From an uncultured Prochlorococcus sp. (GTDB taxonomy: Bacteria > Cyanobacteriota > Cyanobacteriia > PCC-6307 > Cyanobiaceae), in contig CACAQP010000004.1 of assembly GCA_902534685.1 (NCBI GenBank), forward strand, positions 1 through 43,108: 43,108 nucleotides of DNA, written 5' to 3'. Position 1 is the first letter of the stretch, and the number at the start of each line of letters is the position of its first letter. Position numbers and translations under genes: made by a program. Below, one piece after another: positions 1 to 43,108 of the stretch. The notes below the pieces were generated by a model, which saw nothing but the letters and a program-made list of their open reading frames with translations, was not told the origin of the DNA and did not search any database.

Positions 1-4
1 TTTC

Positions 5-118
5 CTAAGAAAAAATAAATTTAATTGCTTTATTATTATAAAGATATTTATTTATATTATTAATTATTAAATCAGTAGGATCTAAAAACATTAGTTTTAG
101 TTCTCTTAACTCAAACAT
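5..118 (-). CDS. possible small protein, 37 aa
   Basis: ATG-initiated reading frame of 38 codons on the minus strand, ending in TAG. It is rich in Asn, Ile and Lys, as any open frame in this AT-rich DNA would be, and has no recognisable motif. Its start (MFELRE) resembles the start of the gene cut off at the right edge of the window (MFELIS), which may be chance. No ribosome binding site is visible. It could equally be a random open frame. Confidence 0.25.
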   Translation of the reverse strand: MFELRELKLMFLDPTDLIINNINKYLYNNKAIKFIFS

Positions 119-242
119 TTTCTAAAAATCTAACTATAACAATAAAATTTTTTTTACGAGGACTTCATATTGTTAATTGCAGAGCTAAATTATTTTCATA
201 TCAAGCAATAAATGTTAAAAATGGAAAAAATAATTTTAAATC

Positions 243-746
243 TTGGATAATTCACCTCAATATCTATATCTTGCAAGTGGAGTGAATAATGGAGAAGGTT
301 TTTGGATTGTGGGAATAAAAAATTGCGATGAAAATATTCTTGAGGATGAAAATCTTTTAGATTGCCATAGAAAAGAATTAGTAGGTAATGAATCAGCAAA
401 AGATATTCTTTTAGCTATTAATTTAAACGTAAATAATTTATTAAATGAACTAAGAAACAAAAATTATTTAATTGAAAGACCTTCAATGGGGATTCCATTT
501 GATATCCCTTTAGAAATCTTGGAAAATATTTTTGATTTTTGGTTAGATATTTATAAAAATCATAAAGCCTGGGAAGCTTGTTTAGGACTTCTTAAAGTTA
601 GAAAAAGGATTCCCCTAACAAATCTAATTGAAAGCGAAAGTTTAAAGGGAAACTCTAAAAAATGGGCTATAAAAATTGAAACTTTACATACTTATGTTCC
701 TTCTTCAGTTATAAAAGAAAAATTAAATGACCCCATGTGGGAATAA
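243..746 (+). CDS. conserved-type hypothetical protein, 167 aa
   Basis: I do not recognise this protein. The frame opens at TTG 243, six bases after an in-frame stop, and the next in-frame Met is about 80 residues later, so TTG is the only plausible start. The product is soluble-looking and mixed in charge, with an aromatic motif (FDFWLDIY) around residue 100 followed by a helix-like region and a basic stretch (LLKVRKR). No membrane segment or metal motif is seen. It precedes a small unknown gene and the phosphoribosyltransferase/deoxyribosyltransferase pair in the same direction, so it may share their transcript. Confidence 0.65.
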   Translation: MDNSPQYLYLASGVNNGEGFWIVGIKNCDENILEDENLLDCHRKELVGNESAKDILLAINLNVNNLLNELRNKNYLIERPSMGIPFDIPLEILENIFDFWLDIYKNHKAWEACLGLLKVRKRIPLTNLIESESLKGNSKKWAIKIETLHTYVPSSVIKEKLNDPMWE

Positions 747-820
747 TTTTATCTTTAAATAATAAAAATATTTACTTCGTAGGATATTTAAGTAAAAATA
801 AAATAACTAATAATTTAAAA

Positions 821-1003
821 ATGAATAAACCATATTCTTTTAGTATCGATCAAATGAATGGGATAGTTGAGGATACTTACGCCAAGATAATAAATGAATG
901 TGAAAATTTAAAAAAAAATACTAATTGTCCAAATGAACAAGTAGTAGCACTTTTAAGTGTAATTGCTTCAAATTACGCTACTACAAAAAAAAGCGAAAAT
1001 TAA
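821..1003 (+). CDS. hypothetical protein, 60 aa
   Basis: Small protein of unknown function. The open frame runs upstream to 737, overlapping the previous gene, but the internal ATG at 821 avoids the overlap and gives a compact product starting MNKPYSFSID. It has two cysteines near the middle (NECENLKKNTNC) and a C-terminal helix-like region. The stop is separated from the next ATG by a single base, which suggests translational coupling with the phosphoribosyltransferase-like gene. Confidence 0.5.
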   Translation: MNKPYSFSIDQMNGIVEDTYAKIINECENLKKNTNCPNEQVVALLSVIASNYATTKKSEN

Positions 1004-1004
1004 A

Positions 1005-1400
1005 ATGATAAGTTATTTTACTTGGAGCGAATTTGACAAGAGCGTAGAACAAATAGCTAATAAATGTAGGTTTAAGGAATTCTCTGGAATATATGGAGTT
1101 CCTCGTGGCGGATTATGTCTTGCTGTAGCATTAAGTCATAAATTAAAAATTGAATTAATTTCTGAGCCAATAAAGAATTCACTAATAGTTGATGATGTTT
1201 ACGAAACTGGTCTTACATTGACAACCTTCAAGGATATTGAAGGAGCGATGTTTTTTGTATTATTTAGTAAGATCAAACCTACATGGTGGAATACAGTATT
1301 TATATCAAAAAAAAATCAATGGATAGTTTTTCCTTGGGAAAATACATTAAATTCTAAAAATGACCGTGAAGAGTACATCAAAAAAAGAGGTTTAAATTGA
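1005..1400 (+). CDS. phosphoribosyltransferase-like protein, 131 aa
   Basis: Type I phosphoribosyltransferase fold inferred from the PRPP-binding signature. A hydrophobic strand followed by two acidic residues and a small loop (SLIVDDVYETGLTL) lies at about residues 60-73 after the chosen start, and an upstream IYGVPRGG resembles the family's diphosphate loop. Known relatives transfer a purine or pyrimidine base to PRPP. The protein is shorter than most, so the hood domain that picks the base is reduced and the substrate cannot be read off. ATG 1005 is chosen over the 963 start because it begins right after the previous stop. The last four bases overlap the next gene. Confidence 0.65.
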   Translation: MISYFTWSEFDKSVEQIANKCRFKEFSGIYGVPRGGLCLAVALSHKLKIELISEPIKNSLIVDDVYETGLTLTTFKDIEGAMFFVLFSKIKPTWWNTVFISKKNQWIVFPWENTLNSKNDREEYIKKRGLN

Positions 1401-1855
1401 GAAAAAGATTATATTTGGCAAATCCATATGGATTTTCAAAACAAGCTAAAACTCTTTTACATGAATTTATTGAAATCTTCAATGATTTAAATGTAGAAGT
1501 ATTTGAACCTTTTGAGAGAACAAAACAATTAACACAACAAGAAGGCGAATGGGCATATGACGTTGCAAGAAGTAATTTCCATGATTTAAAAGAATGTGAT
1601 TCTATTTTTGCGATTGTTAATGGCAACCCACCAGATGAAGGTGTAATGATTGAATTAGGTATCGCAATTGCTTTAAAAAAGGAAATCTTTTTATTCAGGG
1701 ATGATTTTAGAAATTGTTCCGATAGCGATCAATACCCATTAAATCTAATGTTATTTCTGGGTCTGCCTAAAGATGATTGGGAAAAATATTATTTTGAATC
1801 ATTACATGATATAAAAAGCAATAAAAAAGGATTTGTTGAGTGGGCAAAAAAATAA
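1397..1855 (+). CDS. nucleoside 2-deoxyribosyltransferase family protein
   Basis: 152 residues, a normal length for the family, which cleaves or exchanges the N-glycosidic bond of deoxynucleosides through a covalent deoxyribosyl-enzyme intermediate. Visible features are an N-terminal strand with LANPYGFS, the CDSIFAIVNG strand, and the active-site segment PDEGVMIELGIA, where Glu86 sits at the nucleophile position and Asp80 near the sugar/base site. It starts at TTG 1397, overlapping the preceding stop by four bases. Coupling with a phosphoribosyltransferase points to nucleobase or deoxynucleoside salvage, or removal of damaged nucleotides (inference). Confidence 0.75.
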   Translation: MRKRLYLANPYGFSKQAKTLLHEFIEIFNDLNVEVFEPFERTKQLTQQEGEWAYDVARSNFHDLKECDSIFAIVNGNPPDEGVMIELGIAIALKKEIFLFRDDFRNCSDSDQYPLNLMLFLGLPKDDWEKYYFESLHDIKSNKKGFVEWAKK

Positions 1856-1916
1856 GCGAAATAAACCCTAAATCCTTGATTAAAAGTATTAATTTTTAAT
1901 TTATCTATTGAGGTGC

Positions 1917-1922
1917 TAGAAT
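1917..1922 (+). promoter_or_regulatory. putative -10 element for rpsU
   Basis: TAGAAT lies 20 bases before the TTG start of rpsU in an otherwise non-coding gap, a good match to the sigma-70 -10 consensus. No convincing -35 element stands out in the AT-rich background. Confidence 0.35.
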
Positions 1923-1941
1923 AAAATTTATTTAAAAAATT

Positions 1942-2118
1942 TTGACACAGGTAACAGTTGGAGAGAACGAGGGTATTGAGTCTGCCCTCAGAAGATTTAA
2001 AAGACAAGTATCTAAATCTGGAATCTTTGCAGATTTAAAAAGACTTAGGCATCATGAAACACCTATTGAAAAATATAAAAGAAAGTTGCAGCAGAGAAGA
2101 AAAGCAAGAAGAAGATGA
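1942..2118 (+). CDS. rpsU: 30S ribosomal protein S21
   Basis: 58-residue basic protein matching bacterial S21: [19 protein letters not shown] at the start, the central [13 protein letters not shown], and an Arg/Lys-rich tail ending RRKARRR. S21 binds the small subunit near the anti-Shine-Dalgarno end of 16S rRNA. The gene starts with TTG and is too short for most ORF callers. It stands alone, with a likely -10 element at 1917. Confidence 0.95.
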
Positions 2119-2174
2119 TTTGCTAAAATTTCAATATTTTTAATTTTTGGCGAGGTTAAATATAAAATATATAA

Positions 2175-2519
2175 CTATTTAAGCTTTTTAAGCTTCTTAA
2201 CAAGATTTATTCCAACACCTGATACAGCAAGGAGATCTTTTTCATCAGCCGCAATAACTGCTTTTGTTGTTTTAAATCCTGCCTCATACAAAGCTTTTGC
2301 GCTTTTTGCTCCAACACCTGGAAGTGTGGTTAAGGTTTCAATATTTTTTTTAGAATTAACCGTTTTGGTTTTGGTTTTGGTTTTTGTTTTTGTTTTTGTT
2401 TTTGTTTTTGAAGTTTTTGCAGACTTAGTTGCTTTTTTTTCTTTCTTTAAAGGCGTATCAGCTGATACTGTGCTTTTAGATAGAATTGATTTTAGTTTGC
2501 TTAGAAATTTAGAAATCAT
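2175..2519 (-). CDS. helix-hairpin-helix protein with Lys-Thr repeat linker
   Basis: 114 residues in three parts: a short amphipathic N-terminus (MISKFLSKLKSIL), a highly basic linker at about residues 27-53 including eight consecutive Lys-Thr pairs, and a C-terminal helix-hairpin-helix module with two glycine hairpins (LPGVGAKSA and VSGVGINLV). HhH domains bind the DNA backbone without sequence preference, and the basic linker would add charge attraction. A DNA- or nucleoid-associated role is likely, but no catalytic domain is present. The repeat suggests a linker of variable length. Confidence 0.7.
   Translation of the reverse strand: MISKFLSKLKSILSKSTVSADTPLKKEKKATKSAKTSKTKTKTKTKTKTKTKTVNSKKNIETLTTLPGVGAKSAKALYEAGFKTTKAVIAADEKDLLAVSGVGINLVKKLKKLK
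2362..2409 (-). repeat. hexanucleotide microsatellite, 8 units
   Basis: Eight tandem 6-base units on the plus strand: three of GTTTTG, then five of GTTTTT. They lie inside the helix-hairpin-helix gene and encode eight Lys-Thr pairs. The unit is a multiple of three, so copy-number change would alter protein length without a frameshift. Confidence 0.9.
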
Positions 2520-2788
2520 TTGTATGTATAAGTAATAAAATTAAATCTTTTGTTTAATATTATCAATTTCCGGAGAAAATTAGTAATAAAAAATAGCTAA
2601 TTGGATAGAAATAATTTACTTACAATTATATAAAGACACACATTTAATACTAATGCAAGCTTACAAGCCATTGGAAGGCATTTAATATAAGCCTAAAAAT
2701 AAATAAAAAATGAAAAAATGTATTTTCAAAAATTAAATGTATTTTTTAATAGTAAAGTTAAAGTCTTAATAAAGTTCAGCTCGCAAAA

Positions 2789-3385
2789 ATGAAGCTTATA
2801 TTTATAAGTGGTCCCTCTGGAAGCGGTAAAACAACTTTATCAAATAAAATAATAAAAAAAAATAAAAATGGTTATGTTTTAAGCACCGACAATTACTATA
2901 AAACTGGTCTAATAAGTAAAATACAATCAAAATTTGTAAAAGGTTTTTTTGATAAAAGAATTAGTTTTAACTACAAACTTTTCAAAAAAGATTTTGATTT
3001 CATCTACAATCATGGGATTTCAATAAATTATCGTTATTATAATTTCGAGAAGAAAACCATTGAAAATATATTAAACGAAAAAAATAATATTACTTTTTTA
3101 ATTGTTGAAGGTATTTTTGCCAAAGAATTCGCAAACACTTTAAATAATCAGAATTATTATTTTTTAGAAATAAAAACTAAAAAAAATATATGTATGAAAA
3201 GAGTTATACAAAGAGATTTAAGAGAAAGGGGTAAGGATAAAAAACAAGCTAAAAATGATTTCTTAAAATCATGGGACATTTATTACGGTAAATTAAAATC
3301 CAATAAAATAAAAAAAATTAAAAACAAATTCATTATTAGAAAAAAAACTGATATAGATCACATTATGAAAAAACTATTTAATTAA
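2789..3385 (+). CDS. uridine-kinase-like P-loop kinase
   Basis: 198 residues with a Walker A motif GPSGSGKT at residues 8-15, then LSTDNYYKTG, which matches the substrate-binding region of the uridine kinase / phosphoribulokinase family, and later LIVEGIFAKEF, typical of the second conserved block (the VEG motif of uridine kinases). A lid-like RDLRERGKD follows near residue 150. The exact acceptor is unknown; uridine/cytidine or another small alcohol is plausible. The 3' end overlaps the convergent oxidoreductase gene by 12 bases. Confidence 0.75.
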   Translation: MKLIFISGPSGSGKTTLSNKIIKKNKNGYVLSTDNYYKTGLISKIQSKFVKGFFDKRISFNYKLFKKDFDFIYNHGISINYRYYNFEKKTIENILNEKNNITFLIVEGIFAKEFANTLNNQNYYFLEIKTKKNICMKRVIQRDLRERGKDKKQAKNDFLKSWDIYYGKLKSNKIKKIKNKFIIRKKTDIDHIMKKLFN

Positions 3386-4540
3386 ATCACTAATTTTCTT
3401 CTCTAATATTAAAGCACTTAAAATTGAGCCTTCAATTCTACCAAAACCTTCTCCTTCAAACCAGTCTCCACAAAATCCAATCCTATATTTTTTACTAAAT
3501 TGTAAAGATAAAGGGACGGCAATACCAGAAGGCTGTGAAGCTCTCCATTTCATAATAGAAATTTCATCATCAAAAGTAAGTTTATTTACTATAAAATTAT
3601 TTTCGAAAAGTTTATTGAAATTTGTAGTTATTTTTTGTTTAAAAACTTCTTCATTTTTTGAATTTATAAAAGAATTAATAAAATCAATATTTTTTGTATG
3701 AACTACAATTCCTAATTTATTATTTTCTTGTAGCTGAAAAATAATTCTTTCAAATTTATATTTTTTTTCTAAATTTTTTCCTAAATAAAAATATCTTTGT
3801 TTTTTAGAATAAAAATCTTTATAACTATAATTTCTATTTGTATAAATTAAGAAAGTTAACCTAGGAATAAATGATTGTTTATCTAAAAAATTTAATATTG
3901 AATCTATTTTTTTATCATAATTTATGGGGATAGCTTTTCTTAATGGAATCTGATTAATGTTTAATATTTTTAATGACCTTTTATGTAACAACAAATTACT
4001 TGAACATATAAGATATTTTGATTTAAATTTATGTCCATTTTTTGATGTTATAAGCCATTCCTTATTCTTAAACATCAAATCAACTATTAAAGTTTCAAAG
4101 TAAAAATCAATTTTCCCTTTTAAATTATTAGACTCAATTATCTTCTGCGATAATTGACTCATAGAATCTAAAGATAGATAATTAACCCCACAAGTGAATT
4201 TTGATTTTTTTTGTGTTTCTGAATTTAAATCTTCATTTAGAAAACATATATCTGAGTCATCAATTTTAATAAATTTATTTTGCATTAATTCATCAATATA
4301 ATTTTTTAATAGAAGATTATTTTTACTATTAGATATATTAAAATTTGGCGCACCATGGTTAAGTTTCCATCCTTTAAATCTTTTGCTTATTCTTGTACTT
4401 GATCTCCCTCCAAGACCACGACCAATTTCAATTAATGCAATTTTTTTTGTAATATTATTTTTCAGATACTTCGAAGCGAAAACACAAGAAGATATTCCTC
4501 CACCTATTATTACTAAGTCATATGTAAAATCACTTTTCAT
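3374..4540 (-). CDS. FAD-dependent amine-oxidase/renalase-like oxidoreductase
   Basis: 388 residues. An N-terminal Rossmann dinucleotide motif (VIIGGGISS, about residues 10-18) is followed by an acidic strand end (LIEIGRGLGGRSSTR), the FAD signature of the amine oxidase/renalase group. The C-terminus carries GFCGDWFEGEGFGRIEGS, the second FAD contact before the last helix. The substrate is unknown. It overlaps the upstream MTHFR-like gene by 11 bases, so the two flavin-type proteins are probably co-translated. The adjacent kinase faces it with overlapping 3' ends. Confidence 0.75.
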   Translation of the reverse strand: MKSDFTYDLVIIGGGISSCVFASKYLKNNITKKIALIEIGRGLGGRSSTRISKRFKGWKLNHGAPNFNISNSKNNLLLKNYIDELMQNKFIKIDDSDICFLNEDLNSETQKKSKFTCGVNYLSLDSMSQLSQKIIESNNLKGKIDFYFETLIVDLMFKNKEWLITSKNGHKFKSKYLICSSNLLLHKRSLKILNINQIPLRKAIPINYDKKIDSILNFLDKQSFIPRLTFLIYTNRNYSYKDFYSKKQRYFYLGKNLEKKYKFERIIFQLQENNKLGIVVHTKNIDFINSFINSKNEEVFKQKITTNFNKLFENNFIVNKLTFDDEISIMKWRASQPSGIAVPLSLQFSKKYRIGFCGDWFEGEGFGRIEGSILSALILEKKISDLIK

Positions 4541-5360
4541 AATTATCTATTAAAAGTTTCCTTTCATTTTCTAAAAAACTATAAACAGAATCAAGTTTCT
4601 CTGATGACGAAAAATCAGATTCAATTACAGGAGTAATATTATTTTTTTTATAAAAACTAACTAAATCTTTTGTGAAATCAAAAAAATTCTCCAAGTCATA
4701 TAAACACTTTTCAGATATATATACCTCTTTCCAAGGACGAAATTTAAACCGTGTTATAAATTGTTTAGAAGGAATAAATAAACTTCCAAATAAATTTAAT
4801 TTTTCTTCTTTTGCTACTTTCTTAAGATAAGTCACCTCATTCTCAAGAATCTCAATATCAGTACCATATTGAAACCAAATTGAATTTATTAATCCAGTCG
4901 AAATTTTTCTTTTGAACCTTTCTCTTTCGGAAGTAATACTATAGTATTTTTTCAAGTATGGATTGTAAGCTACACCTAATTTAACTTTTAAATTTTTTTC
5001 TTTTTTTAAATAAGCTAATACATCAACTGATTCAAAGTTTTTTTTCTTATTTGATCCCGACACAAGCAGAATTTCATAGTTTCTATTAATGTGAGAATTT
5101 TCAACAAAATCTAAAAAATCCTGATACGATTTTTCTTTATTTTTTGAATATTGATGATAAAGACTATAGTGATATGTCACATTAAATTCACTATAGTTTT
5201 TAGATATATATTTAATAGTTGAATCAAATAAATCCTTTTTTATAAGTCCTTTACATGGAATATTGATATTCTTTATATTATTTAATTTGCAGAAATTAAG
5301 TTTATTGTCTAACTGAGAAATATTTTTAAATGATAATTCAAATCTAATATTATTGTTCAT
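4530..5360 (-). CDS. methylenetetrahydrofolate reductase-like protein (tentative)
   Basis: 276 residues, about the size of a MetF catalytic barrel. I see the alternation expected of a TIM barrel: a strand ending LLVSGSN, LKVKLGVAYNPY, a charged helix with RFKRKI, then SIWFQYGTDIE and LFGSLFIPS, corresponding in order to the MetF folate/FAD-binding strands. The N-terminus keeps a weak version of the first strand. Similarity is by pattern only and is distant. The overlap with an FAD oxidoreductase supports a flavin-linked C1 or salvage reaction. An unrelated TIM-barrel enzyme remains possible. Confidence 0.45.
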   Translation of the reverse strand: MNNNIRFELSFKNISQLDNKLNFCKLNNIKNINIPCKGLIKKDLFDSTIKYISKNYSEFNVTYHYSLYHQYSKNKEKSYQDFLDFVENSHINRNYEILLVSGSNKKKNFESVDVLAYLKKEKNLKVKLGVAYNPYLKKYYSITSERERFKRKISTGLINSIWFQYGTDIEILENEVTYLKKVAKEEKLNLFGSLFIPSKQFITRFKFRPWKEVYISEKCLYDLENFFDFTKDLVSFYKKNNITPVIESDFSSSEKLDSVYSFLENERKLLIDNYEK

Positions 5361-5425
5361 TATTTAGTGTTCATATTTAATCACTTAACATATTAACGAA
5401 AACACGCATTTGATACGATCCTTGT

Positions 5426-5569
5426 TTAGGAACTCCTCTTTTTACTCTTAGCCTTTAGAAAAATACTTGGGGAAAACTCTAATAAAGCTTTTAATAAAAT
5501 TTTATCTTCTGCAGATTTTGCAATAATTTGATTAAAACATTTCCAATTTCCTGGTATAAAGCGGGCTAT
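5426..5569 (-). pseudogene. small ORF without standard start codon, 47 aa
   Basis: In the 379-base gap between the MTHFR-like gene and the next plus-strand gene, one minus-strand frame reads like real protein: it begins ARFIPGNWKCFNQII, continues through an acidic then leucine-rich helix, and ends in a basic tail KAKSKKRSS before TAA. No ATG, GTG or TTG precedes it in frame; the best start position is ATA at 5567-5569. Either an AUA start is used, the start codon was lost by mutation, or this is the remnant of a gene. The rest of the gap shows only AT-rich DNA. Confidence 0.4.
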
Positions 5570-5739
5570 GATAAATATAGATCTACAAAAATCACTGGAA
5601 ATAAAAATAAAGTATAATAGTTCAATTGTATAAGAAAATAATTAATAAATTTCTTTTCTTCTTACGATAGATATTTAATCCATGAAAGATTATCATGAAC
5701 TCGAGAGGTTAGAATATCAAAAAAGTATTTTTTTAAAAT

Positions 5740-6144
5740 ATGGCTAGCCAAGATTATCTAATTGCAATAGCTTTAATAGAGCAAAACTTAGTTAGAGCAA
5801 TGCCTCTTGGAGGTAAAGAAATTAAAGATAGTTTAGAGGAATCAGAAAATTTCAAGAAACTTGGAGAAGAGGTAATCTTAAATCTTCTTATGAGAGTGTT
5901 TCAAAGAAGTGATGAAGGTGCTTTAAAAAGGGCTTCTGAAGAAAAAGGTTTGCTCTTGGTTCATATGCATCCTAAAAGAATGCAGAAAGAGCTTCCATTT
6001 ATTAAATCTGAATGGATAAGAGACGGAGATACACAACAGTTTCTAAAATACCTTGGCAATCTCTCAAAAGAAGTATGGACTGCATCATTTGTAAAGTACA
6101 AAGGGATTGAATTTACTTCAATCTCAAAAAATGAAGAGATTTAA
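5740..6144 (+). CDS. conserved-type hypothetical protein, 134 aa
   Basis: Soluble, mostly helical-looking protein, not recognised. It starts MASQDYLIAIALIEQNL and contains a motif LLLVHMHPKRMQKELPFI near the middle and an aromatic KSEWIRDG segment. There is no signal peptide, membrane helix or known catalytic motif. Codon choice and length are those of a normal gene. It stands alone after a long gap that should hold its promoter. Confidence 0.7.
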   Translation: MASQDYLIAIALIEQNLVRAMPLGGKEIKDSLEESENFKKLGEEVILNLLMRVFQRSDEGALKRASEEKGLLLVHMHPKRMQKELPFIKSEWIRDGDTQQFLKYLGNLSKEVWTASFVKYKGIEFTSISKNEEI

Positions 6145-6168
6145 AATTATACATATAAATATTATTTA

Positions 6169-6849
6169 TTATAGGATTTCTTTCTTTAAAGTATTATTTT
6201 CCTTATAGACTCTAAAACACTTTCTACCATTACCAAAATCAATTGAGGAATAGTAAAAATCATTTTTAATATGCAAGGCACAATTGCCCTCAATACATAT
6301 ACAAGATTCAATAATTTCTCTCTGGATAACATCATTAACGTAAGGTTCCCTCTCTTTCTCTTCATCGAAATGCGGGCAAGCAATACCTTTAACTATGCCT
6401 AAGCAATCAATTATGGTTAATTCTTTAGCATAAGAATCAGTTATACCTTTATCAAACCAACAAATAGCCCCAGCACTTACACCACTCATTACAATTCCTT
6501 TTTCATAAGCATCTCGCAAAAATTTATGTAAATTCCATTCTTTCCAAACAGCTAACATACTTTTTGTATTTCCTCCGCCAACATAAATTATGTCTTGAGT
6601 TAAAACTTTCTCTTCTAAGTTTTCTGTCCTAGAGAAGAAATCAATATGGCATGTTATACAATCAAGTTTAGAAAATGCTCTATAAAAATTAAGTTTGTAC
6701 AAACTACTATCGCCAGATGCTGTTGGAATAAAACAAATTTTAGGTCTTTTTTTATTACATAAAGAAACTATATATTTTTCAATTTCAAGAGAGCCTAATG
6801 AACGTCCAAACCCTCCACCCCCAATTGCCACTATATTTTTACTAGGCAT
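6169..6849 (-). CDS. peptidase S51 family protein (dipeptidase E / cyanophycinase-like)
   Basis: 226 residues. The serine nucleophile elbow GVSAGA is present with Ser125, preceded by YVGGGNT (about 90-95), the glycine-rich turn that forms the oxyanion region, and by an N-terminal glycine-rich strand (IGGGGFG). Family members are dipeptidase E, which cleaves Asp-Xaa dipeptides, and the larger cyanophycinase. The short length fits the dipeptidase branch better. It is convergent with the preceding gene and nearly abuts the divergent GNAT gene. Confidence 0.8.
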   Translation of the reverse strand: MPSKNIVAIGGGGFGRSLGSLEIEKYIVSLCNKKRPKICFIPTASGDSSLYKLNFYRAFSKLDCITCHIDFFSRTENLEEKVLTQDIIYVGGGNTKSMLAVWKEWNLHKFLRDAYEKGIVMSGVSAGAICWFDKGITDSYAKELTIIDCLGIVKGIACPHFDEEKEREPYVNDVIQREIIESCICIEGNCALHIKNDFYYSSIDFGNGRKCFRVYKENNTLKKEIL

Positions 6850-6869
6850 ATTAAATAAAAGATTTGTAT

Positions 6870-7334
6870 ATGAATTTAAGACAAATTACCATTAAAGATC
6901 AACTGGAATTAAAGAAGGTTTATTTTGATTCAATTCAATCTATAGATGAAAAAATTTACAGTCAAGAACAAAAAAGAGCTTGGTCAAGTCAAGCTTGGAA
7001 AAACCCAAATTTTGATAAGTCAATAAGTAAAGGGAAAGGATGGCTTATAAGTAAACAAGGAATTATTATTGCTTTTGCCACAAGATATCCCAACGATAGA
7101 ATTGCTCTATTTTACTGTAAAGGTAAATTCCAAAGAAAAGGCTACGGCTTTAATTTACTTCATAAAATAGAAGATGAAGCTAAGAAAGAAGGTTTAGATT
7201 TTCTTTCAACTGAAGCTAGCTTAATAAGTTATAAATTATTTCTTAAAAATAAATGGGAAATCATTCGTAAAGAAAAAATAAATATAAATAATATTTTTTT
7301 TGAAAGATATAAGATGATAAAAAATATTAATTAG
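6870..7334 (+). CDS. GNAT family N-acetyltransferase
   Basis: 154 residues from ATG 6870; a TTG two codons upstream is an alternative. The GNAT acetyl-CoA-binding motif is seen as strand-loop-helix with YCKGKFQRKGYGFNLLHKIE at about residues 86-105, in which the Q-R-K-G-Y-G loop binds the pyrophosphate. A second conserved region, STEASLISYKLFLKNKW, is the usual C-terminal GNAT segment. Substrate unknown. Ten bases separate it from the next, membrane-protein gene. Confidence 0.8.
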   Translation: MNLRQITIKDQLELKKVYFDSIQSIDEKIYSQEQKRAWSSQAWKNPNFDKSISKGKGWLISKQGIIIAFATRYPNDRIALFYCKGKFQRKGYGFNLLHKIEDEAKKEGLDFLSTEASLISYKLFLKNKWEIIRKEKININNIFFERYKMIKNIN

Positions 7335-7344
7335 TTAATTAATA

Positions 7345-7668
7345 ATGGACGACAAAAAGAACAGGATTATATTGATTCAAAGAATACTATTCTGGGCTTT
7401 ATATTTTTTTGCAGGATTTACACTTTATTCAAACAAGGGTCTCTTAACTTCTTCATTAATTACTTTTTCAAGAATTATTTATCCATTATCTATATTCTGG
7501 CTACAAATAAGAATTAAAAAAAGGACCAATTTTCTTCCTATTGATTCAAAAATGACGACATCACAACTATGGTTTAATTTATTACCCGTTATTGCATCTC
7601 TTTTGACTGTAATTTTTTCTTTGACTAATGCGTTCTTATATATTCTGGGAAAATTCATTGACTCTTAA
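7345..7668 (+). CDS. small membrane protein, 107 aa
   Basis: Three hydrophobic stretches are visible (residues about 8-30, 35-50 and 80-102) separated by a basic loop (RIKKRTNF), so this is probably an inner-membrane protein. No recognised family. It follows the acetyltransferase closely and may share its transcript. Confidence 0.6.
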   Translation: MDDKKNRIILIQRILFWALYFFAGFTLYSNKGLLTSSLITFSRIIYPLSIFWLQIRIKKRTNFLPIDSKMTTSQLWFNLLPVIASLLTVIFSLTNAFLYILGKFIDS

Positions 7669-7787
7669 ATTAAATAAATTTATTTTTATCTAATTGAACT
7701 AGAAATTTCTCTCATAAAAAACATTATGTAAAGAAATTTGCCTTTTACTTATATTTGTTTAAATTTTAAGTAGATATCAATTCAATC

Positions 7788-7937
7788 ATGAAAAATATTT
7801 CATTAAAAGGAAATATTAATTTTGATAAAAAAAAGGAAATAAACGATTACGAATTATTCTCTTTAAAATTCACAGATAGTTTATATAAAAAAGATATTGG
7901 AAAATTTTTACAGACTCTTTCTTCTCATTTTATTTGA
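7788..7937 (+). CDS. possible small protein, 49 aa
   Basis: ATG frame of 50 codons in a gap between two longer genes. The product is charged, begins MKNISLKGNINFDKKKE, and has the amphipathic pattern of a small soluble protein. No family recognised and no ribosome binding site seen. Confidence 0.35.
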   Translation: MKNISLKGNINFDKKKEINDYELFSLKFTDSLYKKDIGKFLQTLSSHFI

Positions 7938-8027
7938 AACATATTGCTTTTCTGATCTTCAAATTCAAACAGTCTTAAAAATAAATAAGTTTTTAGAGGA
8001 TAATAAGTAAAATTTAAAAATACTCCT

Positions 8028-8348
8028 ATGCAATTATTTCTTGCTGACTGCCAATTTCCAGATATTGATAACCAAGTAAAAGCTTATCAATTATTTGTGG
8101 AGGCCTGGGAAAATGGTGAAATGGCAAAATCAGATAAAAATGACAAATTTGAGATGTTATTTAGAGTACATGCTCCTGGAGAAGGGAGAGTTGTTTGTTT
8201 ATGTAAGGCCAACAGTGACAAAGAAATTTTCGAGCATTTTGCTCCATGGAGAGCTAAATTTGGCATTCATATGGAATTTACCCCTGTAATAAGTTGTCAA
8301 AATGTTGTTGATTACCATAAAGATTTGTTCAAAAAGCTAGGTAATTAG
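8028..8348 (+). CDS. DUF3303-like protein, 106 aa
   Basis: Small alpha/beta protein. The order of elements (N-terminal strand MQLFLADCQ, a helix with W, strand KFEMLFRVHAPGEGRVVCLCKA, helix with FAPWRAKFGI, last strand MEFTPVIS) matches the ferredoxin-like dimeric barrels grouped as DUF3303 in cyanobacteria. Function of the family is unknown. It has three cysteines but no metal motif. Assignment rests on pattern, so it is tentative. Confidence 0.6.
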   Translation: MQLFLADCQFPDIDNQVKAYQLFVEAWENGEMAKSDKNDKFEMLFRVHAPGEGRVVCLCKANSDKEIFEHFAPWRAKFGIHMEFTPVISCQNVVDYHKDLFKKLGN

Positions 8349-8367
8349 CTTAAATATTGATTTTACC

Positions 8368-8544
8368 GTGATTAAACCTTTTCCCAATCTTATAAAAAAC
8401 AAAGATAAAAATTTATCTTCTGCCAAAAGCAAGCCTAAGCGAGAAGAAAACGTCAAATCTAAACCATTAATAATATTTGGTTTTATAATCTCATTAATTT
8501 CCATCTTTTTACTTTTATTTACAATTAATAACAAATTTGGATGA
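8368..8544 (+). CDS. small single-helix membrane protein, 58 aa
   Basis: GTG start. A basic N-terminal half (about 33 residues rich in Lys) is followed by one hydrophobic segment (PLIIFGFIISLISIFLLLF) and a short polar tail. This layout suggests an N-in/C-out single-pass protein. Too short for most ORF callers; no family recognised. Confidence 0.5.
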   Translation: MIKPFPNLIKNKDKNLSSAKSKPKREENVKSKPLIIFGFIISLISIFLLLFTINNKFG

Positions 8545-8613
8545 TATATGAGTAATTAGAACTATTACCTAGTAACAAATATGTTCTATTATAAATTTAA
8601 AATAATTAACTAA

Positions 8614-8730
8614 ATGGCGTTTAATGAAGGGGGGATGGCATCGGGCCTTCTAATCATCGCAGTATCAATAATTTTTGCTGCAGGTTTTGGATTTTTAGTC
8701 TTGCATTTTGTACCTGGAACTCCATTTTAG
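8614..8730 (+). CDS. very small membrane protein, 38 aa
   Basis: ATG frame of 39 codons. After a short Gly-rich N-terminus comes one hydrophobic helix with several Ala and Gly residues, ending HFVPGTPF. Codon use is richer in G and C than the surroundings, as in real genes here. Size and layout resemble the low-molecular-mass subunits of photosynthetic complexes, but I cannot match it to a named subunit. Confidence 0.55.
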   Translation: MAFNEGGMASGLLIIAVSIIFAAGFGFLVLHFVPGTPF

Positions 8731-8762
8731 GTTATCCAACTGAATTTGATTCGCAAAATGCC

Positions 8763-8936
8763 TTAAACATTAACAGTTTCTAAATCCTGCATTTGACTAT
8801 TATCAGAATTAGATTTCTTCTTTAATCGATAGGCATAAACTAAAGAACCTAAAGCTACGGTACTAGAGGCAAAAATCCCCGATATGAGTATCAAGGCAAA
8901 AAGACCTCCTATTAGTCCCCCTTTTAATCTAAGCAA
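8763..8936 (-). CDS. small membrane protein, 57 aa
   Basis: From TTG 8936: a short basic start (LLRLKGG), one hydrophobic segment with Gly and Ala (GLFALILISGIFASSTVALG), a Lys-rich turn (RLKKKSN) and a polar tail ending LETVNV. The open frame extends to 9032, but the extra residues would run into the opposite-strand frame at 8884-9105. Only one of the two overlapping frames may be real around 8884-8936. Confidence 0.5.
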   Translation of the reverse strand: MLRLKGGLIGGLFALILISGIFASSTVALGSLVYAYRLKKKSNSDNSQMQDLETVNV

Positions 8937-9105
8937 ATTTGATTTAATTAAAAGTATTGATAAAAAAACAATAGTAGCTTTAAGAGAAGAGATTTTCAAA
9001 AAAGTAAATGGATTAAAAGGATTTAACAACATTTCTTTGGCGGAATATAATAAAGATTATTCTAAAAATAAATTTAAAAAACCGCATAAAAAAAGACTCA
9101 AATGA
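8884..9105 (+). CDS. possible basic protein, 73 aa
   Basis: Highly basic, beginning MSIKAKRPPISPPF, with a helix-like middle (KKTIVALREEIFKKV) and a Lys/Arg-rich tail. The stop codon lies inside an inverted repeat that acts as a terminator. The first part overlaps the minus-strand frame at 8763-8936 head to head, which is rare for real gene pairs, so this or the other call is wrong near the overlap. The downstream half looks protein-like. Confidence 0.4.
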   Translation: MSIKAKRPPISPPFNLSKFDLIKSIDKKTIVALREEIFKKVNGLKGFNNISLAEYNKDYSKNKFKKPHKKRLK

Positions 9106-9113
9106 GTCTTTTT
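9090..9113 (-). terminator. rho-independent terminator
   Basis: Perfect 10-bp stem (AAAAAGACTC / GAGTCTTTTT) with a 4-base loop. On the minus strand it is followed by a run of seven T, so it most likely ends the 45-residue gene at 9137-9274; it could work weakly in the other direction. Confidence 0.75.
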
Positions 9114-9136
9114 AAATCTATATTAAACATGATGAT

Positions 9137-9274
9137 TTATGCATCAGGGTCAAAATTCTTTAGGTTTGGACCAGCCACAAGACCAACAAGACCAAAGAGG
9201 ACTAAAGAACCAATTCCAAAGCCTGCTGCCCATGGATTGAAACCGCCTAAAGCAAAAGAAGCTAATAAATTCAT
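9137..9274 (-). CDS. very small membrane protein, 45 aa
   Basis: ATG frame of 46 codons. It begins MNLLASFALGGFNPWAAG, then a hydrophobic Gly/Val-rich helix (SLVLFGLVGLVAG) and a polar end NLKNFDPDA. Base use is more GC-rich than its surroundings and it has its own terminator 24 bases downstream, so it is probably a well-expressed gene. The length fits a low-molecular-mass photosynthetic-complex subunit, but I cannot name it. Confidence 0.65.
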   Translation of the reverse strand: MNLLASFALGGFNPWAAGFGIGSLVLFGLVGLVAGPNLKNFDPDA

Positions 9275-9473
9275 GATTTAAAACATAATATCTCCGAGCT
9301 AGCTTACAGATTTTTATGAAAAATATACCTATATTGAGACATTTCTTCGTAATTATGAGAATCATTTAACTATCCCTTTGTAAAAAATCCACAAAGTTTT
9401 TAATATTTGTTTTATTATCAAGTGATTACCATTTTGCTGGTGCATTTTAAGACCATCAAAACTGTTTTTTCAA

Positions 9474-9854
9474 ATGACTTCCAACTATACCTTTATTTAC
9501 GATGGAGAATGCCCATTTTGCAATCATTTTGCTGAGCTAATTGAGATGAAAAGCAAGATAAATAATATTAAAATTCTTGATGGCCGTAAAAATTTAACTC
9601 TAATTAAATCCCTCCTAGAGAAAGGTTATGACCTAGATAAAGGAGCTGTTCTCCTGAAAGATGAAGATATCTTTCATGGTGCAGATGCAATTAATACTAT
9701 TTGCAAACAGATAAATACCCCCTCAAGTGGTTTACTTTTGTTACTTTCTAGAGTGTTTAAATCAAACAAACGAACTAATTTAATATTTCCTTTACTAGTC
9801 AGAGCCAGAAGATTCGCATTGATTTCAAAAGGTATTTCAATATCACTAGTTTAA
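9474..9854 (+). CDS. DCC family thiol-disulfide oxidoreductase (DUF393)
   Basis: 126 residues. The family signature YDGECPFC is at residues 9-16, giving a CxxC pair (Cys13, Cys16) at the N-terminus of the first helix of a thioredoxin-like fold, preceded by strand TFIY. The later hydrophobic LLLLLSRVF and basic RARRFALISKG match the C-terminal part of DCC proteins. The role in bacteria is poorly known; a redox activity is inferred. It stands alone with about 200 bases of upstream DNA. Confidence 0.85.
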   Translation: MTSNYTFIYDGECPFCNHFAELIEMKSKINNIKILDGRKNLTLIKSLLEKGYDLDKGAVLLKDEDIFHGADAINTICKQINTPSSGLLLLLSRVFKSNKRTNLIFPLLVRARRFALISKGISISLV

Positions 9855-9961
9855 AAATAAAAACTTTCTAAATATTAAATAACATATTTATAAGCTTCTG
9901 TATCAATAAATGATAATTAATTATTTCTTAGCTAGAACTAGGTGGTAACAACAAGTATTAA

Positions 9962-10147
9962 ATGATAGAAAACTTCAATCCCTTTATTTCATTGGGTGGT
10001 GATAACCAAAAAGTTAATCATATGGCTGAAGCGGCACTTGAAATGAATTTAACTTGCAATGATTTAAAGAAGGATTTAAATTTAACTGATGGCGATGTAG
10101 TGGATATGTTGCAACTAGTTATGGATAGGTTTAAAGATAGTAATTAA
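9962..10147 (+). CDS. hypothetical protein, 61 aa
   Basis: Short soluble protein starting MIENFNPFISLGGDNQK, followed by a helix-turn-helix-like pattern (AEAALEMNLTCNDLKKDLNLTDGDVVDMLQLVMDRF). The helical spacing would suit a small DNA- or protein-binding domain, but there is no family match. It ends 45 bases before the next gene in the same direction. Confidence 0.6.
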   Translation: MIENFNPFISLGGDNQKVNHMAEAALEMNLTCNDLKKDLNLTDGDVVDMLQLVMDRFKDSN

Positions 10148-10192
10148 GTAAATATCGTAATTAATTAAACACTATATACATAATTTTTTTTA

Positions 10193-10495
10193 ATGAAGAC
10201 AGTACAAATTGAGTTTTCGAAATATGAATTAGTTAACTTTTTATGGCCTGAATTAATAGAAGACTACGGATTTGATAAAGCCAGAAAAATAGTTTCTCAA
10301 GCTATTGACTTACAAAAAATGAATGGGACTAAGAATAGCACCATGCCAATCATATTTTCAGGAACAGGAGGATTAGCTCTAATACCAATACAAATGCTAG
10401 AAAAAGAAAACTTTGAGATTAGTTATAAAGATAATCAAGTTTTAATATTTAATATTAAACGAAAGTCATTTCAAATCTTAAATGAAGCAAACTAA
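10193..10495 (+). CDS. hypothetical protein, 100 aa
   Basis: Not recognised. An N-terminal acidic-aromatic region (YELVNFLWPELIEDYGFDKAR) leads to a Gly-rich stretch (IIFSGTGGLALIPIQML) and ends with two predicted strands. No cysteine and no membrane segment. Normal codon use; may be co-transcribed with the genes on either side. Confidence 0.65.
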   Translation: MKTVQIEFSKYELVNFLWPELIEDYGFDKARKIVSQAIDLQKMNGTKNSTMPIIFSGTGGLALIPIQMLEKENFEISYKDNQVLIFNIKRKSFQILNEAN

Positions 10496-10561
10496 TCTAA
10501 ATTAGTAATTTCTCGATAAAGCTAAAATTACCTTATAGTTTAATAAAATAATTATTTGATA

Positions 10562-11278
10562 ATGACTTTTGAAGCGACCTACCTTGGTTCAAATGGTTGG
10601 CTTATAAAATTTAAAAAAACCAATTTAATTATTGATCCTTGGCTCAAAGGAGATTTAATATTTCCTCCAGGTGAGTGGTTTTTTAAAGGATCATTAGAAG
10701 AAGAAATTTCAATAGATAAAAAAATAGATATTATTTTGTTAACTCAAGGATTACCGGATCACTGTCATGTGCCAACATTAGAAATGTTCAGAAAGGATAT
10801 TCCTATAATTTGCCCTAAAAGTGCTGTTGAAACATTAAAAAAAATTGGTTTTAGTTCAATCAAAGTCCTTAAGCCAACTGAAAAGACGGATCATTTTAAT
10901 TTAAGTTTTGAAGCCACTTCTGGGGCTCCAGTACCACAAATAGAAAACGGATATATTGTTAAAGACGAACAAGGTAATGGGTTTTATATAGAACCTCATG
11001 GATATCTTGATGAAAATTTAAACAAACAAAGTCTTGATGCAGTAATTACTCCTACAAAAAATTTAGAATTACCCCTATTAGGTTCTTTTGTAAAAGGTGC
11101 TGATGTAATCCCTAAATTGATTAACAAATTCAATCCAAAATATATACTTTCAAGTACCGTTGGCGGAGATGCAAAATATTCAGGTTTTTTAAATAATTTT
11201 ATTTCAGTTCAGGATTATGAAGAGGAATTAAATTGTAATCTTGTAGATCTTAAGAGTATGCAATCTATAATGATTTAA
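10562..11278 (+). CDS. metallo-beta-lactamase-fold hydrolase, degenerate metal motif
   Basis: 238 residues. The first strand and turn (ATYLGSNGWLIKF, LIIDPWL) match UlaG-type MBL-fold proteins. The canonical HxHxDH motif is replaced by TQGLPDHCH (about residues 61-69): the first two histidines are gone but the Asp-His pair remains. I recall a TQGL-DH-H form in cyanobacterial relatives, so this is probably a family trait and not decay. Catalysis with a reduced metal site is uncertain. ATG 10562 is chosen over TTG 10556. Confidence 0.7.
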   Translation: MTFEATYLGSNGWLIKFKKTNLIIDPWLKGDLIFPPGEWFFKGSLEEEISIDKKIDIILLTQGLPDHCHVPTLEMFRKDIPIICPKSAVETLKKIGFSSIKVLKPTEKTDHFNLSFEATSGAPVPQIENGYIVKDEQGNGFYIEPHGYLDENLNKQSLDAVITPTKNLELPLLGSFVKGADVIPKLINKFNPKYILSSTVGGDAKYSGFLNNFISVQDYEEELNCNLVDLKSMQSIMI

Positions 11279-11348
11279 ATCGATCCAAAATGATCTTTAA
11301 TTAAGTCTTTTAGCTTGAAAGTAAATCTACTTTAAAAGGAGCAAAAAA

Positions 11349-11714
11349 ATTCATTCATTTTTTATTACCTCAATACTTTTATTAGCTTTAAATAGTAGCT
11401 ATGTATGTGAAAATTCAAAGCTTAATCTTGTGATGAGAAATAATATTAATGGTGATTTTTCCATAGTAGAAATGATATCTGAGTTAAAGCCAGGAGCATT
11501 TATAAATATTAATTGGAATAAAAAAAAGCTTATGCTTCCATATTCTCTAAGAAAAGATTATATTTCCTTTACAGATAAAAAATGGGACTGGAGGTACCAA
11601 TTTAATAAGGACGGTTCGCCTGATATTAATAATCCTTCTCTATACGAATTACTTCCTTCAGGAAAAGTTAAAGCACATTACTGTCAATCAGAAGATAAAA
11701 GTTCTAACATATAA
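11349..11714 (+). CDS. exported hypothetical protein, possible ATT start
   Basis: The frame is open from 11325 but has no ATG until 11433 (a GTG is at 11430). The upstream part encodes what looks like a complete signal peptide (HSFFITSILLLALNSSYVC), which would be lost with the downstream starts. AAGGAG at 11334-11339 sits nine bases before ATT 11349, so translation probably begins at this ATT, as infC does in many bacteria; otherwise the start was lost. The mature part (NWNKKKLMLPYSLRKDY..., KKWDWRYQF) is aromatic and basic, with a Cys near the end. Family unknown. Confidence 0.6.
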   Translation: MHSFFITSILLLALNSSYVCENSKLNLVMRNNINGDFSIVEMISELKPGAFININWNKKKLMLPYSLRKDYISFTDKKWDWRYQFNKDGSPDINNPSLYELLPSGKVKAHYCQSEDKSSNI

Positions 11715-11762
11715 TTTCAAAATAAATATTCTAGATTTTAACTTCTGAACTTCTTTATAAAG

Positions 11763-14369
11763 ATGAACAATCCAATAAACCAAAAAAGTATTTCAAGATA
11801 TGTAAAACTTAAAGATTACAAAGTTTTTGATTATGAAATTCCAGAAATCTTTTTGGACTTCGTAATTAAGAAAAATGCTGTAAATGTTACGACCAAACTA
11901 AAATTGGTAAAAAAAAATAAAAATACCAGAAATCTTATTCTTGATGGTACGGATATATTAATAAAAAAAATTTTTATAGATTGCTCATTATTAGAAGAGA
12001 AATACTACAAACAGCAAAAAAATAACTTAAAAATTAAAAATATCAATAAAGATAATTTTTTATTAAAAATAGAAGGAATAATTAAACCAAAGGAAAATAC
12101 ATCCCTTTTAGGAATGTATGAGAGTAATGGAATTATAACTACGCAATGTGAGGCAGAGGGATTTAGAAGAATAAGTTTTCACTCTGATAGGCCTGATATT
12201 CTAAGCAAATACACTGTGAGAATTGAGGCCGACAAGAATGATTATCCCGTTTTACTTTCAAATGGTAATATCGTAAAAAAAAATGATCTTACAAATAATC
12301 GACATGAAATAATTTGGGAAGACCCATATCCAAAACCCTCATATCTATTTGCATTGGTAGCGGGTAAACTCAATTGTGTAAAAGATAATTTCATAACAAA
12401 ATCAAATAAAAAAGTAAAAATAAATATTTATGTTGAGTATGGTGATGAAAAATATGTCCAACATGCAATAAGTTCGTTACAGAAATCCATGAGATGGGAC
12501 GAAGATAAATATAACCTTGAATACGATTTGTCATTATTCAATATAGTTGCTATCAGGCACTTTAATATGGGCGCAATGGAAAATAAAAGTCTCAATATTT
12601 TCAACTCAAAACTAATACTCGCTAACTCTGAAACAACAACTGATGAGGAATTAGAGCGAATAGAGGGTGTGATCGCCCATGAATACTTTCATAATTGGAC
12701 GGGTAATAGAGTGACTTGTAGGGATTGGTTTCAACTATCTCTCAAAGAGGGTTTAACAGTCTTCAGAGATCAACAGTTCACAGCAGACCTTCATAATCAT
12801 GAAATCAAGAGACTTGAGGATGCAAAATTTCTTAGAAGAAATCAATTTAGAGAGGATTCTGGTCCAACATCGCATCCTGTAATGCCAGAAAGATACCAAG
12901 AAATAGACAATTTCTACACGACCACGATATACGAAAAAGGATCAGAAATAATTAGAATGCTTAATAAGCTTGTAAAAGATGAAAATTTCTATAAAGGATT
13001 TAGTAATTACATCTCAACATATGATGGGAAGGCAGCAACAATAGCCCAATTTGTCGATAAAATTTTAGAGAATAATAAGGAAATTGATCCTGAAGAATTC
13101 AAAGTCTGGTACAAGCAAAATGGCACACCAAAAGTTAAATTCAAGAGAATCTGGGATCAAACAGACGAAAAACTCACAATTGAAGCCTCTCAAAGTAATC
13201 CAATAAAGAAGAACTCATATAATGATTTACCTCTAATAATTCCTATTAATCTATCAATATTTTTTGGAGACGATAAAAGAATAGAAAAAACAGTTGTTTT
13301 AAAAACAAAAAAACAAAAATTTATTTTTAGGAATGTTAAATCTCACCTCCAAATCCCCTTGGCAACTTATTTTCGCGAATTTTCTTCACCAGTTGAGTGG
13401 GAATCTGACACTACCTTGGATGAAAAATTTTTAATCTTAAAATATGAAAAAGATTTTTTTACACTATCTAATACTGTAAGAGAATTATTTAAAAAAATAA
13501 TTTTGTGCAGATTAGATGAAAAGCCAGATCACAAAGTTGAAAATAAATTAATAAGCACTTTAATATCATTTATAAAAAATAAAGATATAAATTTGTCTCT
13601 CTTATCAGAATTACTAAGTATTCCGACATTTGCTGAAATTGAATCAGAGATGGAAAATATAGATCCTTTAAAGATATATAAAACTATTGACGAATTAAAT
13701 CATTTATTCGGTTCCAAATTAAAAGAAGAATTATATTTTAAGCTCCAAGAAATAGAGAAAAATCTAGATTTAGTTTGGCCAGAAGGTAAAAATGAAAGAA
13801 AACTAATCGAAACTATTTGGAAACTACTCTTGCACGCTAATGATGAGGAAATTAAATGCAAAATAATTAATTATGTCGATAGTAATTCGATGACGCTAGC
13901 AAAAGCCGCATTGAATTCCTTCAGTAGGATTAATTGTCCTGAAAGAAAAATTATTTCAAATATATTCTTCAATAAATGGAAAAATAATAGTGTCGTTTTG
14001 GATAGTTGGTTCTCATTCAATGCATCTATAGAAATTGATGAAAAAACAAACAGCATTGAAAAATTATTTGAAAATAAGTTTTTTGATTCAAAATCACCAA
14101 ACACTTTAAGAGCTATATTAAATACTTTCGTAACAAGAAATAGTACTTTTCATGCAACGGATGGTTCTGGTTATAAATATATTGCAAAAAAGATAATTGA
14201 CTTTGATAAATTAAATCCGATCGTAATTTCCCGATTTGTGAAAGTATTTAGCAGATACAATTATTATTCAGACCCTTACAAAAATAATATGATAGAAACA
14301 ATAAAGCAGATTAAAAAAAATAAACTATCAACAAATACTAAAGAAGTATTAGATGCAATAATAGAGTGA
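11763..14369 (+). CDS. pepN: aminopeptidase N (M1 metallopeptidase)
   Basis: 868 residues, the usual length of the E. coli-type PepN branch. The exopeptidase motif GAMEN is at residues 270-274 and the zinc motif HEYFH at 306-310, with the third ligand Glu329 in SLKEGLTVF. It removes N-terminal residues from peptides in the cytoplasm. The N-terminal beta domain includes QCEAEGFRRISFHSDRPD, typical of this branch. The C-terminal half is the Lys-rich helical domain. Single gene with a short 5' gap. Confidence 0.95.
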   Translation: MNNPINQKSISRYVKLKDYKVFDYEIPEIFLDFVIKKNAVNVTTKLKLVKKNKNTRNLILDGTDILIKKIFIDCSLLEEKYYKQQKNNLKIKNINKDNFLLKIEGIIKPKENTSLLGMYESNGIITTQCEAEGFRRISFHSDRPDILSKYTVRIEADKNDYPVLLSNGNIVKKNDLTNNRHEIIWEDPYPKPSYLFALVAGKLNCVKDNFITKSNKKVKINIYVEYGDEKYVQHAISSLQKSMRWDEDKYNLEYDLSLFNIVAIRHFNMGAMENKSLNIFNSKLILANSETTTDEELERIEGVIAHEYFHNWTGNRVTCRDWFQLSLKEGLTVFRDQQFTADLHNHEIKRLEDAKFLRRNQFREDSGPTSHPVMPERYQEIDNFYTTTIYEKGSEIIRMLNKLVKDENFYKGFSNYISTYDGKAATIAQFVDKILENNKEIDPEEFKVWYKQNGTPKVKFKRIWDQTDEKLTIEASQSNPIKKNSYNDLPLIIPINLSIFFGDDKRIEKTVVLKTKKQKFIFRNVKSHLQIPLATYFREFSSPVEWESDTTLDEKFLILKYEKDFFTLSNTVRELFKKIILCRLDEKPDHKVENKLISTLISFIKNKDINLSLLSELLSIPTFAEIESEMENIDPLKIYKTIDELNHLFGSKLKEELYFKLQEIEKNLDLVWPEGKNERKLIETIWKLLLHANDEEIKCKIINYVDSNSMTLAKAALNSFSRINCPERKIISNIFFNKWKNNSVVLDSWFSFNASIEIDEKTNSIEKLFENKFFDSKSPNTLRAILNTFVTRNSTFHATDGSGYKYIAKKIIDFDKLNPIVISRFVKVFSRYNYYSDPYKNNMIETIKQIKKNKLSTNTKEVLDAIIE

Positions 14370-14383
14370 TTAATTGATGTTAT

Positions 14384-14605
14384 TTAACTAAATATTATAA
14401 TAACAATTGTAAATATTAGAAATAAAATAAAGACAAGATACTTATTAATAAAAATATAATCAATTACATTTTTATTATCATCTTTATTCCATTTTTTATT
14501 TACGTATTCATTAGTTATAAATTTATTAGGTCTGCCACAATATAAACATGTTGGGGAAGTTTTTAAAATTAAATTTTTACATTGGGGACACTTTTTTTTT
14601 TCCAT
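14384..14605 (-). CDS. zinc-ribbon membrane protein, 73 aa
   Basis: A CPQC pair and a CLYC pair within the first 25 residues form a zinc ribbon. After a polar linker, a C-terminal hydrophobic helix (YLVFILFLIFTIVIIIF) anchors it in the membrane with the ribbon in the cytoplasm. Function unknown. A similar ribbon-plus-helix layout is found at 38685-38960. Confidence 0.7.
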   Translation of the reverse strand: MEKKKCPQCKNLILKTSPTCLYCGRPNKFITNEYVNKKWNKDDNKNVIDYIFINKYLVFILFLIFTIVIIIFS

Positions 14606-14769
14606 AATTTAATCTTACTGAATAAAATAGAAATCAGAAACAATAAATAAAATAAGTAATTTAATTTTATTTATTATATTTTTAATAATTAAATATCATT
14701 GCAAAAAAAGATTTGATTCTAACTATTTAAAAAAATTCAATATAATGAAAAATTAGTATTTGTTTTGAA

Positions 14770-14931
14770 ATGTTTGCTATTGCACTTGGAATGTCTCCTG
14801 TCGAAAAAATCACTGTTGCGATATCTGCTTCAATTTTTATAATCGCCTTTACATGGGTCTCGATCAAGGGAGATTTGAGAAAACTTGCTAATGAACTTTT
14901 AGAAGATAATGAAAGTAATCAGGATAATTAA
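14770..14931 (+). CDS. small membrane protein, 53 aa
   Basis: ATG frame with one hydrophobic segment (ITVAISASIFIIAFTWVS) after a short N-terminus, then an acidic/basic helix (GDLRKLANELLEDNE). Single-pass with a cytoplasmic helical tail is likely. Not recognised. Confidence 0.55.
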   Translation: MFAIALGMSPVEKITVAISASIFIIAFTWVSIKGDLRKLANELLEDNESNQDN

Positions 14932-14951
14932 AAAAATCTTTTTACTTACTT

Positions 14952-15146
14952 TTAATGCAAACTAGGATAATCAATAATATGTCTAATTTCTTTTAGAGAA
15001 GATCCATAGATTTTTTCACCATTTAAGTGAACACCAATCCATTTTTCCTTTTGATTAAAAAAATTACTTTTAGTAGTATCCCTCCCGAGATAATCTTTAT
15101 TATCCCAATTTAAAGTTATGTCCCAACCTTTATAATTTTCTATCAT
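14952..15146 (-). CDS. hypothetical protein, 64 aa
   Basis: Small soluble protein rich in Trp, Asn and Lys (GWDITLNWDNKDYLGRDT; KWIGVHLNGEKIYG). The alternating pattern suggests a small beta-sheet. Not recognised. It is downstream of purT on the same strand but separated by about 90 bases. Confidence 0.6.
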   Translation of the reverse strand: MIENYKGWDITLNWDNKDYLGRDTTKSNFFNQKEKWIGVHLNGEKIYGSSLKEIRHIIDYPSLH

Positions 15147-15239
15147 TTCGAAATAAAGAATATACTCAAATAATACCTAGAGGGACATAGAATAAAAACA
15201 AAGGAAATAAGTATTTTTTTCGTTATTTTTATTTAACAT

Positions 15240-16415
15240 TTATGAAGTACTGACTTTTATTTTACGAGCAGCTTCATCTGCATTTTTTCTAGCCAAATTA
15301 ATGTCAGAATTTGATGAGAGAACAACACCCATTCTTCTCCCTTTTCTGGAAAGTGGTTTGCCAAATATCAGCACTTTAGTCTTTTCAAATTCTAATGCTT
15401 CATTAAGACCTTCATAAGTAGGATTTAGATACTCTTGATTTGAAAGTATAACTCTGGTTGCAGAGGGTTCTATTAGATCTATACGCGGTATTGGTAAATT
15501 TAGAAACGCCCTTAAATGTAATTCAAATTCATTAATATTTTGACTAACTAATGTAACCATACCAGTGTCGTGTGGTCTTGGAGATAATTCTGAGAATATA
15601 ACCTCACTTCCTTTTATAAAAAACTCTACTCCGTATAATCCAGCTCCATTAAGGTTATTTAATATTCTACTTGTCATTTTCTTAGCTTCAATAATTAAGG
15701 ACTCCTTGATCTCTATAGGTTGCCAACTACATTGATAGTCTCCATTAGATTGAAGATGTCCAATTGGTAAACAAAAAATATTTTCACCATTTTCTTTCCT
15801 TACAGTTAAAAGAGTAAACTCAAAATCAAAATTAATAAATTCTTCAATAATTACACCTTTAACCTTTCCTCTTGAATTTGCTTGTGCCTGTTTCCAAGCA
15901 TTTTGTAAATCATTTTTTGTTTCAACCAAACTCTGTCCCTTTCCTGAAGAGCTCATTAAAGGCTTAAGCAAAAGTGGGAATCCAATTTCATCTGCTTTAA
16001 TTTCTAAATCATCAAATTCAAAAATATAATCAAACTTTGCAGTTTTTATTTTTAAATCTCTAGAAGCTAAGTCTCTAATTTTATCTCTATTCATTGTAAT
16101 TTCTACAGTTCTGGCGTTGGGAACAATATTGAATCCTTCATCCTCTAGTTCTTTTAGAGCTTCAATTGAAAGTGCCTCTATTTCTGGCACAACATAGTCG
16201 GGCTTAAATTCATTTATGACCTTTTTTAAAATAATTTTATCTCTCATATCAATTACTCTTGAATAATCAGCGACTTGCATTGCTGGTGCATTTTCATATT
16301 GATCAATTGCAATAACTTCTAATCCTAATCTTTTGGATTCTATTACTAATTCTTTTCCGAGCTCGCCACTACCAAGCAATAAAATTCTTTTTTTAGAAAA
16401 AATTGAATCTTTCAT
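15240..16415 (-). CDS. purT: formate-dependent phosphoribosylglycinamide formyltransferase
   Basis: 391 residues, matching E. coli PurT in length and order: LLGSGELGKE near the N-terminus (GAR-binding domain), VVPEIEA, the ATP-grasp segment KPLMSSSGKGQS, the ligand strand SELSPRPHDTGMVT, and FGKP near the C-terminus. It makes formyl-GAR from GAR, formate and ATP in purine synthesis. Formate dependence avoids 10-formyl-THF at this step. The next gene downstream is a small hypothetical. Confidence 0.95.
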   Translation of the reverse strand: MKDSIFSKKRILLLGSGELGKELVIESKRLGLEVIAIDQYENAPAMQVADYSRVIDMRDKIILKKVINEFKPDYVVPEIEALSIEALKELEDEGFNIVPNARTVEITMNRDKIRDLASRDLKIKTAKFDYIFEFDDLEIKADEIGFPLLLKPLMSSSGKGQSLVETKNDLQNAWKQAQANSRGKVKGVIIEEFINFDFEFTLLTVRKENGENIFCLPIGHLQSNGDYQCSWQPIEIKESLIIEAKKMTSRILNNLNGAGLYGVEFFIKGSEVIFSELSPRPHDTGMVTLVSQNINEFELHLRAFLNLPIPRIDLIEPSATRVILSNQEYLNPTYEGLNEALEFEKTKVLIFGKPLSRKGRRMGVVLSSNSDINLARKNADEAARKIKVSTS

Positions 16416-16426
16416 GTTTATTAAAC

Positions 16427-16693
16427 TTAATCGTCTTCACCAGAAGGATTTGAAGATGAATCATTTGTAATTTTTTTATCTTTAGAAAAACTAAATAAAA
16501 ATTTTCTACCAAACCAATTTCGACTTCGCATGCTAGTAGTTATTGATCTTGAAACTGCTCCTAAAAAAAAGACTCCAATCATTGCCCAAATAATTCTCTC
16601 CAAAGCAATTGCAGGTGAAAAACCTTGACCTGAATTAATAATTTCAGTAAGTGGGTCTAAAGGGTCCAAATTTAAATTCAGTAATAATATCAA
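16427..16693 (-). CDS. small membrane protein, 88 aa
   Basis: One clear hydrophobic segment (about 33-50: IIWAMIGVFFLGAVS), preceded by a Leu/Asp/Pro-rich N-terminus and followed by a basic stretch (RSRNWFGRK) and a Ser/Asp tail. Probably single-pass with the basic side in the cytoplasm. It ends 11 bases before purT on the same strand, so the two are likely co-transcribed. Confidence 0.65.
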   Translation of the reverse strand: MILLLNLNLDPLDPLTEIINSGQGFSPAIALERIIWAMIGVFFLGAVSRSITTSMRSRNWFGRKFLFSFSKDKKITNDSSSNPSGEDD

Positions 16694-16813
16694 TTATAAA
16701 GGGTTAAAGAAATGAAAATTAAAACTTATAAAAGAAATAACCAAAACCATAAGGTAATTTAAACACAAAAAAGGATATACAATGCTATCTTCAAAGGGTA
16801 ATTTTTTTTAGAC

Positions 16814-17293
16814 ATGCAAGTAGACGTACAAAATACCACTGTTCTTTCCTCAGACGGCTCATCTATAAAACTTGGTGAATACTCAGGTAAAGTAATTTTA
16901 GTTGTTAATGTAGCTAGTTATTGCGGAAATACTGCTCAGTATGAAGATCTCCAAAAGCTACATGATTTATATTCAAGCAAAGGGCTAAGAATACTTGCAT
17001 TCCCTTGTAATGATTTCGGGAAACAAGAACCCGACTCTCTTTCAGAAATAAAAGAGTTTTGCACTACAAAATATGGTGTTAAGTTTGAAATCTATGAAAA
17101 AGTTCATGCCAAAGGCAACACCACAGAACCATATACGACACTTAACAAAGTTGAACCTGAAGGAGATGTTGAATGGAATTTTGAGAAGTTTCTGATAGGA
17201 AAAGATAGTAAAGTAATCGCAAGATTCAAACCAAGTGTTAAACCGTTTGACGAAAACTTAATAGCAGCTATCGAAGTAGCTTTAGATTCATAA
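16814..17293 (+). CDS. glutathione peroxidase-like protein
   Basis: 159 residues, the usual length for a cysteine-type glutathione/thioredoxin peroxidase. NVASYCGNT holds the peroxidatic Cys37, and WNFEKFL holds Trp121 and Asn122 of the catalytic tetrad. In FPCNDFGKQEP the usual Gln (NQFG) is Asp67, so the hydrogen-bonding Gln of the tetrad is missing. Cys65 and Cys83 could act in resolving. It probably reduces peroxides with thioredoxin, but the substitution makes its efficiency uncertain. Confidence 0.9.
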   Translation: MQVDVQNTTVLSSDGSSIKLGEYSGKVILVVNVASYCGNTAQYEDLQKLHDLYSSKGLRILAFPCNDFGKQEPDSLSEIKEFCTTKYGVKFEIYEKVHAKGNTTEPYTTLNKVEPEGDVEWNFEKFLIGKDSKVIARFKPSVKPFDENLIAAIEVALDS

Positions 17294-17424
17294 AAACCAT
17301 CTTATAATTAAAATTAAATTATTAAGAATAAAGATACTTTATATTGAATTAAAAAAACAATTTATTCTAAAAGATACACAATTTTTAGAATTCAAGCCTG
17401 TCTAAAATTCATTAATTTAAAATC

Positions 17425-17835
17425 TTATTTATTATCAGAATCAATTTCTACGTCTTTTATTTCATCTTTAACCGTTCTTTTTTTAGGTTTAATTGATTTT
17501 ACTTCTGCCTCTACTATTTCTTCTTTAACATCACCTTCTTTGGGTTCCTCTGATTTTACTTCTGCCTCTACTATTTCCTCTTCAAATTCACTTTCTTCGG
17601 GTTCCTCTGATTTTACTTCTGCCTCTACTATTTCTTCTTTAACTTCACTTTCTTCGGGTTCCTCTGATTTTACTTTTGACTTTGCTATGCTTTGACCTTC
17701 ATCTTTACTTAGAAGGAATTTTAGTAGTTTATTGAATAATAAGAAACCTTTTTCAATTCTTTTTGGACCTAAAATTGAAAGGAAAATTACTAAAATTATG
17801 AATATTTCAGGTGAATTTAAACCTAATAGTTTCAT
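17425..17835 (-). CDS. TatA/TatB-like protein with acidic tandem-repeat tail
   Basis: 136 residues. The first 40 have the TatA/B layout: short N-terminus, one hydrophobic helix beginning SPEIFIILVIFLSILGPK with the Gly-Pro hinge, then an amphipathic helix (FLLFNKLLKFLL). The rest is an acidic tail of three 19-residue repeats (EEPEESEVKEEIVEAEVKS and variants). A role in twin-arginine export or as a membrane-anchored acidic scaffold is possible. The tail is unlike normal TatA/B. Confidence 0.65.
   Translation of the reverse strand: MKLLGLNSPEIFIILVIFLSILGPKRIEKGFLLFNKLLKFLLSKDEGQSIAKSKVKSEEPEESEVKEEIVEAEVKSEEPEESEFEEEIVEAEVKSEEPKEGDVKEEIVEAEVKSIKPKKRTVKDEIKDVEIDSDNK
17495..17665 (-). repeat. 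three tandem 57-bp repeats in coding sequence
   Basis: Three direct repeats (17495-17551, 17552-17608, 17609-17665) followed by a partial fourth, each 19 codons, in the acidic tail of the Tat-like gene. Copies differ at only a few positions, so the array is probably recent or kept alike by recombination. Copy-number change would keep the frame. Confidence 0.9.
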
Positions 17836-17882
17836 AAAATTTCATATTCTATTTATATTTTAGTACATGCTAAAAATTTAAT

Positions 17883-18275
17883 CTAATTATTCTCAAAAGT
17901 TGGTAAATAGAGTTCTCTATTAGATGCAATTAATCCTTCTTCCTTAAAAAAAATCTCTAGGTCTTTTAGATCATTTATATCTACAAATTCACCACAATTA
18001 TCTAATATATTGTTATGGGTGAAATTCCATAAATTATCCAAATATTCGTCATCGTCTGGAAATGCTACAAATTTTAAATATGTATTATTCAAAGCATATT
18101 CACTAGCAAAATCCGAATCTAATCCTTCTCTCTTAGCATCACAAAAAACTTTAGCAAATCTTTTGCCTACAGAAGTTTGAGCACTCGATAAATCCAAATT
18201 ACCTTGTAAAGCTTTTACATTTATTGGTGCAATAAAAATAATTATTGGAAGAAAAATAGATAATAATATAAACAA
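17883..18275 (-). CDS. exported hypothetical protein, 130 aa
   Basis: TTG start at 18275 with an AAGGA element about eight bases upstream. The N-terminus is a signal peptide (hydrophobic core, then VKALQG). The mature part has two cysteines (VFCDAKREG and DNCGEF), perhaps a disulfide, and helix-like acidic segments. Function unknown. Near the Tat-like gene but with a 47-base gap. Confidence 0.65.
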   Translation of the reverse strand: MFILLSIFLPIIIFIAPINVKALQGNLDLSSAQTSVGKRFAKVFCDAKREGLDSDFASEYALNNTYLKFVAFPDDDEYLDNLWNFTHNNILDNCGEFVDINDLKDLEIFFKEEGLIASNRELYLPTFENN

Positions 18276-18445
18276 GAAAAATTTCCTTTTTAAAATAAAA
18301 ACTCAATATAAACTAGCAAAAAAAGTAATCAATTAGGCATATTTAAGTAAAAGCACTTATTATAAATTAAGAAATAAATAGAAAACATAAAATCAGCTCC
18401 ATATCTGCATTTATAATAAAGAAAGATTGATATAAATTAAATTAT

Positions 18446-19486
18446 ATGTCTTCTAATATAAAGCTAAAAGGAAGGGGAGTTAACAGAATAATTACAAGTA
18501 AGGTCATGCTATCACCATTAGCTGGAGTTACAGATAACATTTTTAGGCGACTTGTACGTAAATGGGCTCCAAACTCTTTACTTTTTACAGAAATGATAAA
18601 TGCCACAAGTCTTAAAAAAGGTTATGGAACACAAAAAATCAATCAAATAGATTTAGAAGAGGGTCCAATTGGAGTACAAATATTTGATAATAGGCCATAT
18701 GCTGTTTCTGAAGCCGCGAAACAAGCTGAGGACTCTGGAGCTTTCTTAATTGATATAAATATGGGATGTCCTGTAAAAAAAATTGCAACGAAAGGTGGAG
18801 GCAGCGCCTTAATTAAAGACCGAAAACTTGCTATAGAATTAGTCAAAAATGTTGTAAAAGCTGTTAGGGTTCCAGTAACAGTAAAAACACGACTCGGATG
18901 GGATAGTAAAGAAGAAAATATAGAGGATTTCTTGTTTAAACTTCAAGATGCGGGAGCTACGATGATCACACTTCATGGAAGAACTAGAAAACAGGGTTTT
19001 TCAGGCAAGTCAGATTGGGAAATGATCGGGAGACTTAAAAGCTTATTAGAAATTCCAGTAATTGCTAACGGAGATATCAAAAATCCAGATGACGCTCTAA
19101 ATTGTTTAAAGAAAACAAATGCTGATGGTGTAATGATTGGGAGAGGGATTTTAGGATCACCATGGAAAATAGGAGAAATTGATAGTGCCATTAGAGAAAA
19201 TAAAAATTTTAAAGAACCAAATACTGAAGAAAAACTATATTTAATTATTGAGCATCTTGATGAATTAATAAAAGAAAAAGGAGATCACGGCTTGCTAATT
19301 GCAAGGAAACATATCTCATGGACCTGCAAAGACTTTAAAGGAGCATCAAATTTGAGAAACAACTTGGTTAGAGCTGATAATAAAAATGAAGTTAAAAATT
19401 TAATAAATAAAATGATTAAAAATTTGAATAATGAAAAAAAATACACTAGCGTGAAACAAATCTATTCTTTAAATGAAAATAATTAG
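18446..19486 (+). CDS. dusB: tRNA-dihydrouridine synthase (DusB-like)
   Basis: 346 residues. It shows the FMN-barrel start SPLAGVTDNIFRRL, DINMGCPVKK with the catalytic Cys108, TVKTRLGWD (FMN phosphate region), LHGRTRKQGFSG and ANGDI, then the helical RNA-binding C-terminus. It reduces uridines in the D-loop of tRNA with NADPH. The 3' end overlaps the DUF2470 gene by 14 bases, so the two are translated together. Confidence 0.92.
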   Translation: MSSNIKLKGRGVNRIITSKVMLSPLAGVTDNIFRRLVRKWAPNSLLFTEMINATSLKKGYGTQKINQIDLEEGPIGVQIFDNRPYAVSEAAKQAEDSGAFLIDINMGCPVKKIATKGGGSALIKDRKLAIELVKNVVKAVRVPVTVKTRLGWDSKEENIEDFLFKLQDAGATMITLHGRTRKQGFSGKSDWEMIGRLKSLLEIPVIANGDIKNPDDALNCLKKTNADGVMIGRGILGSPWKIGEIDSAIRENKNFKEPNTEEKLYLIIEHLDELIKEKGDHGLLIARKHISWTCKDFKGASNLRNNLVRADNKNEVKNLINKMIKNLNNEKKYTSVKQIYSLNENN

Positions 19487-19727
19487 TAAAGAGACAAGTA
19501 AAAGAGTTTGTGATCATATGAACAATGATCACATAGATTCAGTTCACAAATACCTTATTCATTATGGAAAGATATCAAGCTTTGAGAATGCTTATATGGA
19601 AGAAATTAATAATAGTTATATAAAAATCAATTACGATGGCCAGTCAGCAATTATCAACTTTAAAAATGAAATATCTGAAGAAGAAATACATTCAACTTTA
19701 GTTTCAATGATTAAAGAAATTAAATAA
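19473..19727 (+). CDS. DUF2470 (HugZ C-terminal type) protein, 84 aa
   Basis: Starts within the end of dusB. The motif CDHMNNDHIDSVHKYL matches the DUF2470 domain, the small alpha/beta unit that follows the flavin domain in HugZ-type heme oxygenases; here it stands alone. Its His residues could bind heme, but that is inference from the family. The remainder (SYIKINYDGQSAIINF) is the expected beta hairpin. Confidence 0.75.
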   Translation: MKIISKETSKRVCDHMNNDHIDSVHKYLIHYGKISSFENAYMEEINNSYIKINYDGQSAIINFKNEISEEEIHSTLVSMIKEIK

Positions 19728-19749
19728 TAGACTAATTTACATAAAAAAT

Positions 19750-19914
19750 CTAAATTTTATCTTCATAGTAATCAGTTATCATTTTACATTCATCAAATGA
19801 AAGCATGCTTAATCTAGATGTGGCTTTTATTTTTAGAATTGCACAAACAGCTAATAAATCAGCGCTATTAACATTAAGTGCTTCAGAAAGTTCTAGCACC
19901 CTAAGACCTTTCAT
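19750..19914 (-). CDS. free-standing IF-2 N-terminal-like domain, 54 aa
   Basis: The whole protein follows the IF2_N pattern: MKGLRVLELSEALNVNSADLL, then CAILKIKATSRLSMLSFDEC and a closing helix. In IF-2 this domain begins with RVYELAKEL-type helices and ends SHMSSLDDE. Here the GTPase and other domains are absent and no larger gene is in frame. It may mimic or block an IF-2/RNA-binding partner, or be a small RNA-binding protein. Found by reading, as it is too short for most ORF callers. Confidence 0.7.
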   Translation of the reverse strand: MKGLRVLELSEALNVNSADLLAVCAILKIKATSRLSMLSFDECKMITDYYEDKI

Positions 19915-19956
19915 TAGTATTAAAAAATCTTTTCTACATTATCAATAACCTTAAAA

Positions 19957-20193
19957 TCAATGGGCTGCATTTTTCCCTAAACCTGCAACAAATGGAAAAG
20001 TTTGTTCATCACCAAATATATCTTCTACCGAAGAATTAGAAATATTAGTTTTTTTATTATCAGGCTTAATTTCTTCAATTTCATTAGAAATATTATCTTT
20101 AATATTATTTTCAATTTCTTTTGCTAATAAATTATTCGTATTAGAAAATATTGAAAAAACTAATACACATAAAAATAAAACAATTCTTTTCAT
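19957..20193 (-). CDS. exported hypothetical protein, 78 aa
   Basis: Signal peptide (MKRIVLFLCVLVFSIFSNT...LLAKE), an acidic/Asn-rich middle, and a C-terminus with a compact hydrophobic motif FPFVAGLGKNAAH that looks like the conserved part. Unknown function; 42 bases upstream of the IF2_N-like gene on the same strand. Confidence 0.65.
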   Translation of the reverse strand: MKRIVLFLCVLVFSIFSNTNNLLAKEIENNIKDNISNEIEEIKPDNKKTNISNSSVEDIFGDEQTFPFVAGLGKNAAH

Positions 20194-20293
20194 AAAAAAA
20201 ATTTATCTAATACTATTGTTATATGCCAATAGAGTTAATTAGAAAAACTAGATAATTTTAAAACAAATATATATAAATCAAAATCCAAAAAAT

Positions 20294-20530
20294 TCATCTT
20301 CCCAACTTATTTCTATTTTTAAATCTAATTAAAAAATAAAGACCTAGTAACAAAAGAATTGCCAAGGAGTACTGATTAAGAAAAACATAAACCATATACA
20401 CGAGAAAGGGGAATAAACACGCCCTCTTGAAATTTAATTTCTGTTCCTTTGACATATTTTTCCAATTTAAATATTCTTCCCATTGAAAAATCTTCTTCAT
20501 TTTTCTAGTTCTATTTTTACGATTAAACAT
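20294..20530 (-). CDS. small membrane protein, 78 aa
   Basis: Strongly basic N-terminal 40 residues (MFNRKNRTRKMKKIF; NFKRACL), then one long hydrophobic stretch (LVYMVYVFLNQYSLAILLLLGLYFL, possibly two short helices) and a basic tail. No family recognised. Confidence 0.6.
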   Translation of the reverse strand: MFNRKNRTRKMKKIFQWEEYLNWKNMSKEQKLNFKRACLFPFLVYMVYVFLNQYSLAILLLLGLYFLIRFKNRNKLGR

Positions 20531-20635
20531 AACTTTATAAATATAGTTTTGTTGATTCTTATGTTAATAAAGAAAATTAATCTACAATATCAAAATAAGT
20601 TTTTTCATTGAATAAAAATATTTTTTAAATAAAAG

Positions 20636-21055
20636 ATGAACTCAAAACCAGTTTGGAAAATAGAAAAAATTGTTTTACCTCAACATGCTGATCATGCAGG
20701 CGTAATGTGGCACGGTAAATATTTTAATTGGCTTGAAGAAAGCCGAATAAATGCACTTTCAGAAGTAGGTGTTAGTTATTTCGAACTAACTAAAAATGGC
20801 TTAGATTTACCTTTAATCAATACTTCAATAAAATATAAATCTCCTTTATTCCTTGGTGAAAAAATAATAATCGAGAGCGAATTCAACATTGATAAAAGTC
20901 CTAGAATTAATGTAATTTCAAAATTTCTTAACAAGAAAAATGAAATCTTAACTATTGCTGAAGTCAATTTAGTCTTAATAAATAAACTTAATTTTTCTAT
21001 AATAAGAAAAAGACCAGATTTTCTATCGGAAGCCTTTAGTAAGTTAAACGGTTGA
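20636..21055 (+). CDS. acyl-CoA thioesterase, 4-hydroxybenzoyl-CoA type (hot-dog fold)
   Basis: 139 residues. ADHAGVMWHGKYFNWLEESR (about residues 18-37) is the 4HBT signature, with Asp19 at the catalytic position and the HxxYFxWxEExR helix following. It would hydrolyse an aromatic or acyl-CoA; in cyanobacteria a DHNA-CoA hydrolase of phylloquinone synthesis belongs here, so that is one candidate substrate. It stands alone between small hypothetical genes. Confidence 0.85.
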   Translation: MNSKPVWKIEKIVLPQHADHAGVMWHGKYFNWLEESRINALSEVGVSYFELTKNGLDLPLINTSIKYKSPLFLGEKIIIESEFNIDKSPRINVISKFLNKKNEILTIAEVNLVLINKLNFSIIRKRPDFLSEAFSKLNG

Positions 21056-21097
21056 AATTATTATCCGCCAATTGAATGATTTATTAAATTATTAATT

Positions 21098-21295
21098 ATG
21101 AATATATTTCAAGTTATTGATTCTTATCAATATGAAATGGAATCAAGATATCAAGAGAAATCAATGCTTACAAATCTTTTTACAGAGCACAAATTTATAG
21201 GATGGTTAGGGTTGTTCATAGTATTTTTCTCTATCTTTGCAATTTTTGTTTTTCAATTTCTTGAGTGGGAAAGTAATGACAATAATAAAAGTTAA
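21098..21295 (+). CDS. small membrane protein, 65 aa
   Basis: A polar, aromatic N-terminal half (SYQYEMESRYQEKSML) is followed by one hydrophobic helix (IGWLGLFIVFFSIFAIFVFQFL) and an acidic tail. Single-pass. Not recognised. Confidence 0.6.
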   Translation: MNIFQVIDSYQYEMESRYQEKSMLTNLFTEHKFIGWLGLFIVFFSIFAIFVFQFLEWESNDNNKS

Positions 21296-21336
21296 GAAGA
21301 TTTAATGCTTATAATTTAACTGAATGAGTTAAAAAA

Positions 21337-21588
21337 ATGGCTATCTACTTAAAAATAACTAACCCTACAGAGGTTGTAAAAAAAAAGACCTCAAAATGGC
21401 TTACAGATATTACACCTGAAAGAATTGATAGAAAATTAGTCGAGGATGAAGTAATAAAAGGCATTATCGAGCAATTAACATTAGAAGGCATTAAAGGAGA
21501 AATATCAGCAATTAATGGGTTTGAAGTAAATGAATCTTCAGTAATAACAAAAAATAATTTTGTTATTAGAAAAACAAAAACTTTTTAG
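21337..21588 (+). CDS. hypothetical protein, 83 aa
   Basis: Soluble protein with a Lys-rich N-terminus (EVVKKKTSKWL), an acidic helix (KLVEDEVIKGIIEQLTLEGIKG) and a terminal beta-like region. Not recognised. It lies 19 bases before the Mrr-like gene and may be in its operon. Confidence 0.6.
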   Translation: MAIYLKITNPTEVVKKKTSKWLTDITPERIDRKLVEDEVIKGIIEQLTLEGIKGEISAINGFEVNESSVITKNNFVIRKTKTF

Positions 21589-21606
21589 AACGAAATAAAT
21601 TCTTAG

Positions 21607-22476
21607 ATGAAAATTTTTTTTATTTTAATTATTTTTATCATTTTTTTAATTTTTATAATTGCAAGGGATTATCATATTAAAAAGAAAAAGTTTAAATTAA
21701 ATAATGCATTAAATTCCAATTTCTTTATTAAAACAATTAATAATTTAATAGAAGAAAACAAATATAATTTGTTAGAGGAGAGGATCAGATTAAGGGAAAT
21801 AGATGCCTACGGTAACGAGGATTATAAAAAATGGATTGGCAATCCACCTCTTGATGAAAAAGCTATTGAGAAAAATATATTAAATGGATCAAAGCGATTT
21901 AAAGAGGGGATACCATACTTCTGGGAAAAAGTAATTTTAAAAAAATTTGGCAGTATGGAATTATTTTTCGAAAAGTGGAGATCATATTGTAGTGAAAATC
22001 CTACTATTGATGATGAGATAATTGGATCTATTAGAATGCTCGAGACTGAAGATTGGTTTGTATTTATAGCAAGTCAAATAGAGAAATCATGTTTAAACCT
22101 AATAGAAAAAAACTACTCAAGTAAAAACAAGGAAAACTACAAAAAAGGTATTAGATTTGAAAATCATTGTATGGAAATTCTTAAACAAAATGGCTGGGAA
22201 GTAAAAGAAACCCCTAATACAGGAGATCAAGGGGTTGACTTAATTGCATCAATAAATGATTTGAGAATATGTATTCAATGCAAACATCATGAAAAAGCCA
22301 TTGGAAATAAGGCAGTTCAGGAGATTTCAGCTGGTAAATTATTTTGGAAAGGTACACATGCAATAATAGTCTCAAAATCTGGCTTTACAAAGTCTGCTCA
22401 ACAACTAGCAAAATCGAATAAAGTGGAATTAATCAATGAATATCAATTAAAAAATTTAGAAAAGTTTATTGTTTAA
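21607..22476 (+). CDS. membrane-anchored Mrr-like restriction endonuclease
   Basis: 289 residues. The N-terminus is one uncharged hydrophobic helix (residues 1-19) followed by RDYHIKKKK, so the rest should face the cytoplasm. The middle (80-160) is a unique helical region. The Mrr nuclease domain fills the C-terminal 110 residues: GIRFENHCMEILKQNGWEV, then GDQGVDLI with Asp211 and IQCK with Gln224 and Lys226, the PD-(D/E)xK core. No methylase or specificity gene is adjacent, so it may be a solitary nuclease, e.g. against foreign or modified DNA. Confidence 0.8.
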   Translation: MKIFFILIIFIIFLIFIIARDYHIKKKKFKLNNALNSNFFIKTINNLIEENKYNLLEERIRLREIDAYGNEDYKKWIGNPPLDEKAIEKNILNGSKRFKEGIPYFWEKVILKKFGSMELFFEKWRSYCSENPTIDDEIIGSIRMLETEDWFVFIASQIEKSCLNLIEKNYSSKNKENYKKGIRFENHCMEILKQNGWEVKETPNTGDQGVDLIASINDLRICIQCKHHEKAIGNKAVQEISAGKLFWKGTHAIIVSKSGFTKSAQQLAKSNKVELINEYQLKNLEKFIV

Positions 22477-22481
22477 ATAGT

Positions 22482-22886
22482 TTATATCAATTGTGTTAAG
22501 CCTTCTTTGTAAAGCAAAAGTGTTGTAAAAATTCCTGAGGCCCACATTAAACCTCTAGCTGTTGGGATATTAAATACATATGCACCAATATATAAAAAAC
22601 GAAAAATAGGATGAATCAATGCTGCAATTATTGCAATATTAGAGTCAGTTAAAGTAATCAAACAAAGCAGACATGCGGGCGCATGTAGGGAAATACTTTC
22701 CCAACAATTTTGATGACACCAAACTGCTCTTTTTCCAAAAGAAGGTAATTCATCGAATAAAGCCCTTGGAGCAGACATGTTTTCAACAGAATATCCCGCT
22801 TTAACTCGCCCTAAAGTTAATGGAATAATTGATAATAAAACAACACCAACGGATAGACAAAGGCTCCAGGCAAAAGCTACTTGCAT
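22482..22886 (-). CDS. MAPEG family membrane protein
   Basis: 134 residues, four hydrophobic segments. The pattern of the first helix, a polar loop with R and N (GYSVENMSAPRAL), HQNCWESISLHAPACLL and RFLYIGAYVFNIPTARGL matches MAPEG proteins, a group of small membrane enzymes acting on glutathione or eicosanoid-type substrates. Bacterial members are mostly uncharacterised. It is convergent with the Mrr-like gene, stops six bases apart. Confidence 0.8.
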   Translation of the reverse strand: MQVAFAWSLCLSVGVVLLSIIPLTLGRVKAGYSVENMSAPRALFDELPSFGKRAVWCHQNCWESISLHAPACLLCLITLTDSNIAIIAALIHPIFRFLYIGAYVFNIPTARGLMWASGIFTTLLLYKEGLTQLI

Positions 22887-23003
22887 ATGATTTAAATAAT
22901 ATTATTAGCTTAATAATTGAAGCTCGTTATCGTGATAAATGAAAAATCATTACCATAGATAAAACTTTGCAAAAAATGCTTTAATTTATAAAAAAAATCA
23001 CTT

Positions 23004-23129
23004 ATGGATATTTCAAAGATAATTTTAATTTTTGGCATAAGTTTGCTAATATATTTCGCTTTTCTGTTTTTAGGATTTTTTCTTAAGAATAAAAATCTAA
23101 AGGCACAGAATCTAAAAAAAGAAGAATAG
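23004..23129 (+). CDS. very small membrane protein, 41 aa
   Basis: One hydrophobic helix (ISKIILIFGISLLIYFAFLFLG) with a basic tail ending KKEE. Single-pass; not recognised. Confidence 0.45.
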   Translation: MDISKIILIFGISLLIYFAFLFLGFFLKNKNLKAQNLKKEE

Positions 23130-23192
23130 ATTATTAATGCCTCGAAAATTTACTATTTTCTCAATATTTTTATATCTTTTTGAATATATTTA

Positions 23193-23264
23193 ATGGAAAT
23201 AAAATTTGATCCAAATAATAATAAGGGATATTTGAAATTAAATAAGACAGTTGCTGGTATATGA
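23193..23264 (+). CDS. possible leader peptide / micro-protein, 23 aa
   Basis: ATG frame MEIKFDPNNNKGYLKLN... that ends in the ATGA overlap with the next gene (its TGA begins one base after that gene's ATG). This arrangement suggests coupling; the peptide itself has no recognised function. Confidence 0.35.
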   Translation: MEIKFDPNNNKGYLKLNKTVAGI

Positions 23265-23554
23265 AAAAATTTTATAAATTTCTTAAAAGTTTTCTATTTA
23301 TATCACTATGGCTTATTTTATCCTCATTTTTAACCCAATATTGGAATACCTTTCATTGGGAATATATTTACTTAAACTTCAGAATTATATTTGATAAAGA
23401 ATTTTGGTTTGTTGTAGAAAAAATTCTTTTAGGATTTGATATTGGTTACTGGCTAGAAGAAGCACTAAAATTCTTAAGTTATGAAATACCTAAAGAATCA
23501 TTTAAATATTTACCAATTTATTTCGTATTAAAGTCTATTTGGATAAAGAATTAA
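23261..23554 (+). CDS. hypothetical membrane-associated protein, 97 aa
   Basis: Rich in Trp, Phe and Leu. One N-terminal hydrophobic helix after MKKFYKFLKS, then aromatic helices (WEYIYLNFRIIF, WFVVEKILLGF) that look amphipathic. Not recognised. Overlaps the 23-codon frame by ATGA. Confidence 0.5.
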   Translation: MKKFYKFLKSFLFISLWLILSSFLTQYWNTFHWEYIYLNFRIIFDKEFWFVVEKILLGFDIGYWLEEALKFLSYEIPKESFKYLPIYFVLKSIWIKN

Positions 23555-23563
23555 TTTCTATTT

Positions 23564-24106
23564 TTAAAAGATTTTAATAAATTCCTTGAAATTCTTGAAT
23601 ATGGTCGGTGAATTTATTTTTCTTAAAACAAATAAAGTTCCTTTATCACCTCTACAGATTCTAAGCTTATTGCTTAAATAAGTTATCTCTAACCACCCTA
23701 ATTGTTCATTATTTATTTCTTTCATAGCTTTTATATTTTTTCTTCCAAATTTTGGACCAATAACACCAGCATGTGTAAATTTGACCCCAATTTTTTTTTC
23801 ATTTATGTAATTAAGTCTTATTAAAATGCCAGTACCAATAATTGATTTTATTCCTCTAGGTTTAAGTAAATTAAGACCATTTAAATTTAAGGGATCAAGA
23901 ATTTGAAGGTTATCAATAAAAGGAGAATATTTTAAAAAAGGACTATTAGAACTACTCCACCTAAGCTCCCAAACACCCCGCAAATCATTTCCATCTTTGG
24001 TATAGGAAAAATTATGATCAATTTCAAGTTGTTCGGCAATAGTACGTATATTCTCTGAATTTGGAGATTTAAGAAGTAAATTTAGTAAATCATTTTCGGT
24101 TTCCAT
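23564..24106 (-). CDS. PAP/fibrillin family protein (180 aa)
   Basis: Matches the PAP/fibrillin lipocalin-like fold of plastid-lipid-associated proteins: LRGVWELRWSSSNSPFLK near residue 42 (strand A and the G-W-EL motif), a central barrel, and a final strand GWLEITYLSNKLRICRGDKGTLFVL typical of the C-terminus. In cyanobacteria and chloroplasts such proteins bind lipids or quinones at thylakoid membranes. A second member is at 26536. Confidence 0.8.
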   Translation of the reverse strand: METENDLLNLLLKSPNSENIRTIAEQLEIDHNFSYTKDGNDLRGVWELRWSSSNSPFLKYSPFIDNLQILDPLNLNGLNLLKPRGIKSIIGTGILIRLNYINEKKIGVKFTHAGVIGPKFGRKNIKAMKEINNEQLGWLEITYLSNKLRICRGDKGTLFVLRKINSPTIFKNFKEFIKIF

Positions 24107-24185
24107 TTAATAAACGCTGGAGTATAAAGCTAAGGATAAATACTTACCTCCATATGCTATATTCTACCCAGAATATGTTGATTTG

Positions 24186-24470
24186 ATGACAAAGAGCTAT
24201 TGGCTAAAGAAAATTTCAATTCCAAATGCTGATTTATTTCTGGAATATATAAGGACAGTGCTGCCTTGGATTAAATCTGTGGGAGGAGTAATAGTAAAAA
24301 GAGATTTAATACAAGAATCAACCTCAAATGAATGGGATGGAGGGCAGCTTGGATTAGTAATTGAATTCGAATCAAAATTTGCTGCTAAAAAAGCATTTTA
24401 TTCTGAAGTATTTCAAAAATATCTGCAGTCTAGAGATTTAATGGAACTAGTTACTATAAGTACTCTTTAA
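24186..24470 (+). CDS. DUF1330-like dimeric alpha/beta-barrel protein
   Basis: 94 residues. The elements (strand YWLKKISI, helix LFLEYIRTVLPWI, GGVIVKRD, then EWDGGQLGLVIEFESKFAAKKAFYS) follow the DUF1330 pattern of a small ferredoxin-like barrel. Biochemical role unknown. ATG 24186 is preferred over the TTG one codon earlier. Confidence 0.75.
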   Translation: MTKSYWLKKISIPNADLFLEYIRTVLPWIKSVGGVIVKRDLIQESTSNEWDGGQLGLVIEFESKFAAKKAFYSEVFQKYLQSRDLMELVTISTL

Positions 24471-24608
24471 AAAATTAACCAATATCGACCTCACATAAAC
24501 AACTTATAAGTATTTATTACTATTAAATTATTTATGTAATATTTATAACTTCACTAGCTATAGCATATTTTGCAAAATTTAATTGTAAAAAGTAATCCGT
24601 TAATCAAA

Positions 24609-24787
24609 TGAACTATTCAACAGAAAAAGATGATTATTTGATGACAACTCCATATACAAAAAAAATTCAGCAAAAATTTGAAAAGGTTAAATCTTTTTTA
24701 GAGCAAAATGGATTTAATCCTTCATCAGAGAGCTTAATGCAAGATATAGTTAGCTCAGAAGAATATATTGCTAAAAATGGCTTATAA
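24609..24787 (+). pseudogene. 59-aa small protein split by a poly-A frameshift
   Basis: The frame from ATG 24609 reads MNYSTEKDDYLMTTPYTKK, then changes after a run of seven A (24659-24665) and stops at 24701. From the A-run on, the other frame reads an uninterrupted, protein-like IQQKFEKVKSFLEQNGFNP... ending KNGL and TAA at 24787. Joining both by one added A gives a 59-residue protein. So this is a homopolymer indel in the sequence, a real frameshift, or a slippage site where an eighth A is sometimes made. Function unknown. Confidence 0.6.
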
Positions 24788-24791
24788 AATA

Positions 24792-24971
24792 TCAGAATAT
24801 ATTCAGAGTCCTTAAATAATAAAAACCGCCTATTAGAAAAGGTAATAATATTCCAATAAATAAAAATATGGATTTCTTTGATTCGCCTTCTGATATGGGG
24901 TTAATTTCTGGTTCAATTGCAAAACCATTTTGTCTACCACCGCTTTCGGTTGTATAACCTTTTTTATTCAT
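24792..24971 (-). CDS. ssl1498/Psb34-like light-harvesting-like protein, 59 aa
   Basis: The N-terminus YTTESGGRQNGFAIEPE matches the family's conserved YTTEEGGRLNNFA-EP block, followed by a Glu/Lys linker and one hydrophobic helix (FLFIGILLPFLIGGFYYL). Family members associate with photosystem II assembly intermediates. Too short for most ORF callers; convergent with the frameshifted gene before it. Confidence 0.75.
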   Translation of the reverse strand: MNKKGYTTESGGRQNGFAIEPEINPISEGESKKSIFLFIGILLPFLIGGFYYLRTLNIF

Positions 24972-25056
24972 AAGAAAAATAATCTATGCAGATTATCTCA
25001 TGTAAAAACTTATTTAAAAAAATTTTTTACATTTAGAATTAAACTAATTTTAAAAT

Positions 25057-25191
25057 CTAATAATTGATTTCAATCTGAGATTTCAATTTGGCAGCTTTTT
25101 TTAAAAGACCTACAACTTCCTTACGGCCAGTAGCAAACTCAGCCTTATTAAGTAACTCGCTATATTTTTTTGTGATTTCTCTATGTTTCAT
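25057..25191 (-). CDS. hypothetical protein, 44 aa
   Basis: Basic, helix-like peptide MKHREITKKYSELLNKAEFA, then RKEVVGLLKKAAKLKSQIE. Coding quality is good for its size (regular, charged heptad spacing suggests a small coiled coil). Not recognised. Confidence 0.5.
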   Translation of the reverse strand: MKHREITKKYSELLNKAEFATGRKEVVGLLKKAAKLKSQIEINY

Positions 25192-25276
25192 TTTGATTGT
25201 TGTCTTCTAAAATTATAAAGTTACTAAAAAAAGTTTTTGTATAAAAGATATCAAAAAAGAGTTTAAGTACCTTTAC

Positions 25277-25579
25277 CTATTTAAACCAACCTTTTTTCTT
25301 TGGTTTAATCTCTTCTTTAATAACTTCTTTTTTTCTCCCAAATAATCCCTTTTTTTGGAGTGTTAAATTCTCTTCAACAGGTTTAGATTTTCTGTTAAAT
25401 AAGCCTTTTTTAGGTTCTTTTTTGATTGATTCTTTTTTGTCGGAAATCTTTGTTTTTTTAGGATTTGATTTTGAATTTTTGGGTTTGCTATCTGCGAATA
25501 AAGTTTGATATACAAAAAAACCAAAAACAGCAAAGAAGCCTAATGCCTGTACTAGAGCTGTTCCAAGATTATCAAACAT
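25277..25579 (-). CDS. membrane-anchored Lys-rich protein with KKGLF repeats
   Basis: 100 residues: one N-terminal hydrophobic helix (ALVQALGFFAVFGFFVYQTLF), then a strongly basic tail with three similar motifs, KKGLFNRK, KKGLFGRK and KKGWFK, about 30 residues apart. The tail may bind nucleic acid, an acidic lipid or a partner protein. Its ATG follows directly on the stop of the upstream gene (no gap), implying coupling. Confidence 0.7.
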   Translation of the reverse strand: MFDNLGTALVQALGFFAVFGFFVYQTLFADSKPKNSKSNPKKTKISDKKESIKKEPKKGLFNRKSKPVEENLTLQKKGLFGRKKEVIKEEIKPKKKGWFK

Positions 25580-25765
25580 TTAGGCCTCAACTTTGAATAG
25601 TGACTCTTTTTCTTTCGCTTCTGTACATTTTTTATCATCAGACAAGCATTCAATTTCTGCCTTCTTCTCCGCATGAGAACTGCAGCCACCTGCATTTGCA
25701 TTAGATATTGAAAACAAAGTTAGTACCCCTAAAATTAAGGAGAATGAGGTGTTAATCGGTTTCAT
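25580..25765 (-). CDS. small exported Cys-rich protein, 61 aa
   Basis: Signal peptide (MKPINTSFSLILGVLTLFSISNANA) followed by GGCSSHAEKKAEIECLSDDKKC, so three cysteines in the mature part, and an acidic C-terminus. The ATG at 25765 is chosen over an upstream start because the signal peptide begins there. It resembles the protein at 38985-39206 in layout (exported, GGC then another Cys). Function unknown. Confidence 0.65.
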   Translation of the reverse strand: MKPINTSFSLILGVLTLFSISNANAGGCSSHAEKKAEIECLSDDKKCTEAKEKESLFKVEA

Positions 25766-25850
25766 GAGTTTTATTTTTATTATGTAAAAATAAATTCGCA
25801 ATTGCGAAGATAATCTTCTCTTCTGCTAAAAGTATCCCCTTTTTATATAT

Positions 25851-26030
25851 CTATTTGTAGTAATTAACTAAATCGATAATTAATATTGCTAGTAATGAAA
25901 AACCTAAAATGAAAGGTAAATAAGGATATTTATTTAAAATTTTGTTTAGTTGATTCTTCGATGTTTGTTTTTCCTTTTTCTTTTCTCTAGGTGGTAAGCC
26001 TAACTCTTCCCTTCTCTTAGCTTCTCCCAT
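25851..26030 (-). CDS. DUF2839-like membrane protein, 59 aa
   Basis: Begins MGEAKRREELGLPPREKKK, which matches my recollection of the cyanobacterial DUF2839 start, then a basic linker and one hydrophobic helix (LPFILGFSLLAILIIDLV). Single-pass; unknown function. It lies in a gap between longer genes and is too short for the usual cut-offs. Confidence 0.7.
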   Translation of the reverse strand: MGEAKRREELGLPPREKKKEKQTSKNQLNKILNKYPYLPFILGFSLLAILIIDLVNYYK

Positions 26031-26155
26031 AATTTTTAAATTATTTATGACTATTCTATATACCTAGTAGTAGTAGTGTATTGTTCTAGATTTAAATTAT
26101 TAACGGTTAATTTAATTCAAATTTTGGATATATTAAAAATATACAAAAAAATTAC

Positions 26156-26263
26156 ATGCTAGAAGTAGTTTGGTCAGTAAATATAATGATTGCAATTCTT
26201 ATTATTGGCGTTGCCTGGGTTCTTTACTACATATTTACTTATGATCAAAAATTTACATCCTAG
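26156..26263 (+). CDS. very small membrane protein, 35 aa
   Basis: One hydrophobic segment with Trp at both ends (VVWSVNIMIAILIIGVAWVLYYIF) and a short polar tail. It ends four bases before the next ATG, so it may be coupled to the Nif11-like gene. Confidence 0.5.
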   Translation: MLEVVWSVNIMIAILIIGVAWVLYYIFTYDQKFTS

Positions 26264-26267
26264 ATAA

Positions 26268-26450
26268 ATGTCAGATAAAGATCTAAGTAATTTTCTAAAA
26301 AAAATAGAGCAACTTAATCAAATTGCTGAGCTAATAAAAAATAATCCTAGTAAAAAGTTATCCCTTTCAAAATGCAAGAATCATGATGAAGTAATTAAAT
26401 TAACCACTGAATGGGGTTTTGATATTGGTAATAGGTGGGGAGAATATTAA
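26268..26450 (+). CDS. Nif11-like protein, 60 aa
   Basis: Follows the Nif11 pattern: MSDKDLSNFLKKIEQ, a hydrophobic helix, then HDEVIKLTTEWGFDIG, where the final helix normally has A-x-x-x-G-Y-F. It ends RWGEY without a long C-terminal core peptide, so it is not an obvious RiPP precursor. No modification enzyme is adjacent. Nif11 proteins without a core have unknown roles in marine cyanobacteria. Confidence 0.65.
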   Translation: MSDKDLSNFLKKIEQLNQIAELIKNNPSKKLSLSKCKNHDEVIKLTTEWGFDIGNRWGEY

Positions 26451-26535
26451 TTAATTTTATTCCCAGCATTATTAGAATTGCCATCAACATCAAATTAAAT
26501 TACTAAGATTAATAAGTATTTCTTGTATTGGAGTT

Positions 26536-27306
26536 ATGAGAGAAATTGGAGAGATAAAGTCAAATATATATAAAATAGCTGCTGTTACAGATAGAGGGCA
26601 AAGATTAAATAAATTAATTTCTCCTATGTATGAGGAAAAAGCTAATGAAATGGATGAATTGATTTATGCTCTTAAAGACTTTAGTTTTGAAATATCAGAA
26701 AAATTATTGTCTGGAGAGTGGGAATTGATTTTTTCTAATGTTGAATTATTTCGAAGTTCTCCTTTCTTCCTTGCTATTGAAAAGGCATTAAATGATGAAT
26801 TTAAAAGTAATCTTTTTTTTAAATTACATCAATTGCAAGTAGGATCCTTTGGAATATCAACTATTGGGAGAATTGCTCAAAAGATTGATTTTGAAAAAAA
26901 AGAATTTATATCTACTTTTGACACTACAATATTTGGGCTTACAACTATTCCTATTTTAGGTTGGTTCAAACTATTTCCTACTTTTGGTGGAAGAGTAATA
27001 ACCCTAGCAAGTGATTTAGTTTTAAGAAATAATTTACTTGAAATGAACTTACAAAAGACAAAAGTTTCCAAAGTTGATGGACTTAACAAGATTCCATTAT
27101 TTAGTGAATTACTTATGGATAGATGGTATCCAGTTAAAGAGGTATGGAATAAGTTACCTTGGAATAAAGAATCTCCAAATTGTCAGGTTTCAATTGTATA
27201 TTTAGACGATGAAATGAGAATTATGCAGGATATGTATGGGTCTATTTTTATTTATATAAGGCCTTCAATTTCCTTGTTAAATTCAAATTCAATCTCTAAT
27301 GATTAA
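26536..27306 (+). CDS. PAP/fibrillin family protein (256 aa)
   Basis: Matches the family by LSGEWELIFSNVELFRSSPFF (residues about 58-78), the beta barrel, and a closing strand near the C-terminus (VSIVYLDDEMRIMQDMYGSIFIYIR). The N-terminus is helical. Likely a thylakoid lipid/quinone-associated protein, by family. Two members of the family in one window, with different lengths. Confidence 0.8.
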   Translation: MREIGEIKSNIYKIAAVTDRGQRLNKLISPMYEEKANEMDELIYALKDFSFEISEKLLSGEWELIFSNVELFRSSPFFLAIEKALNDEFKSNLFFKLHQLQVGSFGISTIGRIAQKIDFEKKEFISTFDTTIFGLTTIPILGWFKLFPTFGGRVITLASDLVLRNNLLEMNLQKTKVSKVDGLNKIPLFSELLMDRWYPVKEVWNKLPWNKESPNCQVSIVYLDDEMRIMQDMYGSIFIYIRPSISLLNSNSISND

Positions 27307-27340
27307 TTAAAACACTGAATAATACTACCAGCAGTTAAAT

Positions 27341-27502
27341 TCAAGATAATAATCCAGATCCTTTCAAATAAAATTTAAATAAAAGAATCACTAAAAGGTT
27401 TACTATTGCTAAGGCTACTAAACCATTTCTGTTTTTTACATCTAATTTCTTGACTAAATTAGAAAGATAAACTACTGGATTTTCTGGCTCTTTATTATCC
27501 AA
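27341..27502 (-). CDS. small membrane protein, 53 aa
   Basis: TTG start (27502). Acidic/polar N-terminus (MDNKEPENPVVYLSN), basic middle (KKLDVKNRN) and one C-terminal hydrophobic helix (LVALAIVNLLVILLFKFYL). No good ribosome binding site. Not recognised. Confidence 0.45.
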   Translation of the reverse strand: MDNKEPENPVVYLSNLVKKLDVKNRNGLVALAIVNLLVILLFKFYLKGSGLLS

Positions 27503-27598
27503 ATTTTATTTAAATATTAATTTGACAAGAAAATATCACAGTTTCATTTGAAGAATCAAAATTGTAAAGATGAATATCCAAAAAGAAATAAATAACTT

Positions 27599-27973
27599 TT
27601 AACCCATAATTCCTGCATTTCTTAAAAAAGCTTTACCCATATTGCCAATTACAAAAAATAGAGACAGATTAATTAAAAGTACTATTAATAATGCCAACAT
27701 TTTATAGTTTGGATTAGTTGAAATGCCATCAAATCCATTATTAAGAAATCTTTTAAAAAGTGATTTGTCAATTTTTAGTTTTTGTGGCTCAGAATCAAGT
27801 TTTACTTTTTCTTCTGAAGAATCTTGATTACTTGCTTTCTCTAGAAATTCTGTAAATGCCTTAACATTTTCTTCTTTTTTATTCCCCTCATTAAGATCTT
27901 TATTGTCTTCATTCAAATTGGGGGACGATTCGATTGAATTATTTTCCTCAGGATTAAGTTTTGAATCTTCCAA
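27599..27973 (-). CDS. acidic protein with C-terminal membrane helix, 124 aa
   Basis: The open frame starts at ATG 28021, but that ATG lies in the T-run after a terminator hairpin, so TTG 27973 is the likelier start. The product is Glu/Asn/Ser-rich for 80 residues (possibly disordered), then basic, then one hydrophobic helix (ALLIVLLINLSLFFVIG) near the C-terminus. A tail-anchored protein facing the cytoplasm is likely; function unknown. Confidence 0.5.
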   Translation of the reverse strand: MEDSKLNPEENNSIESSPNLNEDNKDLNEGNKKEENVKAFTEFLEKASNQDSSEEKVKLDSEPQKLKIDKSLFKRFLNNGFDGISTNPNYKMLALLIVLLINLSLFFVIGNMGKAFLRNAGIMG

Positions 27974-28004
27974 ATTAATAGTAAATGCTAGGAGTATATT
28001 ACAC

Positions 28005-28095
28005 CATAAAAAAAAACCCACTCGATCAATTGAAGAGGGGGTTAGCTAAGGTTAAAGTTCTTGTTCTGATAATAATTTATTTTAATTAAATTTGC
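28005..28095 (-). ncRNA. candidate small RNA, about 90 nt
   Basis: A minus-strand terminator at 28008-28043 has no protein gene upstream of it on that strand. TATTCT (complement of 28102-28107) would serve as a -10 element. A transcript from about 28095 to 28005 would be about 90 nt, or it may be a leader that attenuates the gene at 27599-27973. Length and start are inferred; no family match. Confidence 0.4.
28008..28043 (-). terminator. rho-independent terminator
   Basis: Stem AACCC-CTC / GAG-GGGTT (one mismatch) around an 11-base loop, followed on the minus strand by nine T. It lies just upstream of the gene at 27599-27973, so it ends a transcript that starts before that gene. Confidence 0.65.
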
Positions 28096-28154
28096 GGTTA
28101 TAGAATAATAAAGTTTTAATTTAGATTATATTCAAGGAGAATTTTTTCGTAAAC

Positions 28155-28361
28155 ATGTTAGATGCAAATACTAAAAAAGCATGTAAAGATAATCCCTCAA
28201 TAAGAGAAATTAAAATAAGAAATATAGAGCATGCTATTGAACAAGCAGAATTGATGATAAAAGAATCAAAAATGAGCCAAGAAGAATTAATCTTTTTAAA
28301 AAGAAAAATATCGGACTCAAGACAAGATTTAGAGATACTTTATTTAATGAAAATTCAATGA
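28155..28361 (+). CDS. hypothetical protein, 68 aa
   Basis: Almost wholly helical and charged (REIKIRNIEHAIEQAELMIKE, EELIFLKRKISDSRQDLE), as in a small coiled coil. AAGGAG sits about 15 bases before ATG, farther than usual. Not recognised. Confidence 0.6.
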   Translation: MLDANTKKACKDNPSIREIKIRNIEHAIEQAELMIKESKMSQEELIFLKRKISDSRQDLEILYLMKIQ

Positions 28362-28475
28362 ATATAAATTTGTTAATCTTTAAAAGGATTGTATTTATGC
28401 AAAAAAATTAATTTGTATATTTGAAGACTTATAAAGTTTAAAAGGAATGTAATTATTTGTATAAAGGTTCTAGTT

Positions 28476-28577
28476 ATGTCTAAAAATAATCTATATATAC
28501 CTTTAAAGGTTGTTCCATACATCTTCATTTCAATTACTGCCATAGCAATAACAGCAGCTACATATGTAATTACTTAG
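28476..28577 (+). CDS. very small membrane protein, 33 aa
   Basis: Begins MSKNNLYIPLKVVPYIFI and continues as a hydrophobic, Ala/Thr-rich helix to the stop. Single-pass, size of a minor photosynthetic-complex subunit, but not identified. Confidence 0.45.
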   Translation: MSKNNLYIPLKVVPYIFISITAIAITAATYVIT

Positions 28578-28641
28578 TTCTATAAGCTATGTAAAGTTTT
28601 TAGATATTAAATAAATTAAAATATTTGTAATAACTAATTGT

Positions 28642-28884
28642 ATGAATAAATTCAAAATAGCAATTTTTACAATATCAATAATCATATTTTCCCTAATTGG
28701 GATTAAAAAATTAATTTATATAAATCAAGTTAAAGATATAAAAAATAAAGAAGAATCATTTTTAAATGAATCTATACGTGTTTTAAATGAATGTTTCGAT
28801 CTAGAAAATAAAAATAAAAGAACTCTTAATAAATCAATTGAATTAATTGAGTATTGCTTAGAGGAATATGGATATAAAAACTGA
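28642..28884 (+). CDS. hypothetical exported or anchored protein, 80 aa
   Basis: N-terminal basic region and hydrophobic helix (MNKFKIAIFTISIIIFSLIG) with no clear cleavage site, then a charged helical domain with two cysteines (NECFDLENK, EYCLEEYG). Probably anchored on the periplasmic or lumenal side. Function unknown. Confidence 0.55.
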   Translation: MNKFKIAIFTISIIIFSLIGIKKLIYINQVKDIKNKEESFLNESIRVLNECFDLENKNKRTLNKSIELIEYCLEEYGYKN

Positions 28885-29012
28885 TTTCAAAACTTGAATG
28901 ATGAATTTCCTTAATACTCCACTAATATGCAATTAAAAAATTTCTCATCAATAATCTTGTTATGCTCCATAATTTTTTATTAATAATATTTTCCTAATTT
29001 AATTTTTTTAAA

Positions 29013-29420
29013 ATGACTAAAGTTAAATGTTCTTATTTAGGAAATTTAAACTGTGAGGCTATTCATCTACAATCTGGTAGTCTTATTAGAACTGATGCAC
29101 CTTTAGATCACTGCGGTAAAGGTGAAAGTTTTTCCCCAACTGATTTATTAGCAACATCTCTAGGTACTTGCCTGCTTACCATCATGGCAATCAAAGCCAA
29201 ATCGAAAGGTTTTGATTTGAAAGGTATATATTTAAATATTGAAAAAGTAATGACACAAAATAGCGAGAGGAAGATAAAAGAACTAATAATAGATATTTTT
29301 ATACCAGAGAGCACTTCTAATGAAACTATTGATTTTTTGAAAAAAGCTTCCAAAGAGTGTCCAGTTACAAGAAATTTATCTCAAGAAATAAATATTAAAA
29401 TAAATTGGCATCATAAATAA
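29013..29420 (+). CDS. OsmC/Ohr family peroxidase
   Basis: 135 residues. The two redox cysteines are in GTCLLTIM (Cys53) and ECPVTRNL (Cys116), as in OsmC and Ohr, which reduce organic hydroperoxides with lipoylated or other dithiols. The PTDLLATSLG before the first Cys is the family's central helix. Single gene, with about 130 bases of upstream DNA. Confidence 0.85.
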   Translation: MTKVKCSYLGNLNCEAIHLQSGSLIRTDAPLDHCGKGESFSPTDLLATSLGTCLLTIMAIKAKSKGFDLKGIYLNIEKVMTQNSERKIKELIIDIFIPESTSNETIDFLKKASKECPVTRNLSQEINIKINWHHK

Positions 29421-29496
29421 ATCTCAAACATAGTAATTACATAAAAACAATGAAATACTTTATAGGAATAGTCATTCTTTTTTTGAAATATGTATA

Positions 29497-29595
29497 GTGA
29501 CAGATTTGGCATTAAAGACTAGGTACACAAGAAAAAGACTTTCAAAAGGAAAAAGTAAATCATTTAAATTTTGTTATTCAATATTTAGGAAGTAG
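29497..29595 (+). CDS. possible very basic micro-protein, 32 aa
   Basis: GTG frame that translates to a Lys/Arg/Ser-rich peptide (KTRYTRKRLSKGKSKSF). Composition suits a nucleic-acid-binding peptide, but AT-rich DNA gives many such frames. Weak evidence. Confidence 0.2.
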   Translation: MTDLALKTRYTRKRLSKGKSKSFKFCYSIFRK

Positions 29596-29633
29596 ATTTG
29601 TTCTTGTACTAAGAATTAAGGCATATTTAAGTT

Positions 29634-29918
29634 TTATTTTTTCAATATTTTTTGGTCAATCAAACCAATCAAAGGGATCATGAAATTTACATTTATTCCA
29701 ACAGTACACCATGTATAAGTAATTAGAAAAATTATTTTTATAAGTAAATTAGGGGGTAAGGTGAAAAATATTTTGAAAAAACCTCCAATGAATAATACCA
29801 ATATTCCAATTTGCAAAAGACCTTTAATTAACCATTTGAGTCCATTTTTTTTAATGTTTATATGAAACCAGAAAAAAATAAGACTTGAAAACAATAAATA
29901 TATAAAATTTATGATCAT
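29634..29918 (-). CDS. membrane protein, 94 aa
   Basis: Three hydrophobic segments (about 2-18, 33-53, 59-85) with a basic loop (KKNGLKWLIKG). Not recognised. A 16-bp palindrome sits about 40 bases before its start. Confidence 0.55.
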   Translation of the reverse strand: MIINFIYLLFSSLIFFWFHINIKKNGLKWLIKGLLQIGILVLFIGGFFKIFFTLPPNLLIKIIFLITYTWCTVGINVNFMIPLIGLIDQKILKK

Positions 29919-29959
29919 CTTTTTAGAGAAAATCTAATAAATTTGTAATTACTAGGACA

Positions 29960-29975
29960 TAGTGATAATTATCAC
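29960..29975. promoter_or_regulatory. 16-bp palindrome, possible operator
   Basis: Perfect palindrome AGTGATAATTATCACT. It contains GTGA-N6-TCAC, the half-site spacing of CRP-family regulators, and TGATAATTATCA, which resembles Fur/Zur boxes. It lies upstream of the minus-strand membrane protein gene 29634-29918. The identity of the binder is not clear from sequence. Confidence 0.4.
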
Positions 29976-30054
29976 TTTTTTACCTGCAAATTTTTTTTTA
30001 AAATTGAAAAGTCATACAAAAAACAATAAAAGCAAATTATTTTTAACTTTTTTC

Positions 30055-30438
30055 TTAAAACATTTTCGATTTTAGTAAATCAACTCTTTTTTGATTCACT
30101 CCCAAATCACTTTCTCCAACTCTTGATTCTGATCTTATTGATAAGATGTTTGATTCAGGTAGAAAGGATACTTCTAAGTCGTCTACATACCTCATCCATT
30201 TAGTGGTTGCCTCAGCATGAAGGTAATCGCCATCAATTTCTACAATCTCAGTTCTTGGAGTGTTTTCGATAAATGTTTTAATCTTTTCAAAAGGTTTCTC
30301 AATATTGTTAACTTCCAACTCCTCTCGTACACAATGAGCAATCTCTACACAAGGTTTTAGTACTACATGTGAAGCAAATGATGAAGAAGGGAATAAAAAG
30401 CTTGAAAAAATTAGAATCGCTAGAAAAAGTATTTTCAT
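30055..30438 (-). CDS. exported DUF1499 protein, 127 aa
   Basis: Signal peptide (MKILFLAILIFSSFLFPSSSFA) followed by KPCVEIAHCVREEL and later YLHAEATTKWMRYVDDLEVSFLPESN and RSESRVGESDLGVNQKRV, the DUF1499 pattern. Family function is unknown. It is the last protein gene before the small-RNA region. Confidence 0.8.
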   Translation of the reverse strand: MKILFLAILIFSSFLFPSSSFASHVVLKPCVEIAHCVREELEVNNIEKPFEKIKTFIENTPRTEIVEIDGDYLHAEATTKWMRYVDDLEVSFLPESNILSIRSESRVGESDLGVNQKRVDLLKSKMF

Positions 30439-30576
30439 TAACAGAAGAAATTAATAAGACATACTTTAACGAATCAAATCACTAATTCGTATATGAGGTC
30501 ATTTAATATTTTAATGAAAAAATCTATGTTTTATATATAGGAATTAAATATGTATTTTAAATACTCTCCAAAAGCC

Positions 30577-30685
30577 AAAAAAAAAAGATCTCTCATCGAG
30601 AGATCTTTTAAAAATTGATTAAATCATGTGTTTCCTAGTTTCCACTGAAATAAATCAATTCCTCCTACACACAAACTTACTATTA
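30577..30685 (-). ncRNA. Yfr2-family small RNA candidate
   Basis: Read on the minus strand: an 8-bp stem (AATTGATT 30653-30660 with its complement at 30613-30620) encloses the tandem GGAAAC motif (GTGGAAACTAGGAAACAC, 30628-30645), the hallmark of Yfr2-type RNAs. A strong terminator follows. TATATT at 30692-30697 could be the -10 element, giving about 105 nt, close to known Yfr2 lengths. The 5' part has GTGTGTAGGAG, nearly complementary to the Yfr1 core. Assignment is from motif memory, not alignment. Confidence 0.7.
30583..30609 (-). terminator. terminator of the Yfr2-like RNA
   Basis: Perfect 12-bp stem (AAAAGATCTCTC / GAGAGATCTTTT) with a 3-base loop, followed on the minus strand by a long T-run. 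Confidence 0.8.
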
Positions 30686-30741
30686 CACCTAAATATAAAA
30701 AGTGTTATGCCTTATAGACCTCTATCTTAACTGTCACATTC

Positions 30742-30851
30742 AAAAAAACAAAAAGCACTCAAACATTTCGGTCGAGTACTTTTAAAGTTATCAGAAAAAA
30801 GTGTGTGAGGAGTTTCTGATGAATTTAATCTACTCCGTGAATAAATTAAAT
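30742..30851 (-). ncRNA. Yfr1-motif small RNA candidate
   Basis: Minus-strand RNA with the Yfr1 core ACTCCTCACAC (30803-30813) in the loop of an 8-bp stem (ATCAGAAA / TTTCTGAT, 30790-30820). A second stem with 7 bp (30823-30851) lies 5' of it, and a terminator 3'. TATACT (complement of 30858-30863) is an excellent -10 element and puts the start near 30851, giving about 110 nt. Known Yfr1 is shorter and, from memory, sits near guaB/trxA, so this may be an additional, longer relative. Confidence 0.7.
30751..30783 (-). terminator. terminator of the Yfr1-motif RNA
   Basis: 10-bp stem with one mismatch (AAAAGCACTC / GAGTACTTTT) and a 13-base loop; on the minus strand it is followed by a T-rich run (TTTTTGTTTTTTT). 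Confidence 0.7.
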
Positions 30852-30857
30852 GGCTAC

Positions 30858-30863
30858 AGTATA
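30858..30863 (-). promoter_or_regulatory. -10 element for the Yfr1-motif RNA
   Basis: TATACT on the minus strand, seven bases before the first stem of the RNA. No clear -35 element is seen. Confidence 0.5.
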
Positions 30864-30933
30864 AATTACTAATTATTCAAATCTTTCAAAAAAATTTGCT
30901 TTTGATGAAAAATAATCATAAACATAAAAATAT

Positions 30934-31068
30934 ATGAGAAGCATTTGCAAAAAAATCATTTTTATTATTTCAGCAATTGCTCTTTTTTCAGTAATAGTAG
31001 GTGTTGTCAGATATTCGCTTACTTATATTGAAAATAATCCCGAAAAATACTTACCGGCACAAAAATAA
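30934..31068 (+). CDS. small membrane protein, 44 aa
   Basis: Basic start (MRSICKK) then a hydrophobic helix (IIFIISAIALFSVIVGVV) and a polar tail with Pro (ENNPEKYLPAQK). Single-pass; not recognised. Its promoter would lie close to the divergent small-RNA gene. Confidence 0.5.
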   Translation: MRSICKKIIFIISAIALFSVIVGVVRYSLTYIENNPEKYLPAQK

Positions 31069-31145
31069 GACAAAAATTAAGTATAAATTCACTTCAAAAA
31101 ATCCATAAAGTGTCTTAAATATGTTCTACATAGACAGCTTGAGTC

Positions 31146-31289
31146 ATGAAAATCAAAAATAATTCAGTTCTTAATCAGAATAATATTCATTTAAGTCAAT
31201 TTAAAAATAAGCATAATTATCAAATACTTGAGAATTACTGGAAGAAAAGAAAGAAAGAATGTGAAAAGAATCTTTCAAAATTTTGCTAA
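31146..31289 (+). CDS. possible basic protein, 47 aa
   Basis: ATG frame rich in Asn and Lys, with a basic Trp-containing stretch (NYWKKRKKECEKN) and Cys at both 39 and the end. Could be a small nucleic-acid-binding protein or a chance frame. Confidence 0.4.
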   Translation: MKIKNNSVLNQNNIHLSQFKNKHNYQILENYWKKRKKECEKNLSKFC

Positions 31290-31298
31290 CCGATAATT

Positions 31299-31547
31299 AT
31301 GAATTTTATTTTTTCTTTTTTATTAGCATCTGTAATGTGGGTACAAGTTCCGCAATGGGAAGCTGACTGGTCAAAATGTGCTGTAGATGTTCCAGATTCA
31401 TCATGTCACTGGTACGTAGCTGCTCCCGATAATACTTTTGGGGAAGGATTTAATTGGGAAAACGCTCCTTGGTTTGATGCTAATGGATTACAAGATGTAG
31501 CTAAGATTGAGAAAGAATCTGTAGTAGAAAAACTTCAAAACAACTAA
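31299..31547 (+). CDS. exported hypothetical protein, 82 aa
   Basis: N-terminal hydrophobic signal (MNFIFSFLLASVMW), then a Trp-rich mature part with two Cys in SKCAVDVPDSSCHW, followed by GEGFNWENAPWFDANG. Trp/Asp/Pro-rich and more GC-rich in base use, typical of an expressed surface or periplasmic protein. Not recognised. Confidence 0.65.
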   Translation: MNFIFSFLLASVMWVQVPQWEADWSKCAVDVPDSSCHWYVAAPDNTFGEGFNWENAPWFDANGLQDVAKIEKESVVEKLQNN

Positions 31548-31630
31548 AGTTTCTATTTCATCAATTAACTTTTAAAAGTATTTAAATATAGTTGCTTAGT
31601 CGTTAACTTTTGATTAATTAAAAAATTTTT

Positions 31631-31777
31631 ATGCGTTTCAAAGTAAGTCTCAAAAAAAATGGAAAGGAATTTGATGAAGTTGTTATAGCTAATAATAAAA
31701 AAGAGGCTATGGAAGTAGCTTTAAAAAACAATCCAGAAGCTCAAGCATTAAACTCTGATTGGACATTTAAGATTTAA
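31631..31777 (+). CDS. hypothetical protein, 48 aa
   Basis: Begins MRFKVSLKKNGKEFDEVVIA and has a helix KKEAMEVALKNNPEAQAL and end strand WTFKI, a plausible complete small alpha/beta fold. It ends one base before the stop of the convergent znuB. Confidence 0.6.
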   Translation: MRFKVSLKKNGKEFDEVVIANNKKEAMEVALKNNPEAQALNSDWTFKI

Positions 31778-32563
31778 TTATTTGCGAAGCTTAGGAATCA
31801 AAAGAGATGCAACACAAATAACACTAATTGAAGGGCCAGGCGAAAGATTAAAGATTAATGAGAGAATAAATCCCAGAAGTGAGATGCATAATCCAAAAAA
31901 TGAAGACCTCATCATTGCAATTCTTAAACTATGAGCCTTATTTAGCCCTAACAAAGTTGGAGTAGAAAGAAGAGCAATTACAAGAATTACTCCCACTGCT
32001 GACATTGAACTAACAATTACTAATGCCGTTGTAAAACTCAAAGCAAGATTTAATAAAGAAACGTTTATACCACTTGCGGATGCACCTTCTGGATCTAATC
32101 CAACATAAACAACCTTTTCATATCCAAAAGTCATTAAAATTATAAATACTAAAAATGCAATTATTGTTCTAAGTAAATCTCCAAAATTTGCTGTCAACAA
32201 ATCTCCAAATAATACTGCCTCTAAATCAATCCTTATTCCGAGGAGAGGAATAATAAGGACTCCAAACCCAAGCATTCCAGCAAGAATTGTATTCATAACT
32301 GCTTCATAATTTTCACTTTTTCTATTAGTTAAACTTTCCGCAATTACTGAGCCCAGAAGACCACTTATAACACCACCAATTGAAGGGTGAATTCCAAGCG
32401 CTAATGCGAGAGCAAGTCCAGGCAAAACACAATGAGAGATTAAATTTACTTGTAATAATCTCTTATGGGTAATTAATACAGTTCCCATAGCTGGGCATAA
32501 GATCCCGGAAAATATAGTTATTATTAATGGAACCAACCACCAGTTGTTATTAATAAAAGACAT
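31778..32563 (-). CDS. znuB: zinc ABC transporter permease ZnuB
   Basis: 261 residues, about eight hydrophobic segments, matching the ABC-3 permeases for zinc/manganese. The glycine-rich ISGLLGSVIAES and the SHCVLPGLALALALG region are the family's coupling segments. It forms the membrane channel with ZnuC and receives zinc from ZnuA. It is separated from znuC by the divergent zur gene, and only 56 bases (or 17 with the longer zur) lie between its start and zur. Confidence 0.9.
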   Translation of the reverse strand: MSFINNNWWLVPLIITIFSGILCPAMGTVLITHKRLLQVNLISHCVLPGLALALALGIHPSIGGVISGLLGSVIAESLTNRKSENYEAVMNTILAGMLGFGVLIIPLLGIRIDLEAVLFGDLLTANFGDLLRTIIAFLVFIILMTFGYEKVVYVGLDPEGASASGINVSLLNLALSFTTALVIVSSMSAVGVILVIALLSTPTLLGLNKAHSLRIAMMRSSFFGLCISLLGFILSLIFNLSPGPSISVICVASLLIPKLRK

Positions 32564-32619
32564 TATTCAAAAGATTCGGTATGATCAAAAATACGAGACA
32601 AAAAAAGATTTTGGAAACA

Positions 32620-33015
32620 ATGGTAACTAAGTCTGACATTACCAAAAGACAAGAACAACTTCTTGAAGAACTTAATAAATGCGAGGATGAATTGAGCGGT
32701 CAAGAATTGCATAGGCAGTTGATCACAAAAGGCAAATCTATGGGGTTGACCACTGTTTATAGAAATCTGCAAATCTTGATAAAGCATGGATTAATTCGTT
32801 CCAGACATCTCCCAACAGGAGAGGTTCTTTACACTCCCGTAGACAGAGATATTCATCATTTGACCTGCGTTCAATGCGGAGAGACGTCGAAAATGGAAGG
32901 TTGTCCTGTTAAAAATATTCATGCCCCTAAAAAAAATCCAAGAAAGTTTCAACTTTTGTTTCATACACTCGAATATTTCGGCCTTTGCCAAAACTGTTAT
33001 CAAGCTCAAAATTAA
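32620..33015 (+). CDS. zur: zinc-uptake regulator Zur (Fur family)
   Basis: 131 residues from ATG 32620; a start at 32581 would add 13 residues but leave 17 bases for both promoters. The winged-helix (TKRQEQLLEELNKCEDELSGQELHRQLITKGK, then GLTTVYRNLQIL) and the dimerisation domain with CVQC and CQNC zinc-binding pairs are typical of Fur-family proteins. Context (znuB, znuC, znuA) makes Zur the best reading. It is encoded on the opposite strand between znuB and znuC. Confidence 0.85.
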   Translation: MVTKSDITKRQEQLLEELNKCEDELSGQELHRQLITKGKSMGLTTVYRNLQILIKHGLIRSRHLPTGEVLYTPVDRDIHHLTCVQCGETSKMEGCPVKNIHAPKKNPRKFQLLFHTLEYFGLCQNCYQAQN

Positions 33016-33028
33016 AAAGGAACATTTT

Positions 33029-33799
33029 TTAATCACAGAAATTATTTTCCTTTATAGAGTTTATGTTTATCGCATCTAATTTATCTTTTATTTGATCAGG
33101 ACTACCAACTGCTAAAACCCTTTTATCAAGAACTATTACTTGATCATAATTATTTAGAGACTCGCCCCAATCATGGCTACTTACGAGTAAAGAAAGTCCC
33201 GCATCTGCTAGTTGACGAACAATTTTCAGGAAGTCCTCTTTTGCGGGGGGATCCAATGCCGCACAAGGTTCATCCAGAAGAAATATTTTTGCAGGGGACA
33301 TAAGAGTTTTTGCTAATAGAGCTCTTTGTTGCTGTCCTCCTGAAAGAGAATCGAGTCTTCTATTAGCCAAATTAGCAATTCCTACTCTTTGCATTGTCGC
33401 TTCTAATTCACAACATTTATTAATCCAAGAATTAGGATATTCTAGAAGAGCCTTGATTTGAAAGGGGTTATTACTTCTTGATTTTGAATACTTTATTTGA
33501 CCAAGAGATACCAATTTTTCAACTGTAATGGGAAACTTCCAATTCATAGAACTTCTTTGAGGCATAAGTGCCACTAAAGCTCTAGATCTATATAAATTTT
33601 CACCGTCAATTTTTATATCGCCTTTATCTGGAGTATTTTGTCCTTGCAATACCCTCAAAAGAGTGGATTTACCGGCACCATTTGGACCCACTAGCGCTGT
33701 TAGAGTTCCAGGTTTAATCTCAACCGATACCTTATTTAAAGCTGGCTTACTTTTTTTTGTGTATGCAAATGTTAAATTTTCAGCGACTAAAGTAGCCAT
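33029..33799 (-). CDS. znuC: zinc ABC transporter ATPase ZnuC
   Basis: 256 residues. Walker A GPNGAGKST (38-46), signature LSGGQQQR and Walker B IFLLDEP are all present, and the order and length match metal-uptake ATPases. It powers import through ZnuB. The gene points away from znuA, with 138 bases between their starts containing a Zur-type palindrome and a second inverted repeat. Confidence 0.9.
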   Translation of the reverse strand: MATLVAENLTFAYTKKSKPALNKVSVEIKPGTLTALVGPNGAGKSTLLRVLQGQNTPDKGDIKIDGENLYRSRALVALMPQRSSMNWKFPITVEKLVSLGQIKYSKSRSNNPFQIKALLEYPNSWINKCCELEATMQRVGIANLANRRLDSLSGGQQQRALLAKTLMSPAKIFLLDEPCAALDPPAKEDFLKIVRQLADAGLSLLVSSHDWGESLNNYDQVIVLDKRVLAVGSPDQIKDKLDAININSIKENNFCD

Positions 33800-33839
33800 T
33801 AATTAATATTCATGAAAAAAGTCACTTTACAAGCTTACC

Positions 33840-33862
33840 AATAATACAAGCTGGGTATTATT
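33840..33862. promoter_or_regulatory. inverted repeat AATAATAC-N7-GTATTATT
   Basis: Perfect 8-bp inverted repeat with a 7-base spacer, about 40 bases upstream of the znuC start. Its right half plus flank (TGAAAATAAT on the minus strand) resembles half of the Zur box. Possible second operator for znuC; a short hairpin is the alternative. Confidence 0.4.
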
Positions 33863-33898
33863 TTCATAACATTTGATACCTTTTCTTGTCAGATGGAA

Positions 33899-33913
33899 TG
33901 AAAATGATTATCA
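33899..33913 (+). promoter_or_regulatory. Zur box for znuA
   Basis: TGAAAATGATTATCA fits TGANAATNATTNTCA, the cyanobacterial Zur-box pattern, and is part of a perfect 17-bp palindrome at 33901-33917 (AAAATGAT-T-ATCATTTT). It lies 24 bases before the znuA ATG, so bound repressor would block the promoter. Confidence 0.7.
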
Positions 33914-33937
33914 TTTTTAAGTATTTAATAACTTTCT

Positions 33938-35455
33938 ATGTCAATTTTTAAAAGACTTTTATCAAATAAAAAAGGTTCAAGTAAGTCAATTATTAAAAAT
34001 TCCGTAATCGCTGGAACGATTATATTTTCTAGTTTTGGGCAGGTTGTCATGGCTAAAGGAAAGTCATACGTTGCAGTTGAACCACTAGTTTGTGATTTAG
34101 TTAAATCAATTGCATTACCATCTGACGAAGTTACATGCCTAGTAGATAGAAAACAGGATGTTCATGATTTAAAGATCAATCCAAGACAAGCTCAATTACT
34201 AAATAGCGCAGACAAAGTATTCACTCTTGGCAAAGAAATGACTCCAAGTATGAGAAATTGGGAAAGTAAAAAGAATACTGTTGTTGTAGGTGTTAGTGCA
34301 ATAGACGTAGATGATCATTCTGATCATGAAGGTCACGATGACCACTCAGACCATGGTGGACATGATGATCATGCTGAACATTCAGCTAAGGTAGATGATC
34401 ATTCTGATCATGAAGGTCATGATGATCATGCTGAGGGTGCTTTCGAATGGGCAGGTAAATTCCAACTTTCTAAGGGTTCATACAAATGGTCATTTGAAAA
34501 AGTCGATGGAGAATATGCTGATCCAGCAATGAAGATGGTAATTCTCAAGTCTAATGATATAGAAGGATCTGAAGATTTAGCTAAAAAATTATTAGGATCT
34601 AAAGACTCAATAAGCAGAAAAAATAATGGCACTTTGATCGCAAGTAATAAAGCTTTTATTCTTAACTTTGATCAACGAAAAGAAAGCACTGTTTTTAACG
34701 TGGAAATTAATAAAGATGGTGAATATATATTTTTTACTGAACACATGCCTTTTGAGTTTGAAGCAACTCAACACTTCTTTAAAGACGTTTTAAATAGTGA
34801 TGTCGAGCCAATAGCACAAGTACCAGACGAAGGAGAGGGACATCATCACCATCATGACCATGGAGGTCTAGATCCACATGTATGGCATGATCCACATAAC
34901 ATCATAAAAATGGGAGATGTTATAAGCAAAAGTTTAAAAAAAGATATTTCAGTTTTTAATAGAGGGGACAGAAAATTAATTAATGAAAGATTCGAAAAAG
35001 CTGATTCACTCTTAGAAGGCTTAGATAGTTGGATCGTCGAACAAGTAAGCTCTATTCCTGAGGAAAACAGAGTAATTGTTTCTAAACACAAAGCAATGGA
35101 ATACTACGGCGATGCTTTTGGTTTTGAAACTATTAGTTTACTTGACTTTCTTGGAGACTCCTCAAGCTTAAGGCCAGAGAACATAAGTTCTACTTTGAAA
35201 ATGTTAGATGAAGAGAAAGTTCAGGCAATATTTCCTGAACAAATTCCAGCATCTAAGTTATTAAGAAACTTAAGTAGACAAAGTTCGGTTCCTTTAGCTT
35301 CTAATCAAATATTCGTTGATGGATTGATGATGGACGGGAATACGGTTTCAGTATCTGTTCACAACACTTGCACAATTGTTGATTCATTAGGAGGAAGTTG
35401 TGATAAAGAATCTGGCTCCAATCTTGAGTCTGAATGGTACAAACTTTCAGATTAA
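33938..35455 (+). CDS. znuA: zinc-binding protein ZnuA with an inserted FEW-type domain
   Basis: 505 residues, far longer than the usual 300-350. Order: signal peptide (about 1-39), N-terminal ZnuA lobe to about 125 with His76, a His/Asp-rich stretch at 125-165 made of DDHSDHEGHDDH repeats, an inserted domain at about 168-295 beginning FEWAGKFQLSKGSYKW and ending FFTEHMPFEFEA, a second His cluster (HHHHHDHGG, 301-310), then the C-terminal lobe with DPHVWHDP, SKHKAMEYY (His384) and a Cys pair (478, 488). ZnuA captures zinc in the periplasm for ZnuB. The insert is related to a region in the next gene. Confidence 0.92.
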   Translation: MSIFKRLLSNKKGSSKSIIKNSVIAGTIIFSSFGQVVMAKGKSYVAVEPLVCDLVKSIALPSDEVTCLVDRKQDVHDLKINPRQAQLLNSADKVFTLGKEMTPSMRNWESKKNTVVVGVSAIDVDDHSDHEGHDDHSDHGGHDDHAEHSAKVDDHSDHEGHDDHAEGAFEWAGKFQLSKGSYKWSFEKVDGEYADPAMKMVILKSNDIEGSEDLAKKLLGSKDSISRKNNGTLIASNKAFILNFDQRKESTVFNVEINKDGEYIFFTEHMPFEFEATQHFFKDVLNSDVEPIAQVPDEGEGHHHHHDHGGLDPHVWHDPHNIIKMGDVISKSLKKDISVFNRGDRKLINERFEKADSLLEGLDSWIVEQVSSIPEENRVIVSKHKAMEYYGDAFGFETISLLDFLGDSSSLRPENISSTLKMLDEEKVQAIFPEQIPASKLLRNLSRQSSVPLASNQIFVDGLMMDGNTVSVSVHNTCTIVDSLGGSCDKESGSNLESEWYKLSD

Positions 35456-35533
35456 ATTTTTCTAATAAAAACGGTTTTCATTTCTTATTATTACTATTAT
35501 TAAACTATTGTTATTTTTAGTAAAAATCTGTAA

Positions 35534-36889
35534 ATGAGCATCAAAGATAAAGTTCCCGTAACCATCCTCACTGGATTCTTAGGCTCAGGAAAGACTACTT
35601 TGCTTAATAGGATATTAAGTGAAGAGCACGGGAAAAGAATAGCCGTAATTGAGAATGAATACGGTGAAGTAGGTATAGATCAAGGGCTCGTAATTAATGC
35701 CGATGAAGAAGTATTTGAGATGTCAAATGGGTGCATTTGTTGTACTGTTCGCGGTGATCTAATAAGAGTCCTTGGCAACCTTATGAAAAGGAGAGATAAG
35801 TTTGACTATGTTTTAGTAGAAACGACAGGCTTAGCAGATCCTGGGCCAGTTGCTCAGACATTTTTCATGGATGAAGAAATTAGTTCTGAATTTACTCTTG
35901 ATGGAATTGTGACTTTAGTTGATGCTGCACATATTGATCAGCAATTAGGAAGAAGTGATGAAAGTTCAGAACAAGTGGCATTTGCAGATGTTCTTGTCCT
36001 AAATAAAACTGATTTAGTTTCTGATGATGCTCTAGATACTCTTGAATCGAGATTGAGAGATATGAACCGAATGACTCGAATCATTCGAGCCGAGAATGCC
36101 AAAGTACCCATCGAAACAGTCCTAAATCTAAGTGCATTTGATCTCGATCAAATCCTTAAACGCAGACCAACATTTCTTGAACCAGAATATCCTTTTGAAT
36201 GGACAGGTGTTTACGACCTGGCTGCAGGTAAATATGAATTAATGCTAGAAGAAGGTCCCGATCCAGAAATGTCATTAGTAGCTTTCGCTAGTCAAGGTGA
36301 GAGTGAAGAAGAACTTAAAGATGGTGCTGAATCCTCCGTAAGACTTTATGCAGAAAAAGCTAAAAGCTTAGAACCTGGGAATATCATTCCATTTGGAGAA
36401 CATGTAAATCTTAAATTGGATGATAAAGGAAATAAATCATTCATATTAGATATCGAAAAGGGATCAAAGATAGGTTTTTATACACAGCACACTGCTGAAG
36501 AATTCAATATGAAAGTAATTAAAAGTGAAGAAAATAATTCAAAAGAGATTCCATTTAATATTGAAAGATTCTGGCAAGCTGAGCACGAACACGATGATGA
36601 AGTAACGTCAATAGCAATTGAACGATTTGGAGATGTTGATCCAGAAAAACTTAATACTTGGTTGGGCAGACTTCTTTCTGAAAAAGGTGTGGATATATTT
36701 AGAACAAAAGGTTTCATTAGCTACTCAGGAAACCCACAGAGAATAGTTTTCCAAGGGGTACATATGCTATTTACAGCGCAACCTGACAAAGAATGGGGTA
36801 ACGAACCACGTAGAAACCAACTTGTTTTTATAGGTAGGAATTTGGACGAGAAAGAGATGCGAGAAGGTTTTGAAAAATGCCTGATATAG
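35534..36889 (+). CDS. COG0523/CobW-family zinc metallochaperone GTPase
   Basis: 451 residues. Walker A GFLGSGKT (14-21), the metal motif GCICC with Cys67, Cys69 and Cys70, and NKTD (157-160) identify a CobW-type G3E GTPase that delivers zinc to target enzymes. Between the GTPase and the C-terminal CobW domain lies an insert at about 221-330 beginning FEWTGVYDLAAGKYEL and ending GFYTQHTAEEF, recognisably related to the ZnuA insert. A HEHDD cluster follows. The stop overlaps the next gene by 13 bases. Not the cobalamin CobW, given the context. Confidence 0.88.
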   Translation: MSIKDKVPVTILTGFLGSGKTTLLNRILSEEHGKRIAVIENEYGEVGIDQGLVINADEEVFEMSNGCICCTVRGDLIRVLGNLMKRRDKFDYVLVETTGLADPGPVAQTFFMDEEISSEFTLDGIVTLVDAAHIDQQLGRSDESSEQVAFADVLVLNKTDLVSDDALDTLESRLRDMNRMTRIIRAENAKVPIETVLNLSAFDLDQILKRRPTFLEPEYPFEWTGVYDLAAGKYELMLEEGPDPEMSLVAFASQGESEEELKDGAESSVRLYAEKAKSLEPGNIIPFGEHVNLKLDDKGNKSFILDIEKGSKIGFYTQHTAEEFNMKVIKSEENNSKEIPFNIERFWQAEHEHDDEVTSIAIERFGDVDPEKLNTWLGRLLSEKGVDIFRTKGFISYSGNPQRIVFQGVHMLFTAQPDKEWGNEPRRNQLVFIGRNLDEKEMREGFEKCLI

Positions 36890-37950
36890 AATCATTTAGC
36901 CCTAGAGGTATGTTCCATGAAGGATGGACAGCTGAAGTTAACGATTATGCCATAGCATGTGGCTGGGCTCTAAAAGGAAAACAATTTATTGTTGGCGATG
37001 TGGCAGGTGGTATTTTTGCATTCGAAGGAGATACTGGAAAAATTATTTGGGAAAAAGAAAATACTCACTCTGGTGGTCTACTAGCGATGGCCATTCATCC
37101 AGAGGGTGAAATTTTTGCAACATCAGGTCAGGATGGAAATGTTCAAATTTGCAATTGCCACGAAGGTAAAGTTATTAAAACACTTGATCTTGGAAGAGGT
37201 TGGGTAGAACATCTCAAGTGGTCTAATGATGGTTTATTTTTAGCGATAGCTTCCTCAAAAAAAGTATATGTTTTTAATGAAATTGGTGAAGAGAAATGGA
37301 TCTCAGAAGACCATCCAAGCACAGTAAGTGCAATAACATGGTCAAATAAAAATGAGTTAGCAACTGCTTGCTATGGAAGAGTGACATTCTTTGACATAGT
37401 TAATAATAAAACGAATCAAAAACTCGAATGGCAAGGATCATTGGTATCTATGGAATTAAGTCCTGATGGAGATATAGTTGCCTGCGGTAGTCAAGACAAT
37501 TCAGTCCATTTTTGGAGAAGATCCACAGGAATGGATGCAGAGATGACGGGATACCCTGGCAAACCAAGTCACCTTTCTTTTGATGACAGCGGAAAATTAC
37601 TAGCAACTAGTGGCAGTGAAAGAATTACAGTATGGAGCTTTATAGGAAATGGTCCAGAGGGGACTATGCCAGGTGAGCTATGTCACCATACAGAACCTAT
37701 TTCGAGCCTAGCCTTTTCAAATAAAGGTATGCTTGTAGCCTCAGGATCTAGAGATGGTTCTGTTGTCGCAAGTTTCCTAAAAAAAGACGGTAATGGAGAC
37801 CCTGTTGGGGCTGCATTCGCTGGAGATTTAGTAGGGGCAATATCCTGGAGACCTGATGATTGTGCACTTGCAGCAGTTAATGCAAAAGGTGTTGTAAATG
37901 TATGGAAATTTAAAGTTCGTACTAACCTTTTTTCTAAGGGGTTTAAGTAA
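36877..37950 (+). CDS. WD40-repeat protein of the zinc locus
   Basis: 357 residues of WD40-type repeats, about seven blades. Repeated units end in W or F after a strand (HLKWSND, AITWSNK, HFWRRSTG, TVWSFIGNG, NVWKFK) and have GSQD or GSRD turns. No catalytic or membrane part is seen, so it is probably a scaffold. Its start lies in the end of the GTPase gene, so the two are made together, and it may be a partner of the metallochaperone or of its client. Its zinc link is only by context. Confidence 0.85.
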   Translation: MPDIESFSPRGMFHEGWTAEVNDYAIACGWALKGKQFIVGDVAGGIFAFEGDTGKIIWEKENTHSGGLLAMAIHPEGEIFATSGQDGNVQICNCHEGKVIKTLDLGRGWVEHLKWSNDGLFLAIASSKKVYVFNEIGEEKWISEDHPSTVSAITWSNKNELATACYGRVTFFDIVNNKTNQKLEWQGSLVSMELSPDGDIVACGSQDNSVHFWRRSTGMDAEMTGYPGKPSHLSFDDSGKLLATSGSERITVWSFIGNGPEGTMPGELCHHTEPISSLAFSNKGMLVASGSRDGSVVASFLKKDGNGDPVGAAFAGDLVGAISWRPDDCALAAVNAKGVVNVWKFKVRTNLFSKGFK

Positions 37951-37968
37951 AAGTAGAAATTTATAAAA

Positions 37969-38124
37969 TTACCAATAATTAGATTTTAAATGTCTCTCCA
38001 TACAAATGACCTCACAGTCATTATCTATACCTTTTGGATGAATATCGCAATATGAGAGACATTGAAAATATTCGTCTATGGGATTTGATTTATCAGTTTT
38101 ACTAACTTCTTTCGGATGATTCAT
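37969..38124 (-). CDS. small Cys-containing protein, 51 aa
   Basis: Starts MNHPKEVSKTDKSNP, with four cysteines in CLSYCDIHPKG and CEVICMERH and three His. Spacing C-x3-C...C-x3-C suggests a metal or disulfide site. It lies convergent with the WD40 gene, 18 bases between stops; whether it belongs with the zinc genes is unclear. Confidence 0.6.
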   Translation of the reverse strand: MNHPKEVSKTDKSNPIDEYFQCLSYCDIHPKGIDNDCEVICMERHLKSNYW

Positions 38125-38397
38125 AAAAGATTTCCTCAATTATTTAAAATTAAGATAGACGAATTAAATATCAAAAGAAATAAGCAAAACTTACTAAAAA
38201 TATCTCAAGAAAATTAGCACGATTGATTACTACTCTCGGACATTTTTAATTAAAAAGCAATGCGTATAAAAACGGATTGTCTTTAGAGAAATATTTTCCT
38301 AATTTTATATTGTTGAGTTCTAGGAGGTCTTTCAAAATGATCGATAGCCTGCCTGAAATTTCGTAATAAACCGAACTAATTTAATTAACTGCTCCAA

Positions 38398-38496
38398 TTA
38401 TTTTTTATTAATATCTAAGCTTCCTTCTTCTGCATCGTTTAGGTGCCCTTTAAGAAACAAGCTTAATTCTAGAGTTTTTGCCCCAGTTAAAGACAA
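38398..38496 (-). CDS. possible small protein, 32 aa
   Basis: TTG frame right after an in-frame stop, with a protein-like product MSLTGAKTLELSLFLKGHLND. Two further minus-strand frames downstream (38333-38397 and 38292-38378) also look protein-like but are in different frames, which could mean a decayed gene. The rest of the 38125-38684 gap is AT-rich and, near its end, holds the RNA candidate listed separately. Confidence 0.3.
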   Translation of the reverse strand: MSLTGAKTLELSLFLKGHLNDAEEGSLDINKK

Positions 38497-38524
38497 TTAG
38501 TTAATTTTGGTAAGCATTAGCTTA

Positions 38525-38625
38525 ATAGAAGTTAGCAATAAGGATCCATGATTTAGGTGAGTTATTAACTTCAGTAAAAAATATAAGTAAGAGATAAAAG
38601 AGGGCTTAAATAAGCCCTCTTTTTT
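38525..38625 (+). ncRNA. candidate small RNA, about 100 nt
   Basis: A strong plus-strand terminator has no protein gene upstream for more than 450 bases. Upstream of it, GAAGTTA...TTATTAACTTC (38528-38574) can form an imperfect stem. Promoter is uncertain. No match to Yfr1 or Yfr2 motifs. Confidence 0.45.
38596..38623 (+). terminator. rho-independent terminator
   Basis: Perfect 12-bp stem AAAAGAGGGCTT / AAGCCCTCTTTT with a 4-base loop and seven T on the plus strand. It closes a transcript in the gap before the gene at 38685. Confidence 0.8.
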
Positions 38626-38684
38626 GTTATGGGATGACTTTCTTCTAATTTTATAGATAATGATTAAAGCAATAAAATTTTAAA

Positions 38685-38960
38685 ATGGTTCAATATTATT
38701 GCCCATATTGCAATCCTAAATATCAATTTCAAAAACAATCGTCAAATGGTACTTTGATTTGTGGCTTGTGTGGAGAGGATCTTGTAAAAAAACCTTTTAT
38801 TAGGTTGAACCAGATAATCGCTTTAGTTGCTGCGTCATCATTACTTCTACCGTTAATATATACTTTTATTTTTTTAATTAAAAATCAAATAAATCCTCCT
38901 AATAAAAATTATCAAGCAAATATTACTTTAATGATAATTATCAAAGAAACACTTTCATAA
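38685..38960 (+). CDS. zinc-ribbon membrane protein, 91 aa
   Basis: YYCPYCNPKY and CGLCGEDL give a CxxC...CxxC zinc ribbon in the first 35 residues, then one hydrophobic helix (IIALVAASSLLLPLIYTFIFL) and a polar tail. Layout resembles the protein at 14384-14605. A palindrome TGATAATTATCA is inside the 3' end of the gene (38932-38943). Function unknown. Confidence 0.65.
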   Translation: MVQYYCPYCNPKYQFQKQSSNGTLICGLCGEDLVKKPFIRLNQIIALVAASSLLLPLIYTFIFLIKNQINPPNKNYQANITLMIIIKETLS

Positions 38961-38984
38961 AACAATTTAAAAAATCTCGAGAGG

Positions 38985-39206
38985 TTAACCTCTACATAGT
39001 GATTTATTTAAACAAGAATTTTTACTCTCAATATTTATTTGATCATCAATATTTTTTAATTTGTTTTTATTACTTATTACTTTAACTTTTTGCCCACAAT
39101 GTTCTTTGCAACCACCATTAAATAAATTATGTCCATATAAATTGGAAATATTCGTAAGTAATAAAATAAAAATTATTTTATAAATTTGATAAAAATAAGA
39201 ATTCAT
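38985..39206 (-). CDS. small exported Cys-rich protein, 73 aa
   Basis: Signal peptide (MNSYFYQIYKIIFILLLTNISNLYG) then NGGCKEHCGQK and a C-terminal NSCLNKSLCRG, four cysteines in the mature part. Similar in layout to 25580-25765 (signal peptide, GGC, further Cys). Probably disulfide-bonded or metal-binding; not identified. Confidence 0.6.
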   Translation of the reverse strand: MNSYFYQIYKIIFILLLTNISNLYGHNLFNGGCKEHCGQKVKVISNKNKLKNIDDQINIESKNSCLNKSLCRG

Positions 39207-39249
39207 TTTAAATATGATTTTTCCAGAATTGGTAAATAAATAATATCAG

Positions 39250-39486
39250 TTAATTCCAAGGTGTGTTTATGAGTCCCCAGATATCAAAGAAGAAAAATAA
39301 AACTGCAATAACAACAAGATCCCATGCTCTTTCCCTAAAAGCCCAAGGTGCGATAAAAACTTCTCCAAGTCCGTGAAGTGCCGCCCCTATTGGTAGATGA
39401 TCAAGAACCAGCAAACTGTGAGAGAGGATAAAAAGAAAGCTCGCGAAATATCTAAAAAAAACAAATTGCCAATTACTAGAATTCAT
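39250..39486 (-). CDS. small membrane protein, 78 aa
   Basis: Two or three hydrophobic segments, aromatic-rich, with a central polar turn (DHLPIGAALHGLGE) and a C-terminal FFFFDIWGLINTPW. Base use is GC-richer than average here. Not recognised, but looks like a real gene. Confidence 0.6.
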   Translation of the reverse strand: MNSSNWQFVFFRYFASFLFILSHSLLVLDHLPIGAALHGLGEVFIAPWAFRERAWDLVVIAVLFFFFDIWGLINTPWN

Positions 39487-39614
39487 ACCTTTTAGATTTT
39501 TAAAAAATATACTTCAATGATCAAAATAATGAAATAGATCAAGTTAAGAGATATTTTTTTTTGTAGCTATAAATACGAATTAAGATTCGAAGCTAAAGTA
39601 AAAGTTATAAAAAG

Positions 39615-41057
39615 ATGAAATATATGTTTTCAAGTTATATTCCTAAAAATAGTTTTGATGAATATTTTAAGGACAACGTTAATTCTGCTAGAGAAATATT
39701 GATTCCACTTCTTTCTTCTTTAGATAATATGGGGCTCGAAGAATTAAACAGGAATCACTCTGCCGCTAAAAAATTATTACTAAGACATGGTGCAACTTTC
39801 AGATTAAACGATACTGGTTTAAAAGGTACGGAAAGAATATTACCTTTTGATCCACTTCCTAGAATAATCAGTAAAGATGATTGGATAACATTAGAAAAAG
39901 GACTAAAACAAAGGCTTGAGGCAATTGATTTATTTCTAGATGATATTTACAATTCTCAAAATATAATTAATGATGGGATAATTCCAAGAGAATTAATAGA
40001 AAGTTCGGAAGGTTGGAGACCTCAAATGATAGGTTTCAAACCTCCTCTAAATAAATGGTGTCAAATTTCAGGACTTGATTTAATAAGGGATAGGGAAGGA
40101 GATTGGCATGTTTTAGAAGATAATTTAAGATGCCCTTCTGGGGTTGCTTATTTTTTAGAAAATAGATTAGTTATGAAAAATATTTTTCCTAATCTTTTCT
40201 CAGGAAGAATAGTAAAACCAATTGATGAATATCCATCATATCTTTTAAAAACGCTTCAAGAACTTGCAGTTTGGACAGATACACCCAAGATAGTTCTACT
40301 TACTCCTGGAATTTTTAATAGTGCTTATTTTGAACATAGTTATTTAGCTCAAGAAATGGGCATCCAACTAGTCCAGGGTCATGACTTAGTTTGTAATGAT
40401 GATTATGTATATTTAAAAACCACCTCTGGATTAAAAAGAGTTGATGTCATTTACAGACGAATTGATGATGATTTCTTAGATCCTCTTTATTTCAGAAAAG
40501 ATTCCTGCCTTGGTGTTACAGGATTACTTGATGTTTTTAAAGCAGGTCATGTTGCTTTAGCAAATGCACCTGGGACTGGAATAGCAGATGACAAAATGAT
40601 TTATTCTTTTGTTCCAAAAATGATTAAATATTATCTTGATGAAGAAATTATTATTAAAAATGTAGAAACGTATATTTGTCATTACCAAAAGGATCGAGAA
40701 TATGTTCTAGAAAATTTATCAAAACTTGTTGTTAAGTCTGTCTCAGAAGCAGGTGGTTATGGAATGTTAATTGGCCCTCACTCAACAACATCTGAAATAG
40801 AAGAATTCGCTAATAAAATTAAAAATAATCCTAGAAATTTCATAGCACAACCAACATTAGAATTATCTACTGTGCCATCGTTATGTGATGGTGAATTATA
40901 TCCATGTCATGTTGATTTAAGACCATATATCTTGAGAGGAAAAGATTCATGGGTTAGCCCTGGTGGGCTTACGAGGGTAGCATTAAAAAAAGGATCATTA
41001 GTCGTCAATTCTTCTCAAGGGGGAGGATGCAAAGATACATGGGTCGTAGGTAAATAA
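39615..41057 (+). CDS. circularly permuted ATP-grasp protein (DUF404/DUF407)
   Basis: 480 residues, the family's normal length. I see HLVEDNLRCPSGVAYFLENR-type ligand strand (WHVLEDNLRCPSG), the LTPGIFNSAYFEHSYLAQEMG segment, YRRIDDDFLDP, NAPGTGIADDK and KSVSEAGGYGM, which are the conserved blocks of these ligases. They are thought to form an amide bond using ATP. First gene of a three-gene operon; the next start is two bases after this stop. Confidence 0.9.
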   Translation: MKYMFSSYIPKNSFDEYFKDNVNSAREILIPLLSSLDNMGLEELNRNHSAAKKLLLRHGATFRLNDTGLKGTERILPFDPLPRIISKDDWITLEKGLKQRLEAIDLFLDDIYNSQNIINDGIIPRELIESSEGWRPQMIGFKPPLNKWCQISGLDLIRDREGDWHVLEDNLRCPSGVAYFLENRLVMKNIFPNLFSGRIVKPIDEYPSYLLKTLQELAVWTDTPKIVLLTPGIFNSAYFEHSYLAQEMGIQLVQGHDLVCNDDYVYLKTTSGLKRVDVIYRRIDDDFLDPLYFRKDSCLGVTGLLDVFKAGHVALANAPGTGIADDKMIYSFVPKMIKYYLDEEIIIKNVETYICHYQKDREYVLENLSKLVVKSVSEAGGYGMLIGPHSTTSEIEEFANKIKNNPRNFIAQPTLELSTVPSLCDGELYPCHVDLRPYILRGKDSWVSPGGLTRVALKKGSLVVNSSQGGGCKDTWVVGK

Positions 41058-41058
41058 T

Positions 41059-42000
41059 ATGCTTTTGAGTCGTGTAGCAGAATCCCTTTATTGGATAAAT
41101 CGTTATTTAGAACGTGCAGAGAACATATCTCGTTTCGTGGAAGTTAGTGAAGCAATGTCCTTAGATTGTCCGCCAGGAAGTGCAGAACCTTGGCTCCCCT
41201 TAATTGATGCTTCAAGTGATAGAGAATCTTTTGATAAAAGATTCCCAGAGAAAAAACCTAATGACGTTATTAATTTTTTGATAAGAGATCGTTTAAACCC
41301 AAACAGTATAATATCTTGCATTCAAATGGCAAGAGAAAATGCAAGACAAATCAGAGATGTCATGACCTCAGAAATGTGGGAACAGATAAATATTTTATAT
41401 TGGAATATGCAAGAAGGAGAGGCAATATGGAATAAACCAAGACAAGAACAATTAAGTGAAATAAGAAGGGAATGTCAGCTTTTTTATGGAATTACAGATG
41501 CGACCCTAAGCAAAGACCTCGCCTGGAGATTTAGCATTCTTGGAAGATTGATCGAAAGAGCTGACAAAACATCAAGAATTTTAGATGTTAAATACTATTT
41601 ACTTCTACCCAGCTTAGATGAGCTTGGAGGAGTTCTTGATGAGCTGCAATGGATTGCACTTTTACGCTCAGCTGGAGCTTATCAAATGTTTAGGAAAGCA
41701 GTGCAAAATTCTATAAAGCCTAATTCAGTTGCGAGATTTCTTTTACTTGATCCAATTTTTCCGAGATCAGTAAGATACTGTCTTGATGGGATAAGTAATA
41801 CACTTAAAACGATAGATACCTCACCATCTACTGAAAATCCTTCAGAATTAGAATGCATGAGAGGTTTGCTTAAAGCAAAGTGGAGTTATATCAGAATTGA
41901 AGATATAATCAATGATGGTTTACATGAGGCAATCGATTCATTGCAAATGGATTTAAATAAATTAAATGATCTCATTCAAGAAAAATATTTTATTAATTAA
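41059..42000 (+). CDS. alpha-E domain protein (DUF403)
   Basis: 313 residues, all-helical, beginning MLLSRVAESLYWINRYLERAENISRF, the alpha-E signature, with a later ARENARQIRD and LGRLIERADKTSRILD typical of the family. Function is unknown; it always travels with the ATP-grasp and transglutaminase genes and may bind the substrate or hold the complex. Start two bases after the ATP-grasp stop. Confidence 0.9.
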   Translation: MLLSRVAESLYWINRYLERAENISRFVEVSEAMSLDCPPGSAEPWLPLIDASSDRESFDKRFPEKKPNDVINFLIRDRLNPNSIISCIQMARENARQIRDVMTSEMWEQINILYWNMQEGEAIWNKPRQEQLSEIRRECQLFYGITDATLSKDLAWRFSILGRLIERADKTSRILDVKYYLLLPSLDELGGVLDELQWIALLRSAGAYQMFRKAVQNSIKPNSVARFLLLDPIFPRSVRYCLDGISNTLKTIDTSPSTENPSELECMRGLLKAKWSYIRIEDIINDGLHEAIDSLQMDLNKLNDLIQEKYFIN

Positions 42001-42011
42001 TAAGTTTATTA

Positions 42012-42869
42012 ATGAGAATTAAATACATTCACAAACTTGAATACAAATACGAAGACCCTGTTCAATTAGGAGAGCATAGATTATGTATAAAGCCAAGGTC
42101 AAATGGATTCCAAAATCTAAAGAATTTTGAATTAAAAATAACTCCAGAACCAGAAATTATTTATCCATTACTTGCTGCCAGCGGAGAAGAGATTAGTAGA
42201 ATCAGATTCAATGGATTAACAGATAATTTAACTATTGAATCAATCAGCGAAGTTGAAACTATTAAACATCCAAACATTATTGATGGAGTTAAAAATAGAG
42301 ATTTAACATTACCTTTTTGTAGAAGCATTATTAACAGAGATTTACAGGGAGCATTAGAGGGATGGATGCCAAATGGACAACACGATCCGTCTGCAGTAGA
42401 ACTTGCCCAAGAAGCCTTAGCAGGAAGCATTAATAACGCATTATCATTTACCTATCAACTAATAGAGATAATTCAAGATCGGGTTAAATATACCAAAAGA
42501 CATACTGGTCCAGCATGGCCGGCTAGCAGAACGCTTAGAGAACGTATAGGCTCATGCAGAGATTTAGCAATGCTAATGGTTGAAGCTTGCAGGTCTATAG
42601 GTATCCCAAGTAGGTTTGTAAGTGGTTATCATTTTGAAGATCCCTTACCCTCTGAGTTGGATTTGCACGCTTGGGCTGAATTATACATTCCAGGTGCTGG
42701 TTGGAGAGGTTTTGATCCAAGCGGAAAAGGATTAATAGATGATAGATATTTAACATTGGTATCCTCTTCAAAATCTAATTTAACCTCTGTAATTACAGGA
42801 AACTTTATAGGAAAAAACAATTTAGAAAATACTTTATCCTGGGTAATCAAACCTCTTGAAATTAAATAA
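42012..42869 (+). CDS. transglutaminase-like cysteine peptidase family protein
   Basis: 285 residues. The N-terminal domain is the bacterial transglutaminase_N type (MRIKYIHKLEYKYEDPVQLGEHRLC), and the catalytic triad is visible as Cys in RIGSCRDLA, His in LHAWAEL and Asp in FDPSGKG. It probably cuts or transfers an amide bond opposite to the ATP-grasp ligase. Third gene of the operon, 11 bases after the alpha-E gene. Confidence 0.92.
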   Translation: MRIKYIHKLEYKYEDPVQLGEHRLCIKPRSNGFQNLKNFELKITPEPEIIYPLLAASGEEISRIRFNGLTDNLTIESISEVETIKHPNIIDGVKNRDLTLPFCRSIINRDLQGALEGWMPNGQHDPSAVELAQEALAGSINNALSFTYQLIEIIQDRVKYTKRHTGPAWPASRTLRERIGSCRDLAMLMVEACRSIGIPSRFVSGYHFEDPLPSELDLHAWAELYIPGAGWRGFDPSGKGLIDDRYLTLVSSSKSNLTSVITGNFIGKNNLENTLSWVIKPLEIK

Positions 42870-43040
42870 ACACTAAATTTATTCTTTTAAAACAAAAAAA
42901 TATATAAATAATAATATGTTTCTTTTTTAGTGTTAATTGATACGTTCTTGAATATATATATCTGTTTTCATTTGTTTAATCTTTAAAGAAAATTGAACTC
43001 AAGTTTAGAAATTCCAGTTATCAAATCAAACAAATCGAAA

Positions 43041-43108
43041 ATGTTTGAATTGATAAGTTATGAAAAATTTCGCGATACAAAAGATGTAAGATTTTTTGAT
43101 ATTAGTGT
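43041..43108 (+). CDS. partial gene at the window edge
   Basis: ATG frame open to the last base, MFELISYEKFRDTKDVRFFDISV. Only 22 complete codons are visible, so the family cannot be told. Confidence 0.5.
   Translation, partial: MFELISYEKFRDTKDVRFFDIS

Follow-up and report, generated by a model that had tools for sequence, protein, structure and literature searches.

Prokaryotic GTPases of COG0523 subfamily 5 are encoded in clusters with WD40-repeat genes and znuABC, and several of them are predicted to lie downstream of Zur sites, according to the parts of the survey that deal with this subfamily (PMC2770081, Haas 2009). The same passages describe the C-terminal region of these proteins as highly variable, note His stretches in them and mention no inserted domain (PMC2770081). 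In AdcA of Streptococcus pneumoniae, a zinc-binding protein with an accessory ZinT domain and a His-rich loop, loss of both accessory regions impairs growth and zinc accumulation under restriction, as stated in the relevant portion of the report (PMC7858048). Two further systems, taken from the sections that introduce them, are AztD, an exported propeller protein that acts on AztC and is encoded beside ZnuA-type, Fur and CobW genes (PMC6689063), and ZepA of Anabaena, an exported zinc protein under Zur control that contains a beta-sandwich domain (PMC10957091).

The stretch of DNA analyzed here (the window) comprises 43,108 nucleotides from an uncultured Prochlorococcus sp. and contains the following features:

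31778..32563, minus strand: znuB-like permease gene, named by content and place
32581..33015, plus strand: Fur-family regulator gene, probably zur, between znuB and znuC (Pfam FUR, E 2e-19)
33029..33799, minus strand: znuC-like ATPase gene, named by content and place
33886..33914, plus strand: best promoter-like site of the region, a 10/12 consensus match only, with its second hexamer inside the palindrome of the next line
33901..33917: perfect 8-1-8 palindrome AAAATGATTATCATTTT, Zur-box-like, between znuC and znuA
33938..35455, plus strand: znuA, zinc-binding protein of an ABC importer, 505 aa, host of copy 1 of the shared domain
34310..34438, plus strand: His/Asp-rich tract preceding the domain in ZnuA, with 11 His in the 45 residues upstream of the domain
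34310-34381: 18-bp repeat array inside this tract
34430..34798, plus strand: copy 1 of the shared domain, ZnuA residues about 165-287 (sequence, profile and predicted fold)
34838..34867, plus strand: His-rich tract after the domain, directly before the LDPHVW ligand segment (sequence and alignment)
35534..36889, plus strand: COG0523/CobW GTPase gene, 451 aa, host of copy 2
35732..35743, plus strand: CXCC metal motif of the GTPase (CICC), read in the sequence
36179..36541, plus strand: copy 2 of the shared domain, GTPase residues about 216-336, at the hinge between the GTPase domain and CobW_C
36877..37950, plus strand: WD40 beta-propeller gene (Pfam WD40, E 1.7e-26)

Both hosts belong to well-known families. 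The znuA product matches Pfam ZnuA with an E-value of 1.3e-42 (146.5 bits against a curated cut-off of 29), and its residues H76, H314 and H384, which pair with histidines in four other family members in an alignment, are presumably the three metal-ligand positions. The GTPase matches Pfam cobW (2.3e-61), CobW_C (3.2e-25) and YjiA in the PDB (E 2.7e-62) and has all three marks of COG0523, namely the cobW nucleotide-binding domain, the CXCC motif and CobW_C. The family of ZnuA and an N terminus that by eye resembles a signal sequence suggest that this protein is exported, and the GTPase is taken as cytosolic. The end of the GTPase gene and the start of the WD40 gene overlap by 13 bases.

The window's GTPase, a candidate member of subfamily 5 by its gene cluster, shares with that subfamily, as characterized in the passages on it, the clustering with WD40 and znuABC genes, a position downstream of a putative Zur site, the CXCC motif and CobW_C (PMC2770081). 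Like AdcA, whose ZinT domain and His-rich loop are described in the portion cited as aiding zinc recruitment in restriction, ZnuA of the window combines an accessory domain with His-rich sequence, but ZinT is fused C-terminally whereas the domain described here is inserted in a loop (PMC7858048). The window's WD40 protein resembles AztD in its genomic company, although AztD is exported, as its description has it (PMC6689063), and the WD40 protein shows no signal peptide by eye. ZepA, set beside the window proteins by description only, is a PEP-CTERM protein with a second domain (PMC10957091); a PEP-CTERM tail is absent, by eye, from both ZnuA and the GTPase.

The original prediction held that the two neighboring proteins share a movable, probably zinc-linked domain, and our analysis bears this out: the ZnuA and GTPase segments are copies of one homologous domain of about 120 residues. 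Common landmarks run in the same order through ZnuA (FEWAG at residues 169-173, GSY, DPAM with D195, and FFTEHMPFEF at 265-274) and the GTPase (FEWTG at 221-225, GKY, DPEM with D243, and FYTQHTAEEF at 315-324). Direct BLASTP of copy 1 against copy 2 gives 28% identity over 113 residues with an E-value of 3e-7 in a single composition-adjusted comparison, and a search of the window's own genome (55.5% complete) with the ZnuA segment recovers only itself and the GTPase (E 2e-4). Profile-profile comparison, rather than failing to match the segments, relates them with a probability of 99.9 and an E-value of 1.3e-37. The AlphaFold2 models of the two copies are confident (pLDDT 89.5 and 94.7) and predict a beta-rich domain with one helix; they show the same order of strands and helix, not different folds, as judged by the order of elements instead of by superposition of coordinates. 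Because GTPase rows were also present in the alignment behind the ZnuA model, independence from the other family can be claimed for the GTPase model alone. A chance or convergent likeness of two unrelated beta-rich segments could be argued from the pairwise identity of just 28%, but it is exceedingly improbable given both E-values, the agreement of motif order and predicted element order, and the existence of intermediates in other hosts; the present results leave it practically no room.

None of the sequence families in Pfam, NCBIfam, PHROGs or the PDB spans the domain convincingly. A Pfam search over 33 domain members at E-values up to 1 gave a best E of 0.01, in one member of the 33, and no match to either ZinT or GOLD/EMP24. 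The best NCBIfam match of the insert (0.041) and its best PDB sequence match (0.027, a LysM protein) are unconvincing, and PHROGs yielded no match for either window copy. Foldseek found nothing in the PDB at E ≤0.001 for either model; the many virus-capsid, haemagglutinin and adhesin rows among the matches were taken as common beta-sandwich arrangements. VIA-align ranked the identical three chains at the top for both models, and the best-ranked structural neighbors of both are GOLD domains (p24, SEC14-like proteins and supernatant protein factor), where the matched part of SEC14-like proteins and supernatant protein factor is what we take to be their GOLD domain. For 4uyb the scores against the two models are Z 4.8 (rmsd 3.4, 88 aligned) and Z 6.1 (rmsd 3.0, 89 aligned). 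With Z below 8 and identities of 7-11%, a common beta-sandwich arrangement may suffice to explain the GOLD likeness, and the absence of a family from these neighbor lists does not exclude that family. A literature search, whose scope lay outside a 2012 cyanobacterial zinc survey and a 2021 COG0523 review, found no account of this domain.

The two hosts are unrelated metal proteins, and in each the domain is inserted where metal is captured. In ZnuA it sits within the His-rich loop: binding proteins of the PDB align to residues 43-111 and 306-468 and leave 112-305 free. In the GTPase it occupies the position, between the GTPase domain and CobW_C, that a His-rich linker would otherwise take. As had been proposed, usual members of neither family need such a unit. 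In the alignment with E. coli YjiA, which has no counterpart of it, query 214 to 354 faces YjiA 214 to 221, the insertion standing for six residues of YjiA; the domain is also missing from a ZnuA that belongs to a different genus within the window's family. A domain-less paralog carries 19 His in 30 residues at the place of insertion. When the whole protein is searched, a 30-residue segment with 12 or more His is present in 11 of 20 domain-less GTPases, whereas 129 of 133 domain-bearing GTPases have at most six around the domain, here searched in the domain and its surroundings; the remaining four (L169-L172) have a His run inside the domain itself. The ZnuA hosts listed have 8-11 His in the 45 residues after the domain, and the region before it is His-rich in most but not all of them, there being no His tract in a verrucomicrobial ZnuA (1 His in 45) or in a tandem-copy ZnuA (0 in 45). 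Mean His content in ZnuA hosts is 22% before the domain (17 rows), 19% after it (36 rows) and 1.5% elsewhere, figures drawn mostly from near-copies and fragments of the window's genus. Histidines also lie near the domain in the small exported hosts and the membrane host.

Six residues stand out in the domain: E170, W171, G173, D195, H269 and E273 in ZnuA, and E222, W223, G225, D243, H319 and E323 in the GTPase. After removal of copies shorter than 105 residues, below 60 bits or containing X, 160 copies remained, which were thinned by identity to 78, a set that also served for the domain tree; among these the E, W, G, H and E are kept in 77 and the D in 76, across all host types, cytosolic and exported. 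In one GTPase (L173) E, D, H and E are all lost together while W and G are retained, as if the four formed a functional set. The closing H-x-P-x-E-F motif, in which the window GTPase has A for P, is missing in L169, L170 and L172 and is thus not essential everywhere; L169-L172 are absent from the 78 copies, their split matches falling below the length limit.

Domain hosts include COG0523 GTPases of many phyla, ZnuA-type proteins (in the window's family, one verrucomicrobium and haloarchaea), small lipoprotein-like proteins of haloarchaea and one polytopic membrane protein, so the domain is indeed movable; some ZnuA of the window's genus carry tandem copies. Prochlorococcus lives at very low zinc, and 19 of the 21 near-complete genomes that were sampled for this genus carry the domain. 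Samples of wider groups, each count including the genome on which the sample was centered, contain it in 23 of 292 genomes of the window's phylum (E up to 1e-3) and, at E up to 1e-4, in 19 of 251 Chloroflexota, 6 of 246 Actinomycetota and 2 of 151 from the phylum of a thaumarchaeal genome; the Pseudomonadota sample (1 of 200, E up to 1e-4) adds no new genome, as the one is that on which it was centered. None of 28 pattern matches on viral contigs was confirmed as a relative, and hence no phage link is seen.

The domain marks a GTPase clade with a WD40 gene downstream. The CXCC motif is present in all 133 domain-bearing GTPases of at least 400 aa. A WD40 gene follows the domain GTPase directly in 55 of 80 related loci, these being 80 of at least 522 confirmed stretches found with one pattern; several end at contig edges, and since the pattern favors GTPases the set is silent on host shares. 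The corresponding count is 0 of 20 for domain-less control GTPases, regions picked from a longer match list, one of which (L257) lacks CXCC and another (L256) comes immediately after the WD40 gene that accompanies a domain GTPase. In the G-domain tree a 99% branch separates a set of 65 domain-bearing GTPases from the other rows, where the program warned of meeting long branches, both among the rows that lack the domain and at the point where the two sets part; given this single branch, separate origins of the domain in GTPases need not be invoked. Each window copy groups with its own host type in the domain tree, a quick-method tree of 124 columns with many open forks and with one long GTPase row (L202) inside the exported group, which suggests that the two copies are old and lends no support to a recent duplication between the neighboring genes.

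The link to zinc is borne out by context, namely the znuABC and zur neighbors and the Zur-box-like palindrome. The order znuB-zur-znuC-znuA-GTPase-WD40 is kept in 7 of 8 related loci, and the palindrome AAAATGATTATCATTTT recurs identically in 3 of the 8 (L259, L260 and L265). Promoter-like sites number 14 in the region against 23.6 in shuffles. In the verrucomicrobium the order is GTPase-WD40-ZnuA(domain)-ZnuC-ZnuB. A haloarchaeal stand-alone copy sits after a urease operon, which suggests that nickel, too, may be involved in some hosts.

We give even chances to the reading that the domain is an accessory metal-recruiting or relay module, which fits its position and conservation better than the sensor or buffer originally proposed. 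The near-invariant E170, D195, H269 and E273 of ZnuA (E222, D243, H319 and E323 of the GTPase) would together bind metal weakly and exchangeably, catching zinc, perhaps nickel or cobalt in some hosts, and then passing it on. In ZnuA the metal would be handed via the nearby histidines to the tight His3 site in the periplasm, and in the GTPase to the CXCC site in the cytosol. Its role would resemble that of ZinT and the His-rich loop in AdcA, except that it belongs to another family and is inserted instead of C-terminal; co-transcribed with znuA from a promoter under Zur control, it would become more abundant in zinc starvation. Metal binding is our inference, and with three of the four residues acids, the site may be weak, or may be a feature of the fold or of docking.

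Docking is the main rival, and a possible though less favored one. EW, DP, EH and EF would form a protein-binding face, the metal being handled by the hosts alone, and the partner would be the WD40 propeller for GTPases and another exported partner or the permease for ZnuA. Propeller folds commonly serve interactions, and the WD40 gene directly downstream in 55 of the 80 loci and in none of the 20 controls speaks for such a partnership, as does the precedent of AztD, a propeller reported in the part cited to be able to pass zinc to a ZnuA-type protein (PMC6689063). However, cytosolic copies keep the same residues as exported ones, with which they cannot share a partner, and the eight plasmid loci whose hosts are not GTPases (L003, L004, L005, L008 and L203-L206) show no WD40 match. 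The replacement of a floppy linker, by a domain located in a hinge in the GTPase and in a loop in ZnuA, would also suit a rigid spacer that holds the host halves apart or shields the metal site, binding neither metal nor partner; we regard this as improbable in view of the near-invariant polar residues across hosts, the stand-alone copies, and those that occur in tandem in certain ZnuA proteins of Prochlorococcus.

A broader form of the metal-relay reading, which we hold tentatively and at somewhat less than even weight, is that of a general-purpose metal-loading domain whose E/D/H/E site would operate on both sides of the membrane. Being ordered, such a domain would replace or accompany the disordered His-rich loop, and its hosts in bacteria and archaea would be small exported proteins and a NiCoT-like membrane protein as well as zinc importers and GTP-driven metal chaperones. 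His-rich loops are the usual guess for how COG0523 chaperones and importers capture metal at very low zinc. An ordered domain at the same place in both offers a testable handle that is small, conserved and has named residues, and a name for it would supply a label for a segment that the annotation of many proteins leaves empty. The undescribed domain recurs in many bacteria and archaea, where it probably helps to load metal.

Pfam and NCBIfam leave the middles of the ZnuA protein and the COG0523/CobW GTPase encoded side by side in the window mostly blank and assign only their ends. The original prediction that one domain recurs in these two segments was borne out by direct BLASTP, in which the copies in ZnuA (residues about 165-287) and in the GTPase (residues about 216-336) align with 28% identity over 113 residues (E 3e-7), and by a comparison of two profiles, one built from six non-GTPase copies and the other from 30 GTPase copies (probability 99.9, E 1.3e-37). 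AlphaFold2 also predicts the same order of elements in both, namely three strands, a helix and strands leading to the EH-x-x-x-F region (pLDDT 89.5 for the ZnuA copy, from an alignment of mixed rows; 94.7 for the GTPase copy, from GTPase rows only). The structural neighbours of both models are weak (best Z 4.8 and 6.1); since SEC14-like protein 3 and supernatant protein factor head both lists, and p24 and GPR180 are also in the top ten, the predicted fold points to a GOLD-like sandwich. No convincing family covers the segment in Pfam, NCBIfam, PHROGs or PDB sequences, and a literature search, which did not extend to the 2012 survey of zinc in cyanobacteria or the 2021 review of COG0523, returned no description of the domain. 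The window is one 43-kb contig of the source genome, which looks Prochlorococcus-like by gene content (918,560 bases in 63 contigs, 55.5% complete); a search of that genome gave these two copies only.

The two genes belong to a zinc uptake locus, in the following order:

znuB, minus strand
zur-like gene, plus strand
znuC, minus strand
33901-33917, perfect 17-base palindrome between znuC and znuA
znuA, plus strand
COG0523 GTPase gene, plus strand
WD40 gene, plus strand

The top promoter-like match of the region extends into the palindrome. According to PMC9337993, the corresponding intergenic region of Synechococcus WH8102 has a Zur box that covers part of the -10 elements of both znuA and znuC, and the next two genes at that znuA locus, synw0972 and synw0973 (function unknown), are members of the Zur regulon. 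Because the zur-like gene sits between two genes of the opposite strand (31778-33799; 7 of 8 related loci share this arrangement), a znuC-znuB transcript would be antisense to zur, and derepressed znuCB transcription might damp it. Elsewhere in the window, about three near-identical 57-base repeats (17494-17675, 92% match) encode acidic 19-residue repeats inside a short minus-strand ORF (17425-17835) with a start that is TatA-like by eye; and eight copies of a 6-base repeat (2362-2410) encode a Lys-Thr run within a small minus-strand ORF (2175-2519), whose helix-hairpin-helix likeness was also judged by eye.

In keeping with the movable unit of the original prediction, the domain was found in other genomes, in several phyla and several host types, and its distribution is wide, yet patchy. 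It occurs in 43 of 61 genomes of the window's genus (19 of the 21 near-complete ones) and in 23 of 292 sampled genomes, or 10 of 115 genera, of its phylum; viral relatives were sought and none was found. Three genomes of the genus (G023, G032 and G221) carry two tandem copies in ZnuA (L176:3792-5660 in G023). The genome scan gave at least 522 confirmed stretches, 80 of which, some ending at contig edges, were kept as loci for comparison; they include Poribacteria, Acidobacteria, Chloroflexi, Planctomycetota, Verrucomicrobia, Actinomycetota, Thaumarchaeota and others. All 80 encode a GTPase with the domain between the GTPase domain and CobW_C, and 22 have a ZnuA-type gene (E < 1e-5; one, L133, is a weak match). 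Hosts in plasmid records include haloarchaeal ZnuA-type proteins, three small proteins of haloarchaea that begin like lipoproteins, Paraburkholderia and Pantoea GTPases, and an Alicyclobacillus membrane protein, which matches nothing in Pfam at E 0.01 or in NCBIfam at 0.1 and whose HX4DH motif recalls nickel/cobalt transporters. One small lipoprotein-like protein, mostly the shared domain (L204:5875-6423, on a Natrinema plasmid), comes after the genes of a urease operon (beta subunit, ureC, gamma subunit, ureG, ureD, ureE, ureF), a position that hints at a nickel link. In addition, a domain-bearing binding protein on a haloarchaeal plasmid is split into two frames (L005:5461-6776), and the GTPase-WD40 pair of a Pantoea plasmid (L007) has decayed.

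In the domain tree, the window ZnuA copy groups with a verrucomicrobial ZnuA copy (96%) and then with haloarchaeal copies (92%; a single long GTPase row falls within this group), and the window GTPase copy falls among GTPases. The G-domain tree, built by a quick method with long branches flagged, places 65 domain-bearing GTPases on one side of a 99% branch. The domain may therefore have entered the GTPases in a single event; the exported forms are an old lineage of their own.

The domain occupies positions of metal capture in its hosts. The GTPase copy fills a hinge, its flanks aligning to positions 214 and 221 of the domain-less E. coli protein YjiA; a paralog without the domain, encoded in a related genome, has 19 His in 30 residues at this place. 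Stretches of at least 12 His in some 30 residues occur in 11 of 20 domain-less control GTPases; 129 of 133 domain-bearing GTPases have at most 6 His around the domain, and the other four (L169-L172, verrucomicrobial, mostly Opitutae) have 13-16, with the His run inside it. In ZnuA, the copy lies in the loop preceding the second metal ligand, and in the window protein a His-rich tract stands on each side. The tract after the domain is present in every distinct ZnuA host listed (8-11 His in 45 residues); the one before it is absent from the verrucomicrobial ZnuA and from a tandem-copy ZnuA. Both the His tracts and the domain are missing from a ZnuA of a different genus in the window's family.

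Six residues are nearly invariant among 78 thinned copies, a set that leaves out L169-L172 as split hits: the opening E, W and G and the closing H and E are each kept in 77, and the D of D-P in 76. Every ZnuA copy (8) and every small exported copy (3) keeps all six, as does the copy in the membrane protein. L169, L170 and L172 have lost the closing motif and show a Cys-Gly-x-His-Pro form instead. In the Gemmataceae genome G360, a second GTPase with the domain (L173:1908-3332) is a natural mutant in which E, D, H and E have all four been replaced and W and G remain, and another domain GTPase of that genome (L089) has the usual residues; the L049 GTPase shows the opposite, W and G changed and E/D/H/E kept. 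Thus E/D/H/E behaves, to judge by these substitutions, like a functional set distinct from the fold.

A same-strand WD40 gene lies directly downstream of the GTPase in 55 of the 80 loci, a count that excludes two extra loci with a direct WD40 gene (L175 and L176), and in none of the 20 domain-less controls; in the other loci it is elsewhere (13), has no room (6) or is absent (6). In the verrucomicrobium L103, genes for the GTPase, WD40, ZnuA with the domain, ZnuC and ZnuB are consecutive. The main rival reading is a docking unit, above all for the WD40 protein. Since E/D/H/E is conserved in copies from either side of the membrane, a common ligand, most simply a metal ion, seems likelier than a common protein partner. 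Haas 2009 (PMC2770081) describes clustering of prokaryotic COG0523 subfamily 5 with WD40 and znuABC; compared with it by gene neighbourhood rather than in a tree, the domain thus appears to mark that subfamily, whole or in part. Also, in L240, L247, L252, L255, L256 and L261 the domain GTPase-WD40 pair has a further COG0523 gene, without the domain, in its vicinity, and in haloarchaeal L004 and L206 two domain-less GTPases lie close to the binding protein that carries it.

From the homology, position, conservation and co-occurrence observed, we infer metal binding and transfer, and the best-supported reading is an accessory module that would recruit or relay metal. In AdcA of Streptococcus pneumoniae, a ZnuA-type protein with a ZinT domain and a His-rich loop, removing both of these accessory regions impairs growth and zinc accumulation when zinc is restricted (PMC7858048). 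In ZnuA, by analogy, the domain would take the part of ZinT; in the GTPase it would substitute for the His linker. We rate it as an accessory domain for proteins that handle zinc, new in its family and in its occurrence on both sides of the membrane.
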